The notes under the pieces were generated by a model. That model did not search any database and was not told the DNA's origin. It was given only the letters and a program-made list of their open reading frames with translations. From Myxococcales bacterium (GTDB lineage Bacteria; Myxococcota_A; Bradymonadia; Bradymonadales; Bradymonadaceae), in the NCBI GenBank assembly GCA_007119175.1, contig SKQC01000055.1, forward strand, positions 1-47,278: a DNA stretch of 47,278 nucleotides, given 5' to 3'. Positions 1 through 47,278 of the stretch are shown here, in pieces. A program made the translations under genes and the position numbers. Position 1 is the stretch's first letter. Every line of letters starts with the position of its first letter.

Positions 1-61
1 GGTGGATATCCGACGGATTTTTAGGGAGCTGAATTGCTGCGAGTTGGTCACTCTATGGTCA

Positions 62-107
62 CTGTAAAGCAAAACGGGCATTCCCTCACCTGGAGGAAAT
101 GCCCGTT
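62..107 (-). terminator. Rho-independent terminator of tRNA-Asn
   Basis: Reading leftward from the tRNA, a hairpin has 10-base arms at 98-107 and 73-82 (AACGGGCATT against AATGCCCGTT), with further pairing inside the loop. It is followed on the minus strand by TTTTGCTTT. It sits about 10 bases beyond the tRNA 3' end, as expected for an intrinsic terminator. Confidence 0.8.
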
Positions 108-115
108 GTATCTAG

Positions 116-188
<73 letters not shown>

Positions 189-193
189 TTGCG

Positions 194-212
194 CCCGATG
201 CTTCGCATCGGG
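194..212. other. Short perfect hairpin in the tRNA-Asn leader
   Basis: CCCGATGC and GCATCGGG form an 8-bp perfect stem around TTC, six bases before the tRNA 5' end on the minus strand. No T tract follows in either direction, so it is not a standard terminator. It could be a processing structure in the tRNA precursor. The rest of 189-372 shows no gene. Confidence 0.4.
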
Positions 213-372
213 GCCGATATAGGTGCCACAATCGGGGGGCCTTGTCAATTCCCGGAATCGATCTTTGATTGACGCGATCCAACAGCCCGTGGTTAGTCTC
301 GGCGTCGGTGATGCGGCAGTCCTAAAATAGTGGACTGACCGCCTTTTAATCCCTGCTCAACGAGAGTCTATT

Positions 373-1245
373 ATGAGTGATGTCCTCAACGAATTGGTCA
401 CCCTTTTGACCCTGGAAAAGATCGAGGAAAATCTATTTCGTGGCCAGAGTCAGGACCTCGGCTGGGGCACGGTATACGGGGGGCAAGTGCTGGGACAGGC
501 TCTGTCGGCAGCCGCTCAGACGGTGCCCGAAGATCGCTACGTGCATTCCCTGCATTCGTATTTTCTGCGCCCCGGTGACGTAAATCGCCCCATTGTCTAC
601 GACGTCGACCGCATTCGCGACGGTGGCTCGTTTACTACCCGCCGCGTGGTGGCGATTCAAAAAGGACGGCCGATCTTCAATCTGTCGGCTTCTTTTCAGA
701 TCGAGGAGCCGGGGTTTGATCATCAGGACGAAGCCCCGGATGTGCCAAAGCCCTCCGAACTAAAGACCGACCAGCAGCGAATGGCCGAATACGCCGATCG
801 CCTCCCCCAATTGCTTCGCAAACAGGCCAGCGCCGAGCGTCCGTTTGAGATGCGAGCCGTCGATCCGATCGACAACCCATTCGCCCCCGATGAGTATCCT
901 CCCTGCTCACGGCATTGGATGAAGGCCAATGGAAAACTCGACGACAAGCCGTCGCTGCATCGATTTCTCCTCGCCTACGTGTCGGATTTTAACTTTTTGA
1001 CGACTTCGCTGCGGCCCCACGGCGCCACCTGGCTGACCCCGGGGATGCAGGTCGCCAGTGTGGACCACGCGATGTGGTTTCATCGCCCGGTCCGGGTCGA
1101 TGAATGGCTGTTGCACTGCGTGCAGAGTCCGTCGGCTTCCGGAGCCCGTGGCTTCGTTTACGGCCATATCTACGACAAGGACGGGACGTTGGTCGCTTCC
1201 ACCTCCCAGGAGGGACTGATTCGCGAGCGAACTCCCGGCAGTTGA
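373..1245 (+). CDS. tesB: Acyl-CoA thioesterase II (TesB family)
   Basis: Cytosolic double-hotdog thioesterase that hydrolyses medium- and long-chain acyl-CoA to free acid and CoA. Its 290 residues match the family length (E. coli TesB is 286). The N-terminal hotdog carries GGQVLGQAL and the HSYFLRPGD block; the C-terminal half carries SDFNFL, DHAMWFHRP and TSQEG. By alignment to E. coli TesB the catalytic triad (Asp204, Thr228, Gln278) falls on Asp205, Ser229 and Gln279, so the hydroxyl residue is Ser here, a conservative change. The gene stands alone between tRNA-Asn and a convergent flavoprotein gene, whose stop lies 1 bp away. The ribosome-binding site is weak (GAGAG). The fold and reaction class are well supported; the substrate chain length cannot be read. 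Confidence 0.93.
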   Translation: MSDVLNELVTLLTLEKIEENLFRGQSQDLGWGTVYGGQVLGQALSAAAQTVPEDRYVHSLHSYFLRPGDVNRPIVYDVDRIRDGGSFTTRRVVAIQKGRPIFNLSASFQIEEPGFDHQDEAPDVPKPSELKTDQQRMAEYADRLPQLLRKQASAERPFEMRAVDPIDNPFAPDEYPPCSRHWMKANGKLDDKPSLHRFLLAYVSDFNFLTTSLRPHGATWLTPGMQVASVDHAMWFHRPVRVDEWLLHCVQSPSASGARGFVYGHIYDKDGTLVASTSQEGLIRERTPGS

Positions 1246-1246
1246 T

Positions 1247-2263
1247 CTATTCGGCCACTTTCTCGTCGCTCACCGCACCGGCCAAGCCGGCCTCGCGAAA
1301 CGCTTCTGCGTAACGACTGACGATGGTCTCGACCGACTCCACGGCGTCTATCCCGTGAACGCTCTTTCCGGCTTGCCAGTAGTCGTTATAGCCGCCGGAT
1401 CGCTTATTTCCACGAGCCAGTCCAAATAGTGAGCGCGTCGAATACCACAGGCGCATCCAGTGCTTAAATCGCGGATGCTGCAAGAGGCGACGGGCGATGG
1501 GACCGGCTTCGGTTCCCACCTTCTCGACGAATTCCGTCTCAATCACCGACACGGGGACCCCGGAGATCCGCTCTGTGAGCACGATATCGTCTTCCTCGGC
1601 ATCGACGATGGCTTGTTTGTAGTCCTCGTGCGCCGTGCACTCCCGGCTGGCGATAAATCGGGTACCGAATTGCACAGCCTGATACCCTATCTCGAGGGCA
1701 TCGACATATTCCTCGGGAGTGCCGATTCCGCCGGCGGCCACCAGGGGGACGTCCAATCCGGAGAGTTCCTCAAATAACTCGGCAAGCCCCTGAGTTCCGG
1801 CGTGTCCACCGGCGCGACCGTTGACGCAGATCAACCCGTCGACGTCGGCCTCCAATGCCTTCTCGGCCCATTTGCGCTCCGTGACGTCGTGATAGACGAC
1901 GCCATCGACGGCGTGAACGGCGTCGACGACCCAGCTCGGATTTCCCAGCGCGGTGATAAAAAAGCGGACTCCCTCCTCGATTGCCACATCGACCCAGGCC
2001 CGCATCCGATTTTCGTAGAGCTTTGACGATTTCTCGACCAATGCGTTGAATCCGATCGCCCCGCCGTCGCAGCGCCGCTGCATCATACGAATCGACTCTC
2101 TTAAGTCCTCGCGGTGGGCAAAGATAGTCGACAGCGGCTGCACAATGCCAACAGCGCCGTTCTCCACCACTGAGGCTACCAACTCGTTATTGGAGCACGG
2201 GTACATCGCCCCACAGATCAGTGGGATCTTTGCTCCCGTATCGGCCAGAAATTGATCGCTCAT
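1247..2263 (-). CDS. Nitronate monooxygenase-like FMN oxidoreductase
   Basis: TIM-barrel flavoprotein of the nitronate monooxygenase / 2-nitropropane dioxygenase family, which also includes FabK-type enoyl reductases. Diagnostic pieces are the N-terminal PLICGAMYPCSNNELVASV segment, NGRAGGHAG for FMN phosphate, and AAGGIGTPEEYVDAL followed by GAxAVQFGTRF-like YQAVQFGTRFIAS. The frame is open for 27 further codons upstream, but the ATG at 2263 is preferred. It has a purine-rich GGAGAGCGAAGG site just before it, and the family homology begins there, giving 338 residues. The substrate is unknown; the long C-terminal tail after the barrel (about 70 residues) is typical of one subgroup. Convergent with tesB, with no evident operon partner. 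Confidence 0.85.
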   Translation of the reverse strand: MSDQFLADTGAKIPLICGAMYPCSNNELVASVVENGAVGIVQPLSTIFAHREDLRESIRMMQRRCDGGAIGFNALVEKSSKLYENRMRAWVDVAIEEGVRFFITALGNPSWVVDAVHAVDGVVYHDVTERKWAEKALEADVDGLICVNGRAGGHAGTQGLAELFEELSGLDVPLVAAGGIGTPEEYVDALEIGYQAVQFGTRFIASRECTAHEDYKQAIVDAEEDDIVLTERISGVPVSVIETEFVEKVGTEAGPIARRLLQHPRFKHWMRLWYSTRSLFGLARGNKRSGGYNDYWQAGKSVHGIDAVESVETIVSRYAEAFREAGLAGAVSDEKVAE

Positions 2264-2530
2264 AACCTTCGCTCTCCGCTTTGTCAGGTCGTGATAGCTA
2301 CGAATCGTGGGGATACACGATCGGCGTCCATACGACAATCTCAAGGCATTGGCTTGCCCTCAAATTCCGCGACACAGACCGTTTCTTGAGGACGAAAATA
2401 ATTGTTCGAAATGCAAACTGGAAAGTATCGCCGTTGCCACCGATAATGGGCAGGAGAATCGACTCCAATCTTGTCCGGGAGCGGGTTTAACTGAATTGAC
2501 CAGCCCCGGCGCCACAACGCGAGTGCTATT

Positions 2531-3547
2531 ATGAATTATCTGCCTTCAAATCGCGCCCCAGTCGTAGTTTGCATTTTCTGTGGTGTCCTGTTCTTGCTGT
2601 CGGGAACTGCACTGGCCTCCGACCTTCCCGCTTTCCCGACGGCGAGTTCCGACGAAGAGACTGAGGAGACGCAAGAGGTCAGCGACGAGGAGCAAGACCA
2701 GGCCGGCGAAGAAGACGAAGAACCAGAGTCACGAGATCGACCGCAAACGCGAGAGGAACCCGAGGAGCCAGAAGAGCCAGCGGCCGCAGAGACGGCTGAA
2801 GAGCCTGAAGCCCCCGAGCAGCCCCAACCGGAGGAAGACGCCGAGCCCGACGAGCCGGAGGAGCCCGAGGAGCAAGAAGAGGTACGGGCTTCTCAAGAAA
2901 CGGCCTACACCGACGCTCCACGATCAGGACGAGCAGCAGAAGATTCGCCTCGCTCCACGCTCCTTCGCCGCTCGGTCTACGACCAGGGGCGCTGGAGCCT
3001 CGGCATCGAGGGCCTTTTTAGCCGCAATTCCTCGCGTGTCGAATTGCTCGAGGAAACCGAGCCGGCCACGGACACTACGCGGTTTATGCGAGTCGACCCC
3101 ACGGTGACCGTCGGGGTCATCGATCGCCTCCACGTCGGATTATTGCTCGGGTTTGTCTCTCGTCGGTTGGCTCGAGAAGGAGAGGAGTCGGCGACGGAGA
3201 CCTCCTATGCCATCCAGCCCTTGATCCAGTATTTTCTGGCCGTCACTCCACGACTGGCGGGCTATCTGCAGGGCGCCGCCGGCTATTTTCGCGGCGGCAG
3301 CGAGCGATTCGTCGCCGGCGTCGACGAAACGGGGATTCCCTTCGGCGATGTGGACACCCGCACCCGTGGATTTGTGATGAGTACCGGCACCGGCGTCAGC
3401 TATCGACTCTCGGAGGGATTGCAACTGCGCTTCGGCTTTAAGTTCAACGCCCTCTGGGGACGCGAATCGGCAGACGAACTCGAGGACAGACTCTCGACGG
3501 CCACCTATAACCTCGGCACTACTGCCGGGCTCCGCTACACATTTTAG
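2531..3547 (+). CDS. Outer-membrane beta-barrel protein with acidic Pro-Glu linker
   Basis: A Sec signal peptide (residues about 1-30, hydrophobic core VVVCIFCGVLFLLSGTALA) is followed by about 95 residues made almost wholly of Glu, Asp, Pro, Gln and Arg. From about residue 150 there is a segment of alternating hydrophobic and polar residues with many Gly, Tyr and Arg. It ends in GLRYTF, whose C-terminal Phe is the usual signature of an outer-membrane barrel recognised by BamA. The acidic stretch probably lies in the periplasm between the signal cleavage site and the barrel. No enzymatic motif is visible and the family is not recognised. It is monocistronic, with the convergent GTPase gene ending 15 bp downstream. 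Confidence 0.75.
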   Translation: MNYLPSNRAPVVVCIFCGVLFLLSGTALASDLPAFPTASSDEETEETQEVSDEEQDQAGEEDEEPESRDRPQTREEPEEPEEPAAAETAEEPEAPEQPQPEEDAEPDEPEEPEEQEEVRASQETAYTDAPRSGRAAEDSPRSTLLRRSVYDQGRWSLGIEGLFSRNSSRVELLEETEPATDTTRFMRVDPTVTVGVIDRLHVGLLLGFVSRRLAREGEESATETSYAIQPLIQYFLAVTPRLAGYLQGAAGYFRGGSERFVAGVDETGIPFGDVDTRTRGFVMSTGTGVSYRLSEGLQLRFGFKFNALWGRESADELEDRLSTATYNLGTTAGLRYTF

Positions 3548-3562
3548 GCGAGGTGCGCTCAG

Positions 3563-4894
3563 CTAATCCGGGCTAAAGTCTTCGTCGTCATCGACGGACA
3601 ACAGCAGTTCTGTGTCGTCATCGCTCTCCAGCTTCTTCGTCTCGTAGAGGGACTTGGCACGCTTTCGGGTCTTCTCGAAGATTGTTTTGGCCTTCGAGAC
3701 GTCAACACCGTCGATAAAATAGGCTGCTGCGGCATGACCGATGGCTTTGGTGCCGGCAAAAGCAACCCCTGCCGAGACCACACTTCCCAGTCCGGGGGCG
3801 AAGATTTTGGCCAGCGCCCGGGCGACCTCCCGCAGGGCGACGGCGGCTCCCACAGTGGCGCCGATGGCGCCCAGAAACTCGGTGGCCGTCTTCAACTCCA
3901 TACTCCTACCCGACACATAGCCGATTCCCGAGATAAGACTGGTTTGAAGGGAGGTGATGGGGCCGATGTCGGCGACCGGGACTGGCGTGACGGCCACTCC
4001 AGCGCACAGCGAGGCGACGATATTCGTCAGCCGTCGGGAGATGCGATGCTGGAGGGCCTTCACCTGTGAGAGTCGCACGAACTCTACCCGTGCCTGCTCG
4101 GGCAACTCATCTAACAAAAAATCGACCAACTCCTCGATCCGCCAGCGCTCGTCGGCGCGGCGGGTGCCATCGCGGCGCCAGGACTGATAGGCGGAGATTC
4201 CGTGGGCGGCCACGAATTGGTCGGCGAGCTCGTCGCGCTCGCGAATCTTTTGCTCCAGGTGTTCTTCGATGCGCTCGACGCGCTGTTGTTTTTCCTCGAG
4301 GTCATCGGCGCGCTCTGATTCCGGGTCGTGCAGGCGCACATTCTTCGGCTCCAGCTCGTCGCAATGGGTTACCACAGCCACCAGTGGAACCCGGTAATGG
4401 TGCATCTTCCGGATGCGCTTACAGACCTCGACCAGGGCGTCCAGGTCGCCCTCGATAGCGGCATCGACTTCCTTGGCCTTGATGAGAAATAACACCGCAT
4501 CTGGGCCCTTCTCCTCCAGCGCACGGGCGATGCTATCCAGCGGCGTCAACTCACCGTCGGCGCCCTCGGGTACTGTTCCCTCCTGGATTCCACGCGTATC
4601 GAGCATCTCGACCGTTCCCAGTCCGCCCGAATACGACCACCAGGTCCCTCGCCGGGTCTTTGCCTTCTCGTGGCCCACCTCGGCGACCTGGCGCCCAAAT
4701 AATGCGTTGACCAGCGATGACTTGCCGGCTCCGCGCCTTCCGACCAGAACAAAGCGCGGGGGACGCTGCTCAAGCAGGAGCTCGCGCAACTCGGCAATTT
4801 TTTCTCGCAACTCTCGGGCCACGGGCTCGGGAACGCGATCGAGCAACTCCTCGAGGCGCACCGATTTGTCGACCAATTCCTCGCGCAATGTCAT
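3563..4894 (-). CDS. Dynamin/Era-type GTPase with C-terminal DUF697
   Basis: 443 residues. The N-terminal 45 residues are helical and charged. The G domain has P-loop GRRGAGKS (52-59), DTRG (99-102) and THCD in the G4 position. A charged helical linker follows, then a Gly/Ala-rich hydrophobic C-terminal region (about 290-410) resembling DUF697, which is found on membrane-associated GTPases such as YcjF relatives. It probably acts at the inner membrane; its cargo is unknown. The start is set at the ATG at 4894 because AAGGAG lies 8 bases upstream; a TTG two codons earlier is too close to that site. The C-terminal tail is strongly acidic (ESDDDTELLLSVDDDEDF). Confidence 0.85.
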   Translation of the reverse strand: MTLREELVDKSVRLEELLDRVPEPVARELREKIAELRELLLEQRPPRFVLVGRRGAGKSSLVNALFGRQVAEVGHEKAKTRRGTWWSYSGGLGTVEMLDTRGIQEGTVPEGADGELTPLDSIARALEEKGPDAVLFLIKAKEVDAAIEGDLDALVEVCKRIRKMHHYRVPLVAVVTHCDELEPKNVRLHDPESERADDLEEKQQRVERIEEHLEQKIRERDELADQFVAAHGISAYQSWRRDGTRRADERWRIEELVDFLLDELPEQARVEFVRLSQVKALQHRISRRLTNIVASLCAGVAVTPVPVADIGPITSLQTSLISGIGYVSGRSMELKTATEFLGAIGATVGAAVALREVARALAKIFAPGLGSVVSAGVAFAGTKAIGHAAAAYFIDGVDVSKAKTIFEKTRKRAKSLYETKKLESDDDTELLLSVDDDEDFSPD

Positions 4895-5137
4895 AAGCAA
4901 TACTCCTTAAACGTCTACGGCCATGGCCGCACCTCAGCACCCTTCCAATCTTGTCTCCCCGGGGGATGAATGCAAGCGCCGGCGCCGTCAACGGCCAGAT
5001 AAGACAGGCCGCCAGGCGCTGGAAATTCCTCCCCTCGTGTCTAAGGTTTTCTCTCGGGTATGCGACGACACCGCCACCCATCGAGTCCAATAGCGGCGTC
5101 GACACGGCGGTCTTGCGAGAGTTTGAGGAGGTATCAA

Positions 5138-5278
5138 ATGGAAGACTTGATCTTCATCGTTTTATTCGTCGCGATCCCGACGATTATTCTCACCATGGGA
5201 TTTATCGCCGTCCTCACACGCGAGAAACGAGAAATGGATGAGAGATCGGAGCTGGAAAATCGCTCTCCACGACTCTGA
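5138..5278 (+). CDS. 46-residue single-pass membrane peptide
   Basis: The ATG at 5138 is preceded by GAGGAGGT at the right distance, an almost perfect ribosome-binding site. The peptide has a short acidic N terminus (MED), one hydrophobic segment of about 22 residues (LIFIVLFVAIPTIILTMGFIAVL) and a charged tail beginning TREKREMDERSE. This fits a small inner-membrane protein with the tail in the cytoplasm. The function is unknown. It lies alone between the divergent GTPase gene and a convergent methyltransferase gene. The strong ribosome-binding site and clean topology are the reasons for calling it real. Confidence 0.65.
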   Translation: MEDLIFIVLFVAIPTIILTMGFIAVLTREKREMDERSELENRSPRL

Positions 5279-5294
5279 GTGACGGCATCCACCT

Positions 5295-6116
5295 TTATCC
5301 CCCGCCCTTCTCGGCAACCAATAGCGCCGCCCGGACCTCGGTGGTCAGCATCTGTTCATCCCAATAAGTGTCGATAGCGTCACTGATATAGGCCAGTACG
5401 TCATCGCGCTCCGACGAACGGATAGCTCCAATCCAATGGGGAAAAAACGTCTCCTGAATCAGTGGTGAATACAGGTATTCGCGACCGTTGGAAAACGCCA
5501 CTTCCCAGTTCAACTCGCTGATCTCGACGCCGTCGAGACCGGCCTGACTTGCGATGGTGGCGATGCGAGCCGGGCTCAAGAGGTTGTCGCGCAATTCGTC
5601 GAGGCGCAACAGCACGTCCTCCAACCCACAGGCGCGCAGAGCCTCATCGAGCAAATCATAAAACTCGGAAAAACTCTCCATGAGCGGAAAACAGGCGACG
5701 ACTTTGCCGTTCTCCGAGATCACGCGGCTCAGCTCGCCGAGGCCTTCACTGGCTTGCCGACTTGTGACAATGCCGTGAAAGCAGACCGCCCCGTCAAATA
5801 CTCCATCGGCGTACGTCAGCGAGCCTACGCGCTGCTGGACAAAATAAATTCGCTGCTGCTCATCTTCGTCGATTCGCGAGCGCGCCTCATCGAGCATAGG
5901 CCCCGACGAATCGAGGGCCATCATCCTCGTGGCCGACGGTAAATTCTGCAGCCAGCGCAACAACACAGCGCCGCATCTGGACTCCGCCGACAATACGGTG
6001 GCGTCATCGGGCACCGGTAACTCATCGGCACATAGATCGAGCACCGGCTCGGTCCACAGCCGTTCCACCACTTCCCGATGGGCGCGAATCTGGGGATGTT
6101 CCGCTGCGTCGCTCAT
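5295..6116 (-). CDS. Class I SAM-dependent methyltransferase-like protein
   Basis: 273 residues with the order of elements of a class I methyltransferase: a DATVLSAESRCGAVLLRWL strand-helix in the motif I position, MMALDSSGPMLDEAR for the acidic loop after strand 2, GVFDGAVCFHGI for motif II, then a post-motif strand (GKVVACFP). Motif I lacks the usual GxGxG, so SAM binding may be altered or lost. The C-terminal third is helical and specific to this family. The start codon overlaps the thiL stop (ATGA at 6113-6116), so the two are translationally coupled. The substrate cannot be inferred; coupling to thiL may be only for expression. Confidence 0.7.
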   Translation of the reverse strand: MSDAAEHPQIRAHREVVERLWTEPVLDLCADELPVPDDATVLSAESRCGAVLLRWLQNLPSATRMMALDSSGPMLDEARSRIDEDEQQRIYFVQQRVGSLTYADGVFDGAVCFHGIVTSRQASEGLGELSRVISENGKVVACFPLMESFSEFYDLLDEALRACGLEDVLLRLDELRDNLLSPARIATIASQAGLDGVEISELNWEVAFSNGREYLYSPLIQETFFPHWIGAIRSSERDDVLAYISDAIDTYWDEQMLTTEVRAALLVAEKGGG

Positions 6117-7114
6117 GAGTCCTCAAAATGAGTATAGCCGGTGATTTCTTCGTCCAGCAGTTCTCCATCCAGCCCGATGACCTGTAAGCCCTCTTCGGGA
6201 GCGCGAATCTCGCCGACGTCGTGAACAGACCAGTCGTATTGATTGGCCATATCCCACAGCTTGGGCATCCTCGCCGGGGGAACGGTCATCAATAGACAAT
6301 AATCCTCGCCGCCACCGAGAAGCCAGTCCTCCACCTCGCCGAGGCCAGCCTCCTCGAGGGCCGTCAGCTCCGAATCGATGGGAAGTTGGAAGGCGTCGAT
6401 CTGCGCGCCCACCTTGCTCGCCTCCAGAAGATGGCCCAGATCTTGGAGCAGCCCGTCACTGATATCAATCATTGCTGATGGAACACCATATAGGCCCAGA
6501 AGTCCACCGGCCCGTATCTGCGGGCGCGGGCGCCGGTAGGCATCGACAACTCCCGGATATTGCTCAGCGTCGATATCGTCGGCGCATAACACATCGAGGC
6601 CAGCGGCCGCCCGGCCCAATTCGTCCATGACGACGATGCGATCGCCGGGCACGGCATTGCGTCGAAGGACGGGACCAGCGGGCGAAGCTTCGCCGAGCAA
6701 GGTCACGGATATGACGATAGGACCGCCGGTAGTTGTCATATCTCCACCGCCGACGGAAACATCGAAGCTATCCGGCACCAACGCCTCGGCGACCTCGTTC
6801 ATCCCCGTCCACAGCCCTTCCAGCCAGGCGACGTCCACCGGCGTCGGCAAGGCCAGCGACAGGAAAAAAACGCCCGGCCCACCTCCCATGGCAGCTATAT
6901 CACTGAGATTGGCGGCCAGGCTCTTCCAGCCGACGTCGACGGGGTCGCTGAGATCGCGGCGAAAATGCACTCCCTCGACCAAGGTGTCGACGGTCACCAG
7001 ATCGAAGCGCCCCGGATCGAGTACCGCCGCGTCATCGCCGATACCGATCGACAATCCCTCGGGAGAGGAAAAAGATGTGGAGAGTTTCTCAATCAGCTCA
7101 AATTCAGTCGTCAT
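6113..7114 (-). CDS. thiL: Thiamine-monophosphate kinase
   Basis: Phosphorylates thiamine monophosphate to thiamine diphosphate, the last step of cofactor synthesis, in the cytosol. The 333 residues match the family. Visible motifs are GIGDDAAVL near the N terminus (metal/ATP binding), VSVGGGDMTTTGG, MIDISDGLLQDLGHL, and LLGGGEDYCLL near the end. The reading frame is open for 26 codons upstream, but the ATG at 7114 gives the normal N terminus (MTTEFELIEKL). No strong ribosome-binding site is visible for it. The stop overlaps the next gene by 4 bp. No other thiamine genes are nearby. Confidence 0.93.
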   Translation of the reverse strand: MTTEFELIEKLSTSFSSPEGLSIGIGDDAAVLDPGRFDLVTVDTLVEGVHFRRDLSDPVDVGWKSLAANLSDIAAMGGGPGVFFLSLALPTPVDVAWLEGLWTGMNEVAEALVPDSFDVSVGGGDMTTTGGPIVISVTLLGEASPAGPVLRRNAVPGDRIVVMDELGRAAAGLDVLCADDIDAEQYPGVVDAYRRPRPQIRAGGLLGLYGVPSAMIDISDGLLQDLGHLLEASKVGAQIDAFQLPIDSELTALEEAGLGEVEDWLLGGGEDYCLLMTVPPARMPKLWDMANQYDWSVHDVGEIRAPEEGLQVIGLDGELLDEEITGYTHFEDS

Positions 7115-7258
7115 CTGTGTTGCCCGGGGGGTATTTCGAGGACGGCGTTTGGTCCATTTACTGCGAAGGCGGGAGTTTGTCCCCATCCACAACCGGTGGT
7201 GGAGAACTCATCAGATCGCATCTTAAAACCCCTTTGGCCGGGAGTTCTCAGACACGCC

Positions 7259-7975
7259 CTAGAAGTTAGCCCAGAATAACCATGAGAACAAAAGCAAAAT
7301 CGCGACCCAGAAAATAAGTGCCCCCAACAGGAACTTGGAGCGAATCTCTTCGACGTCGTCTTGAAATTGGTCGGCCTTCGACTCCGCCCGACTGCGGGCC
7401 ACGCTGACGGCTGCCTCGAGACTCTTCGCCAGCCGCGCCAGTCCCGCCAATGCCTCGGCATCTTCACCGTGCTCCACCAGGTATCGCTGCAATTGGCGTA
7501 TTGCCGAATCGATCAACCCTTGCTCCACCGAAAATTCGACAAATTCGCCGATCGACTCCGAGCGACTGTCGTCGATGGCAGCCTCAAAAAGTGCTCTCGC
7601 TTCGACGAGAAGGTCTTCTTTTCCCTCCGGCGGCTGCTCCCAGGGAGCCTCGCCCTCCCCGTACCCAGCAGCCTCGGCAACACTGAGACCACACCGAGAA
7701 CAATGCCGCTCGTCCTGCTCCAAAAGGTGCAGGCATTTACGACAGCGTTGCCCCGAGCCCTCCTCGGGGATCAGGCGTTTTAGCGCATCTGTCGACAGTT
7801 GATCTTCTGGTAACGGGCCATCGGCATCCACAACCACGCCGTCACGACCCGCCGGATCGGCGGCGGCGACGTTAACGTGCCCACAGGCGCTGCAGACAAG
7901 CCCCACGCCACCATCGACAGCACGAACCTCTGCCGCGGCGCCGAGGTGCTCGCAATTTGAGCAGCGAATCTCCAT
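7259..7975 (-). CDS. Double zinc-ribbon protein with C-terminal membrane anchor
   Basis: 238 residues. Two zinc ribbons are visible: CSNC...CSAC in the first 35 residues, and CRKC...CSRC around residues 75-95. A central helical segment rich in Glu, Ala and Leu resembles a TPR-like repeat pair (LIDSAIRQLQRYLVEHGEDAEALAGLARLA). One membrane helix at the C terminus (FLLGALIFWVAILLLFSWLF) makes it a tail-anchored protein with the ribbons in the cytoplasm. The ATG at 7975 is chosen because GGGAG precedes it by five bases; an in-frame TTG four codons earlier lacks a site. It lies between the protease and thiL genes on the same strand. Function unknown. Confidence 0.75.
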   Translation of the reverse strand: MEIRCSNCEHLGAAAEVRAVDGGVGLVCSACGHVNVAAADPAGRDGVVVDADGPLPEDQLSTDALKRLIPEEGSGQRCRKCLHLLEQDERHCSRCGLSVAEAAGYGEGEAPWEQPPEGKEDLLVEARALFEAAIDDSRSESIGEFVEFSVEQGLIDSAIRQLQRYLVEHGEDAEALAGLARLAKSLEAAVSVARSRAESKADQFQDDVEEIRSKFLLGALIFWVAILLLFSWLFWANF

Positions 7976-8069
7976 TATTGCTCCCAATCAAATAGCTCGA
8001 TGCTTCGACATCGAAATTTCCTGAAGGCGCCGGCTCCACTGATGCCCCGAGCATCATCGATGCGCGAAC

Positions 8070-8984
8070 TCATTCGCCAATCCACTCTGGTACAGCGTCG
8101 ACGACCACGGGCTCCGGTGTAAAGGTCAGTACGAAGATCACCAGGCAGACCCAGGCCATCCAACGGTCGGCACCCGTGGCCGGTTTACCTTCGAGTATCG
8201 GCGGATGACTCAATCCCATCCACCACACCAGCCCCGCCAGGAGTAACCAGCCCGGAAATAACATGATTCCCGCCGCCACCAGCGCCATAAAGAAAAGCAT
8301 CGCCAGCGGGCGGGCCTTCTCGCCGAGTGCGGCGTATAATAAATGCCCACCATCTAGCTGACCCATGGGCAGTAGATTTAGCGCCGTCAGAAGACATCCC
8401 ACCCAGCCGGCCAATGCGATCGGATGGAGAAAAAGCTCCATCCCCTCTCCCATATTCGGATGAAATAGCGCCGACGCTCCCTGAATCAAAAGGCTATCGC
8501 CGAGGATGAGCAGCCCTTCGTCATCGGCGACGACCGTCGGTTCCGAGAGCGCAACGCCGATAAATACGGCCGCGACGGTCACCACAAACCCCGCCACGGG
8601 CCCCCATCCGGCGATGGCCATCAGGTCAACGGCGCTCATCTTGCGCCACTTCATGCGGATAAAGGCGCCGAAGGTCCCGAAAAAGGGAATGACGCCCAGG
8701 CCGGGAATCGGACCGATGCCGGGCAAAAAATACGGAAGGCTCACGTTCACTTTCCGCCGGCGAGCCGTCAGATAATGTCCGGCCTCATGGGCGGCAATAA
8801 TCGCCATCATCCACAGCAGATAAGACAGTGCTTTCAAAACTCCTCCAGTCGACCACTCCGAGGGCCGAAAGGGATCGAGCTCTGAGGCCACGAGGCCGGC
8901 TGCCGAGATTGTGACCACCGAGGCGAATAATAAGACGAGGTGGACCCAACTAAAGCGCTTTTCTTCTTCCTCGTCGCTGCTCAT
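8070..8984 (-). CDS. Site-2-type intramembrane zinc protease (M50 family)
   Basis: 304 residues, mostly membrane helices. The metal-binding motif HEAGH is at 66-70, inside a hydrophobic segment. The third ligand motif of the family is present as NLLPMGQLDGGH in a later helix. No PDZ domain is seen, which resembles the EGY/sll0862-type branch rather than RseP. Such enzymes cut membrane-spanning substrates. The start codon overlaps the stop of the upstream binding-protein gene (ATGA, 8981-8984), so they are translationally coupled. Placement downstream of dnaJ suggests an envelope quality-control role, but that is inference. Confidence 0.88.
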   Translation of the reverse strand: MSSDEEEEKRFSWVHLVLLFASVVTISAAGLVASELDPFRPSEWSTGGVLKALSYLLWMMAIIAAHEAGHYLTARRRKVNVSLPYFLPGIGPIPGLGVIPFFGTFGAFIRMKWRKMSAVDLMAIAGWGPVAGFVVTVAAVFIGVALSEPTVVADDEGLLILGDSLLIQGASALFHPNMGEGMELFLHPIALAGWVGCLLTALNLLPMGQLDGGHLLYAALGEKARPLAMLFFMALVAAGIMLFPGWLLLAGLVWWMGLSHPPILEGKPATGADRWMAWVCLVIFVLTFTPEPVVVDAVPEWIGE

Positions 8985-10315
8985 CGCCCCTCTCCACCCA
9001 GGGGCGCCCAGCGGCCGACATCGACGACCAGGTAGGCATTTAATCCCCGAATCGGCGCTCCATCAGTGGCGAAACGCCACTCGCCGGTGACACCCCCGAA
9101 GGGCTCGGCGGCGCCGAGTCGGTCCCGAATTTTTCGCCGCCTCAATCCGGGCTCAATTGCCCCATTAGCACCGTCGGCGATCATCTGAATCACATCGTAT
9201 AGCTCGGCCTCCGGCGTCGTCGCATCGCGTCCGGTCCGATCGCGAAAACCGAGCATAAATTGGCGGGCGTCGTGACCGTCCGACTCGCCGCCGAAGGTAT
9301 CGAGAAATATCGCTCCCGTGGCGTGCTCACCGGCCATCGCCAGTCCATCGCCGCGCCAGCCAGAGAGCCCGATCAGTTGAACACGCTCACCTTCGTCAGT
9401 AGCTCCGGTACGAAAGCCGGCTCGCGGCAAAAAGGGAAGCAATCTGGCGACCACGTCGTGAAAATCGATAATGACCAGGGCGTCGACATCGTGGATGGCA
9501 TCGCGACTTAAGCGGGTTGTCTCGTTGCGTGCTCCCACAAATTTGCGCTGGCCGGTCAAAACCTGCAATGGCTCTCCGAAGTCCGTGGTGTCATCGTCGT
9601 ATCGCGCCAACGCCCGCACCGTGCCGCCGCGATCACCGATGGCTTTTATCACGTGCGGAATGAGCTCGTCACCGTAATCGGTGCGGGGGGCCATGACGCC
9701 GACTTTGTCGAGCTCCAACTCATTCGACAAATAATGAGCGAGGTGCTGCGATTGCTCACCGGCATCGGGGCGGCCCCGAAAAATCCAGTCGCCACGGCGC
9801 TCCACACCGCTCACTGACGAGTATACGACCATGGGAATCCCGAGTTGTTGAGCTATATCAGCGACCGGCGGAGCATGCCGGCGCCGTAGAGGGCCGACGA
9901 TGGCCACTACGTCGTCGCGATTGGCCAATTCGACGACAGCCCGACGGGCCTCCTCGACAGTTTCTCCCTCATCGACGCCCTCAACTCTTATGCCGGCGCT
10001 CTCACCGGCCATTTGCGCCGACTCCATAAGCTGCTCCCCCATCGAGGCCAGCTCCCCGCTGAACGGAGCCAACAGCACTACCACGGCTTCTTCGCCCCCT
10101 TCCTGGGCACTGACATCTGATTGCGGTACCGCCAACAGGGCGACCACAGCGACCATCCAGATCAGAAGTCGCCGTCGCCTACTCGAAGAGATCTCGTACT
10201 CGTCCCCAGAACCCCCGTTCTTCGCTTTGATTTCCCGATCTCGAATTCCTGCTGTCACGACCTTTCTCTTCTCGGGCACTGAATCGCTCCGGCGTATCGA
10301 CGACGAGCCGGACAT
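8981..10315 (-). CDS. Periplasmic ligand-binding protein (LivJ-like, Peripla_BP_6)
   Basis: The mature part has the type I periplasmic-binding fold of branched-chain amino-acid receptors: VVVLLAPFSGELASMGEQL at the N lobe, NRDDVVAIVGPLRRRHAPPVADIAQQLGIPMVVYSS, then DKVGVMAPRTDYGDELIPHVI. A signal-peptide core (LLIWMVAVVALLAVPQ followed by SAQ) sits near residues 52-70. No transporter genes are adjacent, so it may be a sensor or envelope factor (LpoA has the same fold). The start is unresolved. The ATG at 10315 has a near-perfect GAGGTGATC site but lies inside dnaJ; a GTG at 10258 and the ATG at 10156 (after RRRRLLIW, without basic residues) are alternatives. The stop overlaps the protease start. 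Confidence 0.75.
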   Translation of the reverse strand: MSGSSSIRRSDSVPEKRKVVTAGIRDREIKAKNGGSGDEYEISSSRRRRLLIWMVAVVALLAVPQSDVSAQEGGEEAVVVLLAPFSGELASMGEQLMESAQMAGESAGIRVEGVDEGETVEEARRAVVELANRDDVVAIVGPLRRRHAPPVADIAQQLGIPMVVYSSVSGVERRGDWIFRGRPDAGEQSQHLAHYLSNELELDKVGVMAPRTDYGDELIPHVIKAIGDRGGTVRALARYDDDTTDFGEPLQVLTGQRKFVGARNETTRLSRDAIHDVDALVIIDFHDVVARLLPFLPRAGFRTGATDEGERVQLIGLSGWRGDGLAMAGEHATGAIFLDTFGGESDGHDARQFMLGFRDRTGRDATTPEAELYDVIQMIADGANGAIEPGLRRRKIRDRLGAAEPFGGVTGEWRFATDGAPIRGLNAYLVVDVGRWAPLGGEGR

Positions 10316-11267
10316 ATTGATCACCTCTGGGGCCGTCGCCGACGTCGGGGAGTCCTTTTCCCTTAAGGCGGAAGACGCGGCCGGAGTGAGTCCCGGGGGG
10401 GATCTTCATCAAGACCCGCCCATCCAGCGTTGGCACCTCTACTTTAGCGCCGAGGGATGCCTGGGTAAAACTTATCGGCAGGCGAAGATGGATGTCTTTG
10501 CCATCGCGCTTGAAGCGATCGTGTGTGTCGATCGACACCTCGACGAGGAGGTCTCCCGGTACTCCCCCGGCGCGCGCAGGCATCCCTTTTCTGGACCAGC
10601 GAAGCACCTGTCCATCGCGCACTCCCGCCGGCACGTCGACCGGTAATAACTCCGTTCCCTCTACCCTGCCCTCGCCCTGGCATCGTCTGCATGGAGTCTC
10701 GACGACGCGCCCGCGGCCGCCACATTTTTTGCAATCCCGCATCAATGAGAAAAACCCCTGCTGGACGCGAACCTGGCCTTTTCCGTCGCATTCATCACAG
10801 GTGCGCAACCTCGTTCCCGGCTCGGCACCGCTGCCCCCGCATCGCGTGCATTCGCGAGATCGCGGCACCGTGACGTCGCGGCGGACACCGGTCAATGCCT
10901 CCTCTAGCGGAATCGACAATTTTACGCGGATATTCTCGCCTCGCGCATTTGACTTCGCCTTCCCCAGGCCACCGAATCCAGCGGAGATCACAGAATTCAG
11001 AATATCGAAGAGCTCACTAAAATTATCAAAATTCGGCCCCCCTCCCGATCCGGTTCGACGACGCAATCGGTCATAAGCCCGGCGTTTTGCGGGATCGCTG
11101 AGTACCTCATAGGCGTGCTTTACTTCCTTGAACCGCTCCTCGGCGACAGTATCACCGGGGTTTTGGTCCGGGTGATATTTCATCGCCAGGCGGCGATACG
11201 CAGCCTTAACCTCGGCAGCGCTGGCGTCCCGCTCCACACCCAACATTTTGTAGAGGTCAGCGTTCAT
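10179..11267 (-). CDS. dnaJ: DnaJ-type co-chaperone
   Basis: Hsp40 that delivers substrates to DnaK and stimulates its ATPase. The J domain occupies residues about 3-70 with the HPD motif in MKYHPDQNPGD. A short linker follows, then the zinc-finger region with four CxxCxGxG-type repeats (CTRCGGSG, CDECDGKG, CKKCGGRG, CRRCQGEG), and two C-terminal beta domains ending near GDQYVRLVVDTPERF. The tail RDSRNSRSGNQSEERGFWG is polar and basic. The length (362 aa) is normal. ATG 11267 gives the standard N terminus (MNADLYKMLGV); an ATG at 11276 is also possible. It is separated from dnaK by a strong terminator and has its own hairpin in the leader. Confidence 0.93.
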   Translation of the reverse strand: MNADLYKMLGVERDASAAEVKAAYRRLAMKYHPDQNPGDTVAEERFKEVKHAYEVLSDPAKRRAYDRLRRRTGSGGGPNFDNFSELFDILNSVISAGFGGLGKAKSNARGENIRVKLSIPLEEALTGVRRDVTVPRSRECTRCGGSGAEPGTRLRTCDECDGKGQVRVQQGFFSLMRDCKKCGGRGRVVETPCRRCQGEGRVEGTELLPVDVPAGVRDGQVLRWSRKGMPARAGGVPGDLLVEVSIDTHDRFKRDGKDIHLRLPISFTQASLGAKVEVPTLDGRVLMKIPPGTHSGRVFRLKGKGLPDVGDGPRGDQYVRLVVDTPERFSAREEKGRDSRNSRSGNQSEERGFWGRVRDLFE

Positions 11268-11277
11268 ATTTCTCATC

Positions 11278-11310
11278 AACCCGGATTATTATTCGTACAC
11301 AATCCGGGTT
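11278..11310 (-). promoter_or_regulatory. Perfect 10-bp hairpin in the dnaJ leader
   Basis: AACCCGGATT and AATCCGGGTT form a perfect 10-bp stem around a 13-base loop. The structure ends within about ten bases of the dnaJ start, and no T tract follows it. It lies downstream of the dnaK terminator, so it would be in the 5' end of any dnaJ-specific mRNA. It does not match the CIRCE operator. It could be an operator or an RNA element controlling dnaJ translation. Confidence 0.5.
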
Positions 11311-11328
11311 AATTCCTGTTCGGTGCAT

Positions 11329-11369
11329 AAAAAAGGGCCTCGGAGTCTATTATCTAAACCTCCGAGGCC
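11329..11369 (-). terminator. Rho-independent terminator after dnaK
   Basis: GGCCTCGGAG and CTCCGAGGCC make a perfect 10-bp GC-rich stem (11336-11345 with 11360-11369), followed on the minus strand by C and six T residues. It lies about 50 bases after the dnaK stop and before dnaJ, so it should separate dnaK from dnaJ or reduce read-through. Confidence 0.9.
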
Positions 11370-11419
11370 AGCTCACTATTCTCACAATTCCCCCGGCCCA
11401 AGCATTGGATAGACCATCA

Positions 11420-13279
11420 CTACATGGCTTCTTCTTCGCCGGACGCATCACCCTCCTCCATCTCGTCCATCGCGGCGTACATCGCCTCCGCAAGCCGATG
11501 AGCGCAGGCCTCCAGCGTGTCGATGATCGTACCCAATTCCTCGAGATTAGCGCCCTCCACCAGTTCTTTGACCGTGGCAATATCGGTGGCCAGCTCCTGG
11601 GCCTCGTCTTCCGGCAACTCTGAGCCATAGGCCTCCAGGCTGCGCTCTGTGGAGTACAAAAGGCCCTCGGCCTGGTTGCGCTTTTCCATCAATTCACGCA
11701 TTCGCTCATCTTCCGCCTCTTTGGAGGCCGCTTCCTCAATCAGCTCTTCGATATCGGAATCACTGAGCCCCCCGTCGGCGACGATATTAATCGATTGCTC
11801 CATGCCCGTTGCCTCGTCGCGGGCCGACACGTTGACCATGCCGTTTTCGTCGATCTTGAAGGTGACGTCAATCTTGGGAACTCCCCGGGGAGCGGGAGGA
11901 ATCCCGGTCAATTCGAAGCGGGCAAGGCTTTTGTTGTCTTCGGCCATTGCCCGCTCCCCTTGCAGCACGTGGATGGGAACCATGGTCTGATTGTCTACGG
12001 AGGTACTGAAGATCTCAGTATGGCTACACGGCACTGTCGTATTGCGCTGAATCAGCGGCGTAAAAACGCCACCGGCCGTCTCCACCCCCAGGGTCAATGG
12101 GGTGACATCGAGCAGCAACACGTCGGTCAATTCACCGGATATAATTCCACCCTGTACGGCAGCGCCCAGGGCGACCACTTCGTCGGGGTTGACCGAGGTA
12201 TCGACCTCTTGTTGAAAAAATTTACCGACTCGTTGTCGCACTTTCGGCATCCGCGTCATGCCACCGACAAGGAGGACCTCGTCGATGTCGGCACGGCGAA
12301 GCTGGGCGTCTTTTAGCGCCGTCCGACAGGGGTCGAGAGAGCGCTCGATGAGATGATCGACGAGCTCTTCTAATTTCGCCCGTGTTAATGTCTGCTCGAT
12401 ATGAAGCGGGCCGTCATCACCGGTATGAATAAAGGGGAGATTGATCTCCACCTCATCGGCATTCGACAATTCGCATTTGGCCTGCTCGGCCTCCTCTTTG
12501 AGGCGCTGCAATGCCATAGGGATCTCCAGGAGGTCGACGTCGTGCTCCGCCTCGAACTCGTCGGCCAACCAGTCCAAAATCGCATTGTCGAAGTCCTCGC
12601 CCCCCAGATAGGTATCACCGGAGGTGGAGAGGACGCTAAAGACGCCGTCGGTCAATTCGAGAATCGAGATATCGAAGGTCCCACCGCCGAGGTCGTAGAC
12701 CGCGACTTTCATGGCCCCTTTTTGAGCTTCATCGCCAACGCCGTACGCCAGCGCTGCTGCAGTAGGCTCATTGACGATCCTCGAGACCTCGAGGCCGGCG
12801 ATCTTACCGGCATTTTTCGTCGCCTGACGCTGGGCGTCGTTGAAATAGGCGGGCACCGTCACGATGGCGTCCTCGATCTCCTCGCCCAGATGTTCCTCGG
12901 CAATATCGCGCATCTCGCGAAGAATCAGTGCCGAGACCTCCGATGGCGACATCTCTTTGCCGCGAACCTCCACCCAGGCATCCCCGTTGGGGCCCTCGAC
13001 GATATTGAACGGACAGGACCGTCGGGCCTGAGCGACGTCAGGAGAATCGAATCGGCGTCCAATCAGGCGCTTGACCGCAAAAATCGTATTTTCGGCATTG
13101 GTCTGTGCCTGTCTCTTGGCGACCTGACCGACCAATTCCTGACCATCCTCGGTGAACCCGACAACCGACGGGGTCGTCCGGCTTCCTTCGGCATTGGGAA
13201 TGACGATGCGCTCTTCGTCGATCACACAACAAACGCAACTATTTGTCGTTCCGAGGTCGATTCCGATTGTATGACCCAT
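11420..13279 (-). CDS. dnaK: Molecular chaperone DnaK (Hsp70)
   Basis: Cytosolic ATP-driven chaperone. The N-terminal nucleotide-binding domain shows IGIDLGTTNSCV (phosphate 1), the VPAYFNDAQRQATKNAGKIAG block, YDLGGGTFDIS (phosphate 2) and LLVGGMTRMPKV (adenosine). The substrate-binding domain begins after the DVTPLTLGVET linker. A helical lid ends in an acidic Glu/Met tail (EEGDASGEEEAM) where the classical EEVD-like end would lie. At 619 residues it is slightly short of E. coli DnaK (638). AGGA lies seven bases before the ATG. It follows grpE by 42 bp and ends at a strong terminator. Confidence 0.97.
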   Translation of the reverse strand: MGHTIGIDLGTTNSCVCCVIDEERIVIPNAEGSRTTPSVVGFTEDGQELVGQVAKRQAQTNAENTIFAVKRLIGRRFDSPDVAQARRSCPFNIVEGPNGDAWVEVRGKEMSPSEVSALILREMRDIAEEHLGEEIEDAIVTVPAYFNDAQRQATKNAGKIAGLEVSRIVNEPTAAALAYGVGDEAQKGAMKVAVYDLGGGTFDISILELTDGVFSVLSTSGDTYLGGEDFDNAILDWLADEFEAEHDVDLLEIPMALQRLKEEAEQAKCELSNADEVEINLPFIHTGDDGPLHIEQTLTRAKLEELVDHLIERSLDPCRTALKDAQLRRADIDEVLLVGGMTRMPKVRQRVGKFFQQEVDTSVNPDEVVALGAAVQGGIISGELTDVLLLDVTPLTLGVETAGGVFTPLIQRNTTVPCSHTEIFSTSVDNQTMVPIHVLQGERAMAEDNKSLARFELTGIPPAPRGVPKIDVTFKIDENGMVNVSARDEATGMEQSINIVADGGLSDSDIEELIEEAASKEAEDERMRELMEKRNQAEGLLYSTERSLEAYGSELPEDEAQELATDIATVKELVEGANLEELGTIIDTLEACAHRLAEAMYAAMDEMEEGDASGEEEAM

Positions 13280-13321
13280 GAGTTATTCCTGGTGCATTGA
13301 GTTCACGCTGTCGGCTTGCAT

Positions 13322-14689
13322 TTACTCGGAAGTCGATTCCGGCGGGGGCTTTTCGGACGGCGAATCCTCGTCGCCCTCACCGTCGGCTTCCGTTGATTCA
13401 GAATCCCCCGAATCCTTCGCTTCATCGGCGCTTTCCTCTGCTGCCGAACTCTCGGAGGCAGCCTCGCCATCCACTGGCTCCTCATCAACCGCAGACTCTT
13501 CGGCATCAATTGCCTCATCGCCGTTCGCTTCAGGATCGACTCCGCCTTCGGTATCGGAGTCAGTCGCCTCAGCGTCGGGCTCCGTTTCTGCGAGCGGCTC
13601 TTCATCTTGCTCGGGTTCGACATGCTTTGCAACTGATACGAGAGCCGGCCGCAACAGGCGGTCATGAAGAAAGTATCCCTTCTGAAATTGTTCGATGACG
13701 GTCCCGGTTTCGTGATCCGGCGTCTCAACTTGCTGGATCGCCTCATGGCGCTCCGGATTGAACATCTCACCGACCGATTCAAAGCCCTCGACTCCGTGCT
13801 TTTTGAGTGCCGTGATGAGTTGCCGGTAGACCATACGTACGCCATCGGCTAGCGAGCTTTCATCGCCCTGGTCATCGGCGTGCCCGAGAGCCCGCTCCAG
13901 ATTGTCGACGACGGGAATTAACTCCGAGACCACATCGTCAATCCCGTAGCGCTTAAGATCTTCTTTCTCCCGCTCCGATCGGCGGCGGTAATTCTCCAGA
14001 TCGGCGACGGCCCGCATCATCCGGGTGTTGAGCTGCTCGGCCTCTTCTTTTAATTCCTCGTGCGCTTCAGTCAGCTTATTATGTTCTTCTGCAAGCTCAT
14101 TATGGGCATCCTGCAGCTCCTGGTGGGTGTCCTCCCACTCGTCGAGGCGAAAATCGCGGATCTCGAGTGCCTTGGTAAGCTTGTCGATCATCTCGGACGG
14201 CGTCTCGCGCGGTTTTTTCTTGCGCGGCTTGGCGTCCGTCTCCGGCGAGGCAGACTCCTCATCGTCGATAATCACCGCCTCCTCACCGTCCTCGACGGGA
14301 CCGGCGGTCATGCGTTCCGGAGCATCGGCGGCCACCGACTCCGGCTCCTCACCTTCCGCCTCGATGCACTCGCTCTGCTCGGCATCCACGCCGGTCTGAA
14401 GCCCCGGTTCGGCCTCTGAATCCTGGGGACTTACCTCGATATCATCGGATTCTTCTTTTTTTTCCTCTGCTTCGACAGCGCCCTGCTCGTCGGCATCCTC
14501 CGTGGATTCCTCATCGCGAGCGTCGTCATCCTCGCCCTCGGTTTCGATCGAATCCGCGTCGACCTCACCGGCTTCTTCTTCAGAACGCTCCCCGTCTTCT
14601 GACTCAACGGGCTGGGGCTGCTCCCCGGAGCCGGGATCGGCAGATTTTTCGTTCAAATCCTCGGGTTTCTTTTGATCAGTCAAGGCCAT
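13322..14689 (-). CDS. grpE: GrpE nucleotide-exchange factor with long acidic extensions
   Basis: Exchanges ADP on DnaK. The GrpE core covers about residues 165-345: a long coiled coil (HQELQDAHNELAEEHNKL), then RAVADLENYRRRSEREKED, DDVVSELIPVVDNLERAL, and the beta domain with GEMFNPERHEAIQQVETPD and GTVIEQFQKGYFLHDRLLRPALV. Flanking it are about 165 N-terminal and about 105 C-terminal residues dominated by Glu, Asp, Ser and Ala, so the protein (455 aa) is more than twice the usual 170-200. AGGAG abuts the ATG with no spacer, so the TTG at 14683, six bases from that site, may be the true start. It lies between hrcA and dnaK in the usual order. Confidence 0.93.
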   Translation of the reverse strand: MALTDQKKPEDLNEKSADPGSGEQPQPVESEDGERSEEEAGEVDADSIETEGEDDDARDEESTEDADEQGAVEAEEKKEESDDIEVSPQDSEAEPGLQTGVDAEQSECIEAEGEEPESVAADAPERMTAGPVEDGEEAVIIDDEESASPETDAKPRKKKPRETPSEMIDKLTKALEIRDFRLDEWEDTHQELQDAHNELAEEHNKLTEAHEELKEEAEQLNTRMMRAVADLENYRRRSEREKEDLKRYGIDDVVSELIPVVDNLERALGHADDQGDESSLADGVRMVYRQLITALKKHGVEGFESVGEMFNPERHEAIQQVETPDHETGTVIEQFQKGYFLHDRLLRPALVSVAKHVEPEQDEEPLAETEPDAEATDSDTEGGVDPEANGDEAIDAEESAVDEEPVDGEAASESSAAEESADEAKDSGDSESTEADGEGDEDSPSEKPPPESTSE

Positions 14690-14794
14690 CTCCTGGAATT
14701 AAAACGCCGGCCAATCCGACCTCGTATCGGCTCAACCGGCCAAATCACCAGCATCATCTTCATCTATCCTCGCGGTGCCCGTCTCACGGCCACG

Positions 14795-15835
14795 TCAGGC
14801 GAGTTCTTGGAGCTCTTTCGATAACACACCGGCGACATGCTCGACCAGTGGAATCATCCGTGCGTAATTCATTCTCATCGGCCCTAAAATCCCGAGCAAC
14901 CCCACCTGGCGACCGTCGTGAAAGTAGCCACAGGCGACCAGACTCAAGTCTCCTCCCCAGTCTTCCCCGAGTTCCGGTCCAATCAACGCTCGCGCGTGCG
15001 GCGTCTCACAGACTCGATTGAGCACCTCCATGACCCGCTCGCGGTCCTCGAGTGTGCGCATGACATTGCGGGCACGCTCGATATCGTGGGCCAACTCCGA
15101 GACCTCCAAAATATGAAGTGTTCCCTCCACGAAAAGTTCCGACTGGGTGGCCATTTCCACAACCTGAAGACCTATTTCCAGCGCACGGCGGCGAAGCTGG
15201 CGAACCCGCATCTCCGCCGCTTTTAGTTGGCGTCGAACTCGACGCCGGACCTGCCGAAGGCTCATTCCCACTACCTGCTCTGACAAAAAGTTCTGCATCC
15301 GCTCCAGCGCCGCCGACTCAATCGGCTCCTCAAGGCGCACGGCGCGGTTGAAGACTCTCCCATCCTCGGTGATCAAAATTACAAGCACCCGATCTTCGGA
15401 GAGCCGCGACAGATGAAGGTCTTTGAGCTGAATCTCAGTGACCTCCGGGCTGGAGACGATGCTCGTCAACTGAGACAGATTACTGATAATTGCCCCGGCC
15501 GTGCGCACCGTCGACTCCACGTCGCCATCGCCGAGCCCGTCGACATGTTGCTCCCAGTCCAGCTCCGTCGCCGGAGCCAGGCGGCTGGTCTCGACGAGAT
15601 AGTCGACATAGCGGCGCATCCCCGACGAGGTGGGCATACGCCCTGCCGATCGATGAGGTTGATATAATACGCCGGCCTCCTCCAGATCGGCCATCACGTT
15701 GCGAATCGTCGCCGAGCTGACGTCAACGCCATCTTGATTGGCGATGGTCGAACTGCCAACGGGCTCCCCGGTCTGGTTGAATCGAGCGATGACCCGAAAC
15801 AAAATATCGGCTTCACGTTCCGTCAGTGCAGCCAC
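14795..15835 (-). CDS. hrcA: Heat-inducible transcription repressor HrcA
   Basis: Represses class I heat-shock genes by binding CIRCE operators and is kept active by GroEL in known systems. The N-terminal winged helix is clear: LTEREADILFRVIARF, TGEPVGSSTIA, SSATIRNVMADLEEAG and the wing GVLYQPHRSAGRMPTSSG. A GAF-like C-terminal domain follows, ending GILGPMRMNYARMIPLVE. The length (346 aa) is normal. Translation starts at a GTG, five bases after a perfect AGGAGG. It is the first gene of the hrcA-grpE-dnaK run. No canonical CIRCE sequence is seen in the 118 bp upstream. Confidence 0.95.
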   Translation of the reverse strand: MAALTEREADILFRVIARFNQTGEPVGSSTIANQDGVDVSSATIRNVMADLEEAGVLYQPHRSAGRMPTSSGMRRYVDYLVETSRLAPATELDWEQHVDGLGDGDVESTVRTAGAIISNLSQLTSIVSSPEVTEIQLKDLHLSRLSEDRVLVILITEDGRVFNRAVRLEEPIESAALERMQNFLSEQVVGMSLRQVRRRVRRQLKAAEMRVRQLRRRALEIGLQVVEMATQSELFVEGTLHILEVSELAHDIERARNVMRTLEDRERVMEVLNRVCETPHARALIGPELGEDWGGDLSLVACGYFHDGRQVGLLGILGPMRMNYARMIPLVEHVAGVLSKELQELA

Positions 15836-15953
15836 TCATGCCTCCTTACCCTCAAAACTCGCGAGTCGCCTGCCGGGTACTCTACTGCTATCTTCACCGG
15901 CAAAAGCCCGGCAGCGCTCAGCCCACGAATCTACTTCCCACCTCGACGCCCTG

Positions 15954-17066
15954 TCAATTCGGGCCATCATCGACTCGCGACTGCTCCGGGGAATCCTCGT
16001 GCATTGATTTCGATTCCTCGATGGTCTGCCGACTCACCCGTAAGTTGCGATGGCGGACCATCACCCAGACACCGGGGGCGACAATAACGGCGATCTGCAA
16101 CAGATGAACTAACCCCGCGAATACGCCGACCTGTCCGCCCACGGACACCTCATCGATAGGGACATACAGCCCCATCCCCTGAGCCATAAAATACTCGAAA
16201 TTGCCGGCCATCGCCGGGCCGGCGGGCACCATGATGCCGACGACGAGCACGGCCATGACGGTCACCATCTCCCAGGGCCCGATATCGAGGCCGAATCCAA
16301 TTCGCAACAAGACCCACATGGAGAATACATTCGCCGTCCAGTACACGGCGGTGACGCCCAGAAATGGCACCAGATCGTTTCGCTGTGACATCGCCCCGAA
16401 CCCGGTGGCGAATTGCTCCAGCAGGCCGGCCATCCACTCACCGCCGGGCTCCCAGATCCTTCCCAGGGTGGCCATCACGACCCGCCGCGACAGGCGACGG
16501 TTGCGGTATGCCACGATGCACATCACCAGGGCCGGCGCGAAGATCGCCGCGGCAATAGTTCCCCCGCCGCGAGCAAACTCCAGTGATGCCTCGCCCTGAT
16601 AAGTCCACAACCCGACGAATAAGAGCCCGGTGATGATCAATCCGTCAATCACCCGTTCGACCACCACCGTGGCCAGAACACCGGCTGCAGACAGCCGCGA
16701 TGTACGGGCCATCAAAAACGGCCGCACCAGCTCGCCGAGGCGAAGTGGAAGCAGCAATATCGCCGTAAATCCAACGGTGCACACCCGGTGGACCGCAGCG
16801 GGTTTAATATCGCCCAGAGGCCGCACCAAAAAGTACCACCTCACTACCCGCGCCCCGTGACAGATGGCATAAATCGCGACGAATGCGGCAATGCCCAGCC
16901 CCAATCGTTGCCAGTCAGCATCCCCGAGATGGCTGAGCACAGCGTCCAGCGGAACGGCCCGGATCGCCAGATAGAAAAAAAAGGCGCCGATGACGATTGC
17001 CAACAGCAACGAGATACTAAAATGGAGCCAAAACGAACGGCTCGTAGACGGTTCGGAACTGCTCAT
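15954..17066 (-). CDS. Flippase-like integral membrane protein (LPG synthase TM / YbhN family)
   Basis: 370 residues with about eight membrane helices, in the pattern of the MprF transmembrane domain / UPF0104 family. Recognisable pieces are the helix after ADWQRLGLGIAAFVAIY, the RVVRWYFLVRPLG loop, RLGELVRPFLMARTSR with its conserved GE and R, VVERVIDGL, and a late VPAGPAMAGNFEYFMAQGMG. Family members move or present phospholipids or lipid-linked sugars across the inner membrane; no synthase domain is attached here. Its start overlaps the stop of the upstream glycosyltransferase-like gene by 4 bp, so the two are co-translated and probably act on the same lipid. Confidence 0.85.
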   Translation of the reverse strand: MSSSEPSTSRSFWLHFSISLLLAIVIGAFFFYLAIRAVPLDAVLSHLGDADWQRLGLGIAAFVAIYAICHGARVVRWYFLVRPLGDIKPAAVHRVCTVGFTAILLLPLRLGELVRPFLMARTSRLSAAGVLATVVVERVIDGLIITGLLFVGLWTYQGEASLEFARGGGTIAAAIFAPALVMCIVAYRNRRLSRRVVMATLGRIWEPGGEWMAGLLEQFATGFGAMSQRNDLVPFLGVTAVYWTANVFSMWVLLRIGFGLDIGPWEMVTVMAVLVVGIMVPAGPAMAGNFEYFMAQGMGLYVPIDEVSVGGQVGVFAGLVHLLQIAVIVAPGVWVMVRHRNLRVSRQTIEESKSMHEDSPEQSRVDDGPN

Positions 17067-18748
17067 TCGCCGAGTTCACGCCGGATTCGGTCCTTGAGCC
17101 CTTCCAGGTCGCGATCGACCTCCATCTTTTGGAATCGCTCCTCCATTTTACTGGCCCGGCCCTGCGGCTCGCCATCTCCATCTTCATCCACGGCGCCTCG
17201 ACCTCCCGGTCGGGCCGCCGCCTTTAGCTTTTGTTTCTGGCTTCGAATATCTTCCAGGTTTTGCAGCAACGGCTTCTCCTCGTCGATATATCCGCGCAGG
17301 ATCGACTCCGCCTCTTCCATCAGGTCGGACTCCTTCCATTCCCGGGCCAACTCGAGGCGGTCGCGCCAGCGCTCCTGCTGCTTTTCCAACTCCTGCAAGC
17401 GCCGCTCGACCTCACGCTCTTTCAAAATAAGCTCCGCGAGCTGTTCTTTGGCCTCCGCCTGAGACAGGCGCGAGGTATCTCGACGCGCAGCTTCGCCGGG
17501 CTCTTTTTCTCGCCTCTCCGCGGGAGCGTCTTTATCCGTCGACCCGGACCTCGAACCGATCTCCTCGAAGGGTCCCGAGGGCTTTGATGCCTCTTCTGTA
17601 TCCTCGTCTGCCACATCATCAGCTTCTGCAGCACTCGGACGGGCTGGACGGCGCCACTCGTCGGCGTGGGCTGCCACCTCTTCGATAGCCTCTACCAGTT
17701 GGTCGTGACGCTCCTGGCCGCCCCACTCCTCGAGCTTCGAGCCCAGCTCGCCGAGTTCCTCGTCGTCCAGGAAGCGATCGAGCCGCGTGCCGAGCTGACC
17801 GACGTCATCGAGATAGGCTGTAAATCCCTGCTCGCAGAGAGCTTCCCCATTTCCGCGCCGTGCACCGTCAGCACCGACCAACAAACTCGGCGTCGCAGAC
17901 TCCAGAAGCTCTGCAAGATAGGGGTCGTCGGGGGAGGCCAATACCCCATCGGCGGCCACCAGATAGCGCTCCAGATCGGGCACCCGCCCGAACATCGCCG
18001 CCGGCAGCCCGTATTGCTCGGCGGCCCGCCGCAAGGTAGACGCCGTCGCTCCGTCGCCGTCGTAATGAAAGATAAAACGGGCGTCGCGATCACTGAGAGT
18101 GCACTGAAATACCAATTTCTCCAATGTCCCAGAATCAAAGCCGTCAGCGCGCACTACCACTACCAGATCGTCGTCGAATCCCAGCTCCCCTCGCGCCGCG
18201 TCGCGGTCGACTTCGTCACCGAAACCAGGTCGCAATGCCGGGCCGCCGACACACACTCGCTCTGGGGCAACGCCGCGATCGACGACCTCGTCTCGCGTCG
18301 ATTCGTCGGGCACCACAAAGGCGTGAAGCTGGCCATTGAACCAACCGGCATCGACGTAAAAATCGGGCACCAACCCCAGCTGCAGGCTTTTGACACCGGT
18401 GAGGTTTTCTAACACTCCAATCGCCCGGGCATATCGGGCCTCCGTGACCACGAGCATGTCGGGCTGGCGTCGGCGGATTGCCCCCACCAGGTCTTCGTCG
18501 CCACTGCCACCGCGGGTCGCCACACGCAATCCGCGAAGTAGGCGTTCTGCGCCGCCGGCAAGGGCTTCTCGGGCCACGCTTCCGATGACCTCGGTGATGG
18601 TCACCAACTCCACCGAAAAGCCACGCTCTTCCAGATTGCGGGCCACGGGAATCAGCGATGCCTCCCGCGCCGAATGATCGACGAGAATCCAGATCTTTTG
18701 ATCGCCCTGGGCCTCCCGATCGCCGCCGTGTTCTTCCCTCTCCTGCAT
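17063..18748 (-). CDS. Glycosyltransferase-B-like protein fused to a coiled-coil (PspA-like) tail
   Basis: 561 residues. Residues about 15-350 resemble the two lobes of MGDG-synthase/MurG-type GT-B enzymes: KIWILVDHSAREASLIPVA at the start, then GLVPDFYVDAGWFNGQL, VPDESTRDEVVDRGV and VGGPALRPGF at the lobe junction. The C lobe has LVVVVRADGF, FGRVPDLERYLVAADGVLAS and AELLESATPSLLVGA. The usual glycine-rich and PGG-type sugar-nucleotide motifs are degenerate, so catalysis is uncertain. A charged linker (360-430) leads to a long coiled coil (LILKEREVERRLQELEKQQ, WRDRLELAREWKESDLMEEA) reminiscent of PspA/IM30. GGAGGT precedes the ATG by six bases. It overlaps the flippase-like gene by 4 bp. Confidence 0.7.
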   Translation of the reverse strand: MQEREEHGGDREAQGDQKIWILVDHSAREASLIPVARNLEERGFSVELVTITEVIGSVAREALAGGAERLLRGLRVATRGGSGDEDLVGAIRRRQPDMLVVTEARYARAIGVLENLTGVKSLQLGLVPDFYVDAGWFNGQLHAFVVPDESTRDEVVDRGVAPERVCVGGPALRPGFGDEVDRDAARGELGFDDDLVVVVRADGFDSGTLEKLVFQCTLSDRDARFIFHYDGDGATASTLRRAAEQYGLPAAMFGRVPDLERYLVAADGVLASPDDPYLAELLESATPSLLVGADGARRGNGEALCEQGFTAYLDDVGQLGTRLDRFLDDEELGELGSKLEEWGGQERHDQLVEAIEEVAAHADEWRRPARPSAAEADDVADEDTEEASKPSGPFEEIGSRSGSTDKDAPAERREKEPGEAARRDTSRLSQAEAKEQLAELILKEREVERRLQELEKQQERWRDRLELAREWKESDLMEEAESILRGYIDEEKPLLQNLEDIRSQKQKLKAAARPGGRGAVDEDGDGEPQGRASKMEERFQKMEVDRDLEGLKDRIRRELGE

Positions 18749-18765
18749 CTGTTTACCTCCGCGTT

Positions 18766-18791
18766 GAAACCCCGTCGAAGAGCGGGGTTTC
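18766..18791 (-). promoter_or_regulatory. Perfect 9-bp hairpin just upstream of the GT-like gene
   Basis: GAAACCCCG and CGGGGTTTC form a perfect 9-bp stem around an 8-base loop. It ends about five bases before the GGAGGT ribosome-binding site of the glycosyltransferase-like gene. No T tract follows on either strand, so it is not a simple terminator of the upstream receiver gene. It is positioned to affect translation or act as a protein-binding site. Confidence 0.45.
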
Positions 18792-18956
18792 CAATTAAAT
18801 TACCAACCACGGCCACTTCCGCCTCACCCCGGGGTGGCCACCGGCGACGTGGAATCCTAAACGCCACCGCTGCAAGTTGTAGATCGAACCCGCCGAATCT
18901 CCGGCCACCCGGCGTGTGCCAACGGTGATGACCGGCGAGAAAAAGCCCGCCGACCT

Positions 18957-19331
18957 TCAATAATCGTAGAAATTGTCGAGAAAGTCGGCGATCTGGCTGA
19001 CGTCCATCGATTTGCAAAAATAGCCGTTGAGTTCGTTGTCCACGCAGAACTCATGTAATTCGTCGGCTTCCATATCGCTGAAGACGACGATGACCATCTC
19101 TTCGTACTCCGGAGCCTGCCTCAGGGTGGCCAGCAGGTCATCGGTATTTAGCCTCCCCATCTTGATATCGAGCAACAAGATCTCCGGCTCTTCGTATTCG
19201 ATTTTGGAAAAGGCACCGTTTGGCGAGGCGAGATGAACAACCTCATAATCCCCTTGTTCCAGGCCCTCCTCAACTTCCATGACGTCCATGATATTGTCGT
19301 CGAGAATCAGTACCTTTCGGCCTGGCTCCAT
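18957..19331 (-). CDS. Stand-alone response-regulator receiver domain
   Basis: 124-residue CheY-like protein consisting only of a receiver domain. The acidic pair is D11-D12 (LILDDN), the phospho-acceptor is D55 (LLLDIKM), the switch hydroxyl is S85 (VVFSD) and the conserved lysine is K107 (YFCKS). All catalytic positions are present, so it should accept phosphate from a histidine kinase. There is no output domain and no kinase within 4 kb, so it is probably a phosphorelay or protein-interaction partner. GAGGT precedes the ATG by five bases. Two histidine-kinase-like genes lie at 23.5-26.1 kb on the same strand, but a link is only a guess. The stretch 19332-19592 upstream shows no gene. Confidence 0.9.
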   Translation of the reverse strand: MEPGRKVLILDDNIMDVMEVEEGLEQGDYEVVHLASPNGAFSKIEYEEPEILLLDIKMGRLNTDDLLATLRQAPEYEEMVIVVFSDMEADELHEFCVDNELNGYFCKSMDVSQIADFLDNFYDY

Positions 19332-19592
19332 CGCTTACCTCTCTTGCAGACTCGAGATATATAGTCTTCGAGTTCGCCGCATGCTTTTTGTCGGAACTCC
19401 ACGAGCGACACAAACGTAATGGTTTGTACCGGCCCCGGTCAATTTGAAGTCGACAGGAGCATCATTTTATCACTACCGGCAGTTCCTTGAGCGAATCGTC
19501 CCGCTTAGAATACTCATGGCGGCGCCGGGCACAACTATTTTGCCGCGCCATCATCACATACCGGACTTCCACAGCATCAAAAATTGACTCTT

Positions 19593-19623
19593 AAAAATGA
19601 AAATCCCGGCGGCCAGTCCCGGG
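19593..19623 (-). terminator. Probable terminator of tRNA-Cys
   Basis: On the minus strand, CCCGG and CCGGG pair over a 9-base loop and are followed by ATTTTCATTTTT. The structure lies about 45 bases beyond the tRNA. A weaker 4-bp hairpin with TTTTCTTTT lies between it and the tRNA. Confidence 0.5.
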
Positions 19624-19667
19624 CGACAAAAGAAAACCACCCGGAATGACCGACGGGATATTAAAAG

Positions 19668-19739
19668 AGGCGGCGACCGGATTCGAACCGGTGAATCAAG
19701 GCTTTGCAGGCCCTTGCCTTTCCACTTGGCTACGCCGCC
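19668..19739 (-). tRNA. tRNA-Cys (anticodon GCA)
   Basis: The minus strand gives a 72-nt cloverleaf: acceptor GGCGGCG with CGCCGCC, D arm with AGCCAAGTGG, anticodon loop CTGCAAA with anticodon GCA, and T arm ACCGG-TTCGAAT-CCGGT. The discriminator is T, as usual for tRNA-Cys (U73). CCA is not encoded. Confidence 0.95.
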
Positions 19740-19897
19740 ATAAGCGACAGCCCGACTAGCATGCAGATCCCCGGGTGTCAACGCCGGGTCGTGACCTATC
19801 CGACCGCCGTTGACCCCCGGCCTTCCCAGCGGCAAGATGAATTCGCCCGCTCCGCCATCGCCACTTCCCACACAGTCGGACTCCAAGGATCGCAACG

Positions 19898-20581
19898 ATG
19901 GGCTGGATAATCGCCTTGTTCATGGCAATCGTCGCCGCAGTCGCCTTTGCCGCATTTCTGCACTATCACCGCCGAGAGCTCCGACGCCTTCGATCCTCCC
20001 ACAAAAGCTCGGTGGCAAAACTGGACACCAAATATCGCCGCCGCATCGATCGCCTGGACCGCGAACACGACCGAGAACTCCAGGCTGCCCATCATCCCCT
20101 GGCACAGGACTTATTGCCGGCACTGGACAGTCTCGATGAAGCCCTGGCGCATCTGGAGGACGAAGAGCGGACGCTCTCGCCTCAGGATCTGGAAGAAGGA
20201 CTGGAGCTGGCGCGAAATTCCCTCTACGACGCCCTGGCCCGCCACGACATCACAGCCATTGTGCCCGGTCCAGGAGAGCCCTTCGATCCGGAGATCCACG
20301 AAGCGATCGCCAGAACCGAAGATCCCGACCAGGAATCGGGAACGATACGACGTCTTTTTCGTCGGGGATATCGCGACGATCGGCGCGTGCTGCGATCGGC
20401 GATGGTCGAGGTCAATACAGCCCCTGTTCAATCTGAGGAGTCATCCTTGCCGCCCGACGAAGAAGAGGCCTCCCCGGAGTCGTCAGCCGACGAGACGCCG
20501 ACATCACCATCGGTTGATGCCCCCCAGGACGACGTGGAGCCACCATCGGACCCGCCGAGCGGACGGGTCGACCGCAGTTGA
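19898..20581 (+). CDS. Membrane-anchored GrpE-like protein
   Basis: 227 residues. An N-terminal membrane helix (WIIALFMAIVAAVAFAAFL) is followed by a basic coiled-coil segment (24-60). A GrpE core comes next: LAQDLLPALDSLDEALAHL, LARNSLYDALARHDI, the beta-domain signature PGEPFDPEIHEAIARTEDP, then SGTIRRLFRRGY and RRVLRSAMVEV. The tail from about residue 170 is Pro/Ser/acidic low complexity. It is a second GrpE-type protein beside the one in the dnaK operon, and it would sit at the inner membrane facing the cytoplasm. AAGGA precedes the ATG by eight bases. Its last 154 bp overlap the 3' end of the opposite-strand gene. A role in recruiting DnaK to the membrane is an inference. Confidence 0.82.
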   Translation: MGWIIALFMAIVAAVAFAAFLHYHRRELRRLRSSHKSSVAKLDTKYRRRIDRLDREHDRELQAAHHPLAQDLLPALDSLDEALAHLEDEERTLSPQDLEEGLELARNSLYDALARHDITAIVPGPGEPFDPEIHEAIARTEDPDQESGTIRRLFRRGYRDDRRVLRSAMVEVNTAPVQSEESSLPPDEEEASPESSADETPTSPSVDAPQDDVEPPSDPPSGRVDRS

Positions 20582-21405
20582 TCGGTCGTTTCTATCTCCT
20601 TATTTTCCGATTCCTCTTTATCGCCGGCGCTGACGGCATCGAATTCGCCGACGCTCGTGCCCTGTGGAAAGTCCTCCGGGTTTGCCTCTTCGCCGGTTTC
20701 TCGACGAATTCCATCGACCGAAAGCATTTCGTAAGACGTGCTTTGAGCCGTTTTAGCCGGCCCAAATTCCCGGGTCCGGTTGTAGACGTCGGACGCCGCT
20801 GCCAGCCCGTCGCGGATAAGCCGTTCCAGGCCTGCGATCTCCACGGCGCGATCGACGAATAAATACAGGGAATTATCCCCCAACTTCAGTCCATCAATCC
20901 CGTCGACCAATGACAAAAACCGTCGTCGAACCCCGCGATCGAGAAGCTCACGCACATGGTCGTCCTGGTCTTGACGGCAATAAACCGAGAAGTGCTCCTC
21001 AAATTCGCTGTCATCTATCTCGGCGCGCTCAAGTCGCCAGAGCTGCTCGAGTCCGCGGCGACGCCCCGTAACCATTCGAAATTCCTGACGCATGGGCTGC
21101 GGAAAATGCACGGTGAGCCGAAAAAAATCGCGGTCCGACTTCTTCCACAGCTCACCGCACACTTCATAGCCGTTGACCAGGCCGCGAACTCCAAAGATGT
21201 CGGCCTGAAAAAGCGGCGCTTGCCACACCGTCCCCAGTCCGAGGCGCTCCACGGCGTCTTTTAGCTCCTCTCTAACCTCGGCGCGGCTCTCCTGGCGGCG
21301 ATGACGCCGAAACAACCACACCGCCGCCACGGCCAAAATGACCAAGAGGGTCACCAGAGTCCCCAGCATCACCCAACTGGCCAATCCCGGTACGTCGATG
21401 TCCAT
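20428..21405 (-). CDS. Single-pass membrane protein of unknown function
   Basis: 325 residues. One N-terminal membrane helix (about 8-32, WVMLGTLVTLLVILAVAAVWLF) ends in a basic stop-transfer RRHRRQ. A cytoplasmic domain of about 200 residues follows with mixed alpha/beta character (FQADIFGVRGLVNGYEVCGEL, FEEHFSVYCRQDQDDHVRELL, NSLYLFVDRAVEIAGLERLI). The last 90 residues are low-complexity Ser/Gly/Asp and end in SSSSGGKDDSSD. No catalytic motif is recognised. It converges with the membrane GrpE-like gene and shares 154 bp with it; both overlapping ends encode low-complexity tails. The pairing and similar topology hint at related membrane roles. Confidence 0.72.
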   Translation of the reverse strand: MDIDVPGLASWVMLGTLVTLLVILAVAAVWLFRRHRRQESRAEVREELKDAVERLGLGTVWQAPLFQADIFGVRGLVNGYEVCGELWKKSDRDFFRLTVHFPQPMRQEFRMVTGRRRGLEQLWRLERAEIDDSEFEEHFSVYCRQDQDDHVRELLDRGVRRRFLSLVDGIDGLKLGDNSLYLFVDRAVEIAGLERLIRDGLAAASDVYNRTREFGPAKTAQSTSYEMLSVDGIRRETGEEANPEDFPQGTSVGEFDAVSAGDKEESENKEIETTDQLRSTRPLGGSDGGSTSSWGASTDGDVGVSSADDSGEASSSSGGKDDSSD

Positions 21406-21545
21406 TTACTGCGTCCTTAGTCCGTAGAGCCTATCGCCGGTGAGATATCGAACACCTTAAGACAATTGTTTCTAAGTCACCACTCGGCTACATTAAACGG
21501 TGGTATTGATGACCGTCTTTTTGAGTTTTTTGCGACGTCTTTTTT

Positions 21546-21640
21546 GTAAGCATTCAGTTCGGTGACGAAGTCATGCGCCAATAGGGTTCGGCCTGGCAGC
21601 CCGAAAGGCGGCCAGGCTGGCCGCGGGCCCCGAATGCTTT
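21546..21640 (+). repeat. Structured dispersed repeat, copy 1
   Basis: About 95 bp bounded by short inverted ends (AAGCATTC and GAATGCTT). Inside are a nearly invariant block (GGTGACGAAGTCATGCGCC, then AATA), an inverted repeat TTCGG...CCGAA, and a near-perfect palindrome GCGGCCAGGCTGGCCGC. The same arrangement occurs in reverse orientation at 46376-46485. It lies in the 272-bp gap (21406-21677) between two divergent genes. No clear target duplication is visible for this copy. No other gene is seen in the gap. Confidence 0.75.
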
Positions 21641-21677
21641 CCTTATTTTAAGTTTATTCTGAACTTGAGTGTAATTC

Positions 21678-23519
21678 ATGCGGCCAGCTACTGAACACAA
21701 GAAATTTGACCGATTAAACCCCGTTGAGAACAACGATAGCGCTGGCGTCCTTCCTCGCCGCTGTGATCGAAACCCGGTCCATGCTCTGAGCATCCTTCTC
21801 ATTTTCTCAGTATTGCTGACCGGCGGATGCATCGAGGAGACCGGTGCCGTCGAGTTTCGCTCCGGCCCCGACTCGGACGTTATCCTCGTCGATGAACACG
21901 ATGAAAGCGAGTTGCCCGTCGCCGATCGCCATGCATTTCTGGTCCTCCACGAGGGAATCTTGACCTCCCAGGGCGACCGCGCTGTAGAGATCGATGCCGT
22001 CTACGACGCCGAGATCTACGCCGGTCCCGACGATGACGGACTCGGCGACCCTCACTGGATCACCCGTGTGCGCGTCCTCGATACCGACGGTGAACCGCTG
22101 TGGACTCAGCGCACTAACAGCCTATTTCAATTGCTGGAATTTCTCAGCGTCGTCATGGAAGAGCAGTCTCCAATCGACCTCTCGATCCAAAATATCTACC
22201 AACTGGTCCGTCAGCAATACCCGGAATTGCTTCGCTTCGTCACCAAAGTCCCGCGCAACATTCCCGGTGCAGAAACCTATATCCTGGAGATTGGTGACGA
22301 GCAGGGAGAGTTCGAGCAACTTTTTTCCCATCCCATCGAAGAATTAGAGGCGATGGCCGAACCCCCATCGCCGGACTTCCACCACGAAATTGATAGTATC
22401 ATCAGCTCTGGCCCTCCCTCCGATCGGCTCAACGTGGCGATCCTGGGAGACGGCTACACCGAAGAGGAGCGCCACATATTTGAGGGCGATGCCCAGGCGG
22501 TGACGGAGCGATTTTTGGACGCCTCGCCGATGCGGGAGCACCGCGATTTATTCAACATCAAGTCCATCTGGACCCCCAGCGAGGAGTCGGGCGCCGGCTA
22601 CGATTGCAACTACGCCGGAGCCCCATCGGATTGTGAGCACGACTTTCGCGATACGGTCTTCGATACCACTTTTGTCATCCCGGCTATCGCCGACCAGCTC
22701 AATATGGATATGTCGGGCGTCAGCGATCGCGTCGCCATGCCGCTTCGTCTGGACCGGATCTATGAGGTCGCAGCCCTGGCGCATTACGACGAGATTATCT
22801 TCATCTCCAACTCGCCGAAGCGCTCCGGGTTTGCCGGTCTCTACGTGGCGGTGGTCACCAATTTCGACGACCGCGACTCATTTCCGGACGTCGCAGTCCA
22901 TGAAGTGGGTCATACGCTGGGACTTTTAGGCGACGAATATAATATTGCCAGCGACGCCTGCTACTTCAATGAGCCGACGATTCCCCTGCCGGCAAATATC
23001 AGTGAGATATTAGATGACGAGGTAAAATGGAGCGAGTGGGTCTCCGAAGAAACGCCCGTGCCAACTCCGGAATCGAACGACCACAACGACGCCGTCGGCG
23101 CCTTTGAGGGGGCCTACAACTGCGACTTTTTGGTGCGCCCGGAACGACATTGCAAGATGAACTCCTCGGGCCACGACTTCTGCGCGGTCTGCGCTGAGCA
23201 AATGGTTCGCCGGTTTTACTCCATGGTCGATCCAGCCCCACTTCAGCCGCTTGAGATCGCCAACGAATCGGGCGTCGGTATACAGATCACAGCACCGACC
23301 CGGGGTGATGGCGATCGCTACGAGGTCAATTGGAATGTGGAAGACGGTCCCATCTTTCTCGATCAATCGACCATCACGTTGACCGGTGCCGATTTGCCCG
23401 AAGATGAGTGGGCGACGGTCACTGTTTCAGTCCACAACCGCACCGAGTTTTTGAAGACCGTCGATCAGGCGGTAATGACTGAACACAGCTTTCAGATCAG
23501 GCTGGTAGACGAATCGTAA
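21678..23519 (+). CDS. M64-family metallopeptidase lipoprotein
   Basis: 613 residues. A lipobox LLTGGC puts the lipidated cysteine at residue 51, after a long n-region, so a later start may be missed although no other start codon fits. The peptidase domain has the family block LNVAILGDGYTEEERHIFE near residue 250, and the zinc motif HEVGH at 408-412 followed by TLGLLGDEYN. A C-terminal beta-sandwich-like segment follows. M64 covers IgA1 peptidase of Clostridium ramosum and many secreted proteases of unknown target. It should be anchored to the outer membrane and act outside or in the periplasm. Its 3' end overlaps the convergent histidine-kinase gene by 23 bp. Confidence 0.85.
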   Translation: MRPATEHKKFDRLNPVENNDSAGVLPRRCDRNPVHALSILLIFSVLLTGGCIEETGAVEFRSGPDSDVILVDEHDESELPVADRHAFLVLHEGILTSQGDRAVEIDAVYDAEIYAGPDDDGLGDPHWITRVRVLDTDGEPLWTQRTNSLFQLLEFLSVVMEEQSPIDLSIQNIYQLVRQQYPELLRFVTKVPRNIPGAETYILEIGDEQGEFEQLFSHPIEELEAMAEPPSPDFHHEIDSIISSGPPSDRLNVAILGDGYTEEERHIFEGDAQAVTERFLDASPMREHRDLFNIKSIWTPSEESGAGYDCNYAGAPSDCEHDFRDTVFDTTFVIPAIADQLNMDMSGVSDRVAMPLRLDRIYEVAALAHYDEIIFISNSPKRSGFAGLYVAVVTNFDDRDSFPDVAVHEVGHTLGLLGDEYNIASDACYFNEPTIPLPANISEILDDEVKWSEWVSEETPVPTPESNDHNDAVGAFEGAYNCDFLVRPERHCKMNSSGHDFCAVCAEQMVRRFYSMVDPAPLQPLEIANESGVGIQITAPTRGDGDRYEVNWNVEDGPIFLDQSTITLTGADLPEDEWATVTVSVHNRTEFLKTVDQAVMTEHSFQIRLVDES

Positions 23520-24888
23520 AGCACGTCCCTTCGCCAGGGGTGGACTCGACGTCAATTCGCCCCCCGTGTTGTTCGACCAGGCGCTGTACCAGAGCCAGTC
23601 CCAGGCCTGCCCCCTCTCCGTCGGGGGCCGCCGAATAAAAGGGTTCAAAAATTCGCTGACAAACGTCGTCACTCATCCCACATCCCGTATCCTCGACGTC
23701 GACCTCGATGGCCTTTTCTACCCGTCGGGTGCGCACCGTCAATTTCCCGCCCTCGTCTGGAAGCGCCCGCGCCCCGTTGAGCACAAGATTTCCGAAGACC
23801 TGCTTTAACCCGCCCTGATGGCCCTGAATTTCGGGGTTATCGGCCTCCAGCTCCCAATGCACTTCCGCCCTCTGCTCACGCAGGGTTCGCTGGCTTAACT
23901 CAACCGACGCCCGGAGCAATAAATGCAGATCGAGCGGTGCCATCACCATGGCATCGGCGTCGGCGAGATTGAGGAGATCGCCGACGAAGCGATCGATGCG
24001 CTCTACCCCGTCGATGATGCGCTGCAGCCTTTTCTGATCGCCACCTTCGGCGAATTGCCCCCGATATTTATCCATCAAATACTGGGCGTAGTTGAGAATG
24101 CTCGTCAGGGGATTTTTGAGTTCATGAGCGACTCCGGTCGCCAACTCACCGAGACTCATTAATTCCTCGGCACGGGCGAATTTCTGCTGCAATTCTGTAA
24201 ACGATGCCTCGCCGGGCTGAGCGACCATCAAAAACCCACGTCCTCCGCGGCCCTCGCCGTCGCGGGTCAGCGATCGCACGCGGACTTTTAGCTCCCCACC
24301 GTCCTCGATCACGCCGTCAGTGGCAATCCGTGCTGTGACCTCACCGGGCCGTCCCCCGGCCAGGGCCTTCGCCGCACAGACCCGAAGCGCCGGGCGATCG
24401 CTTTTCTGAAATAGCTCCAGAAAATCCGGTACCTCCCCTTCCTGAAAGCGATCCATGACCTGATTAAGCGCCGCGTTGGCCAGGCGTACCTGCCGGCGTC
24501 CATCACAGATGGCGACCAAGGCATCGAGTTCATCGAGTATTGGCGCCACCATCGCTCGTGGAGCGGCCTCCAGCATGACTCGATAGCGATCGTTTTCCAG
24601 CGGCGACAGGCTCATCGACACCCGCTTGCGAGATCCACCGGAGACCTCCACATCGGCCAGAAAATACTCCTTGAGTATCCCGCTGGTATCGATCCGCACC
24701 TGGGAGAAGGTCTCCCGATCGGCGAGGGCGAATCGCGGCAACTCTTCGTCATCGCCAATCCCCAGAAAACGCCGTCCCATAGCGTTCAGATATAAGACCT
24801 GCCCCCCGGAGTCACTGACGGCGATCGGTTGAGGAACCGCTTCGAGCACGGAGGCATAGTTAATTGCTGAGCCGTCATATCTGCTCAT
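23497..24888 (-). CDS. PAS-domain sensor histidine kinase
   Basis: 463 residues without membrane helices. An N-terminal PAS domain (about 10-115, YASVLEAVPQPIAVSDSGG) and a second PAS-like region precede the dimerisation domain with H-box ATGVAHELKNPLTSIL. The ATPase domain is complete: N box QVFGNLVLNGARAL, G1 DTGCGM, F box FEPFYSA and G2 GAGLGLALV. It is therefore a cytoplasmic NtrB-like kinase. AAGGAG precedes the ATG at 24888 by six bases; the upstream open frame is antisense-like noise within the preceding gene. The preceding gene's stop ends just one base before this start, so expression is tightly coupled. Confidence 0.92.
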   Translation of the reverse strand: MSRYDGSAINYASVLEAVPQPIAVSDSGGQVLYLNAMGRRFLGIGDDEELPRFALADRETFSQVRIDTSGILKEYFLADVEVSGGSRKRVSMSLSPLENDRYRVMLEAAPRAMVAPILDELDALVAICDGRRQVRLANAALNQVMDRFQEGEVPDFLELFQKSDRPALRVCAAKALAGGRPGEVTARIATDGVIEDGGELKVRVRSLTRDGEGRGGRGFLMVAQPGEASFTELQQKFARAEELMSLGELATGVAHELKNPLTSILNYAQYLMDKYRGQFAEGGDQKRLQRIIDGVERIDRFVGDLLNLADADAMVMAPLDLHLLLRASVELSQRTLREQRAEVHWELEADNPEIQGHQGGLKQVFGNLVLNGARALPDEGGKLTVRTRRVEKAIEVDVEDTGCGMSDDVCQRIFEPFYSAAPDGEGAGLGLALVQRLVEQHGGRIDVESTPGEGTCFTIRLPA

Positions 24889-24889
24889 C

Positions 24890-26119
24890 TTATTCTCCTT
24901 CCCGTTGTTCTCCGGGAGTGATCCGGTCGATTTCGGCCGTTCGCTTTTGGTCGTTAATTTCGTCGACCTCCGGTATCTCGTCGACTTCTTCGACGGAGCT
25001 CGCCTCATCGAGATCGACGATCTGCTCTCCACCAGCGTAGTCGCGGGTTCGGTACCGCGTGACCCGTCCGATCTTGCGCACCACCTCGGCAATTCGCGAG
25101 GTGTCGTCGTAGATCGTGGAAACCACTCGGTGCAATTCGTCGCCTTCTGCAAATTGGCGCCGCAAATAATCGACGTAGCCCAACATGCTCGTCAACGGCT
25201 GGTTGAGTTCGTGAGCCGCCGCGCCGGCGACTTCGGCGACCACGGCCTGGCGCTGGGTATTTTCCAGTGCTTCCATCGCCTCGTGCAGCCGCTCCTCCAT
25301 GCGCATCTGTTGGCGAAGGTCGCTAAAGATTCCCACCGTGGCGATCTCCCGGTCGTCCTCGCACACCAGCGCAGCCGAAATCTCGACGGGAATCAACTCC
25401 CCCTCGCTGTCGACGACGACCTCGCGCAGCGATTCAATCATTCCGGTTCCGCCGTGGGCATCGGCGCGGATCATCTGCATGATTCTTTCCGCTCCCCCTG
25501 GCGGATATAGCCGGCGGACCGTGGTGCCGAGCACCTCGTCTTTCGACCACCCCAGGATCTCCTCCGCCGCCGGATTAAAGAGCACCATCTCGCCGGTGCG
25601 GCGTGCGACGACGATCGCATTGGGGCTGGCCTCGATGACCCGAACTAAGAAATCGAAAGTACGCATCGCCGACAGCCCATCAATCGAAGCGAGCCTGGAG
25701 GCCTTCGGCGCTCTGGGTTCGTGACTCTGCAGTTGCCACTGGACCCGACGCACCAACTCATCTTCCAGATTGTCGACAGCCACGGCATCGGCGACGCCCT
25801 GGGCCATGACCTCGTCGACGGAGATCACGTCGCCTTGCCCGTAGAGCGCGATCAATGGAACGCCAGCGACGGCCTCCACATCATTGCGAATTGCCAGCAG
25901 ATCGGCGGGTTCGATTGTATTTTCGCCGAGCCCTAAGATGATCACGTCCGGCACCTCGTGGCGTGCGTGCAACAAGGCCCGGCGAGCATCGGAAAAACAC
26001 TCCACCTGCCAATCATCACCTCCCATCACCGTCTCGATACGATCGAGAATAGTCGCGCGGGTATCGAGCACCCAGACTCCCTTTGCCGCGGATTGTGCCC
26101 CAGCCCCCTGGCCTCCCAT
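24890..26119 (-). CDS. Receiver-like/PAS/HisKA protein lacking the ATPase domain
   Basis: 409 residues. Residues about 10-130 resemble a receiver domain (VWVLDTRATILDRIETVM, VPDVIILGLGEN), but the expected phospho-acceptor Asp is Gly, so it is likely inactive. A PAS domain follows (VIEASPNAIVVARRTGEMV, GWSKDEVLGTTVRRLYPP), then a HisKA-type helix pair with the phosphorylatable histidine in AAAHELNQPLTSMLGYV. After about 60 more residues it ends in an acidic tail with no N, G1 or G2 box, so it cannot phosphorylate itself. GAGGAG precedes the ATG at 26119. The next gene, a complete kinase with a very similar H-box, starts one base after this stop. A heterodimer or trans-phosphorylation partner is the likely role. 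Confidence 0.82.
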   Translation of the reverse strand: MGGQGAGAQSAAKGVWVLDTRATILDRIETVMGGDDWQVECFSDARRALLHARHEVPDVIILGLGENTIEPADLLAIRNDVEAVAGVPLIALYGQGDVISVDEVMAQGVADAVAVDNLEDELVRRVQWQLQSHEPRAPKASRLASIDGLSAMRTFDFLVRVIEASPNAIVVARRTGEMVLFNPAAEEILGWSKDEVLGTTVRRLYPPGGAERIMQMIRADAHGGTGMIESLREVVVDSEGELIPVEISAALVCEDDREIATVGIFSDLRQQMRMEERLHEAMEALENTQRQAVVAEVAGAAAHELNQPLTSMLGYVDYLRRQFAEGDELHRVVSTIYDDTSRIAEVVRKIGRVTRYRTRDYAGGEQIVDLDEASSVEEVDEIPEVDEINDQKRTAEIDRITPGEQREGE

Positions 26120-26147
26120 AAACTCTCCTCTGATCGGCGCAATTCGT

Positions 26148-27788
26148 TTATTCACTCACTTCTTCGAGTATTTGTTCCGCAATAAATAATCCGTCCATAG
26201 CAGCACTGACGATACCTCCTCCATAACCAGCCCCTTCCCCGCAGGGATAGAGTCCGTTCACGGACTTCGACTGCAAGCTGTCCTCGTCGCGCACAATTCT
26301 GACCGGGGCGCTCGTCCGGGTTTCCACGCCCACCAAGAGTGCATCCTCGGTGATATATCCGGGCATCTTCTCGTCGAAATCGCCGAGCGCTCGCCTCAAC
26401 GACTCGGTGACGAAGTCGGGGTAACACCGGCCCAGATCGGCGGCCGCAATTCCCGGCTTATAGGTAGTTTCACGCACGTCCGTACTGGCCCGGCCCTCGA
26501 TAAAATCAGTGACCCGCTGGGCTGGCGCGATAAAACCGCCTCCTCCCAACTCAAAAGCACGGCGCTCGGCCTCGTGCTGAAACCCCATTCCCGCCAACAC
26601 ATCGTCTTCTTTTAATTCCAGGTCTCGGTAGGCGCCGAAATCCTCAGGGCGAACGGTGACCACCAGTGCCGAGTTTGCGAAATGGCCCCGTCGATTAGCG
26701 TGGCTCATTCCGTTGACGCAGATCCCGTCGGGCAGAGTATGAGAGGGCACAATCTGGCCTCCCGGACACATACAAAAGCTGTAGACGCCACGACGCTGTC
26801 CAGCATCGTCATAATTGGCGGCCAGCCGGTACTCCGCTGACGGCAATCCCTCTTCGTCGGCGTAACGCCCGTATTGAATTTCGTTGATGAGCGCCTGGCG
26901 GTGCTCGACACGAAACCCGACGGCAAACGCCTTTGGTTGCATCATCACCTCAATATCGACCAGATGGCGATACATCTCCCGTGCTGAATGGCCGACGGCG
27001 AGGATGATCCGATCGGCATCGACGACCTCGCCGTCGCGCAATTTCACGCCGGTCACCCGGCGCTCGCCCTGGGACTCCTTGACCACTAACTCCTGCACGA
27101 AGGCCCCGAAGCGCACCTGGCAGCCCACCTCGGTGAGTCGGGCGCGAAACGCCTTGCACAAACGCACGAGTCGGTCCGTTCCAAGGTGGGGCTTTCCCTT
27201 GATCAGAATCTCTTCGGGCCCGCCGAGTTCGACGATTGTCTCCAGGACATGGCGGCGGCGCACATCTTTGACGCGCGTATATAATTTGCCGTCCGACCAG
27301 GTCCCGGCGCCACCCTCGCCAAAGCAAATATTGCTGTCCGGGTCCAATTCTCCGTGATGCATCAGCCGCGAGACATCGCGCCCTCGCTTCTCCACGGGCT
27401 GACCGCGGTCTAAAAGAACCGTCTCCACACCGCTTCGCGCCAGACGATCAGCGCAAAATAAGCCACTGGGCCCGGCGCCGATGACGACGACGCGCTCATC
27501 GCGCTGCGGAGCAAATTCTCGGGGGGCTGCCGGTGGCTCAGGGATGGGGCGAACGCCACCGGGCAACGGATCACTGACGGCATCGGCATCGATCGTCACA
27601 TCGACGTTGAAGACTTCCTTCGGACGCCCCCGGGCATCGACACTGCTGCGAATTGGGATGACCTCGTGGATGACATCGCGGGGCACACCCAACCGACGAG
27701 CCGTCTCGTCAATCCGCGTCTCCTCATCGGCTCCCACCTCCACTCGCACCCCATCGACTCGCAACTGCCTGGTTGGCCTCTGCTCCAT
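26148..27788 (-). CDS. NAD(P)/FAD-dependent dehydrogenase (COG2509 type)
   Basis: 546 residues. An N-terminal segment (about 1-100) precedes the Rossmann dinucleotide motif VVVIGAGPSGLFCADRLARSG. Further markers are LDRGQPVEKRGRDVS, NICFGEGGAGTWSDGKLYTR, and the C-terminal FAD-binding GLYPCGEGAGYGGGIVSAAMDG. This matches a family of uncharacterised FAD-dependent dehydrogenases. It is soluble; the substrate is unknown. The ATG at 27788 gives the natural N terminus (MEQRPTRQLRV), with GGAG ten bases upstream. It lies 7 bp after the kinase gene and 28 bp before the receiver-like/PAS gene, so it is part of the same transcription unit. Confidence 0.87.
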   Translation of the reverse strand: MEQRPTRQLRVDGVRVEVGADEETRIDETARRLGVPRDVIHEVIPIRSSVDARGRPKEVFNVDVTIDADAVSDPLPGGVRPIPEPPAAPREFAPQRDERVVVIGAGPSGLFCADRLARSGVETVLLDRGQPVEKRGRDVSRLMHHGELDPDSNICFGEGGAGTWSDGKLYTRVKDVRRRHVLETIVELGGPEEILIKGKPHLGTDRLVRLCKAFRARLTEVGCQVRFGAFVQELVVKESQGERRVTGVKLRDGEVVDADRIILAVGHSAREMYRHLVDIEVMMQPKAFAVGFRVEHRQALINEIQYGRYADEEGLPSAEYRLAANYDDAGQRRGVYSFCMCPGGQIVPSHTLPDGICVNGMSHANRRGHFANSALVVTVRPEDFGAYRDLELKEDDVLAGMGFQHEAERRAFELGGGGFIAPAQRVTDFIEGRASTDVRETTYKPGIAAADLGRCYPDFVTESLRRALGDFDEKMPGYITEDALLVGVETRTSAPVRIVRDEDSLQSKSVNGLYPCGEGAGYGGGIVSAAMDGLFIAEQILEEVSE

Positions 27789-27795
27789 GAGATGC

Positions 27796-30700
27796 TCACT
27801 CCTCGACCGGCGGCAACAATCCGGTGGCGCCGCACTCATAGGCCACCTGACGACCGCGCTGAAGTAGCGCCGGCCCCAGCTCCTTTAGCTGCAAAGTGAT
27901 CATCAAATCGCCGAGTGACATCAAAATTTCGGCGCGATCGACGACAAAATCCTCTCGTCGTTCAAAGGCCTTGACCGTTGATTCAATCTGCTCCACTAAC
28001 CCCGCCTTCACCTCTCGATTGCTGAGCATCAAGCTTCCCAGCAAAATGGCCACCTTTTCTCGGTAGCCGGGATGGCCGAGCCGGTTTGCGAAATACATCG
28101 CCTGCTGAGCCCGGCGTCGGGACTGCGTCGAACTGCCGAGATCGGCCAATACCCAGGAGAGCTGAAATAAAACCTCGATAAAGTGATGGGGAGCGTCACT
28201 GCCAGCCAATAATAGCAGCGAATTGCTCAACAATTTCTGAGCCTCTACTGGCTTTTCCATGCGGCGAAGTTCCGTCCCGTGGTAAAGAAGCACAGTCCCC
28301 TTCGCGACCGGATCTCCGCGGGTACCGGCCAGTTGTTCGGCCCGTTCAAAGGTCTGCATCGCCTTCTCACTGCGCCCCTGTACGGCGTCGAGTCGCGCCA
28401 TGGAGGTCAAAATCTCCACACGGCGCTGCGGAATCAACGCCCCGCCAGTGGTTGCCAGACATTGCTTCAGTGCCTGAAGTGCTTCGTCAATCTTACCGGC
28501 GCTCGCATCCAATATGGCGCCAAATACGACCACCTCCACCCCCTGCGCCAATTGTGGCATCGAGGTACAGAGTCGATCTACACACTGGCGGGCATCGTCG
28601 ATTTTGCCCATCGCATACGCCCCGTATGCGGCGTCGATTCCGACACGGTAAATCAACCACTCGCGCTCGCTTTCTTCGGCCAATTCAATTGCCCGCTCCA
28701 GACTCTCCTGACAGCTCTCAGGGTCGAATCCGGCCAGTCGAGCCCGGGCGAGTTTGCCGTGCAACAAAGCCCGGTCTTCGATCCCGACCGCGCCGTCGAG
28801 CGCCAGTTTATAAAGGTCAGCGCCAGCACTATCGCCTCCTCGCCACAGAGCGTGATCGGCGGCGATCTCATAAAATGCTGCCGACCGTTCATGGTGTCCC
28901 CCGTCGCGCAGGTGGGTGGCCGCCTCCAGCGCATCGCCCCGGCCATGCTGCCAGTCTCGGGCCAACTCCTCGCCGATGCGCCGATGCAATGCCCGGGCCC
29001 ACTCGGGACTGAGCATATCAATGACCGCCTCGGCAAGTTCGCGATGAACCACGCGCAAATAGCGCCCCTCCGGCGTCAAATCCATCTTCACCAGATGCCG
29101 CCACTGCACGGTACGAAGGGTCTGTTCTGCCTCTTCCGACGAGCTTCCGCCGCGCTCCAATAACCGACGGGCGCTCCGCCACGACAACGGTCGCCCTATC
29201 AGAGCCAGCAACTCAAGACACTCCCTCCCGGACGCCCCGACAGCCGTGATTCGACGTCTGAGCGACTCACGCAGCGACGTCGGAACTCCGGCGGCCTCGA
29301 TATCATCGACCCGGGCCTTCCATTGGCGCACTGAATCTCGCCACAACATCCCGCCGTCGATCAGAAAACGGCATAATTCCTCGATATAGGCGGGGCGTCC
29401 CTGAGAGGCCTTAGCCACCGCTTCAATCCAGGATAGGCTCAACCCTGAAATACCGAGTTGCTCACATAAAAACGCCTCGACATCGCCCTTTCCCACTCCC
29501 TCGATGGGAAGAACTTGAACGCCTTTTTGGCGGGAAAACCGCCGGTAAAACTCACCGCGTCTCGTCGTCGCTACGATCGCCGGCCGGGGATCGCCATCGG
29601 CAGCGCCGTACCACTCATAAAGAACCTCCCGAGACTCCGCGTCGGCGCGATCGATATCGTCGATAAAATAAACGACCTTCTGATTGACCAGAATGCCGAC
29701 TGTGTCTTCCAGCGCCTGACGCAGCCACCCCGCGTCGACCAACTCTGCGCCGGAAGCATCGTCTCCGGCACCAATTAGCGTCAAAGCGCGCTGAATACAC
29801 AATGGCACATCGTATTTTTCAACGGCCAGCACCCCATGGCTCTGAGCTACTTCGACCAGCCGCTCGACCATCTTGGTGAGGACGGCGTAGGGGCCGTCGC
29901 CGTCTTCGCATTTGAGCGACAATACCAGGTGCCCGCTCAATTTCGACGACGCCTGAACATCATGTAAGAGGCGGCTCTTTCCCACCCCGCGATTGCCACG
30001 GACCAGGTACATCTGCCCCTTCCCCTGGTCCTCGGCCATCGACAACCACTCCAAAAGCAGGTCGTCTTCGTCGATGCGGCGCGACAAGATCCCGCGCTCG
30101 AAATACCCGCGTATCACCGGTGCCGCCGACACATCGAGCGAGTTGGCCATCTGACCTACGGAGCGCTTTTCCAGTGCTCCGGAATCGGCTGCCAGCGCCT
30201 GCAGCGCCTCCCCGGCGTCGGCATAATCAATATCCGGCACCTGGCGCAGCAGCGCCATCGTAAACCGGCTCAACTCAAGGGGGACATCTTCGTTTAAACG
30301 ATGGGGGTCCGGGGGACGAAAATCCTCTTCCGTCGGCGGCGGATCTTTTTTGCTTCGCGGCCCAAACGGCAATACACCACATAGCGCATAATAAAGAGTG
30401 ACCCCGAGACTATATAAATCAGAACGCGTCTCCGCCTTCTCGCCGCGAATGATCTCGGGCGCCATATATGACCGGGTTCCTCCACGCAGTGTGTCGCGTT
30501 TCGGATTCATGCTGGAGAGACCAAAGTCGACGAGCTTGATCATAGGCCGCGCTGACGCATCGTCGAGCCACAGCATCATGACATTGGCCGGCTTGATATC
30601 GCGGTGAATCATTCCCATCGCGTGCAGATACGACAGCCCCTGTAAAATCTGCAGGGTAGGATCGATCAGCGCTTCCGGCTCCAATAAAGCCCGGGCGTCC

Positions 30701-31026
30701 TGCAGGCTGAAACCGTCGATATATTCTTCGGCCAAAAAGACGCCCCCGTCGGGCAGACTTCCGTAGTCGTAGACCCGGACGAGATTCGGATGATCCAATT
30801 TGGATAAAATCTCAAACTCTCGGCGAAGCATCTTCCCCTGGACCGTCTCGCAGGCCTCGGCAGACAACACCTTCAGGGCGACCTCTCGATAGTCACGGCG
30901 AAGATCTTCGGCGAGATAGACCGAGCCGCCCGCTCCTCGCCCCAGCGGCTTTCGATAAGCATATCGGCCCGCAAAGATCTTGGTCGCCTTTCCCCTCTTA
31001 TCACGATTTTTCGGGCGTTGGCTCAT
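27796..31026 (-). CDS. Ser/Thr protein kinase with ATPase and TPR regions
   Basis: 1076 residues. The kinase domain (about 18-285) is complete: glycine loop LGRGAGGSVYLAE, catalytic HRDIKPANVM, DFGLSSMN in the DFG position, and the APEI motif. An AAA-type NTPase follows, with P-loop YLVRGNRGVGKSRLL and Walker B VVYFIDDIDRAD (about 375-480). The C-terminal 450 residues are helical repeats of TPR type. This PknK-like architecture resembles signal-dependent regulators in Myxococcota. There is no membrane helix. The ATG at 31026 lacks an obvious ribosome-binding site, and the frame is open for 43 codons upstream. It heads the minus-strand signalling run to 23.5 kb. Confidence 0.92.
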   Translation of the reverse strand: MSQRPKNRDKRGKATKIFAGRYAYRKPLGRGAGGSVYLAEDLRRDYREVALKVLSAEACETVQGKMLRREFEILSKLDHPNLVRVYDYGSLPDGGVFLAEEYIDGFSLQDARALLEPEALIDPTLQILQGLSYLHAMGMIHRDIKPANVMMLWLDDASARPMIKLVDFGLSSMNPKRDTLRGGTRSYMAPEIIRGEKAETRSDLYSLGVTLYYALCGVLPFGPRSKKDPPPTEEDFRPPDPHRLNEDVPLELSRFTMALLRQVPDIDYADAGEALQALAADSGALEKRSVGQMANSLDVSAAPVIRGYFERGILSRRIDEDDLLLEWLSMAEDQGKGQMYLVRGNRGVGKSRLLHDVQASSKLSGHLVLSLKCEDGDGPYAVLTKMVERLVEVAQSHGVLAVEKYDVPLCIQRALTLIGAGDDASGAELVDAGWLRQALEDTVGILVNQKVVYFIDDIDRADAESREVLYEWYGAADGDPRPAIVATTRRGEFYRRFSRQKGVQVLPIEGVGKGDVEAFLCEQLGISGLSLSWIEAVAKASQGRPAYIEELCRFLIDGGMLWRDSVRQWKARVDDIEAAGVPTSLRESLRRRITAVGASGRECLELLALIGRPLSWRSARRLLERGGSSSEEAEQTLRTVQWRHLVKMDLTPEGRYLRVVHRELAEAVIDMLSPEWARALHRRIGEELARDWQHGRGDALEAATHLRDGGHHERSAAFYEIAADHALWRGGDSAGADLYKLALDGAVGIEDRALLHGKLARARLAGFDPESCQESLERAIELAEESEREWLIYRVGIDAAYGAYAMGKIDDARQCVDRLCTSMPQLAQGVEVVVFGAILDASAGKIDEALQALKQCLATTGGALIPQRRVEILTSMARLDAVQGRSEKAMQTFERAEQLAGTRGDPVAKGTVLLYHGTELRRMEKPVEAQKLLSNSLLLLAGSDAPHHFIEVLFQLSWVLADLGSSTQSRRRAQQAMYFANRLGHPGYREKVAILLGSLMLSNREVKAGLVEQIESTVKAFERREDFVVDRAEILMSLGDLMITLQLKELGPALLQRGRQVAYECGATGLLPPVEE

Positions 31027-31510
31027 ATTTTTTATGGTTCGTAGACTGGCTGATATGACGATATCCGCGCGATAATAGGGCCAAAGTTTTTGCACTTCGA
31101 GTACCGTCGCGGTGTCGCTTCCCCCCACCATGCCACGGGCGCCCCGGTTCCTCAATGGCGCTTCTCAACCTGTAGCGGGTAAAGAGTTACAAGATCCCCC
31201 TTTCCAATCCCAAAAAATAAGCCATACTTTTCAAGAGGTTATACACGTAACCGATTATTATTCATCGGCCGTGGAAATGACATTGATACTCTCCGTTGTT
31301 TTCTACGGTGATGATCCGCTTTGTGAATGGCAATGGCTTTATCTGACGCCCCCGACAGGCGTCTTCTTGGTCTGAGTAGATACGAATGATTCGTCGGAAA
31401 ACTTAGTGGTACTCGTCATCGTCACGCACTGGCTCAAAATCTAGTCGACGGCGCGCGGTGGTGAGTTTCTGGTATTGGATCGCCACGATTTTTTCGCGTG
31501 AGTCATTGTT
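31027..31510. other. Divergent intergenic region, no gene seen
   Basis: 484 bp between the divergent kinase and penicillin-binding-protein genes, with an AT-richer centre. It contains a 5-bp-arm palindrome GGTTA-TACACG-TAACC at 31237-31252 and a hairpin GACGCC/GGCGTC at 31345-31363. Promoters for both genes should lie here, but no confident -35/-10 pair was found. Short frames inside are not supported. Confidence 0.5.
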
Positions 31511-34500
31511 ATGCTCGTATTTGCCCGCGGTCATCTTCTGTGGTCTGCCTGCCTCCTCATTGGCGCCATCGCTTCAGTGGCAACAGCGCACCTCCTTCAA
31601 CAGGAATTCGAGACCTCACGGTATCAGGCCCGAATTATAGCCGATGAGGCCAGCCACCACTTTTTCTGGCTCCACGAGGGCCCCGGCAGTCGACGTCCTG
31701 CCGCGCCGGATGGTCCGTTTGACCGACAACGCGGATATACAGAAATTCCCCATTGGACTGAGCGCCTGGTTGGGCGAGATTACGAGGTGACCTGGCAGAC
31801 AGGAGTCTCATCGCGCTCTGTACAGGCCACGCAGGCGGGCCTTTATCCCATCTACGATCCGGCACCTCAGGCCGGTTTGACGATCGTCACCGATGACGGC
31901 GCGATTGTGCATGATCATCGCACGCCGACGGAGGTCTTCGAGGACTTCGATGAGCTGCCTGCGTTATTGGTCGATACTCTTTTATTTATCGAAAATCGCG
32001 AGTTGCTCCAGCCCGGCTACGACTATCGCAATCCCGCCGTCGAGTGGCGGCGCTTCGCCTCCGCCACAGCCGCCCTGGCCGGCCGCGAGATGGGGGTGGT
32101 CGACGACCACTTCGGTGGTAGCACGTTGGCCACACAGATCGAAAAATTTCGCCACTCTTCACGGGGAATCACGGACGACGAAGCCGAGAAAGCCCGGCAA
32201 ATGCTCTCGGCCTCGCTGCGCGCCTATCAAGACGGGCCACGCACCGGCGAACGCCGCCGCTCCATTGTCCTCGATTACGTCAATGCTGTCCCGCTGGCGG
32301 CGTCGCCGGGCTATGGCGAGGTGCAAGGCGTTGCCGACGGCCTTCGGGTCTGGTTCGGCGCCGACCCACAGGCTGTAGTTCACAGCCTTGAGATTCTTGC
32401 CATGCCGTCGTTGCATTCCGGAAAGGGGCCATCGGCAATATCCCCCGATTACCTTCACCACGCCACTCATTACCGCATGGTCTTGAGCCTATTTTTGGCC
32501 CAGCGCCGACCGACCCTTTATTTGCTTGAGCGTCCCGATCTGCTCCACGGACTGACCGATAATTTTGCCCGAATCCTCGCCAACGAAGGACAAATAAGCC
32601 CGGCCCTTCGCGACGCAGTTCTTCTCGCGGAGCCACAGGTGCTACCCATGGCACCGGCCCATATACGCCCCGATTTCGCTCGCCGAAAAGCCGTCGATGC
32701 CGTTCGCGGCTCGCTTCGCGAGGCTCTCGACGTCCCCACCCTCTATGAGCTCGACCGCCACGACCTCACCGTTCAGAGCACCATCGACGGACGAGCTCAG
32801 GATAGAATCGACGAAAAAATCCAGCGCATCACAGATCCCGAATTTCTCGAAGAGAACGGGTTATTCGGCCACCGCCTGCTTCGCGACGGCGATCCCATCG
32901 AGGAGTTGACCGCCAGTTTTACCCTCTTTGAGCGGACACCTCAGGGCAATGCGCTGCGCGTACTGGCGGACAATCACGACCAGCCGCTCAACATCAATGA
33001 GCATATCAAACTGGACCTGGGCTCGACGGCTAAATTGCGCACTCTGGTCACGTACCTGGAGCTCATCGCCGAATTGCACGAGGCGATGGCCAATATGCCG
33101 AAAGAAGAACTCGAAGAAATCTCACAAACCGCTCCCGATGGCCTGCGGCGATGGACCGCAGCCCGCCTGGCCACCGACCCGGACCTGTCCATCGAAGAAT
33201 TGCTCAACGCCGCCATGGAGCGGGAATACTCCGCCGACCCGAACACAGCCTTTTTTACCGGCGGCGGGATGCATCGCTTCTCCAATTTTGAGGGCCGTCG
33301 CAACCACACACAATCGGTCCAGGAGGCCTTTCGGCACTCCGTAAACCTGGTCTTCATCCACATGATGCAAGACATCGCCGATCACTTCATCTGGCTCGAT
33401 CCAGAGCGCGTCGAAGCCGTGCTCGGCAGTGAGGACACCGATGAGCGGCGCTACCTTTTGTCGCGCTTTGCCGAACGCGAGGGCATTACGTTTCAAAGCG
33501 ATTTTCTGGACCGATATATAGAGCTGGCGCCCGAGGAGATTGCAGCAGCCGTGGTAGATGATCGCTCGTTGAGCGACGAGAGCCTGGCCATGATAGCGAT
33601 GAGCTTTTCCGACCAGACTCAAAATGGTCTGAGAGAATTCGTTACTCGCCACGGCGAAGCTGAACCCGACGACGCCCGGCTTAAGCGTTGGTGGCGCGAC
33701 TACTCCCCGGAGGCCCTTTCGTGGCAGGATCGAGGCTACCTGACACGCATCCACCCGCTGGAGTTGTGGACCGCCGCCTGGCTTCGCGAACACCCGCAGG
33801 CGACCCGCGCCGAAGCAATCGTCGCCTCCCGCGAGGTTCGTCAGCACGTCTACCAATGGTTATTTCGCACTCGCCACCGGGGACGACAGGACCAGCGGAT
33901 CCGAACGCTGCTGGAAGTCGAGGCCTTCGATCAAATCCATAGCGCCTGGACGCGGTTGGGATATCCATTCGGCGGACTTACACCGTCGCTGGCCACGAGC
34001 ATCGGCTCCAGCGCCGACCGCCCAACTGCCCTCGCCGAATTGGTGGGCATCCTCGCCGCCGGTGGACTGCGTTTTCCGAATTACCGAGTCTCTGCGCTGA
34101 TCGCCGGGCCGGACACCCCCTACGAGACCCGTTTTGAACGACGCAATGCCGACCCGGAACGAGTGCTTCCCGAAGCGGTCGCCGCGACGGCCCATCGGGC
34201 CCTGATCGACGTCGTGGAAAACGGCACCGGCCGCCGTCTGGCCGGTGTCACGCACGACAGCGACGGTCATCCCCGGCGCATCGGAGGAAAAACGGGAACT
34301 GGCGACCACGACCATAAAATCTTTGATGGGCTTCGCCTGGTAGAATCCCGTCCAGTTCATCGCACGGCGACCTTTGTCTTCGTCATCGATGAGCGATTCT
34401 TCGGCACACTGACCGTCTTCGTTTCCGGCGAGCAAGCCGGTGAGTTTCGATTTACCAGCGCCCTTCCCACAACCCTGTTGGGTGTGATTTATCCGGCGCT

Positions 34501-34855
34501 GGAGGAAATGATGGAGCGAACAAAGCCCGGAGACTCTATAGTGAGAGTCACCGACCCGGGCGGAACGCTCGCCGTTGCCGCTCGCGGTGGCACATCAGAT
34601 CAGATCCGACGGGCCGCCGCGACCTCCCGACCGAGCGATGACATCACACCGCCTCCCTTTGACTGGGCGCGACTCGGCGAGCTGGAGCAACGCCCCGACA
34701 ACTCGCTTCTGCCGGACTCCCCGGAGGTCTACCAACCGCGGCTGGACTGGATGGAATTATTTCAACCGCCGGCCGACGAACCGTCCGCCCCCGATCAGGA
34801 CCTGAGCGCCGATGCCCAGTCGGATCGAGCCGACACCTTTATTCACCCTTCATGA
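31511..34855 (+). CDS. Divergent class A penicillin-binding protein (GT51 plus transpeptidase)
   Basis: 1114 residues; a bifunctional peptidoglycan synthase anchored by an N-terminal helix (LLWSACLLIGAIASVATA). The glycosyltransferase part (about 155-300) keeps the catalytic Glu in FIENREL, GGSTLATQIEKF in place of GGSTITQQ, and RRSIVLDYVNAVPL. The transpeptidase domain has all three active-site motifs: STAK at 505-508, SVN at 610-612 and KTG at 927-929. A large insertion (about 300 residues) separates SVN from KTG. The C-terminal tail is Pro/Asp-rich. It should build septal or lateral cell wall; the divergence suggests a specialised role. Its end overlaps the convergent S41 peptidase gene by 13 bp. 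Confidence 0.85.
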   Translation: MLVFARGHLLWSACLLIGAIASVATAHLLQQEFETSRYQARIIADEASHHFFWLHEGPGSRRPAAPDGPFDRQRGYTEIPHWTERLVGRDYEVTWQTGVSSRSVQATQAGLYPIYDPAPQAGLTIVTDDGAIVHDHRTPTEVFEDFDELPALLVDTLLFIENRELLQPGYDYRNPAVEWRRFASATAALAGREMGVVDDHFGGSTLATQIEKFRHSSRGITDDEAEKARQMLSASLRAYQDGPRTGERRRSIVLDYVNAVPLAASPGYGEVQGVADGLRVWFGADPQAVVHSLEILAMPSLHSGKGPSAISPDYLHHATHYRMVLSLFLAQRRPTLYLLERPDLLHGLTDNFARILANEGQISPALRDAVLLAEPQVLPMAPAHIRPDFARRKAVDAVRGSLREALDVPTLYELDRHDLTVQSTIDGRAQDRIDEKIQRITDPEFLEENGLFGHRLLRDGDPIEELTASFTLFERTPQGNALRVLADNHDQPLNINEHIKLDLGSTAKLRTLVTYLELIAELHEAMANMPKEELEEISQTAPDGLRRWTAARLATDPDLSIEELLNAAMEREYSADPNTAFFTGGGMHRFSNFEGRRNHTQSVQEAFRHSVNLVFIHMMQDIADHFIWLDPERVEAVLGSEDTDERRYLLSRFAEREGITFQSDFLDRYIELAPEEIAAAVVDDRSLSDESLAMIAMSFSDQTQNGLREFVTRHGEAEPDDARLKRWWRDYSPEALSWQDRGYLTRIHPLELWTAAWLREHPQATRAEAIVASREVRQHVYQWLFRTRHRGRQDQRIRTLLEVEAFDQIHSAWTRLGYPFGGLTPSLATSIGSSADRPTALAELVGILAAGGLRFPNYRVSALIAGPDTPYETRFERRNADPERVLPEAVAATAHRALIDVVENGTGRRLAGVTHDSDGHPRRIGGKTGTGDHDHKIFDGLRLVESRPVHRTATFVFVIDERFFGTLTVFVSGEQAGEFRFTSALPTTLLGVIYPALEEMMERTKPGDSIVRVTDPGGTLAVAARGGTSDQIRRAAATSRPSDDITPPPFDWARLGELEQRPDNSLLPDSPEVYQPRLDWMELFQPPADEPSAPDQDLSADAQSDRADTFIHPS

Positions 34856-35916
34856 TTGCCGAGTTGGCCCTTTAGATAGTCGACCGCCTCTTTAAGCATG
34901 GCATCATGACCATCGTCGAGATCGTCCTCACCGTTTTTAAGGTAGCGATGGGGCGCAATTCCGACGCGCTCGTAGGAACGCCCCATCGGACATCGCGTAT
35001 CCTGAACGGAGATGGTGTACATCCAGCCATTGGCCAGTTGGCGCGGAAGAAACATCGCCAGTCCTCCGCCCGTATGAGAGCCGATATGAGTGACATGATC
35101 GTATTGGCGAAGGGCCAATGTCAGCCACTCCGCAGCGCTAAAGGTTCGGCGGTTGGTCAATACCACCACGGGGGCGGTAAACGTCCCCTCGGAGACGGGC
35201 TCCACATACCAGTGGCGGGGCTCGGAAAAATCGTCATAACCCGGCCCACTGCGGCTTCGCGTGACGAGAAATTTGCTTCTGGCGTCGGCGAAATGTCCGG
35301 CTACGAATTTGGAATTCGACGCCCTTCCGCCCCCATTATTGCGAAGATCGATGATCATGGCCTCCACATCGGATAATTCCTCCATCGCCACTGATACCTC
35401 TTCAATCCATCCCTCGGCATTATGTGCAAAACCATCTCCACCGGAGAGAGTGGACAGGCGCAGATATCCAAATTGATCGGCGATTCGCCCGTAGGTGATC
35501 CTCCCCGCCGCCAGCTTTTGACTGGAGTCGCGCAGATAATTTTCTCGCACCACTTCTCCATTATACGTCGATCGGCCGGAGCGAATATGAGCATTGCTCA
35601 GTGCTCTCCGACCGTCGGCCACCACGTAGACGTGACCGTCTTCTAATTCGGCAATCATCTCCCCGAAGATCTCGAATAATTCCTCATCCGTGGTCTCTGG
35701 CCCCACCTTGTCTCGGTGCTCGTCATAGACCTGATGCCAGTCGATGCCCTTGAGCTGAAAATGGGCGTAGTGGCGGTCATAGGAGGCCCAGAAGGCCTCG
35801 AATAACGACTCCGGATCGTCGGGCTCATCAGAGCCCACCAGCGTCGAGCCACAGCCCATTAAAATAACCAATACGACCCACCACAACACGTGCCGAACCC
35901 ATCTTCCGGTCATCAT
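34843..35916 (-). CDS. S41-family (C-terminal-processing-like) peptidase lipoprotein
   Basis: 357 residues. The lipobox LMGC puts the lipidated cysteine at residue 22. Helical residues 35-100 resemble the N-terminal bundle of tricorn/CTP-type peptidases. The core has GYLRLSTLSG, VEAMIIDLRNNGGG and the nucleophile region VVLTNRRTFSAAEWLTLALR, where Ser lies in TFSAAE. No PDZ domain is evident. The enzyme is expected to be attached to an envelope membrane and to face the periplasm or outside. The start is an ATG pair after a G-rich AGGGGGG. It lies 22 bp downstream of the outer-membrane protein gene on the same strand, so the two are probably co-transcribed. Confidence 0.85.
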   Translation of the reverse strand: MMTGRWVRHVLWWVVLVILMGCGSTLVGSDEPDDPESLFEAFWASYDRHYAHFQLKGIDWHQVYDEHRDKVGPETTDEELFEIFGEMIAELEDGHVYVVADGRRALSNAHIRSGRSTYNGEVVRENYLRDSSQKLAAGRITYGRIADQFGYLRLSTLSGGDGFAHNAEGWIEEVSVAMEELSDVEAMIIDLRNNGGGRASNSKFVAGHFADARSKFLVTRSRSGPGYDDFSEPRHWYVEPVSEGTFTAPVVVLTNRRTFSAAEWLTLALRQYDHVTHIGSHTGGGLAMFLPRQLANGWMYTISVQDTRCPMGRSYERVGIAPHRYLKNGEDDLDDGHDAMLKEAVDYLKGQLGNHEG

Positions 35917-35938
35917 CCCCCCTGAAAATCATTGACCA

Positions 35939-36790
35939 CTAAAAGCGGACGTGAACCCCGCCGACGATGCGCTGAGTCGACGCCCGGGTTGCCTCCTGGT
36001 TTCGATAATTCATCCACCCGAAGCGATATTGAGCATTGACCCCCCAGCGCCCGTGAATCCGCCACCGCAGCACGGCCTGAGCTTGAACCATCTGTAGCCG
36101 ATGGGCCGCCGTCCAATCCCCGAAGCTAAAAACGCGAATCCGGGAATCGACGATGCGAAATCGCTCATCGCCACGCAGCGAGTGAGCGGGTCGTAAGATG
36201 CGACCTGCCAGCGCCGCGCTCGTCGCCACCCCGAAGTCGAGGCGCTCGCCGAGGCGACGCCACTCAAGGCGAATATCGGCCGTAATTGGCGCCTCCCAGG
36301 TTTCGACGGCCCCGATCTGGGCCGGGTCGTATAAATAACTGCGAAAAAACGTCCAATGACTCAGCTGTAGCCCCAACGACAGCCGGCGTGAACCAGAGTC
36401 CAATAAATTGCGTTGCGCCCACGCCGACAGATTGACTGATACGCTTTCAGCCCGATGACCTTCTTCGCCATCAACGGCCAGAGCGCTGTGCAACTCGCCA
36501 CCGTTTAGAATATAGGCAAACCCGCCGGCCTCAACTCCGCCAGACCACTTCAGTCTGAGCATCTCTGCGCGCAGGACCAGCGGAAACCCCTTGCCGCTAT
36601 AGGCCAGCGGAGATCCCTTGTCATCGCGGCTGGCCACCTCCTCGATGCCCATTTCCGCCGATAATTCCCATTGTGGCCCCTCGTAGCCCTGGGCGGCGAC
36701 CTCGCCTCCCATCGCTACCGACACCACCAGAACCACCGTCAGAAACCACGGCCCAACCCGCAGGTTGCCGCTGCTTCGGCACTGCATCAT
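35939..36790 (-). CDS. Outer-membrane beta-barrel-like protein
   Basis: 283 residues. The signal peptide has core FLTVVLVVSVAMGG and ends AAQ. The mature part alternates hydrophobic and polar residues with many Arg, Trp and Gly (LRLKWSGGVEAGGFAYIL, LSLGLQLSHWTFFRS, AVLRWRIHGRWGVNAQYRFGW) and ends VGGVHVRF. The terminal aromatic residue fits an outer-membrane barrel of about 10-12 strands. No sequence family is recognised. It lies just upstream of the S41 peptidase gene on the same strand. The ribosome-binding site is weak and the second ATG could also start it. Confidence 0.7.
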   Translation of the reverse strand: MMQCRSSGNLRVGPWFLTVVLVVSVAMGGEVAAQGYEGPQWELSAEMGIEEVASRDDKGSPLAYSGKGFPLVLRAEMLRLKWSGGVEAGGFAYILNGGELHSALAVDGEEGHRAESVSVNLSAWAQRNLLDSGSRRLSLGLQLSHWTFFRSYLYDPAQIGAVETWEAPITADIRLEWRRLGERLDFGVATSAALAGRILRPAHSLRGDERFRIVDSRIRVFSFGDWTAAHRLQMVQAQAVLRWRIHGRWGVNAQYRFGWMNYRNQEATRASTQRIVGGVHVRF

Positions 36791-36888
36791 CGTTGCGATG
36801 ACATCTCCCCTTGTCTGTGTTTTTCCTATAGATCAAAGCTAGGCGCTAAAACACACATAACAACTGCCCAGCACCAGCTCAAATCACA

Positions 36889-37851
36889 TCACCCCTCATT
36901 CTGATCTGCGCGATCCACCACTCCGTCGGTGGCCTCCGTGCTGCGATCACTCTCAGTTTCCTCCAGGTGTTTTGCCCACTGCTGCACCCGCTGGAGTTGA
37001 TCCTGAACCGCCGTCAGTGATTCATCGAGCCGGGCCAACTCCCGCTGTAAACTCACCGGCCCTTTCATTGTCGCCACCAGCTCCTCTCGCTGGGTCTCCG
37101 CCGTGGCCTCGTCCATTCCGCTGATGATCACACCGATAAAGAGATTTAAGACGATCATCGTTCCCATCAACACGAACGAAACAAAATACAGTGGTGCAAT
37201 TAAAGGAAAGGTCTCCGGCGACGTACACAGCTCTTCTTTAAAGCCGTAGGGATAGACGTCGCACCCGTATAACTGCGTGTACAGGACATTCGTCCAATCC
37301 TCGAGCGTGACGATTCGAAAAAGGGTCAACAGTGATTCCTGCAGGGTGCCGAAGTGAACCGGGTCGTTTTTGGCAAATAAAAACGTTCCCGCCACGGCAT
37401 ACATATAAAACATCAAGCCCAACAGCATGCTCACGTAGACCATCGAGGGGACGCTCTTTAGCAGCGCCATCACCAATATGCGCAGCCGAGGGATAAATCG
37501 CACCAGCCTCAACACCCGAAATAAACGGGCCAACCTCGCTACGAGGGCGTATTGGCCGGCCGCGGGGATCAGCGCCAGGACCACGATTGTAAAATCGAAG
37601 ACATTCCAGGGATCGTTGAAATACCGCCAGGGCCGTCGCCCCTGGGCGCCCATCTTCAATACGATTTCGACGATAAAAATACCGAGCACGATTGAATCGA
37701 GGGTATATAAAATCGTGCCATACTCGTCGACAATCGACGGATAGGTCTCAAGGCCGACCAAAATGCCGGCAAAGATAATGACGGCGATGATAAATTGGGT
37801 GAATGGTTGCGACTCGGTGATGCGCTGTAAGTGCAAGGTCAACGCGCTCAT
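36889..37851 (-). CDS. Voltage-gated cation channel (one-domain, NavBac-like)
   Basis: 320 residues with six membrane helices, a pore loop and a cytoplasmic coiled-coil tail, as in tetrameric bacterial sodium channels. Helix S4 carries Arg at every third position (R106, R109, R112, R115, R118). The pore filter reads TLEDW (182-186), where NaChBac and NavAb have TLESW. The C-terminal helix (RELARLDESLTAVQDQLQRV) should form the four-helix bundle. The extra acidic residue in the filter may change Na/Ca selectivity. No strong ribosome-binding site is visible. It lies alone, in the same direction as the surrounding envelope genes. Confidence 0.9.
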   Translation of the reverse strand: MSALTLHLQRITESQPFTQFIIAVIIFAGILVGLETYPSIVDEYGTILYTLDSIVLGIFIVEIVLKMGAQGRRPWRYFNDPWNVFDFTIVVLALIPAAGQYALVARLARLFRVLRLVRFIPRLRILVMALLKSVPSMVYVSMLLGLMFYMYAVAGTFLFAKNDPVHFGTLQESLLTLFRIVTLEDWTNVLYTQLYGCDVYPYGFKEELCTSPETFPLIAPLYFVSFVLMGTMIVLNLFIGVIISGMDEATAETQREELVATMKGPVSLQRELARLDESLTAVQDQLQRVQQWAKHLEETESDRSTEATDGVVDRADQNEG

Positions 37852-38009
37852 AATACAACCCGGGGGCGATGCGAAAATGATCAGGCGGTGCCGTGGGCGC
37901 TTTAGACAAACGCCTCACCGTCAATTCAACGGCCCGCCACCTTCGACAATCACCGTTCGCCGTGCAAGCCAATTCCCGACCGCCCGGTGGAACATCCCGG
38001 TCAGCGCTC

Positions 38010-38044
38010 AAAAAAAAGCCCCCCGGCAATGCGCCGGGGGGGCC
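38010..38044 (-). terminator. Rho-independent terminator of the Ala-rich lipoprotein gene
   Basis: On the minus strand a GC-rich stem (CCCCCCGGCG with CGCCGGGGGG-type pairing around a short loop) is followed by GC and eight T residues (complement of 38010-38017). It lies about 30 bases after the stop at 38072, and upstream of the ion-channel gene. Confidence 0.9.
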
Positions 38045-38071
38045 ACGGTTATCGCCTGGCAACTGCCGCCA

Positions 38072-39406
38072 TCAGCCGCTGGCGGCCAATCCAGCGGCCA
38101 GCTCCAGATGCACCATCAGATAGACCAGGGCCTCAATGGCCGTGTCGTCATCGAGCATCCCCGGCACATCGCTCAAAGCACCGAGTTCGGATTCTGCGGA
38201 AGCCCACAGATCGAGGTAGGCCGCCAGACAATCTCCGGCGATGACTTCGGCGGACGACGATGCGTCGACGGCCGCCATCGCTGACGCGTAGGCGGCGAAG
38301 GCGCTCTCCAGCTCATCGAGCACCATCTGGGTGTCGGCCTCTAATTCTCCCTCGACGGCAGCCTTAAAATCCGCCCATGCACTGGCCTGGGCAGACACAT
38401 CACCGGCGGCCTGGAGTTCGCCCCGAAGGTCGGAGGCCGCCGATTCCACATTGCTGCGGACCTCAGAACCGGCTTCAAGGGTCTCGAGCTTGGCGTCCAC
38501 CGCCGCTGAGACAAAATACTCGCGCTTGGTCTCGGCCCGTGCCTGCGCTTTGGTGCGCACATCGGCAGACATCTCTGCTGAGGCGGCGACAAACGCTTCA
38601 GCCGATGCCTGGGCATCTCTGGCCTTGGCCTCCGTATCGAGATCGATTTCGCTTCGCGCCTGGGCCGCGGCTTCCAGATAGGCCTCAAATGCCCCTTCGG
38701 AATCCGTGGATTCGGCGAGCAAGTCGGCATCTAATTGGGCGCGGGCCTCGGAGCGGGCCTCAAAGGAACTCTCAAGGTCGGCGCGGGCCTTTCCTTCGGC
38801 CTCCATGAGATACTCCGCCGACGCCTTCATCGCGCTAGCCGACGCTCGGGAAAACGCCTCCACCTCGGATTGGTAATCCGCCGATGCCCTGGCCTCCGCG
38901 GCCGCCTCGGCACTTGCGTAGCTACGATGGTCGGCCGTCGTGCAGTTGTCATCGTCCCAGTCCCCGCTCTGCCGGGCCTCAAGATAGGTATCGGTCTCAA
39001 AGGTCGTCTCCACCGTAATCGGCGCCGTATCAATGGACGCCCCGGCTTCGATGCTGCCCTCGACGAGCACCGATCCCTGACTTGAGTTGTCGTCTTCGCG
39101 CTCCGCTTCCACATAGACGTCGCCGCCGGAATACAATTCGAGGTCGATGAATAGGGAGTAGCTACCGTCGGCCTCAACCTCCGCCTCGTCTTCGGAAACC
39201 ACCTCGGCGCTACCGTCGGAGGTCACCTCAAAGGCGGTGACAACCTTGCCCTCAAACTCCGACTCCCCCTCCAATTGCCCGTGAACTTCGGCTGTATCAC
39301 CCCCGGGAGGCTGGTTTTCGCCATTCTCAGTCTCTCCGCAGGCGATGCCAAAGACGAGCATTCCGGCGATGAATAGAATAAGATACTGATGGGACAGCCT
39401 ACACAT
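38072..39406 (-). CDS. Lipoprotein with a long Ala/Glu/Ser-rich helical stalk
   Basis: 444 residues. Lipobox LVFGIAC gives a lipidated cysteine at residue 23. Residues 40-140 look like a beta-sandwich of the carboxypeptidase-regulatory/Cna-B-like type (VHGQLEGESEFEGKVVTAFEV, GSYSLFIDLELYSGGDVYVEA). Residues about 165-420 are a continuous helix-forming stretch of Ala, Glu, Ser, Asp and Arg with irregular repeats (SAEAAAEARASADYQSEVEA). The last 60 residues include a Cys that may pair with the one at about 158. It is probably a surface stalk or adhesin-like protein. AGGAG precedes the ATG by seven bases, and a strong terminator follows. Confidence 0.75.
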   Translation of the reverse strand: MCRLSHQYLILFIAGMLVFGIACGETENGENQPPGGDTAEVHGQLEGESEFEGKVVTAFEVTSDGSAEVVSEDEAEVEADGSYSLFIDLELYSGGDVYVEAEREDDNSSQGSVLVEGSIEAGASIDTAPITVETTFETDTYLEARQSGDWDDDNCTTADHRSYASAEAAAEARASADYQSEVEAFSRASASAMKASAEYLMEAEGKARADLESSFEARSEARAQLDADLLAESTDSEGAFEAYLEAAAQARSEIDLDTEAKARDAQASAEAFVAASAEMSADVRTKAQARAETKREYFVSAAVDAKLETLEAGSEVRSNVESAASDLRGELQAAGDVSAQASAWADFKAAVEGELEADTQMVLDELESAFAAYASAMAAVDASSSAEVIAGDCLAAYLDLWASAESELGALSDVPGMLDDDTAIEALVYLMVHLELAAGLAASG

Positions 39407-39702
39407 GATGTAGCTCCTGTTAGCGTTACCAGTTCTGGGGACCCGAGGAGGGTTAGCTCCCGAAAGCGAGTCACCCGGCTTCTACCCACTGGTAGGAGCA
39501 ACAGCCGTTCCACCGCCGGAATATTTCTCTAAACCAGCCCCCGAAAGCCGCTAAGCTGCTGAATATAAAGCGATAAAATTTTTCCAGAACCATCCCACAA
39601 CGGCACTTCACCAACCGCAAAGAAACTATGACATTCGTGTCACAACGGGAGAAATAGACCTCCAACTGTCGCTCCCCCGGCATTCAAATCAGATGGATAT
39701 AT

Positions 39703-40617
39703 CTAGCGGGCCCGTTCATCGTAGTCCGCTAACAATTCCAGGAGCACGCGCTCCGTTTTGACGTCCTCTCCCCAGGGAACGCAAGCGCGGCGAATTATAT
39801 CATTTCCCACGGCGAGCATCGCCCAGTCTCCACCGGATTGCCGGACCCGTAAAACCGGCGCCGGCGCCAGCCCAGTTTTCTCGTCAACCGGTGAAGTCCC
39901 CCATTGCACATCGAGTGACGTCGTCGCCTGCAGGACGACCCCCATAAAGTCGCAGACCGCTTGATAGGCCATCGGCTCCATCCAGCGAATCCCGCCGGTG
40001 GGCCCGCCGAATAAAGTGCGCTCAAGGCGCTCCAACCCGGCTCTATCGGGGCTGACCTCTACATCGGTGATCTCTTTTAACTCCTCGCAAAAGACCCGGC
40101 TGATCCACCCCGGTGCCTGGCCCCAGAACTGGTCTCCTAATTTCTCGGCAACTGAGCCTCCGAGTTTTGATGGAGATTGAAGGCCTTCGGGCCGCTCAAT
40201 TGACACTCGCCAGACGGCGACAGGATTACCCACCTCGCCTCGACCGGCCTTGATGGCCTCTTCTTCAAATGCCTGGAACTGCTCGTATTCCTCGGGAGCC
40301 AATAAAGGGCGGTGCACGGCCTGAAACCCGCTGTCTTTTAGAGCCTGTTTTAAGCTCTCGGGAACGGAATCATAAAAAATCAGGTCAAAGGAATTGACGA
40401 CCTGCCCCTGTGGTTCGTATTGTGTAGGTGGTTGCATCCAGTGCGCCACTAGCGTGCTCTCGACCAACCTTTGAATTTTTCCGACCAACTGTCGCTCATC
40501 GGGGTCAGTCGACCAGATCGCCGCGCACCAGCGCCTCGACTCATCTCCGCTGACCTTCAACACCGCCGGATGAACGGGTGTGGATTGTAATTTTGTGTTT
40601 TCCTTTTTCTCGCCCAT
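39703..40617 (-). CDS. Hypothetical soluble protein
   Basis: 304 residues with no signal peptide or membrane helix. The first 20 residues are polar. The rest is mixed alpha/beta: SFDLIFYDSVPESLKQALKDSGF, EVGNPVAVWRVSIERPEG, DVEVSPDRAGLERLERTLFGG, then a C-terminal domain (PVLRVRQSGGDWAMLAVGNDI). No catalytic signature is recognised. AAGAGA lies seven bases before the ATG, and the codon usage matches its neighbours, so the gene is credible. It is divergently arranged with the Rho-like gene, 118 bp away, and could share a promoter region. The 296 bp downstream (39407-39702) show no gene. Confidence 0.65.
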   Translation of the reverse strand: MGEKKENTKLQSTPVHPAVLKVSGDESRRWCAAIWSTDPDERQLVGKIQRLVESTLVAHWMQPPTQYEPQGQVVNSFDLIFYDSVPESLKQALKDSGFQAVHRPLLAPEEYEQFQAFEEEAIKAGRGEVGNPVAVWRVSIERPEGLQSPSKLGGSVAEKLGDQFWGQAPGWISRVFCEELKEITDVEVSPDRAGLERLERTLFGGPTGGIRWMEPMAYQAVCDFMGVVLQATTSLDVQWGTSPVDEKTGLAPAPVLRVRQSGGDWAMLAVGNDIIRRACVPWGEDVKTERVLLELLADYDERAR

Positions 40618-40735
40618 GTGCTTATCTCTTTAGTATGTGAAGGTCGATGCCTTCGGGCGCATTTCGGCACCTGTCGAGCGCGTTCGTTGAATTATCGTAT
40701 CCTTCCTGATCTTCAACCCCAGAAAATAAAACATC

Positions 40736-41692
40736 ATGAGTAGAAAACGAAGCCGTGGACGGCGTCGAAATAAAAAGAAAAATCGACGCCGTGGAAAAGG
40801 TAAAGGCCGCAAGCTCGAAAAGCTAATGGGGCAATTGTCGGACTACACTCCGATTCAGCCCGATCAGCGGATTCGTCTGGAGACGGATCGCCACGAGTAT
40901 ATCGGCCGGATCATCGATATGATCACACCGATTTCCCGGGGGCAGCGCTGCCTTATCACCAGTCCGCCCAAAGCTGGTAAGACAACAATTTTAAAGGCCA
41001 TCGGAAACGCGGTTCACCGCAACGATCCCGATATCTATCAGATGGCCCTTCTCATCGACGAGCGCCCCGAGGAGGCCACCGACTTTAAGCGTTCGATGCC
41101 GTTTAAGGTCTACGCCTCTACAGCGGACCGCCGGCCCTCTAACCACACCAATCTCGCCGAGCAGGTCTTTACGAAGGCCGTCCGGCGGATGCTCGATGGT
41201 CAGGATGTATTGGTCCTGCTGGACTCTATTACTCGATTAGCCCGGGCCTATAATACGACCCATGGCAGCAACGGCGGAAAGACGCTCTCCGGTGGTCTCA
41301 CCGCCGGCGCCCTGCATATGCCACGACAGCTCTTTGGCTCGGCGCGAAATCTGGAGGATAACGGAAGCCTCACCATCCTCGGCACTGCCCTGATTGAAAC
41401 AGGCAGTCGAATGGATGAGGTCATCTTCCAGGAGTTTAAGGGCACGGGCAATATGGAATTGGTCTTAGACCGCGATCTGGCACAACGCCGATTATTTCCG
41501 GCCGTCGACATCCCCAGCAGCGGCACGCGCCGCGAGGAGATGATGCTCGACGACCACGAGATGAAATACGTCCCCCAATTGCGACGATATCTGATGAATC
41601 AATCGCCGTCGGAGGGACTTAACTGGCTTTTAAAGCGGCTTAAGGACTCCAAGAATAACAACAATTTTCTGCGCTCTATCCCCAGTCGCTGA
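40736..41692 (+). CDS. Rho-like ATPase lacking the N-terminal RNA-binding domain
   Basis: 318 residues against 419 in E. coli Rho. Residues 27-318 align with the Rho motor: SPPKAGKTT P-loop (76-84), LLIDERPEEATD (105-116), Walker B LVLLDSITRLARAYN with D163, Q-loop GGKTLSGGL, R-loop EFKGTGNMEL with K235, and the arginine-finger region SGTRREEMM. The helical bundle and cold-shock-type OB fold that bind RNA in normal Rho are absent. In their place is a 26-residue tail with 17 Lys or Arg. Only 118 bp separates it from the divergent gene, so no room exists for the missing domain. It is probably an ATP-driven hexamer with altered RNA loading. Confidence 0.88.
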   Translation: MSRKRSRGRRRNKKKNRRRGKGKGRKLEKLMGQLSDYTPIQPDQRIRLETDRHEYIGRIIDMITPISRGQRCLITSPPKAGKTTILKAIGNAVHRNDPDIYQMALLIDERPEEATDFKRSMPFKVYASTADRRPSNHTNLAEQVFTKAVRRMLDGQDVLVLLDSITRLARAYNTTHGSNGGKTLSGGLTAGALHMPRQLFGSARNLEDNGSLTILGTALIETGSRMDEVIFQEFKGTGNMELVLDRDLAQRRLFPAVDIPSSGTRREEMMLDDHEMKYVPQLRRYLMNQSPSEGLNWLLKRLKDSKNNNNFLRSIPSR

Positions 41693-41728
41693 GCCGAAAT
41701 GGCTTGAGACAGCCTGTGTAATATCGCT

Positions 41729-42724
41729 TCAGTTAAGCTGTTCAGCCACCCACTGCATGACCTGCTCTTCTACTCCCGGTCGGGGCCCAAAGCCGAGCTT
41801 TACGTTCGGCGGAAAAAACACATGTCCTCCATCGCGCACCCAACGCACCGTCACCGAGTCTGAGGCTCGCCCCAGCGCTCCTCTTAAGGAGTCGGCCGGG
41901 ATCATCGGATCTGCCGGGCTGGCCACGACGAGCGTCGACATTGTCGTCTGCGACAATTTCGGTCCCACCGATTGGGTCTCGTAATACTCATCGACATCTC
42001 GAAAACCGAATCGGGGAACCACGGTCAAGCGATCCCACTCCCGAAGGGCGTTCACCTCGGCGATGCGCTCCGGTGGCGTGGTCACAGCCTGCCCCCGTGC
42101 AATCGTGGGATAGGTCTGTTTTAGTCCCTTGAGCAAATATCGGCGATACACCCATCCCGACGGCGAATCAATGAGCTGCTGGCAGGCCTGTAGATCGAGC
42201 GGCGGACATAGGGCAGCAACCGCCTTTAACCGCTCGTCGACCTGCTTGACGCCGGCCGTCAGCGCCACATGTCCCCCCAGTGAATAGCCGACGAAGGCGA
42301 TCTGTTCGAAACGCTGCAGCGTCGCGTGGTCTAAAATGGGCCCCAGATCATCGGTAAACCCGGCGTGATGCAGGTCTGTGCCCCGCCCGTCTGCGCCCCG
42401 CAGCGCCAGGCGCAGACAGGACAGCCCCGCTCGCTCAGCGGCCCGGGCTGCCGCACCGCAATAGCCGCGCTCCACAGTCCCTCCCATTCCGTGTAAGACC
42501 ACCACCAACGCATCACTTCCCGGCAGATCTCGAAATAGCCCGGAGTGCACGATTTGCTCGCCATGCTCGTTGGCAACACGCGTCTCCCAGGGCTGTGCTT
42601 CCGGGGCGTCGCAGGGGCCGATCGTGTCGCGCAGTGCCGGCCCGATCGTCCAGAAATGTCCGATCGCACGCTTGAGTAATCCATCGCGACGTGTCACCCG
42701 CATTCTCGCTGATTCGCGCGCCAT
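41729..42724 (-). CDS. Alpha/beta hydrolase (YheT-like)
   Basis: 331 residues, cytosolic. The fold is marked by VVVLHGMGGTVERGY (oxyanion region), the nucleophile elbow VGYSLGGHVAL, an acid in VVASPADPMIP, and the histidine in VRDGGHVFFPPN, so the Ser-Asp-His triad is complete. The spacing is closest to the YheT/COG0429 esterases. GGAG precedes the ATG by six bases. The substrate is unknown. It converges with the Rho-like gene (stops 36 bp apart) and is divergent from the acyl-CoA-binding protein gene. Confidence 0.85.
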   Translation of the reverse strand: MARESARMRVTRRDGLLKRAIGHFWTIGPALRDTIGPCDAPEAQPWETRVANEHGEQIVHSGLFRDLPGSDALVVVLHGMGGTVERGYCGAAARAAERAGLSCLRLALRGADGRGTDLHHAGFTDDLGPILDHATLQRFEQIAFVGYSLGGHVALTAGVKQVDERLKAVAALCPPLDLQACQQLIDSPSGWVYRRYLLKGLKQTYPTIARGQAVTTPPERIAEVNALREWDRLTVVPRFGFRDVDEYYETQSVGPKLSQTTMSTLVVASPADPMIPADSLRGALGRASDSVTVRWVRDGGHVFFPPNVKLGFGPRPGVEEQVMQWVAEQLN

Positions 42725-42837
42725 TATTAGCTCCTCGCATAACCCTTGTGGTCATCGTTCACTCTGACTACCTTAGATGAACGCGCCATCGCAATGAATG
42801 ATGGATTTCAACGATACCTGCTGACCAATGGAGTGCT

Positions 42838-43101
42838 ATGAGTCTGGAAGAAGATTTTGAAGCTGCCGCCGATCGCGTAAAAGACCTCTCCTCACGACCC
42901 GACAATTCCACTCTTCTCGACTTATATGCCCTGTATAAGCAGGGAACCGATGGCGATGTCTCGGGCAAACGGCCCTCTCGGCTCAAGATCAAAGCGCGCG
43001 CTAAATACGACGCCTGGAATGACCGAAGTGGCACGAGCCGCGAGGAGGCCATGCAGCAATATGTGGATCTGGTGGATCGTCTGGTGGAAGAGGATGCGTG
43101 A
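42838..43101 (+). CDS. Acyl-CoA-binding protein (ACBP)
   Basis: 87 residues, the size of eukaryotic ACBP (86). The fingerprint is clear: LLDLYALYKQGTDGDVSGKRP, then KARAKYDAWNDRSGTSREEAMQQYVDLV. The Tyr-Lys pair and the KYDAW motif bind the CoA adenine and phosphate in the known family. It should buffer long-chain acyl-CoA in the cytosol. GGAG lies four bases before the ATG. Its stop overlaps the next start (TGATG), which couples it to a lipoprotein esterase. Bacterial ACBPs are sporadic, so this may be an old transfer, but base composition matches its neighbours. Confidence 0.93.
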   Translation: MSLEEDFEAAADRVKDLSSRPDNSTLLDLYALYKQGTDGDVSGKRPSRLKIKARAKYDAWNDRSGTSREEAMQQYVDLVDRLVEEDA

Positions 43102-44438
43102 TGAAATGGATACCTAATTCCCTGGTCGCAACGGCTGTGATCGCTTTAATTCTCGTCGCTGGATGTGGCGACGATGGAGCAACGGAAAACGACAACCAGC
43201 CCAATAACGTCACTGCCAATCAGAACCAGAACCAAAATCAGAACCAAAATCAGAACCAGAACCAGAACCAGAACCAGAATCAGAATCAGAATCAGGATCA
43301 GAACCAAAACCAGAATCAAAACCAAAATCAAAACCAGAACCAGAATCAGGACGATCCCTTTGCCCAACTCCCCGACAAGCCCTGGGACTCCGGTGAAGCC
43401 GGCCCCTTTGAGGTCGGATATCGCTACGATTCCTTTGAGTATAGTCCACGTGGGGAAAGCGAAGAGGACCGCCCCATCGATGTATCCATCTGGTATCCCA
43501 CCTTCGAGGAGGAGGGAACACATGCCCGCTACGCCAATTTTTTTCACCACCCGGGCGTCTGGGAGGATTCGGAGCCGGCGTTAAACGCACCTGCGCCGGT
43601 GATGCTCTTCTCCCACGGAAACGGCGGCATCAGCACGCAGAGCTATTTCTGGACGGAATATCTGGCAAGCCACGGCTGGATCGTCATCTCGCCGGACCAT
43701 ACGGGTAATACCCTCATGGATATGGGCGGCGAATCGATCAATCTGGAGAGCGCCGTATATCGCCCGCAAGATCTCTCTGCGTCGCTCGATTATGTCACCG
43801 AACTTCCCGACGACGACCCGCTCGCCGGATGGCTCTCCGACAAGATCGCCGTCTCCGGCCACAGCTTTGGAGGGTTTACGACGCTCGCCATCGCCGGCGC
43901 CGAATTTGCAGTCGACGAATTGGTAGAGGCCTGCGACGACGAGGAACTCGACGAAGCCCTATGCGAGATTTTCTCAGAAGAACATTATGATATCTTTCGC
44001 GACGGCTTTCTCGATCCCCGTATCGAGGTCGCCATACCCCATACACCGGCCGGTGCCGACGTATTCGCCGATGGGCTCTCCGAGATCGAAATCCCCGTCC
44101 TGTTGTGGACTGCCGAGCGCGATATCACGTTGCCCAACGAGGAGGAAGGAGATCCGATCTGGGAAGGGCTCGACGGTGAAGATGACGTTCGAGTCGACGT
44201 CATCGATACCGGGCATTTTAGCTTTTCTAATATGTGCGACTTCGGGGCGGCGAGTCCACAAATTGCCAACGACGGGTGCAGCGACGAGTTCATGGAACCA
44301 GAAACGCTTTACAACATCGTCAATCAATACTCCATGGAGTATCTGCACCTGCACCTAAAAGGCGACGAGGATGCAGCGTCCTGGTTTTCTCCAGATCACG
44401 AGCCGCTGAACGAAAAGATGATCTTTTCCTATAAATAG
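43101..44438 (+). CDS. Lipoprotein alpha/beta hydrolase with Asn-Gln repeat linker
   Basis: 445 residues. Lipobox LVAGC (Cys22) is followed by about 17 residues and then 22 dipeptides of Asn-Gln (one is Asp-Gln), a flexible linker. The hydrolase domain (about 95-445) resembles platelet-activating-factor acetylhydrolase/dienelactone hydrolase: PVMLFSHGNGGISTQSYFW, nucleophile elbow VSGHSFGGFTT, acid in LLWTAERDITLP and histidine in DTGHFSFSN. It is probably exported and surface-anchored. The ATG overlaps the ACBP stop (TGATG). The linker may let the enzyme reach beyond the envelope; the ester substrate is unknown. Confidence 0.85.
   Translation: MKWIPNSLVATAVIALILVAGCGDDGATENDNQPNNVTANQNQNQNQNQNQNQNQNQNQNQNQNQDQNQNQNQNQNQNQNQNQDDPFAQLPDKPWDSGEAGPFEVGYRYDSFEYSPRGESEEDRPIDVSIWYPTFEEEGTHARYANFFHHPGVWEDSEPALNAPAPVMLFSHGNGGISTQSYFWTEYLASHGWIVISPDHTGNTLMDMGGESINLESAVYRPQDLSASLDYVTELPDDDPLAGWLSDKIAVSGHSFGGFTTLAIAGAEFAVDELVEACDDEELDEALCEIFSEEHYDIFRDGFLDPRIEVAIPHTPAGADVFADGLSEIEIPVLLWTAERDITLPNEEEGDPIWEGLDGEDDVRVDVIDTGHFSFSNMCDFGAASPQIANDGCSDEFMEPETLYNIVNQYSMEYLHLHLKGDEDAASWFSPDHEPLNEKMIFSYK
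43218..43349 (+). repeat. Hexanucleotide repeat encoding (Asn-Gln)22
   Basis: 22 tandem 6-bp units of AAY-CAR type (AACCAG, AATCAG, AACCAA and so on; one GATCAG). Synonymous codons vary between units, which reduces slippage but leaves runs of identical units. Gain or loss of units keeps the frame and changes the linker length. Confidence 0.9.
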
Positions 44439-44451
44439 TGTCCCGTCGTTA

Positions 44452-45630
44452 TTACCAGTCGTATTCGACGGAGTAGGTATAGTCGTCGACCAATCCGTGG
44501 CCACCGGCTGCCCCGCCGAGGGTAATCTGAAGGCGGCAGTGACCACCGTGAATGCCACTGACCGCCGGATTCCCCGTGGTTGTCAGCGCACCGACCACCT
44601 CACAGATCGCCGGCGTCATCGATTCCACATTCAATTCCAGTCCCCCGCCGCACAGGGGTAATTCGGCGAGCAAATCGGGGATCACTTCCACCTCGTAGAG
44701 CTCGTCGACGGCCATCACCGTCGATTCTCCTATCCGCGCTCCATGTTCAGATACGGCATGTAATTTAACCTCCATCGACGAGATATCGGCGGGACGCGCA
44801 AAATGGGCCTCGAAGGTCTGGCCCGATTCTTTTGGCGTCAACGTCACGGACCCGAATTGTTGCGGTGACATAGCGACCAGATGCTGTGCTTCGTCAAGGA
44901 CTTCAATTAACACCGCATCGGCGGGATCAATCTCGAAGGGCATCTTGCCGGAGCCGCGCAGTCGATGGCCTCGGTTGTCGATTTTTTCCATGCGTAGCTG
45001 GATAATATACTCGTCGAGGTCGCTCATCAGATAAAGTCCGACGCCGCTGCTCGGACACTGGCCGTAGGCTCCCTCGGGATCGGTGCCGTCGAGGATGCGC
45101 GATAGGGCCACGGAGTAGACCTCGCGGGCCTCCAGTGAAAATGAGTCCGTTAAAAGCTGCGATCCATCATCGGCCTGCTCTTCGCCATCGCCACCTTCGG
45201 GGTCATCGGCGTCATCGGCCTCCTCCTGCAGCGCCTGCTCTTCATCGGCCTCCTGCTCTTCGGCGGCGGCCGTTTCTCCTTCGATAGAAAAGACAAATTC
45301 CAGATCGGCCTCCCCTTCGCCCACAGCCTCCAGATCGAGCTGGACGGCCTGAATCTCTCCGGACTCTACGGCCTCAAACCCACTCACCTCCACAACCGAC
45401 GGGTCTGTAGAGAACACATCTTCCATCGTCAGATCGCGATGCTCAGTAGCCTCGCCACCAAATCCGAGCACCACCACTTCCGCCGTCCAGTCAACAGCCA
45501 GCGGATCGTCGAGATCGACATATAGGTGGCCCTCGGCACTATTGGGGTTCGCTCTCGGTTCCTCGGCCGTACATGCCCAGCTCAATGCCAGTGCGGCGAT
45601 AAGGGCGATTGATGCCAATTTCTCGGTCAC
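44452..45630 (-). CDS. Lipoprotein of unknown function
   Basis: 392 residues. The lipobox LSWAC gives a lipidated cysteine at residue 20. The first 100 mature residues are beta-rich (HLYVDLDDPLAVDWTAEVVVLGFGG). A low-complexity stretch of Glu, Ala, Asp and Gly (about 120-160) follows. The rest is beta-rich and includes three or four cysteines (YGQCPSSGVGL, PLCGGGLEL, AICEVVGAL, GGHCRLQITLGG) that may form disulfides. No enzyme motif is seen. Translation starts at a GTG, five bases after GGAG. It converges with the hydrolase lipoprotein gene. Confidence 0.75.
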   Translation of the reverse strand: MTEKLASIALIAALALSWACTAEEPRANPNSAEGHLYVDLDDPLAVDWTAEVVVLGFGGEATEHRDLTMEDVFSTDPSVVEVSGFEAVESGEIQAVQLDLEAVGEGEADLEFVFSIEGETAAAEEQEADEEQALQEEADDADDPEGGDGEEQADDGSQLLTDSFSLEAREVYSVALSRILDGTDPEGAYGQCPSSGVGLYLMSDLDEYIIQLRMEKIDNRGHRLRGSGKMPFEIDPADAVLIEVLDEAQHLVAMSPQQFGSVTLTPKESGQTFEAHFARPADISSMEVKLHAVSEHGARIGESTVMAVDELYEVEVIPDLLAELPLCGGGLELNVESMTPAICEVVGALTTTGNPAVSGIHGGHCRLQITLGGAAGGHGLVDDYTYSVEYDW

Positions 45631-45822
45631 GACTGCTCCACCGTTGAGTACTCCAGGAGTGCGCTCGCCAATATACTAAAGGTGCTGCCCAGGCTGCACA
45701 AATTCCCGGGCACTCCGCAGCATTGGTCTGCGGGACAATCACGACCTGTCAAGAATTGGTTTTGCGCTCAAAAAGGGGGCAAAAAGAGCCTTTGAAGCCC
45801 GCCCGTCGCCGTTTTCTCCGTC

Positions 45823-45851
45823 TTGCAATGAGCCGGATCATAGATTAATTT
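45823..45851 (+). promoter_or_regulatory. Possible promoter upstream of the cold-shock gene
   Basis: TTGCAA and TAATTT are separated by 17 bases, matching a sigma-70-type arrangement. If used, the mRNA would have a 5' leader of about 200 bases before the cold-shock start, which is usual for csp genes. The rest of 45631-46062 shows no gene. Assigned by eye only. Confidence 0.3.
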
Positions 45852-46062
45852 TGAAGTAGTGGTGTTCCCGGTCCCGCCTTCATCGTGCATCTGTCGGCGG
45901 CGTCCCACCTCTGGAGGGTCCGTCCGCGGAGTCATGCCACGGTCCCGGAGCATCGTATTTTGATCGGCTAACCCATTCTGCCCGTAGCCCGGGCACGCGC
46001 GGCCAGAGGATGCGCGCACGACAGCGGGAGGAAGTGCCGCTGCATTGAGGAGAAAACGTATT

Positions 46063-46275
46063 ATGTCGCAACGCTTTGTTGGTTCCGTCAAATGGTTTAG
46101 TGAGCAAAAGGGATACGGCTTCATCAGTCAACCCGATGGGGAAGACGTATTCTGTCACTTCAGCGCAATTCAGATGCCGGGATATAAGACCCTGCAAGAA
46201 GATCAGCGGGTCGAATTCGAGGTCGAAGAAGGGCCCAAAGGTCTTCAAGCGGTCAACGTCATTCCCATCGATTGA
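46063..46275 (+). CDS. Cold-shock protein (CspA family)
   Basis: 70 residues forming a single cold-shock OB fold. RNP1 is KGYGFI and RNP2 is DVFCHFSAI, where the usual VFVHFSAI has a Cys substitution. The N-terminal [11 protein letters not shown] is typical. It binds single-stranded RNA or DNA and melts secondary structure in the cytosol. GAGGAG lies about 10 bases before the ATG. A terminator follows the gene. The long leader upstream suggests post-transcriptional control, as in E. coli cspA. It is monocistronic. Confidence 0.95.
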
Positions 46276-46318
46276 CACCGGGACGCAGAATTTCTCCGGT
46301 ATCGATCGCGCCGATTCA

Positions 46319-46347
46319 GTCGGGTCCCCAGGCCCGGCTGTTTTTTT
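46319..46347 (+). terminator. Rho-independent terminator of the cold-shock gene
   Basis: CGGGTCC...GGCCCG pairs with a small loop and one wobble, followed by GCTG and seven T residues. It lies about 45 bases after the stop at 46275. Confidence 0.75.
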
Positions 46348-46375
46348 ATGTATCCACCATCGACGCCTGTTAATA

Positions 46376-46485
46376 TAAGCGTTCGGCCCCTGGGGCACGC
46401 GGCCAGCCTGGCCGCCTCTCGGGCTACTGCCCCGAACCTCAGGGGCGTATTGGCGCATAATTTCGTCACCCAACTGAACGCCTAC
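46376..46485 (-). repeat. Structured dispersed repeat, copy 2, with 9-bp flanking direct repeats
   Basis: About 110 bp, the reverse-oriented relative of the copy at 21546-21640. Its ends are short inverted repeats (TAAGCGTTC and GAACGCCTAC). The same 9 bases, CTGTTAATA, flank it at 46367-46375 and 46486-46494, as expected for a target-site duplication. Inside are the conserved TTCGTCACC block (minus strand GGTGACGAA), a CAGGGGC/GCCCCTG pair, and the palindrome GCGGCCAGCCTGGCCGC. The right duplication covers the stop codon of the CAP-domain gene without changing it. Confidence 0.8.
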
Positions 46486-46488
46486 CTG

Positions 46489-47181
46489 TTAATACCCGCC
46501 GGCAAATAAGGTCGTCATCACGTAGCCGCGCGAGGTCTCGATGACGCCGAAGCCCACATATGAAACCTCCTCGCGCAACACATTGCGGCGATGGCCGTCA
46601 GACTCCATCCACGCCGTATGAGCGAGGGCCATTGTCGGCGACATGGCAATATTTTCCGCCGACGCTTTCCACTGCACGCCCCGCTCGGCAAGTCGGTCGC
46701 CGGGCTCCATTCCCTCCGGAGTGACGTGGCTGAAATAATCGCGCTCGCGCATATCAAGACTGTGCTCTCGCCCCGCCCACACCAGTCGCAAATCACAGCT
46801 CAAAGGCTCCATGTCGCGGGCCTCACGCTCGCAATTGGCAAGCCGGAATAAAAGCGTCTCATAATCGTCGCCGCAGCGCCCCTGACGGTCCGGCTGCGCC
46901 TGCTCCCATCGGTCGTCGGGCACCGCATCTTCATGGGCATCTCTAATATCACCGTGTTCGACGTCGTCGAGACCGCACAATACATTGGGCTCGGCAGTTG
47001 CCGAGTCCCAGTCGCCACGAGTGGCCGGGCCACCGATCCCGCCTTCGACGACCACATGGCGAATCTGTACGTCGGAATCAGTCTCCAGAGTTTCAGCGTC
47101 GCTGCCGGTGGCACAACTCACCAAGCAGGCCGCAAATACAACGACTACGACCACATTTCCGCCATCTTTTAATTGCCTCAT
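46489..47181 (-). CDS. CAP/SCP-domain lipoprotein
   Basis: 230 residues from the ATG at 47181. Lipobox LVSC gives a lipidated cysteine at residue 23. A 75-residue acidic linker leads to a CAP domain (about 105-230) like those of SCP/PR-1 and bacterial YkwD: LLFRLANCEREARDMEPL, AGREHSLDMRERDYFSHVTPEG, GVQWKASAENIAM, AHTAWMESDGHRRNVL, and GFGVIETSRGYVMTTLF. The two His (in REHS and DGHR) and the Glu of AENIA that form the CAP cavity are present. It probably acts on the envelope or outside; the target is unknown. The upstream open frame of 23 codons lacks a ribosome-binding site. Confidence 0.85.
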   Translation of the reverse strand: MRQLKDGGNVVVVVVFAACLVSCATGSDAETLETDSDVQIRHVVVEGGIGGPATRGDWDSATAEPNVLCGLDDVEHGDIRDAHEDAVPDDRWEQAQPDRQGRCGDDYETLLFRLANCEREARDMEPLSCDLRLVWAGREHSLDMRERDYFSHVTPEGMEPGDRLAERGVQWKASAENIAMSPTMALAHTAWMESDGHRRNVLREEVSYVGFGVIETSRGYVMTTLFAGGY

Positions 47182-47278
47182 CGTCGTCACCGCCAGGCTA
47201 TCGACATACACCTCATTATTGACAAACGGCGGCGAACCACCGCGCCACACAGAATAACAACCTGTGCGCGCAGGACGA

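Follow-up and report, generated by a model that had tools for sequence, protein, structure and literature searches.

The window, a 47,278-nt stretch of contig SKQC01000055.1 from a Bradymonadaceae genome (GCA_007119175.1), contains two related repeats. Two 'Myxococcales' MAGs with the label CSSed, used for soda-lake sediment samples, have DnaK proteins with 89% and 83% identity to that of this organism, which is probably a soda-lake-type relative of the myxobacteria. One repeat (copy 1) is flanked by a pair of divergent genes; the other (copy 2) is located between a cold-shock-protein-like gene (csp) and a CAP-domain gene that converges on it (Table 1). Direct reading of the two repeats bore out the first-pass annotation in that they stand in opposite orientation and have in common a block, GGTGACGAA..ATGCGCCAATA, as well as inverted ends and hairpins. 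We observed that both belong to a single family of non-coding elements of ~111 bp, which hold no gene and are too small to accommodate that of a transposase. The termini of complete copies are variants of GTAAGCGTTCAG...CTGAACGCTTAC, with terminal inverted repeats of 12 bp, and the element folds into two hairpins together with an end stem and an outer stem.

Table 1 Features of the two repeats and of the copy 2 insertion site (window coordinates)
Feature	Position	Strand	Basis
Copy 1, internally deleted MITE between two divergent genes	21546..21641	+	Covariance-model match, 93.8 bits, model 1-111; pattern match
Cold-shock-protein-like gene (csp), left neighbour of copy 2	46063..46275	+	Translation
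csp terminator	46317-46340		Terminator scan
8-bp target-site duplication CTGTTAAT, left	46367..46374	.	Direct sequence
Copy 2, complete 111-bp MITE, subfamily A	46375..46485	-	Covariance-model match, model 1-111, 120.6 bits
Terminal inverted repeat, element right end CCGAACGCTTAT (family consensus CTGAACGCTTAC)	46375..46386	-	Alignment
Outer stem half GCCCCTG (+ strand)	46386..46392	.	Sequence and fold
Core hairpin 2, near-invariant palindrome GCGGCCAGCCTGGCCGC	46399..46415	.	Helix 5, 98% of cells paired
Core hairpin 1, CGGGCTACTGCCCCG (+ strand)	46420..46434	.	Helix 4, 94% of cells paired
Outer stem half CAGGGGC (+ strand)	46440..46446	.	Sequence and fold
Conserved unpaired left block GGTGACGAAATTATGCGCCAATA	46448..46470	-	Pattern match
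Terminal inverted repeat, element left end GTAGGCGTTCAG (family consensus GTAAGCGTTCAG)	46474..46485	-	Alignment; consensus identical to G011 IS66 ends
8-bp target-site duplication CTGTTAAT, right	46486..46493	.	Direct sequence; overlaps CAP gene TAA stop (46489-46491)
CAP-domain gene to the right of copy 2, convergent with csp, CDS intact	46489..47250	-	Pfam CAP E=4.9e-12; translation

On the minus strand, copy 2 reads GTAGGCGTTCAGTTGGGTGACGAAATTATGCGCCAATACGCCCCTGAGG...GGGGCCGAACGCTTAT, with ATTAACAG on either side (the plus-strand CTGTTAAT). The element had been placed at 46376-46485; it is there, but its boundary lies at 46375. The additional GCCCCTG/CAGGGGC pair ascribed to copy 2 is present, and copy 1 is without this outer stem. 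Copy 1 is a deletion derivative in which both halves of this stem, a regular feature of family members, are missing; it was correctly recognized as an element, but ends at 21641 and not at 21640. The flanks of copy 1 show no clear target duplication.

The neighborhood of copy 2 can be compared with that of its relatives. The csp-CAP gap measures 213 bp here versus 110-114 bp in two genomes of the same genus (G001 and G003), where the element is absent. An empty orthologous site is thus present in two genomes, with an exact junction that is not alignable base by base. The stop codon of the CAP gene falls within the duplicated 8 bp, and the coding sequence is therefore unharmed. A terminator scan near copy 2 returned a single terminator-like site, that of csp, which is outside the element.

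Next to these two copies, the family is large. A covariance model built from 56 copies was used to search the organism's own genome (G000; 5.37 Mb, 494 contigs, 86% complete) and its relatives. This resulted in at least 148 matches in G000, some of them partial copies, 47 and 30 matches in two genomes of the same genus, 1 and 0 in two others, and none in 21 further genomes of the order. A DNA search of G000 with copy 2 as query gave 54 matches, with other copies at 92% identity. GTAAGCGTTCAG occurs 78 times in G000, the pattern GGTGACGAAN{2,4}ATGCGCCAATA at 19 places and the pattern comprising both ends at 18 places on the plus strand, each with 0 occurrences in the reversed control. An exact scan of the conserved block in GTDB r220 and a scan of viral contigs for the element ends gave no matches, and plasmid records held only core fragments of 21-25 bp. 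Most copies are intergenic, and 39 copies examined by simple, rough ORF calling showed no preferred gene orientation, divergent gaps included.

The search with both element ends also brought up a second subfamily, B (GTAAGCGTTCAGTGGGGTGACGAAGTCATGCGCCAAAGCGCCC...; for example L138:1501-1613 and L149:1083-1194 in G000), which is younger and more uniform than subfamily A of the window and includes three copies of identical sequence at separate sites. Several variants in size were seen, namely L213 (72 bp), L197 (236 bp) and L205 (94 bp), each with its own exact or near-exact 8-bp duplication, which suggests transposition or rearrangement after insertion. In a related genome (G004), we observed two tandem versions of 92-93 bp with a common 8-bp duplication sequence between them (G004:C294:3053-3246), and a copy in which the two-hairpin core and the left block no longer have the usual relative orientation, the core being inverted as though it had turned round inside the element (L281:1501-1624, G004:C422).

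Target duplications were counted with element boundaries set by ends of the GTAAGCGTTCAG/CTGAACGCTTAC type. An exact 8-bp duplication flanks 22 of the first 50 copies, versus a mean of 0.43 expected when flanks are re-paired at random. In a larger set of 63 near-complete copies, the 8-bp duplication is exact in 23 and has at most one mismatch in 34, while exact 9-bp duplications were found in none. The 9-bp duplication initially reported for copy 2 is therefore one of 8 bp; the ninth base was included because the last base of the element itself matches by chance. Three identical copies of 112 bp occupy three sites with three different duplications (ATCTTGAC, TATCGAGA and ATTGAGTT), and these elements have therefore moved recently.

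We considered whether the family could instead be a palindromic repeat of the REP/BIME type, moved by a RAYT (Y1) transposase. Like REPs and BIMEs, the elements are extragenic, GC-rich and palindromic, their cores have expanded into short tandem arrays, and copy 2 even starts with GTAG. However, the consensus end is GTAA, the unit of 111 bp is larger and has matched inverted transposon ends, and 8-bp duplications accompany a third to half of the copies. REPs, by the account in PMC3733652, are palindromes of 20-40 bp. We regard a REP/BIME origin as the least credible of the explanations weighed here. The tandem arrays consist of the hairpin core alone, without transposon ends, and often lie at contig ends (G000:C102, C185, C494, C15, C492 and C304; for example L021, L118 and L030).

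Taken together, the many dispersed copies, the 8-bp duplications, the identical copies at other sites, the empty orthologous site and the ends shared with IS66 elements (see below) strongly support a non-autonomous transposon, the first of the two explanations that the first-pass annotation had offered. The second was an unrecognized structured RNA that transposition had distributed; the form of it weighed here is a non-coding RNA, either regulatory or akin to a ribozyme, whose fold is under selection. The stems, which differ in sequence between copies yet stay paired, had been taken to suggest selection on folding. One pair in copy 1 is indeed compensated (G-C to A-T), but there is no compensation for the second difference (AAG versus AGG, giving G.T), and a further copy (L005) has the same left-side change as the compensated pair without compensation. 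Across the 56 copies, we counted 3 two-sided pair changes where shuffles gave 3.7; the score for covariation was 0.061, versus 0.062 in shuffles. The right ends of copy 1 and of two other deleted copies are misplaced in this alignment, with no material effect on the covariation result. Selection on the fold within G000 is therefore not supported by covariation. The covariance-model search did recover the many copies that had been anticipated in G000 and its relatives, but neither stem covariation above chance (56 copies) nor exact 9-bp duplications (63 copies) came with them.

The hairpins themselves are strong, with fold z-scores of -2.6 to -5.3 for copies in G000 and -14.9 for one copy in G004, and a paired core turns up again, in altered sequence, in sister genomes as well as in a further genus; both points favor a structured RNA. 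In G004 the core reads GGAGC-GCGGACTGCCAGTCCGC-ATT-GCGGCCAGGCTGGCCGC-GCTCC, one copy being within a nearly perfect long palindrome; the G003 core follows this plan too, with G-C substituted for A-T in hairpin 1. The finished genome G011, from the same family, realizes the plan by unrelated hairpins (GGAGCCAGACCT..AGGTCTGG..CCAGGTCA..TGACCTGGCTCC) that adjoin the same end sequence, and one instance (L229) has an 8-bp duplication with one mismatch. On the other hand, palindromes in mobile DNA fold regardless of function and template switching can homogenize their arms, the elements match no described RNA family in Rfam, and they are found in every gene orientation and in divergent gaps. Together with the absence of covariation above chance, this makes a structured RNA very unlikely. 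The core may recur because the elements descend from a common ancestor and had their sequence replaced, because palindromes were captured repeatedly, or because folding is under selection.

A more far-reaching version is that the elements form an IS66-mobilized class, spanning at least two genera, in which the ends are constant and a two-hairpin (three-way-junction) core is repeatedly swapped for unrelated sequence of the same topology, implying that a folded core is needed for transposition or for tolerance by the host. We consider this improbable, if less so than a structured RNA. In G011, the different two-hairpin repeat beside the same IS66-type end is present in many copies, and tandem arrays of it have periods of ~99 and ~124 bp (L216:594-700 and L229; G011:C1 2325427-2326688 and 861318-862878).

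The transposon ends point to a likely source of the transposase. G011 contains elements of 1580 bp that are bounded by GTAAGCGTTCAG and each encode one IS66 transposase of 494 aa (NF033517 match, 246 bits). The exact 12-mer GTAAGCGTTCAG is found 11 times in this genome, each time at an IS66 element or at a small one that shares its ends, including an element of 122 bp with an 8-bp duplication, and the first 16 bp of subfamily B, GTAAGCGTTCAGTGGG, are the same in two of the G011 IS66 ends. A genome from the same order (G023) has a complete IS66 element that is flanked by an exact 8-bp duplication and whose two ends are GTAAGCGTTCAG and GTAACCGTTCAC (L098). The identity with IS66 ends thus extends over 12-16 bp in G011 and 12 bp at one end in G023 and is weak beyond 16 bp, and none of the IS66 interiors examined is the source of the two-hairpin core. 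In published single-ORF IS66 elements (ISBst12 group), the ends are likewise of the GTAA type and the direct repeat is 8 bp long (PMC12898284), and an 8-bp duplication is tabulated for IS66 elements (PMC3281130).

The first-pass annotation had also looked to an insertion sequence with matching ends; IS66 elements in G011 and G023 provide this, but none was found in G000, where searches with PF03050, a G011 protein and NF033517 yielded no IS66 transposase. One weak match, on contig C304 of G000, was rejected as it reads as a GrpE-like protein. Repeats are often lost from draft assemblies. G000 is 86% complete and in 494 contigs, so the organism may nevertheless encode the transposase; as no such gene was found there, the mobilizing enzyme is inferred, and the shared ends suggest that it is an IS66 transposase. 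MITEs usually have their partner transposase in the same genome, but this is not strictly defining and the partner is often lost. The autonomous source may similarly have been lost, have escaped assembly or have been present only transiently in the lineage.

The missing IS66 gene would also fit a MITE that is moved by a DDE transposase from another family, which likewise makes 8-bp duplications, and whose ends resemble those of IS66 by convergence. Convergence would then have to account for ends that are identical over 12-16 bp to those of IS66 elements from two further genomes in the order, and for a 12-mer in G011 whose 11 exact occurrences are all at IS66 elements or small elements with the same ends. 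We therefore give this explanation little weight, about as little as a structured RNA.

In conclusion, we interpret the feature as a non-coding MITE of ~111 bp that is probably mobilized in trans by an IS66 (ISBst12-like) transposase, with a probability of roughly 87%. An autonomous element would supply the single-ORF, ISBst12-like DDE transposase of the IS66 family in trans; this enzyme would bind the ends common to the MITE and the autonomous element and move the MITE. Insertion duplicates 8 bp of the target. The inner two-hairpin core would most simply be inherited baggage, perhaps favored for being compact and harmless to flanking genes.

Compared to known systems, the family is closest to IS66 elements of the ISBst12 group (single-ORF, e.g. 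ISDge4), with which it shares GTAA-type terminal repeats, the 8-bp duplication and GTAAGCGTTCAG ends identical to those that bound complete elements within the same taxonomic family and order. Unlike these elements of ~1.5 kb, it measures 111 bp, has no transposase gene and has an unrelated interior. MITEPsy1 of Pseudomonas syringae is a 100-nt element with a 4-bp duplication that is linked to ISPsy2 (tabulated as 'IS5?'; PMC3189936). It too is short and non-coding, with inverted ends, a target duplication and ends in common with the insertion sequence thought to supply its transposase, whereas the present MITE is linked to IS66, duplicates 8 bp and has a much higher copy number. Our literature search found no MITEs linked to IS66. 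The elements form a new MITE family linked to IS66, which makes them genomic parasites of a familiar sort and not a new RNA.

To our knowledge, the mechanism of transposition in the IS66 family is poorly characterized. If the hairpin core proves necessary, the family would allow the part that DNA folding plays in IS66 transposition to be tested. A MITE family at ~150 copies or more in one genome would also explain many of the assembly breaks and spurious GC-rich repeats in drafts such as this one.
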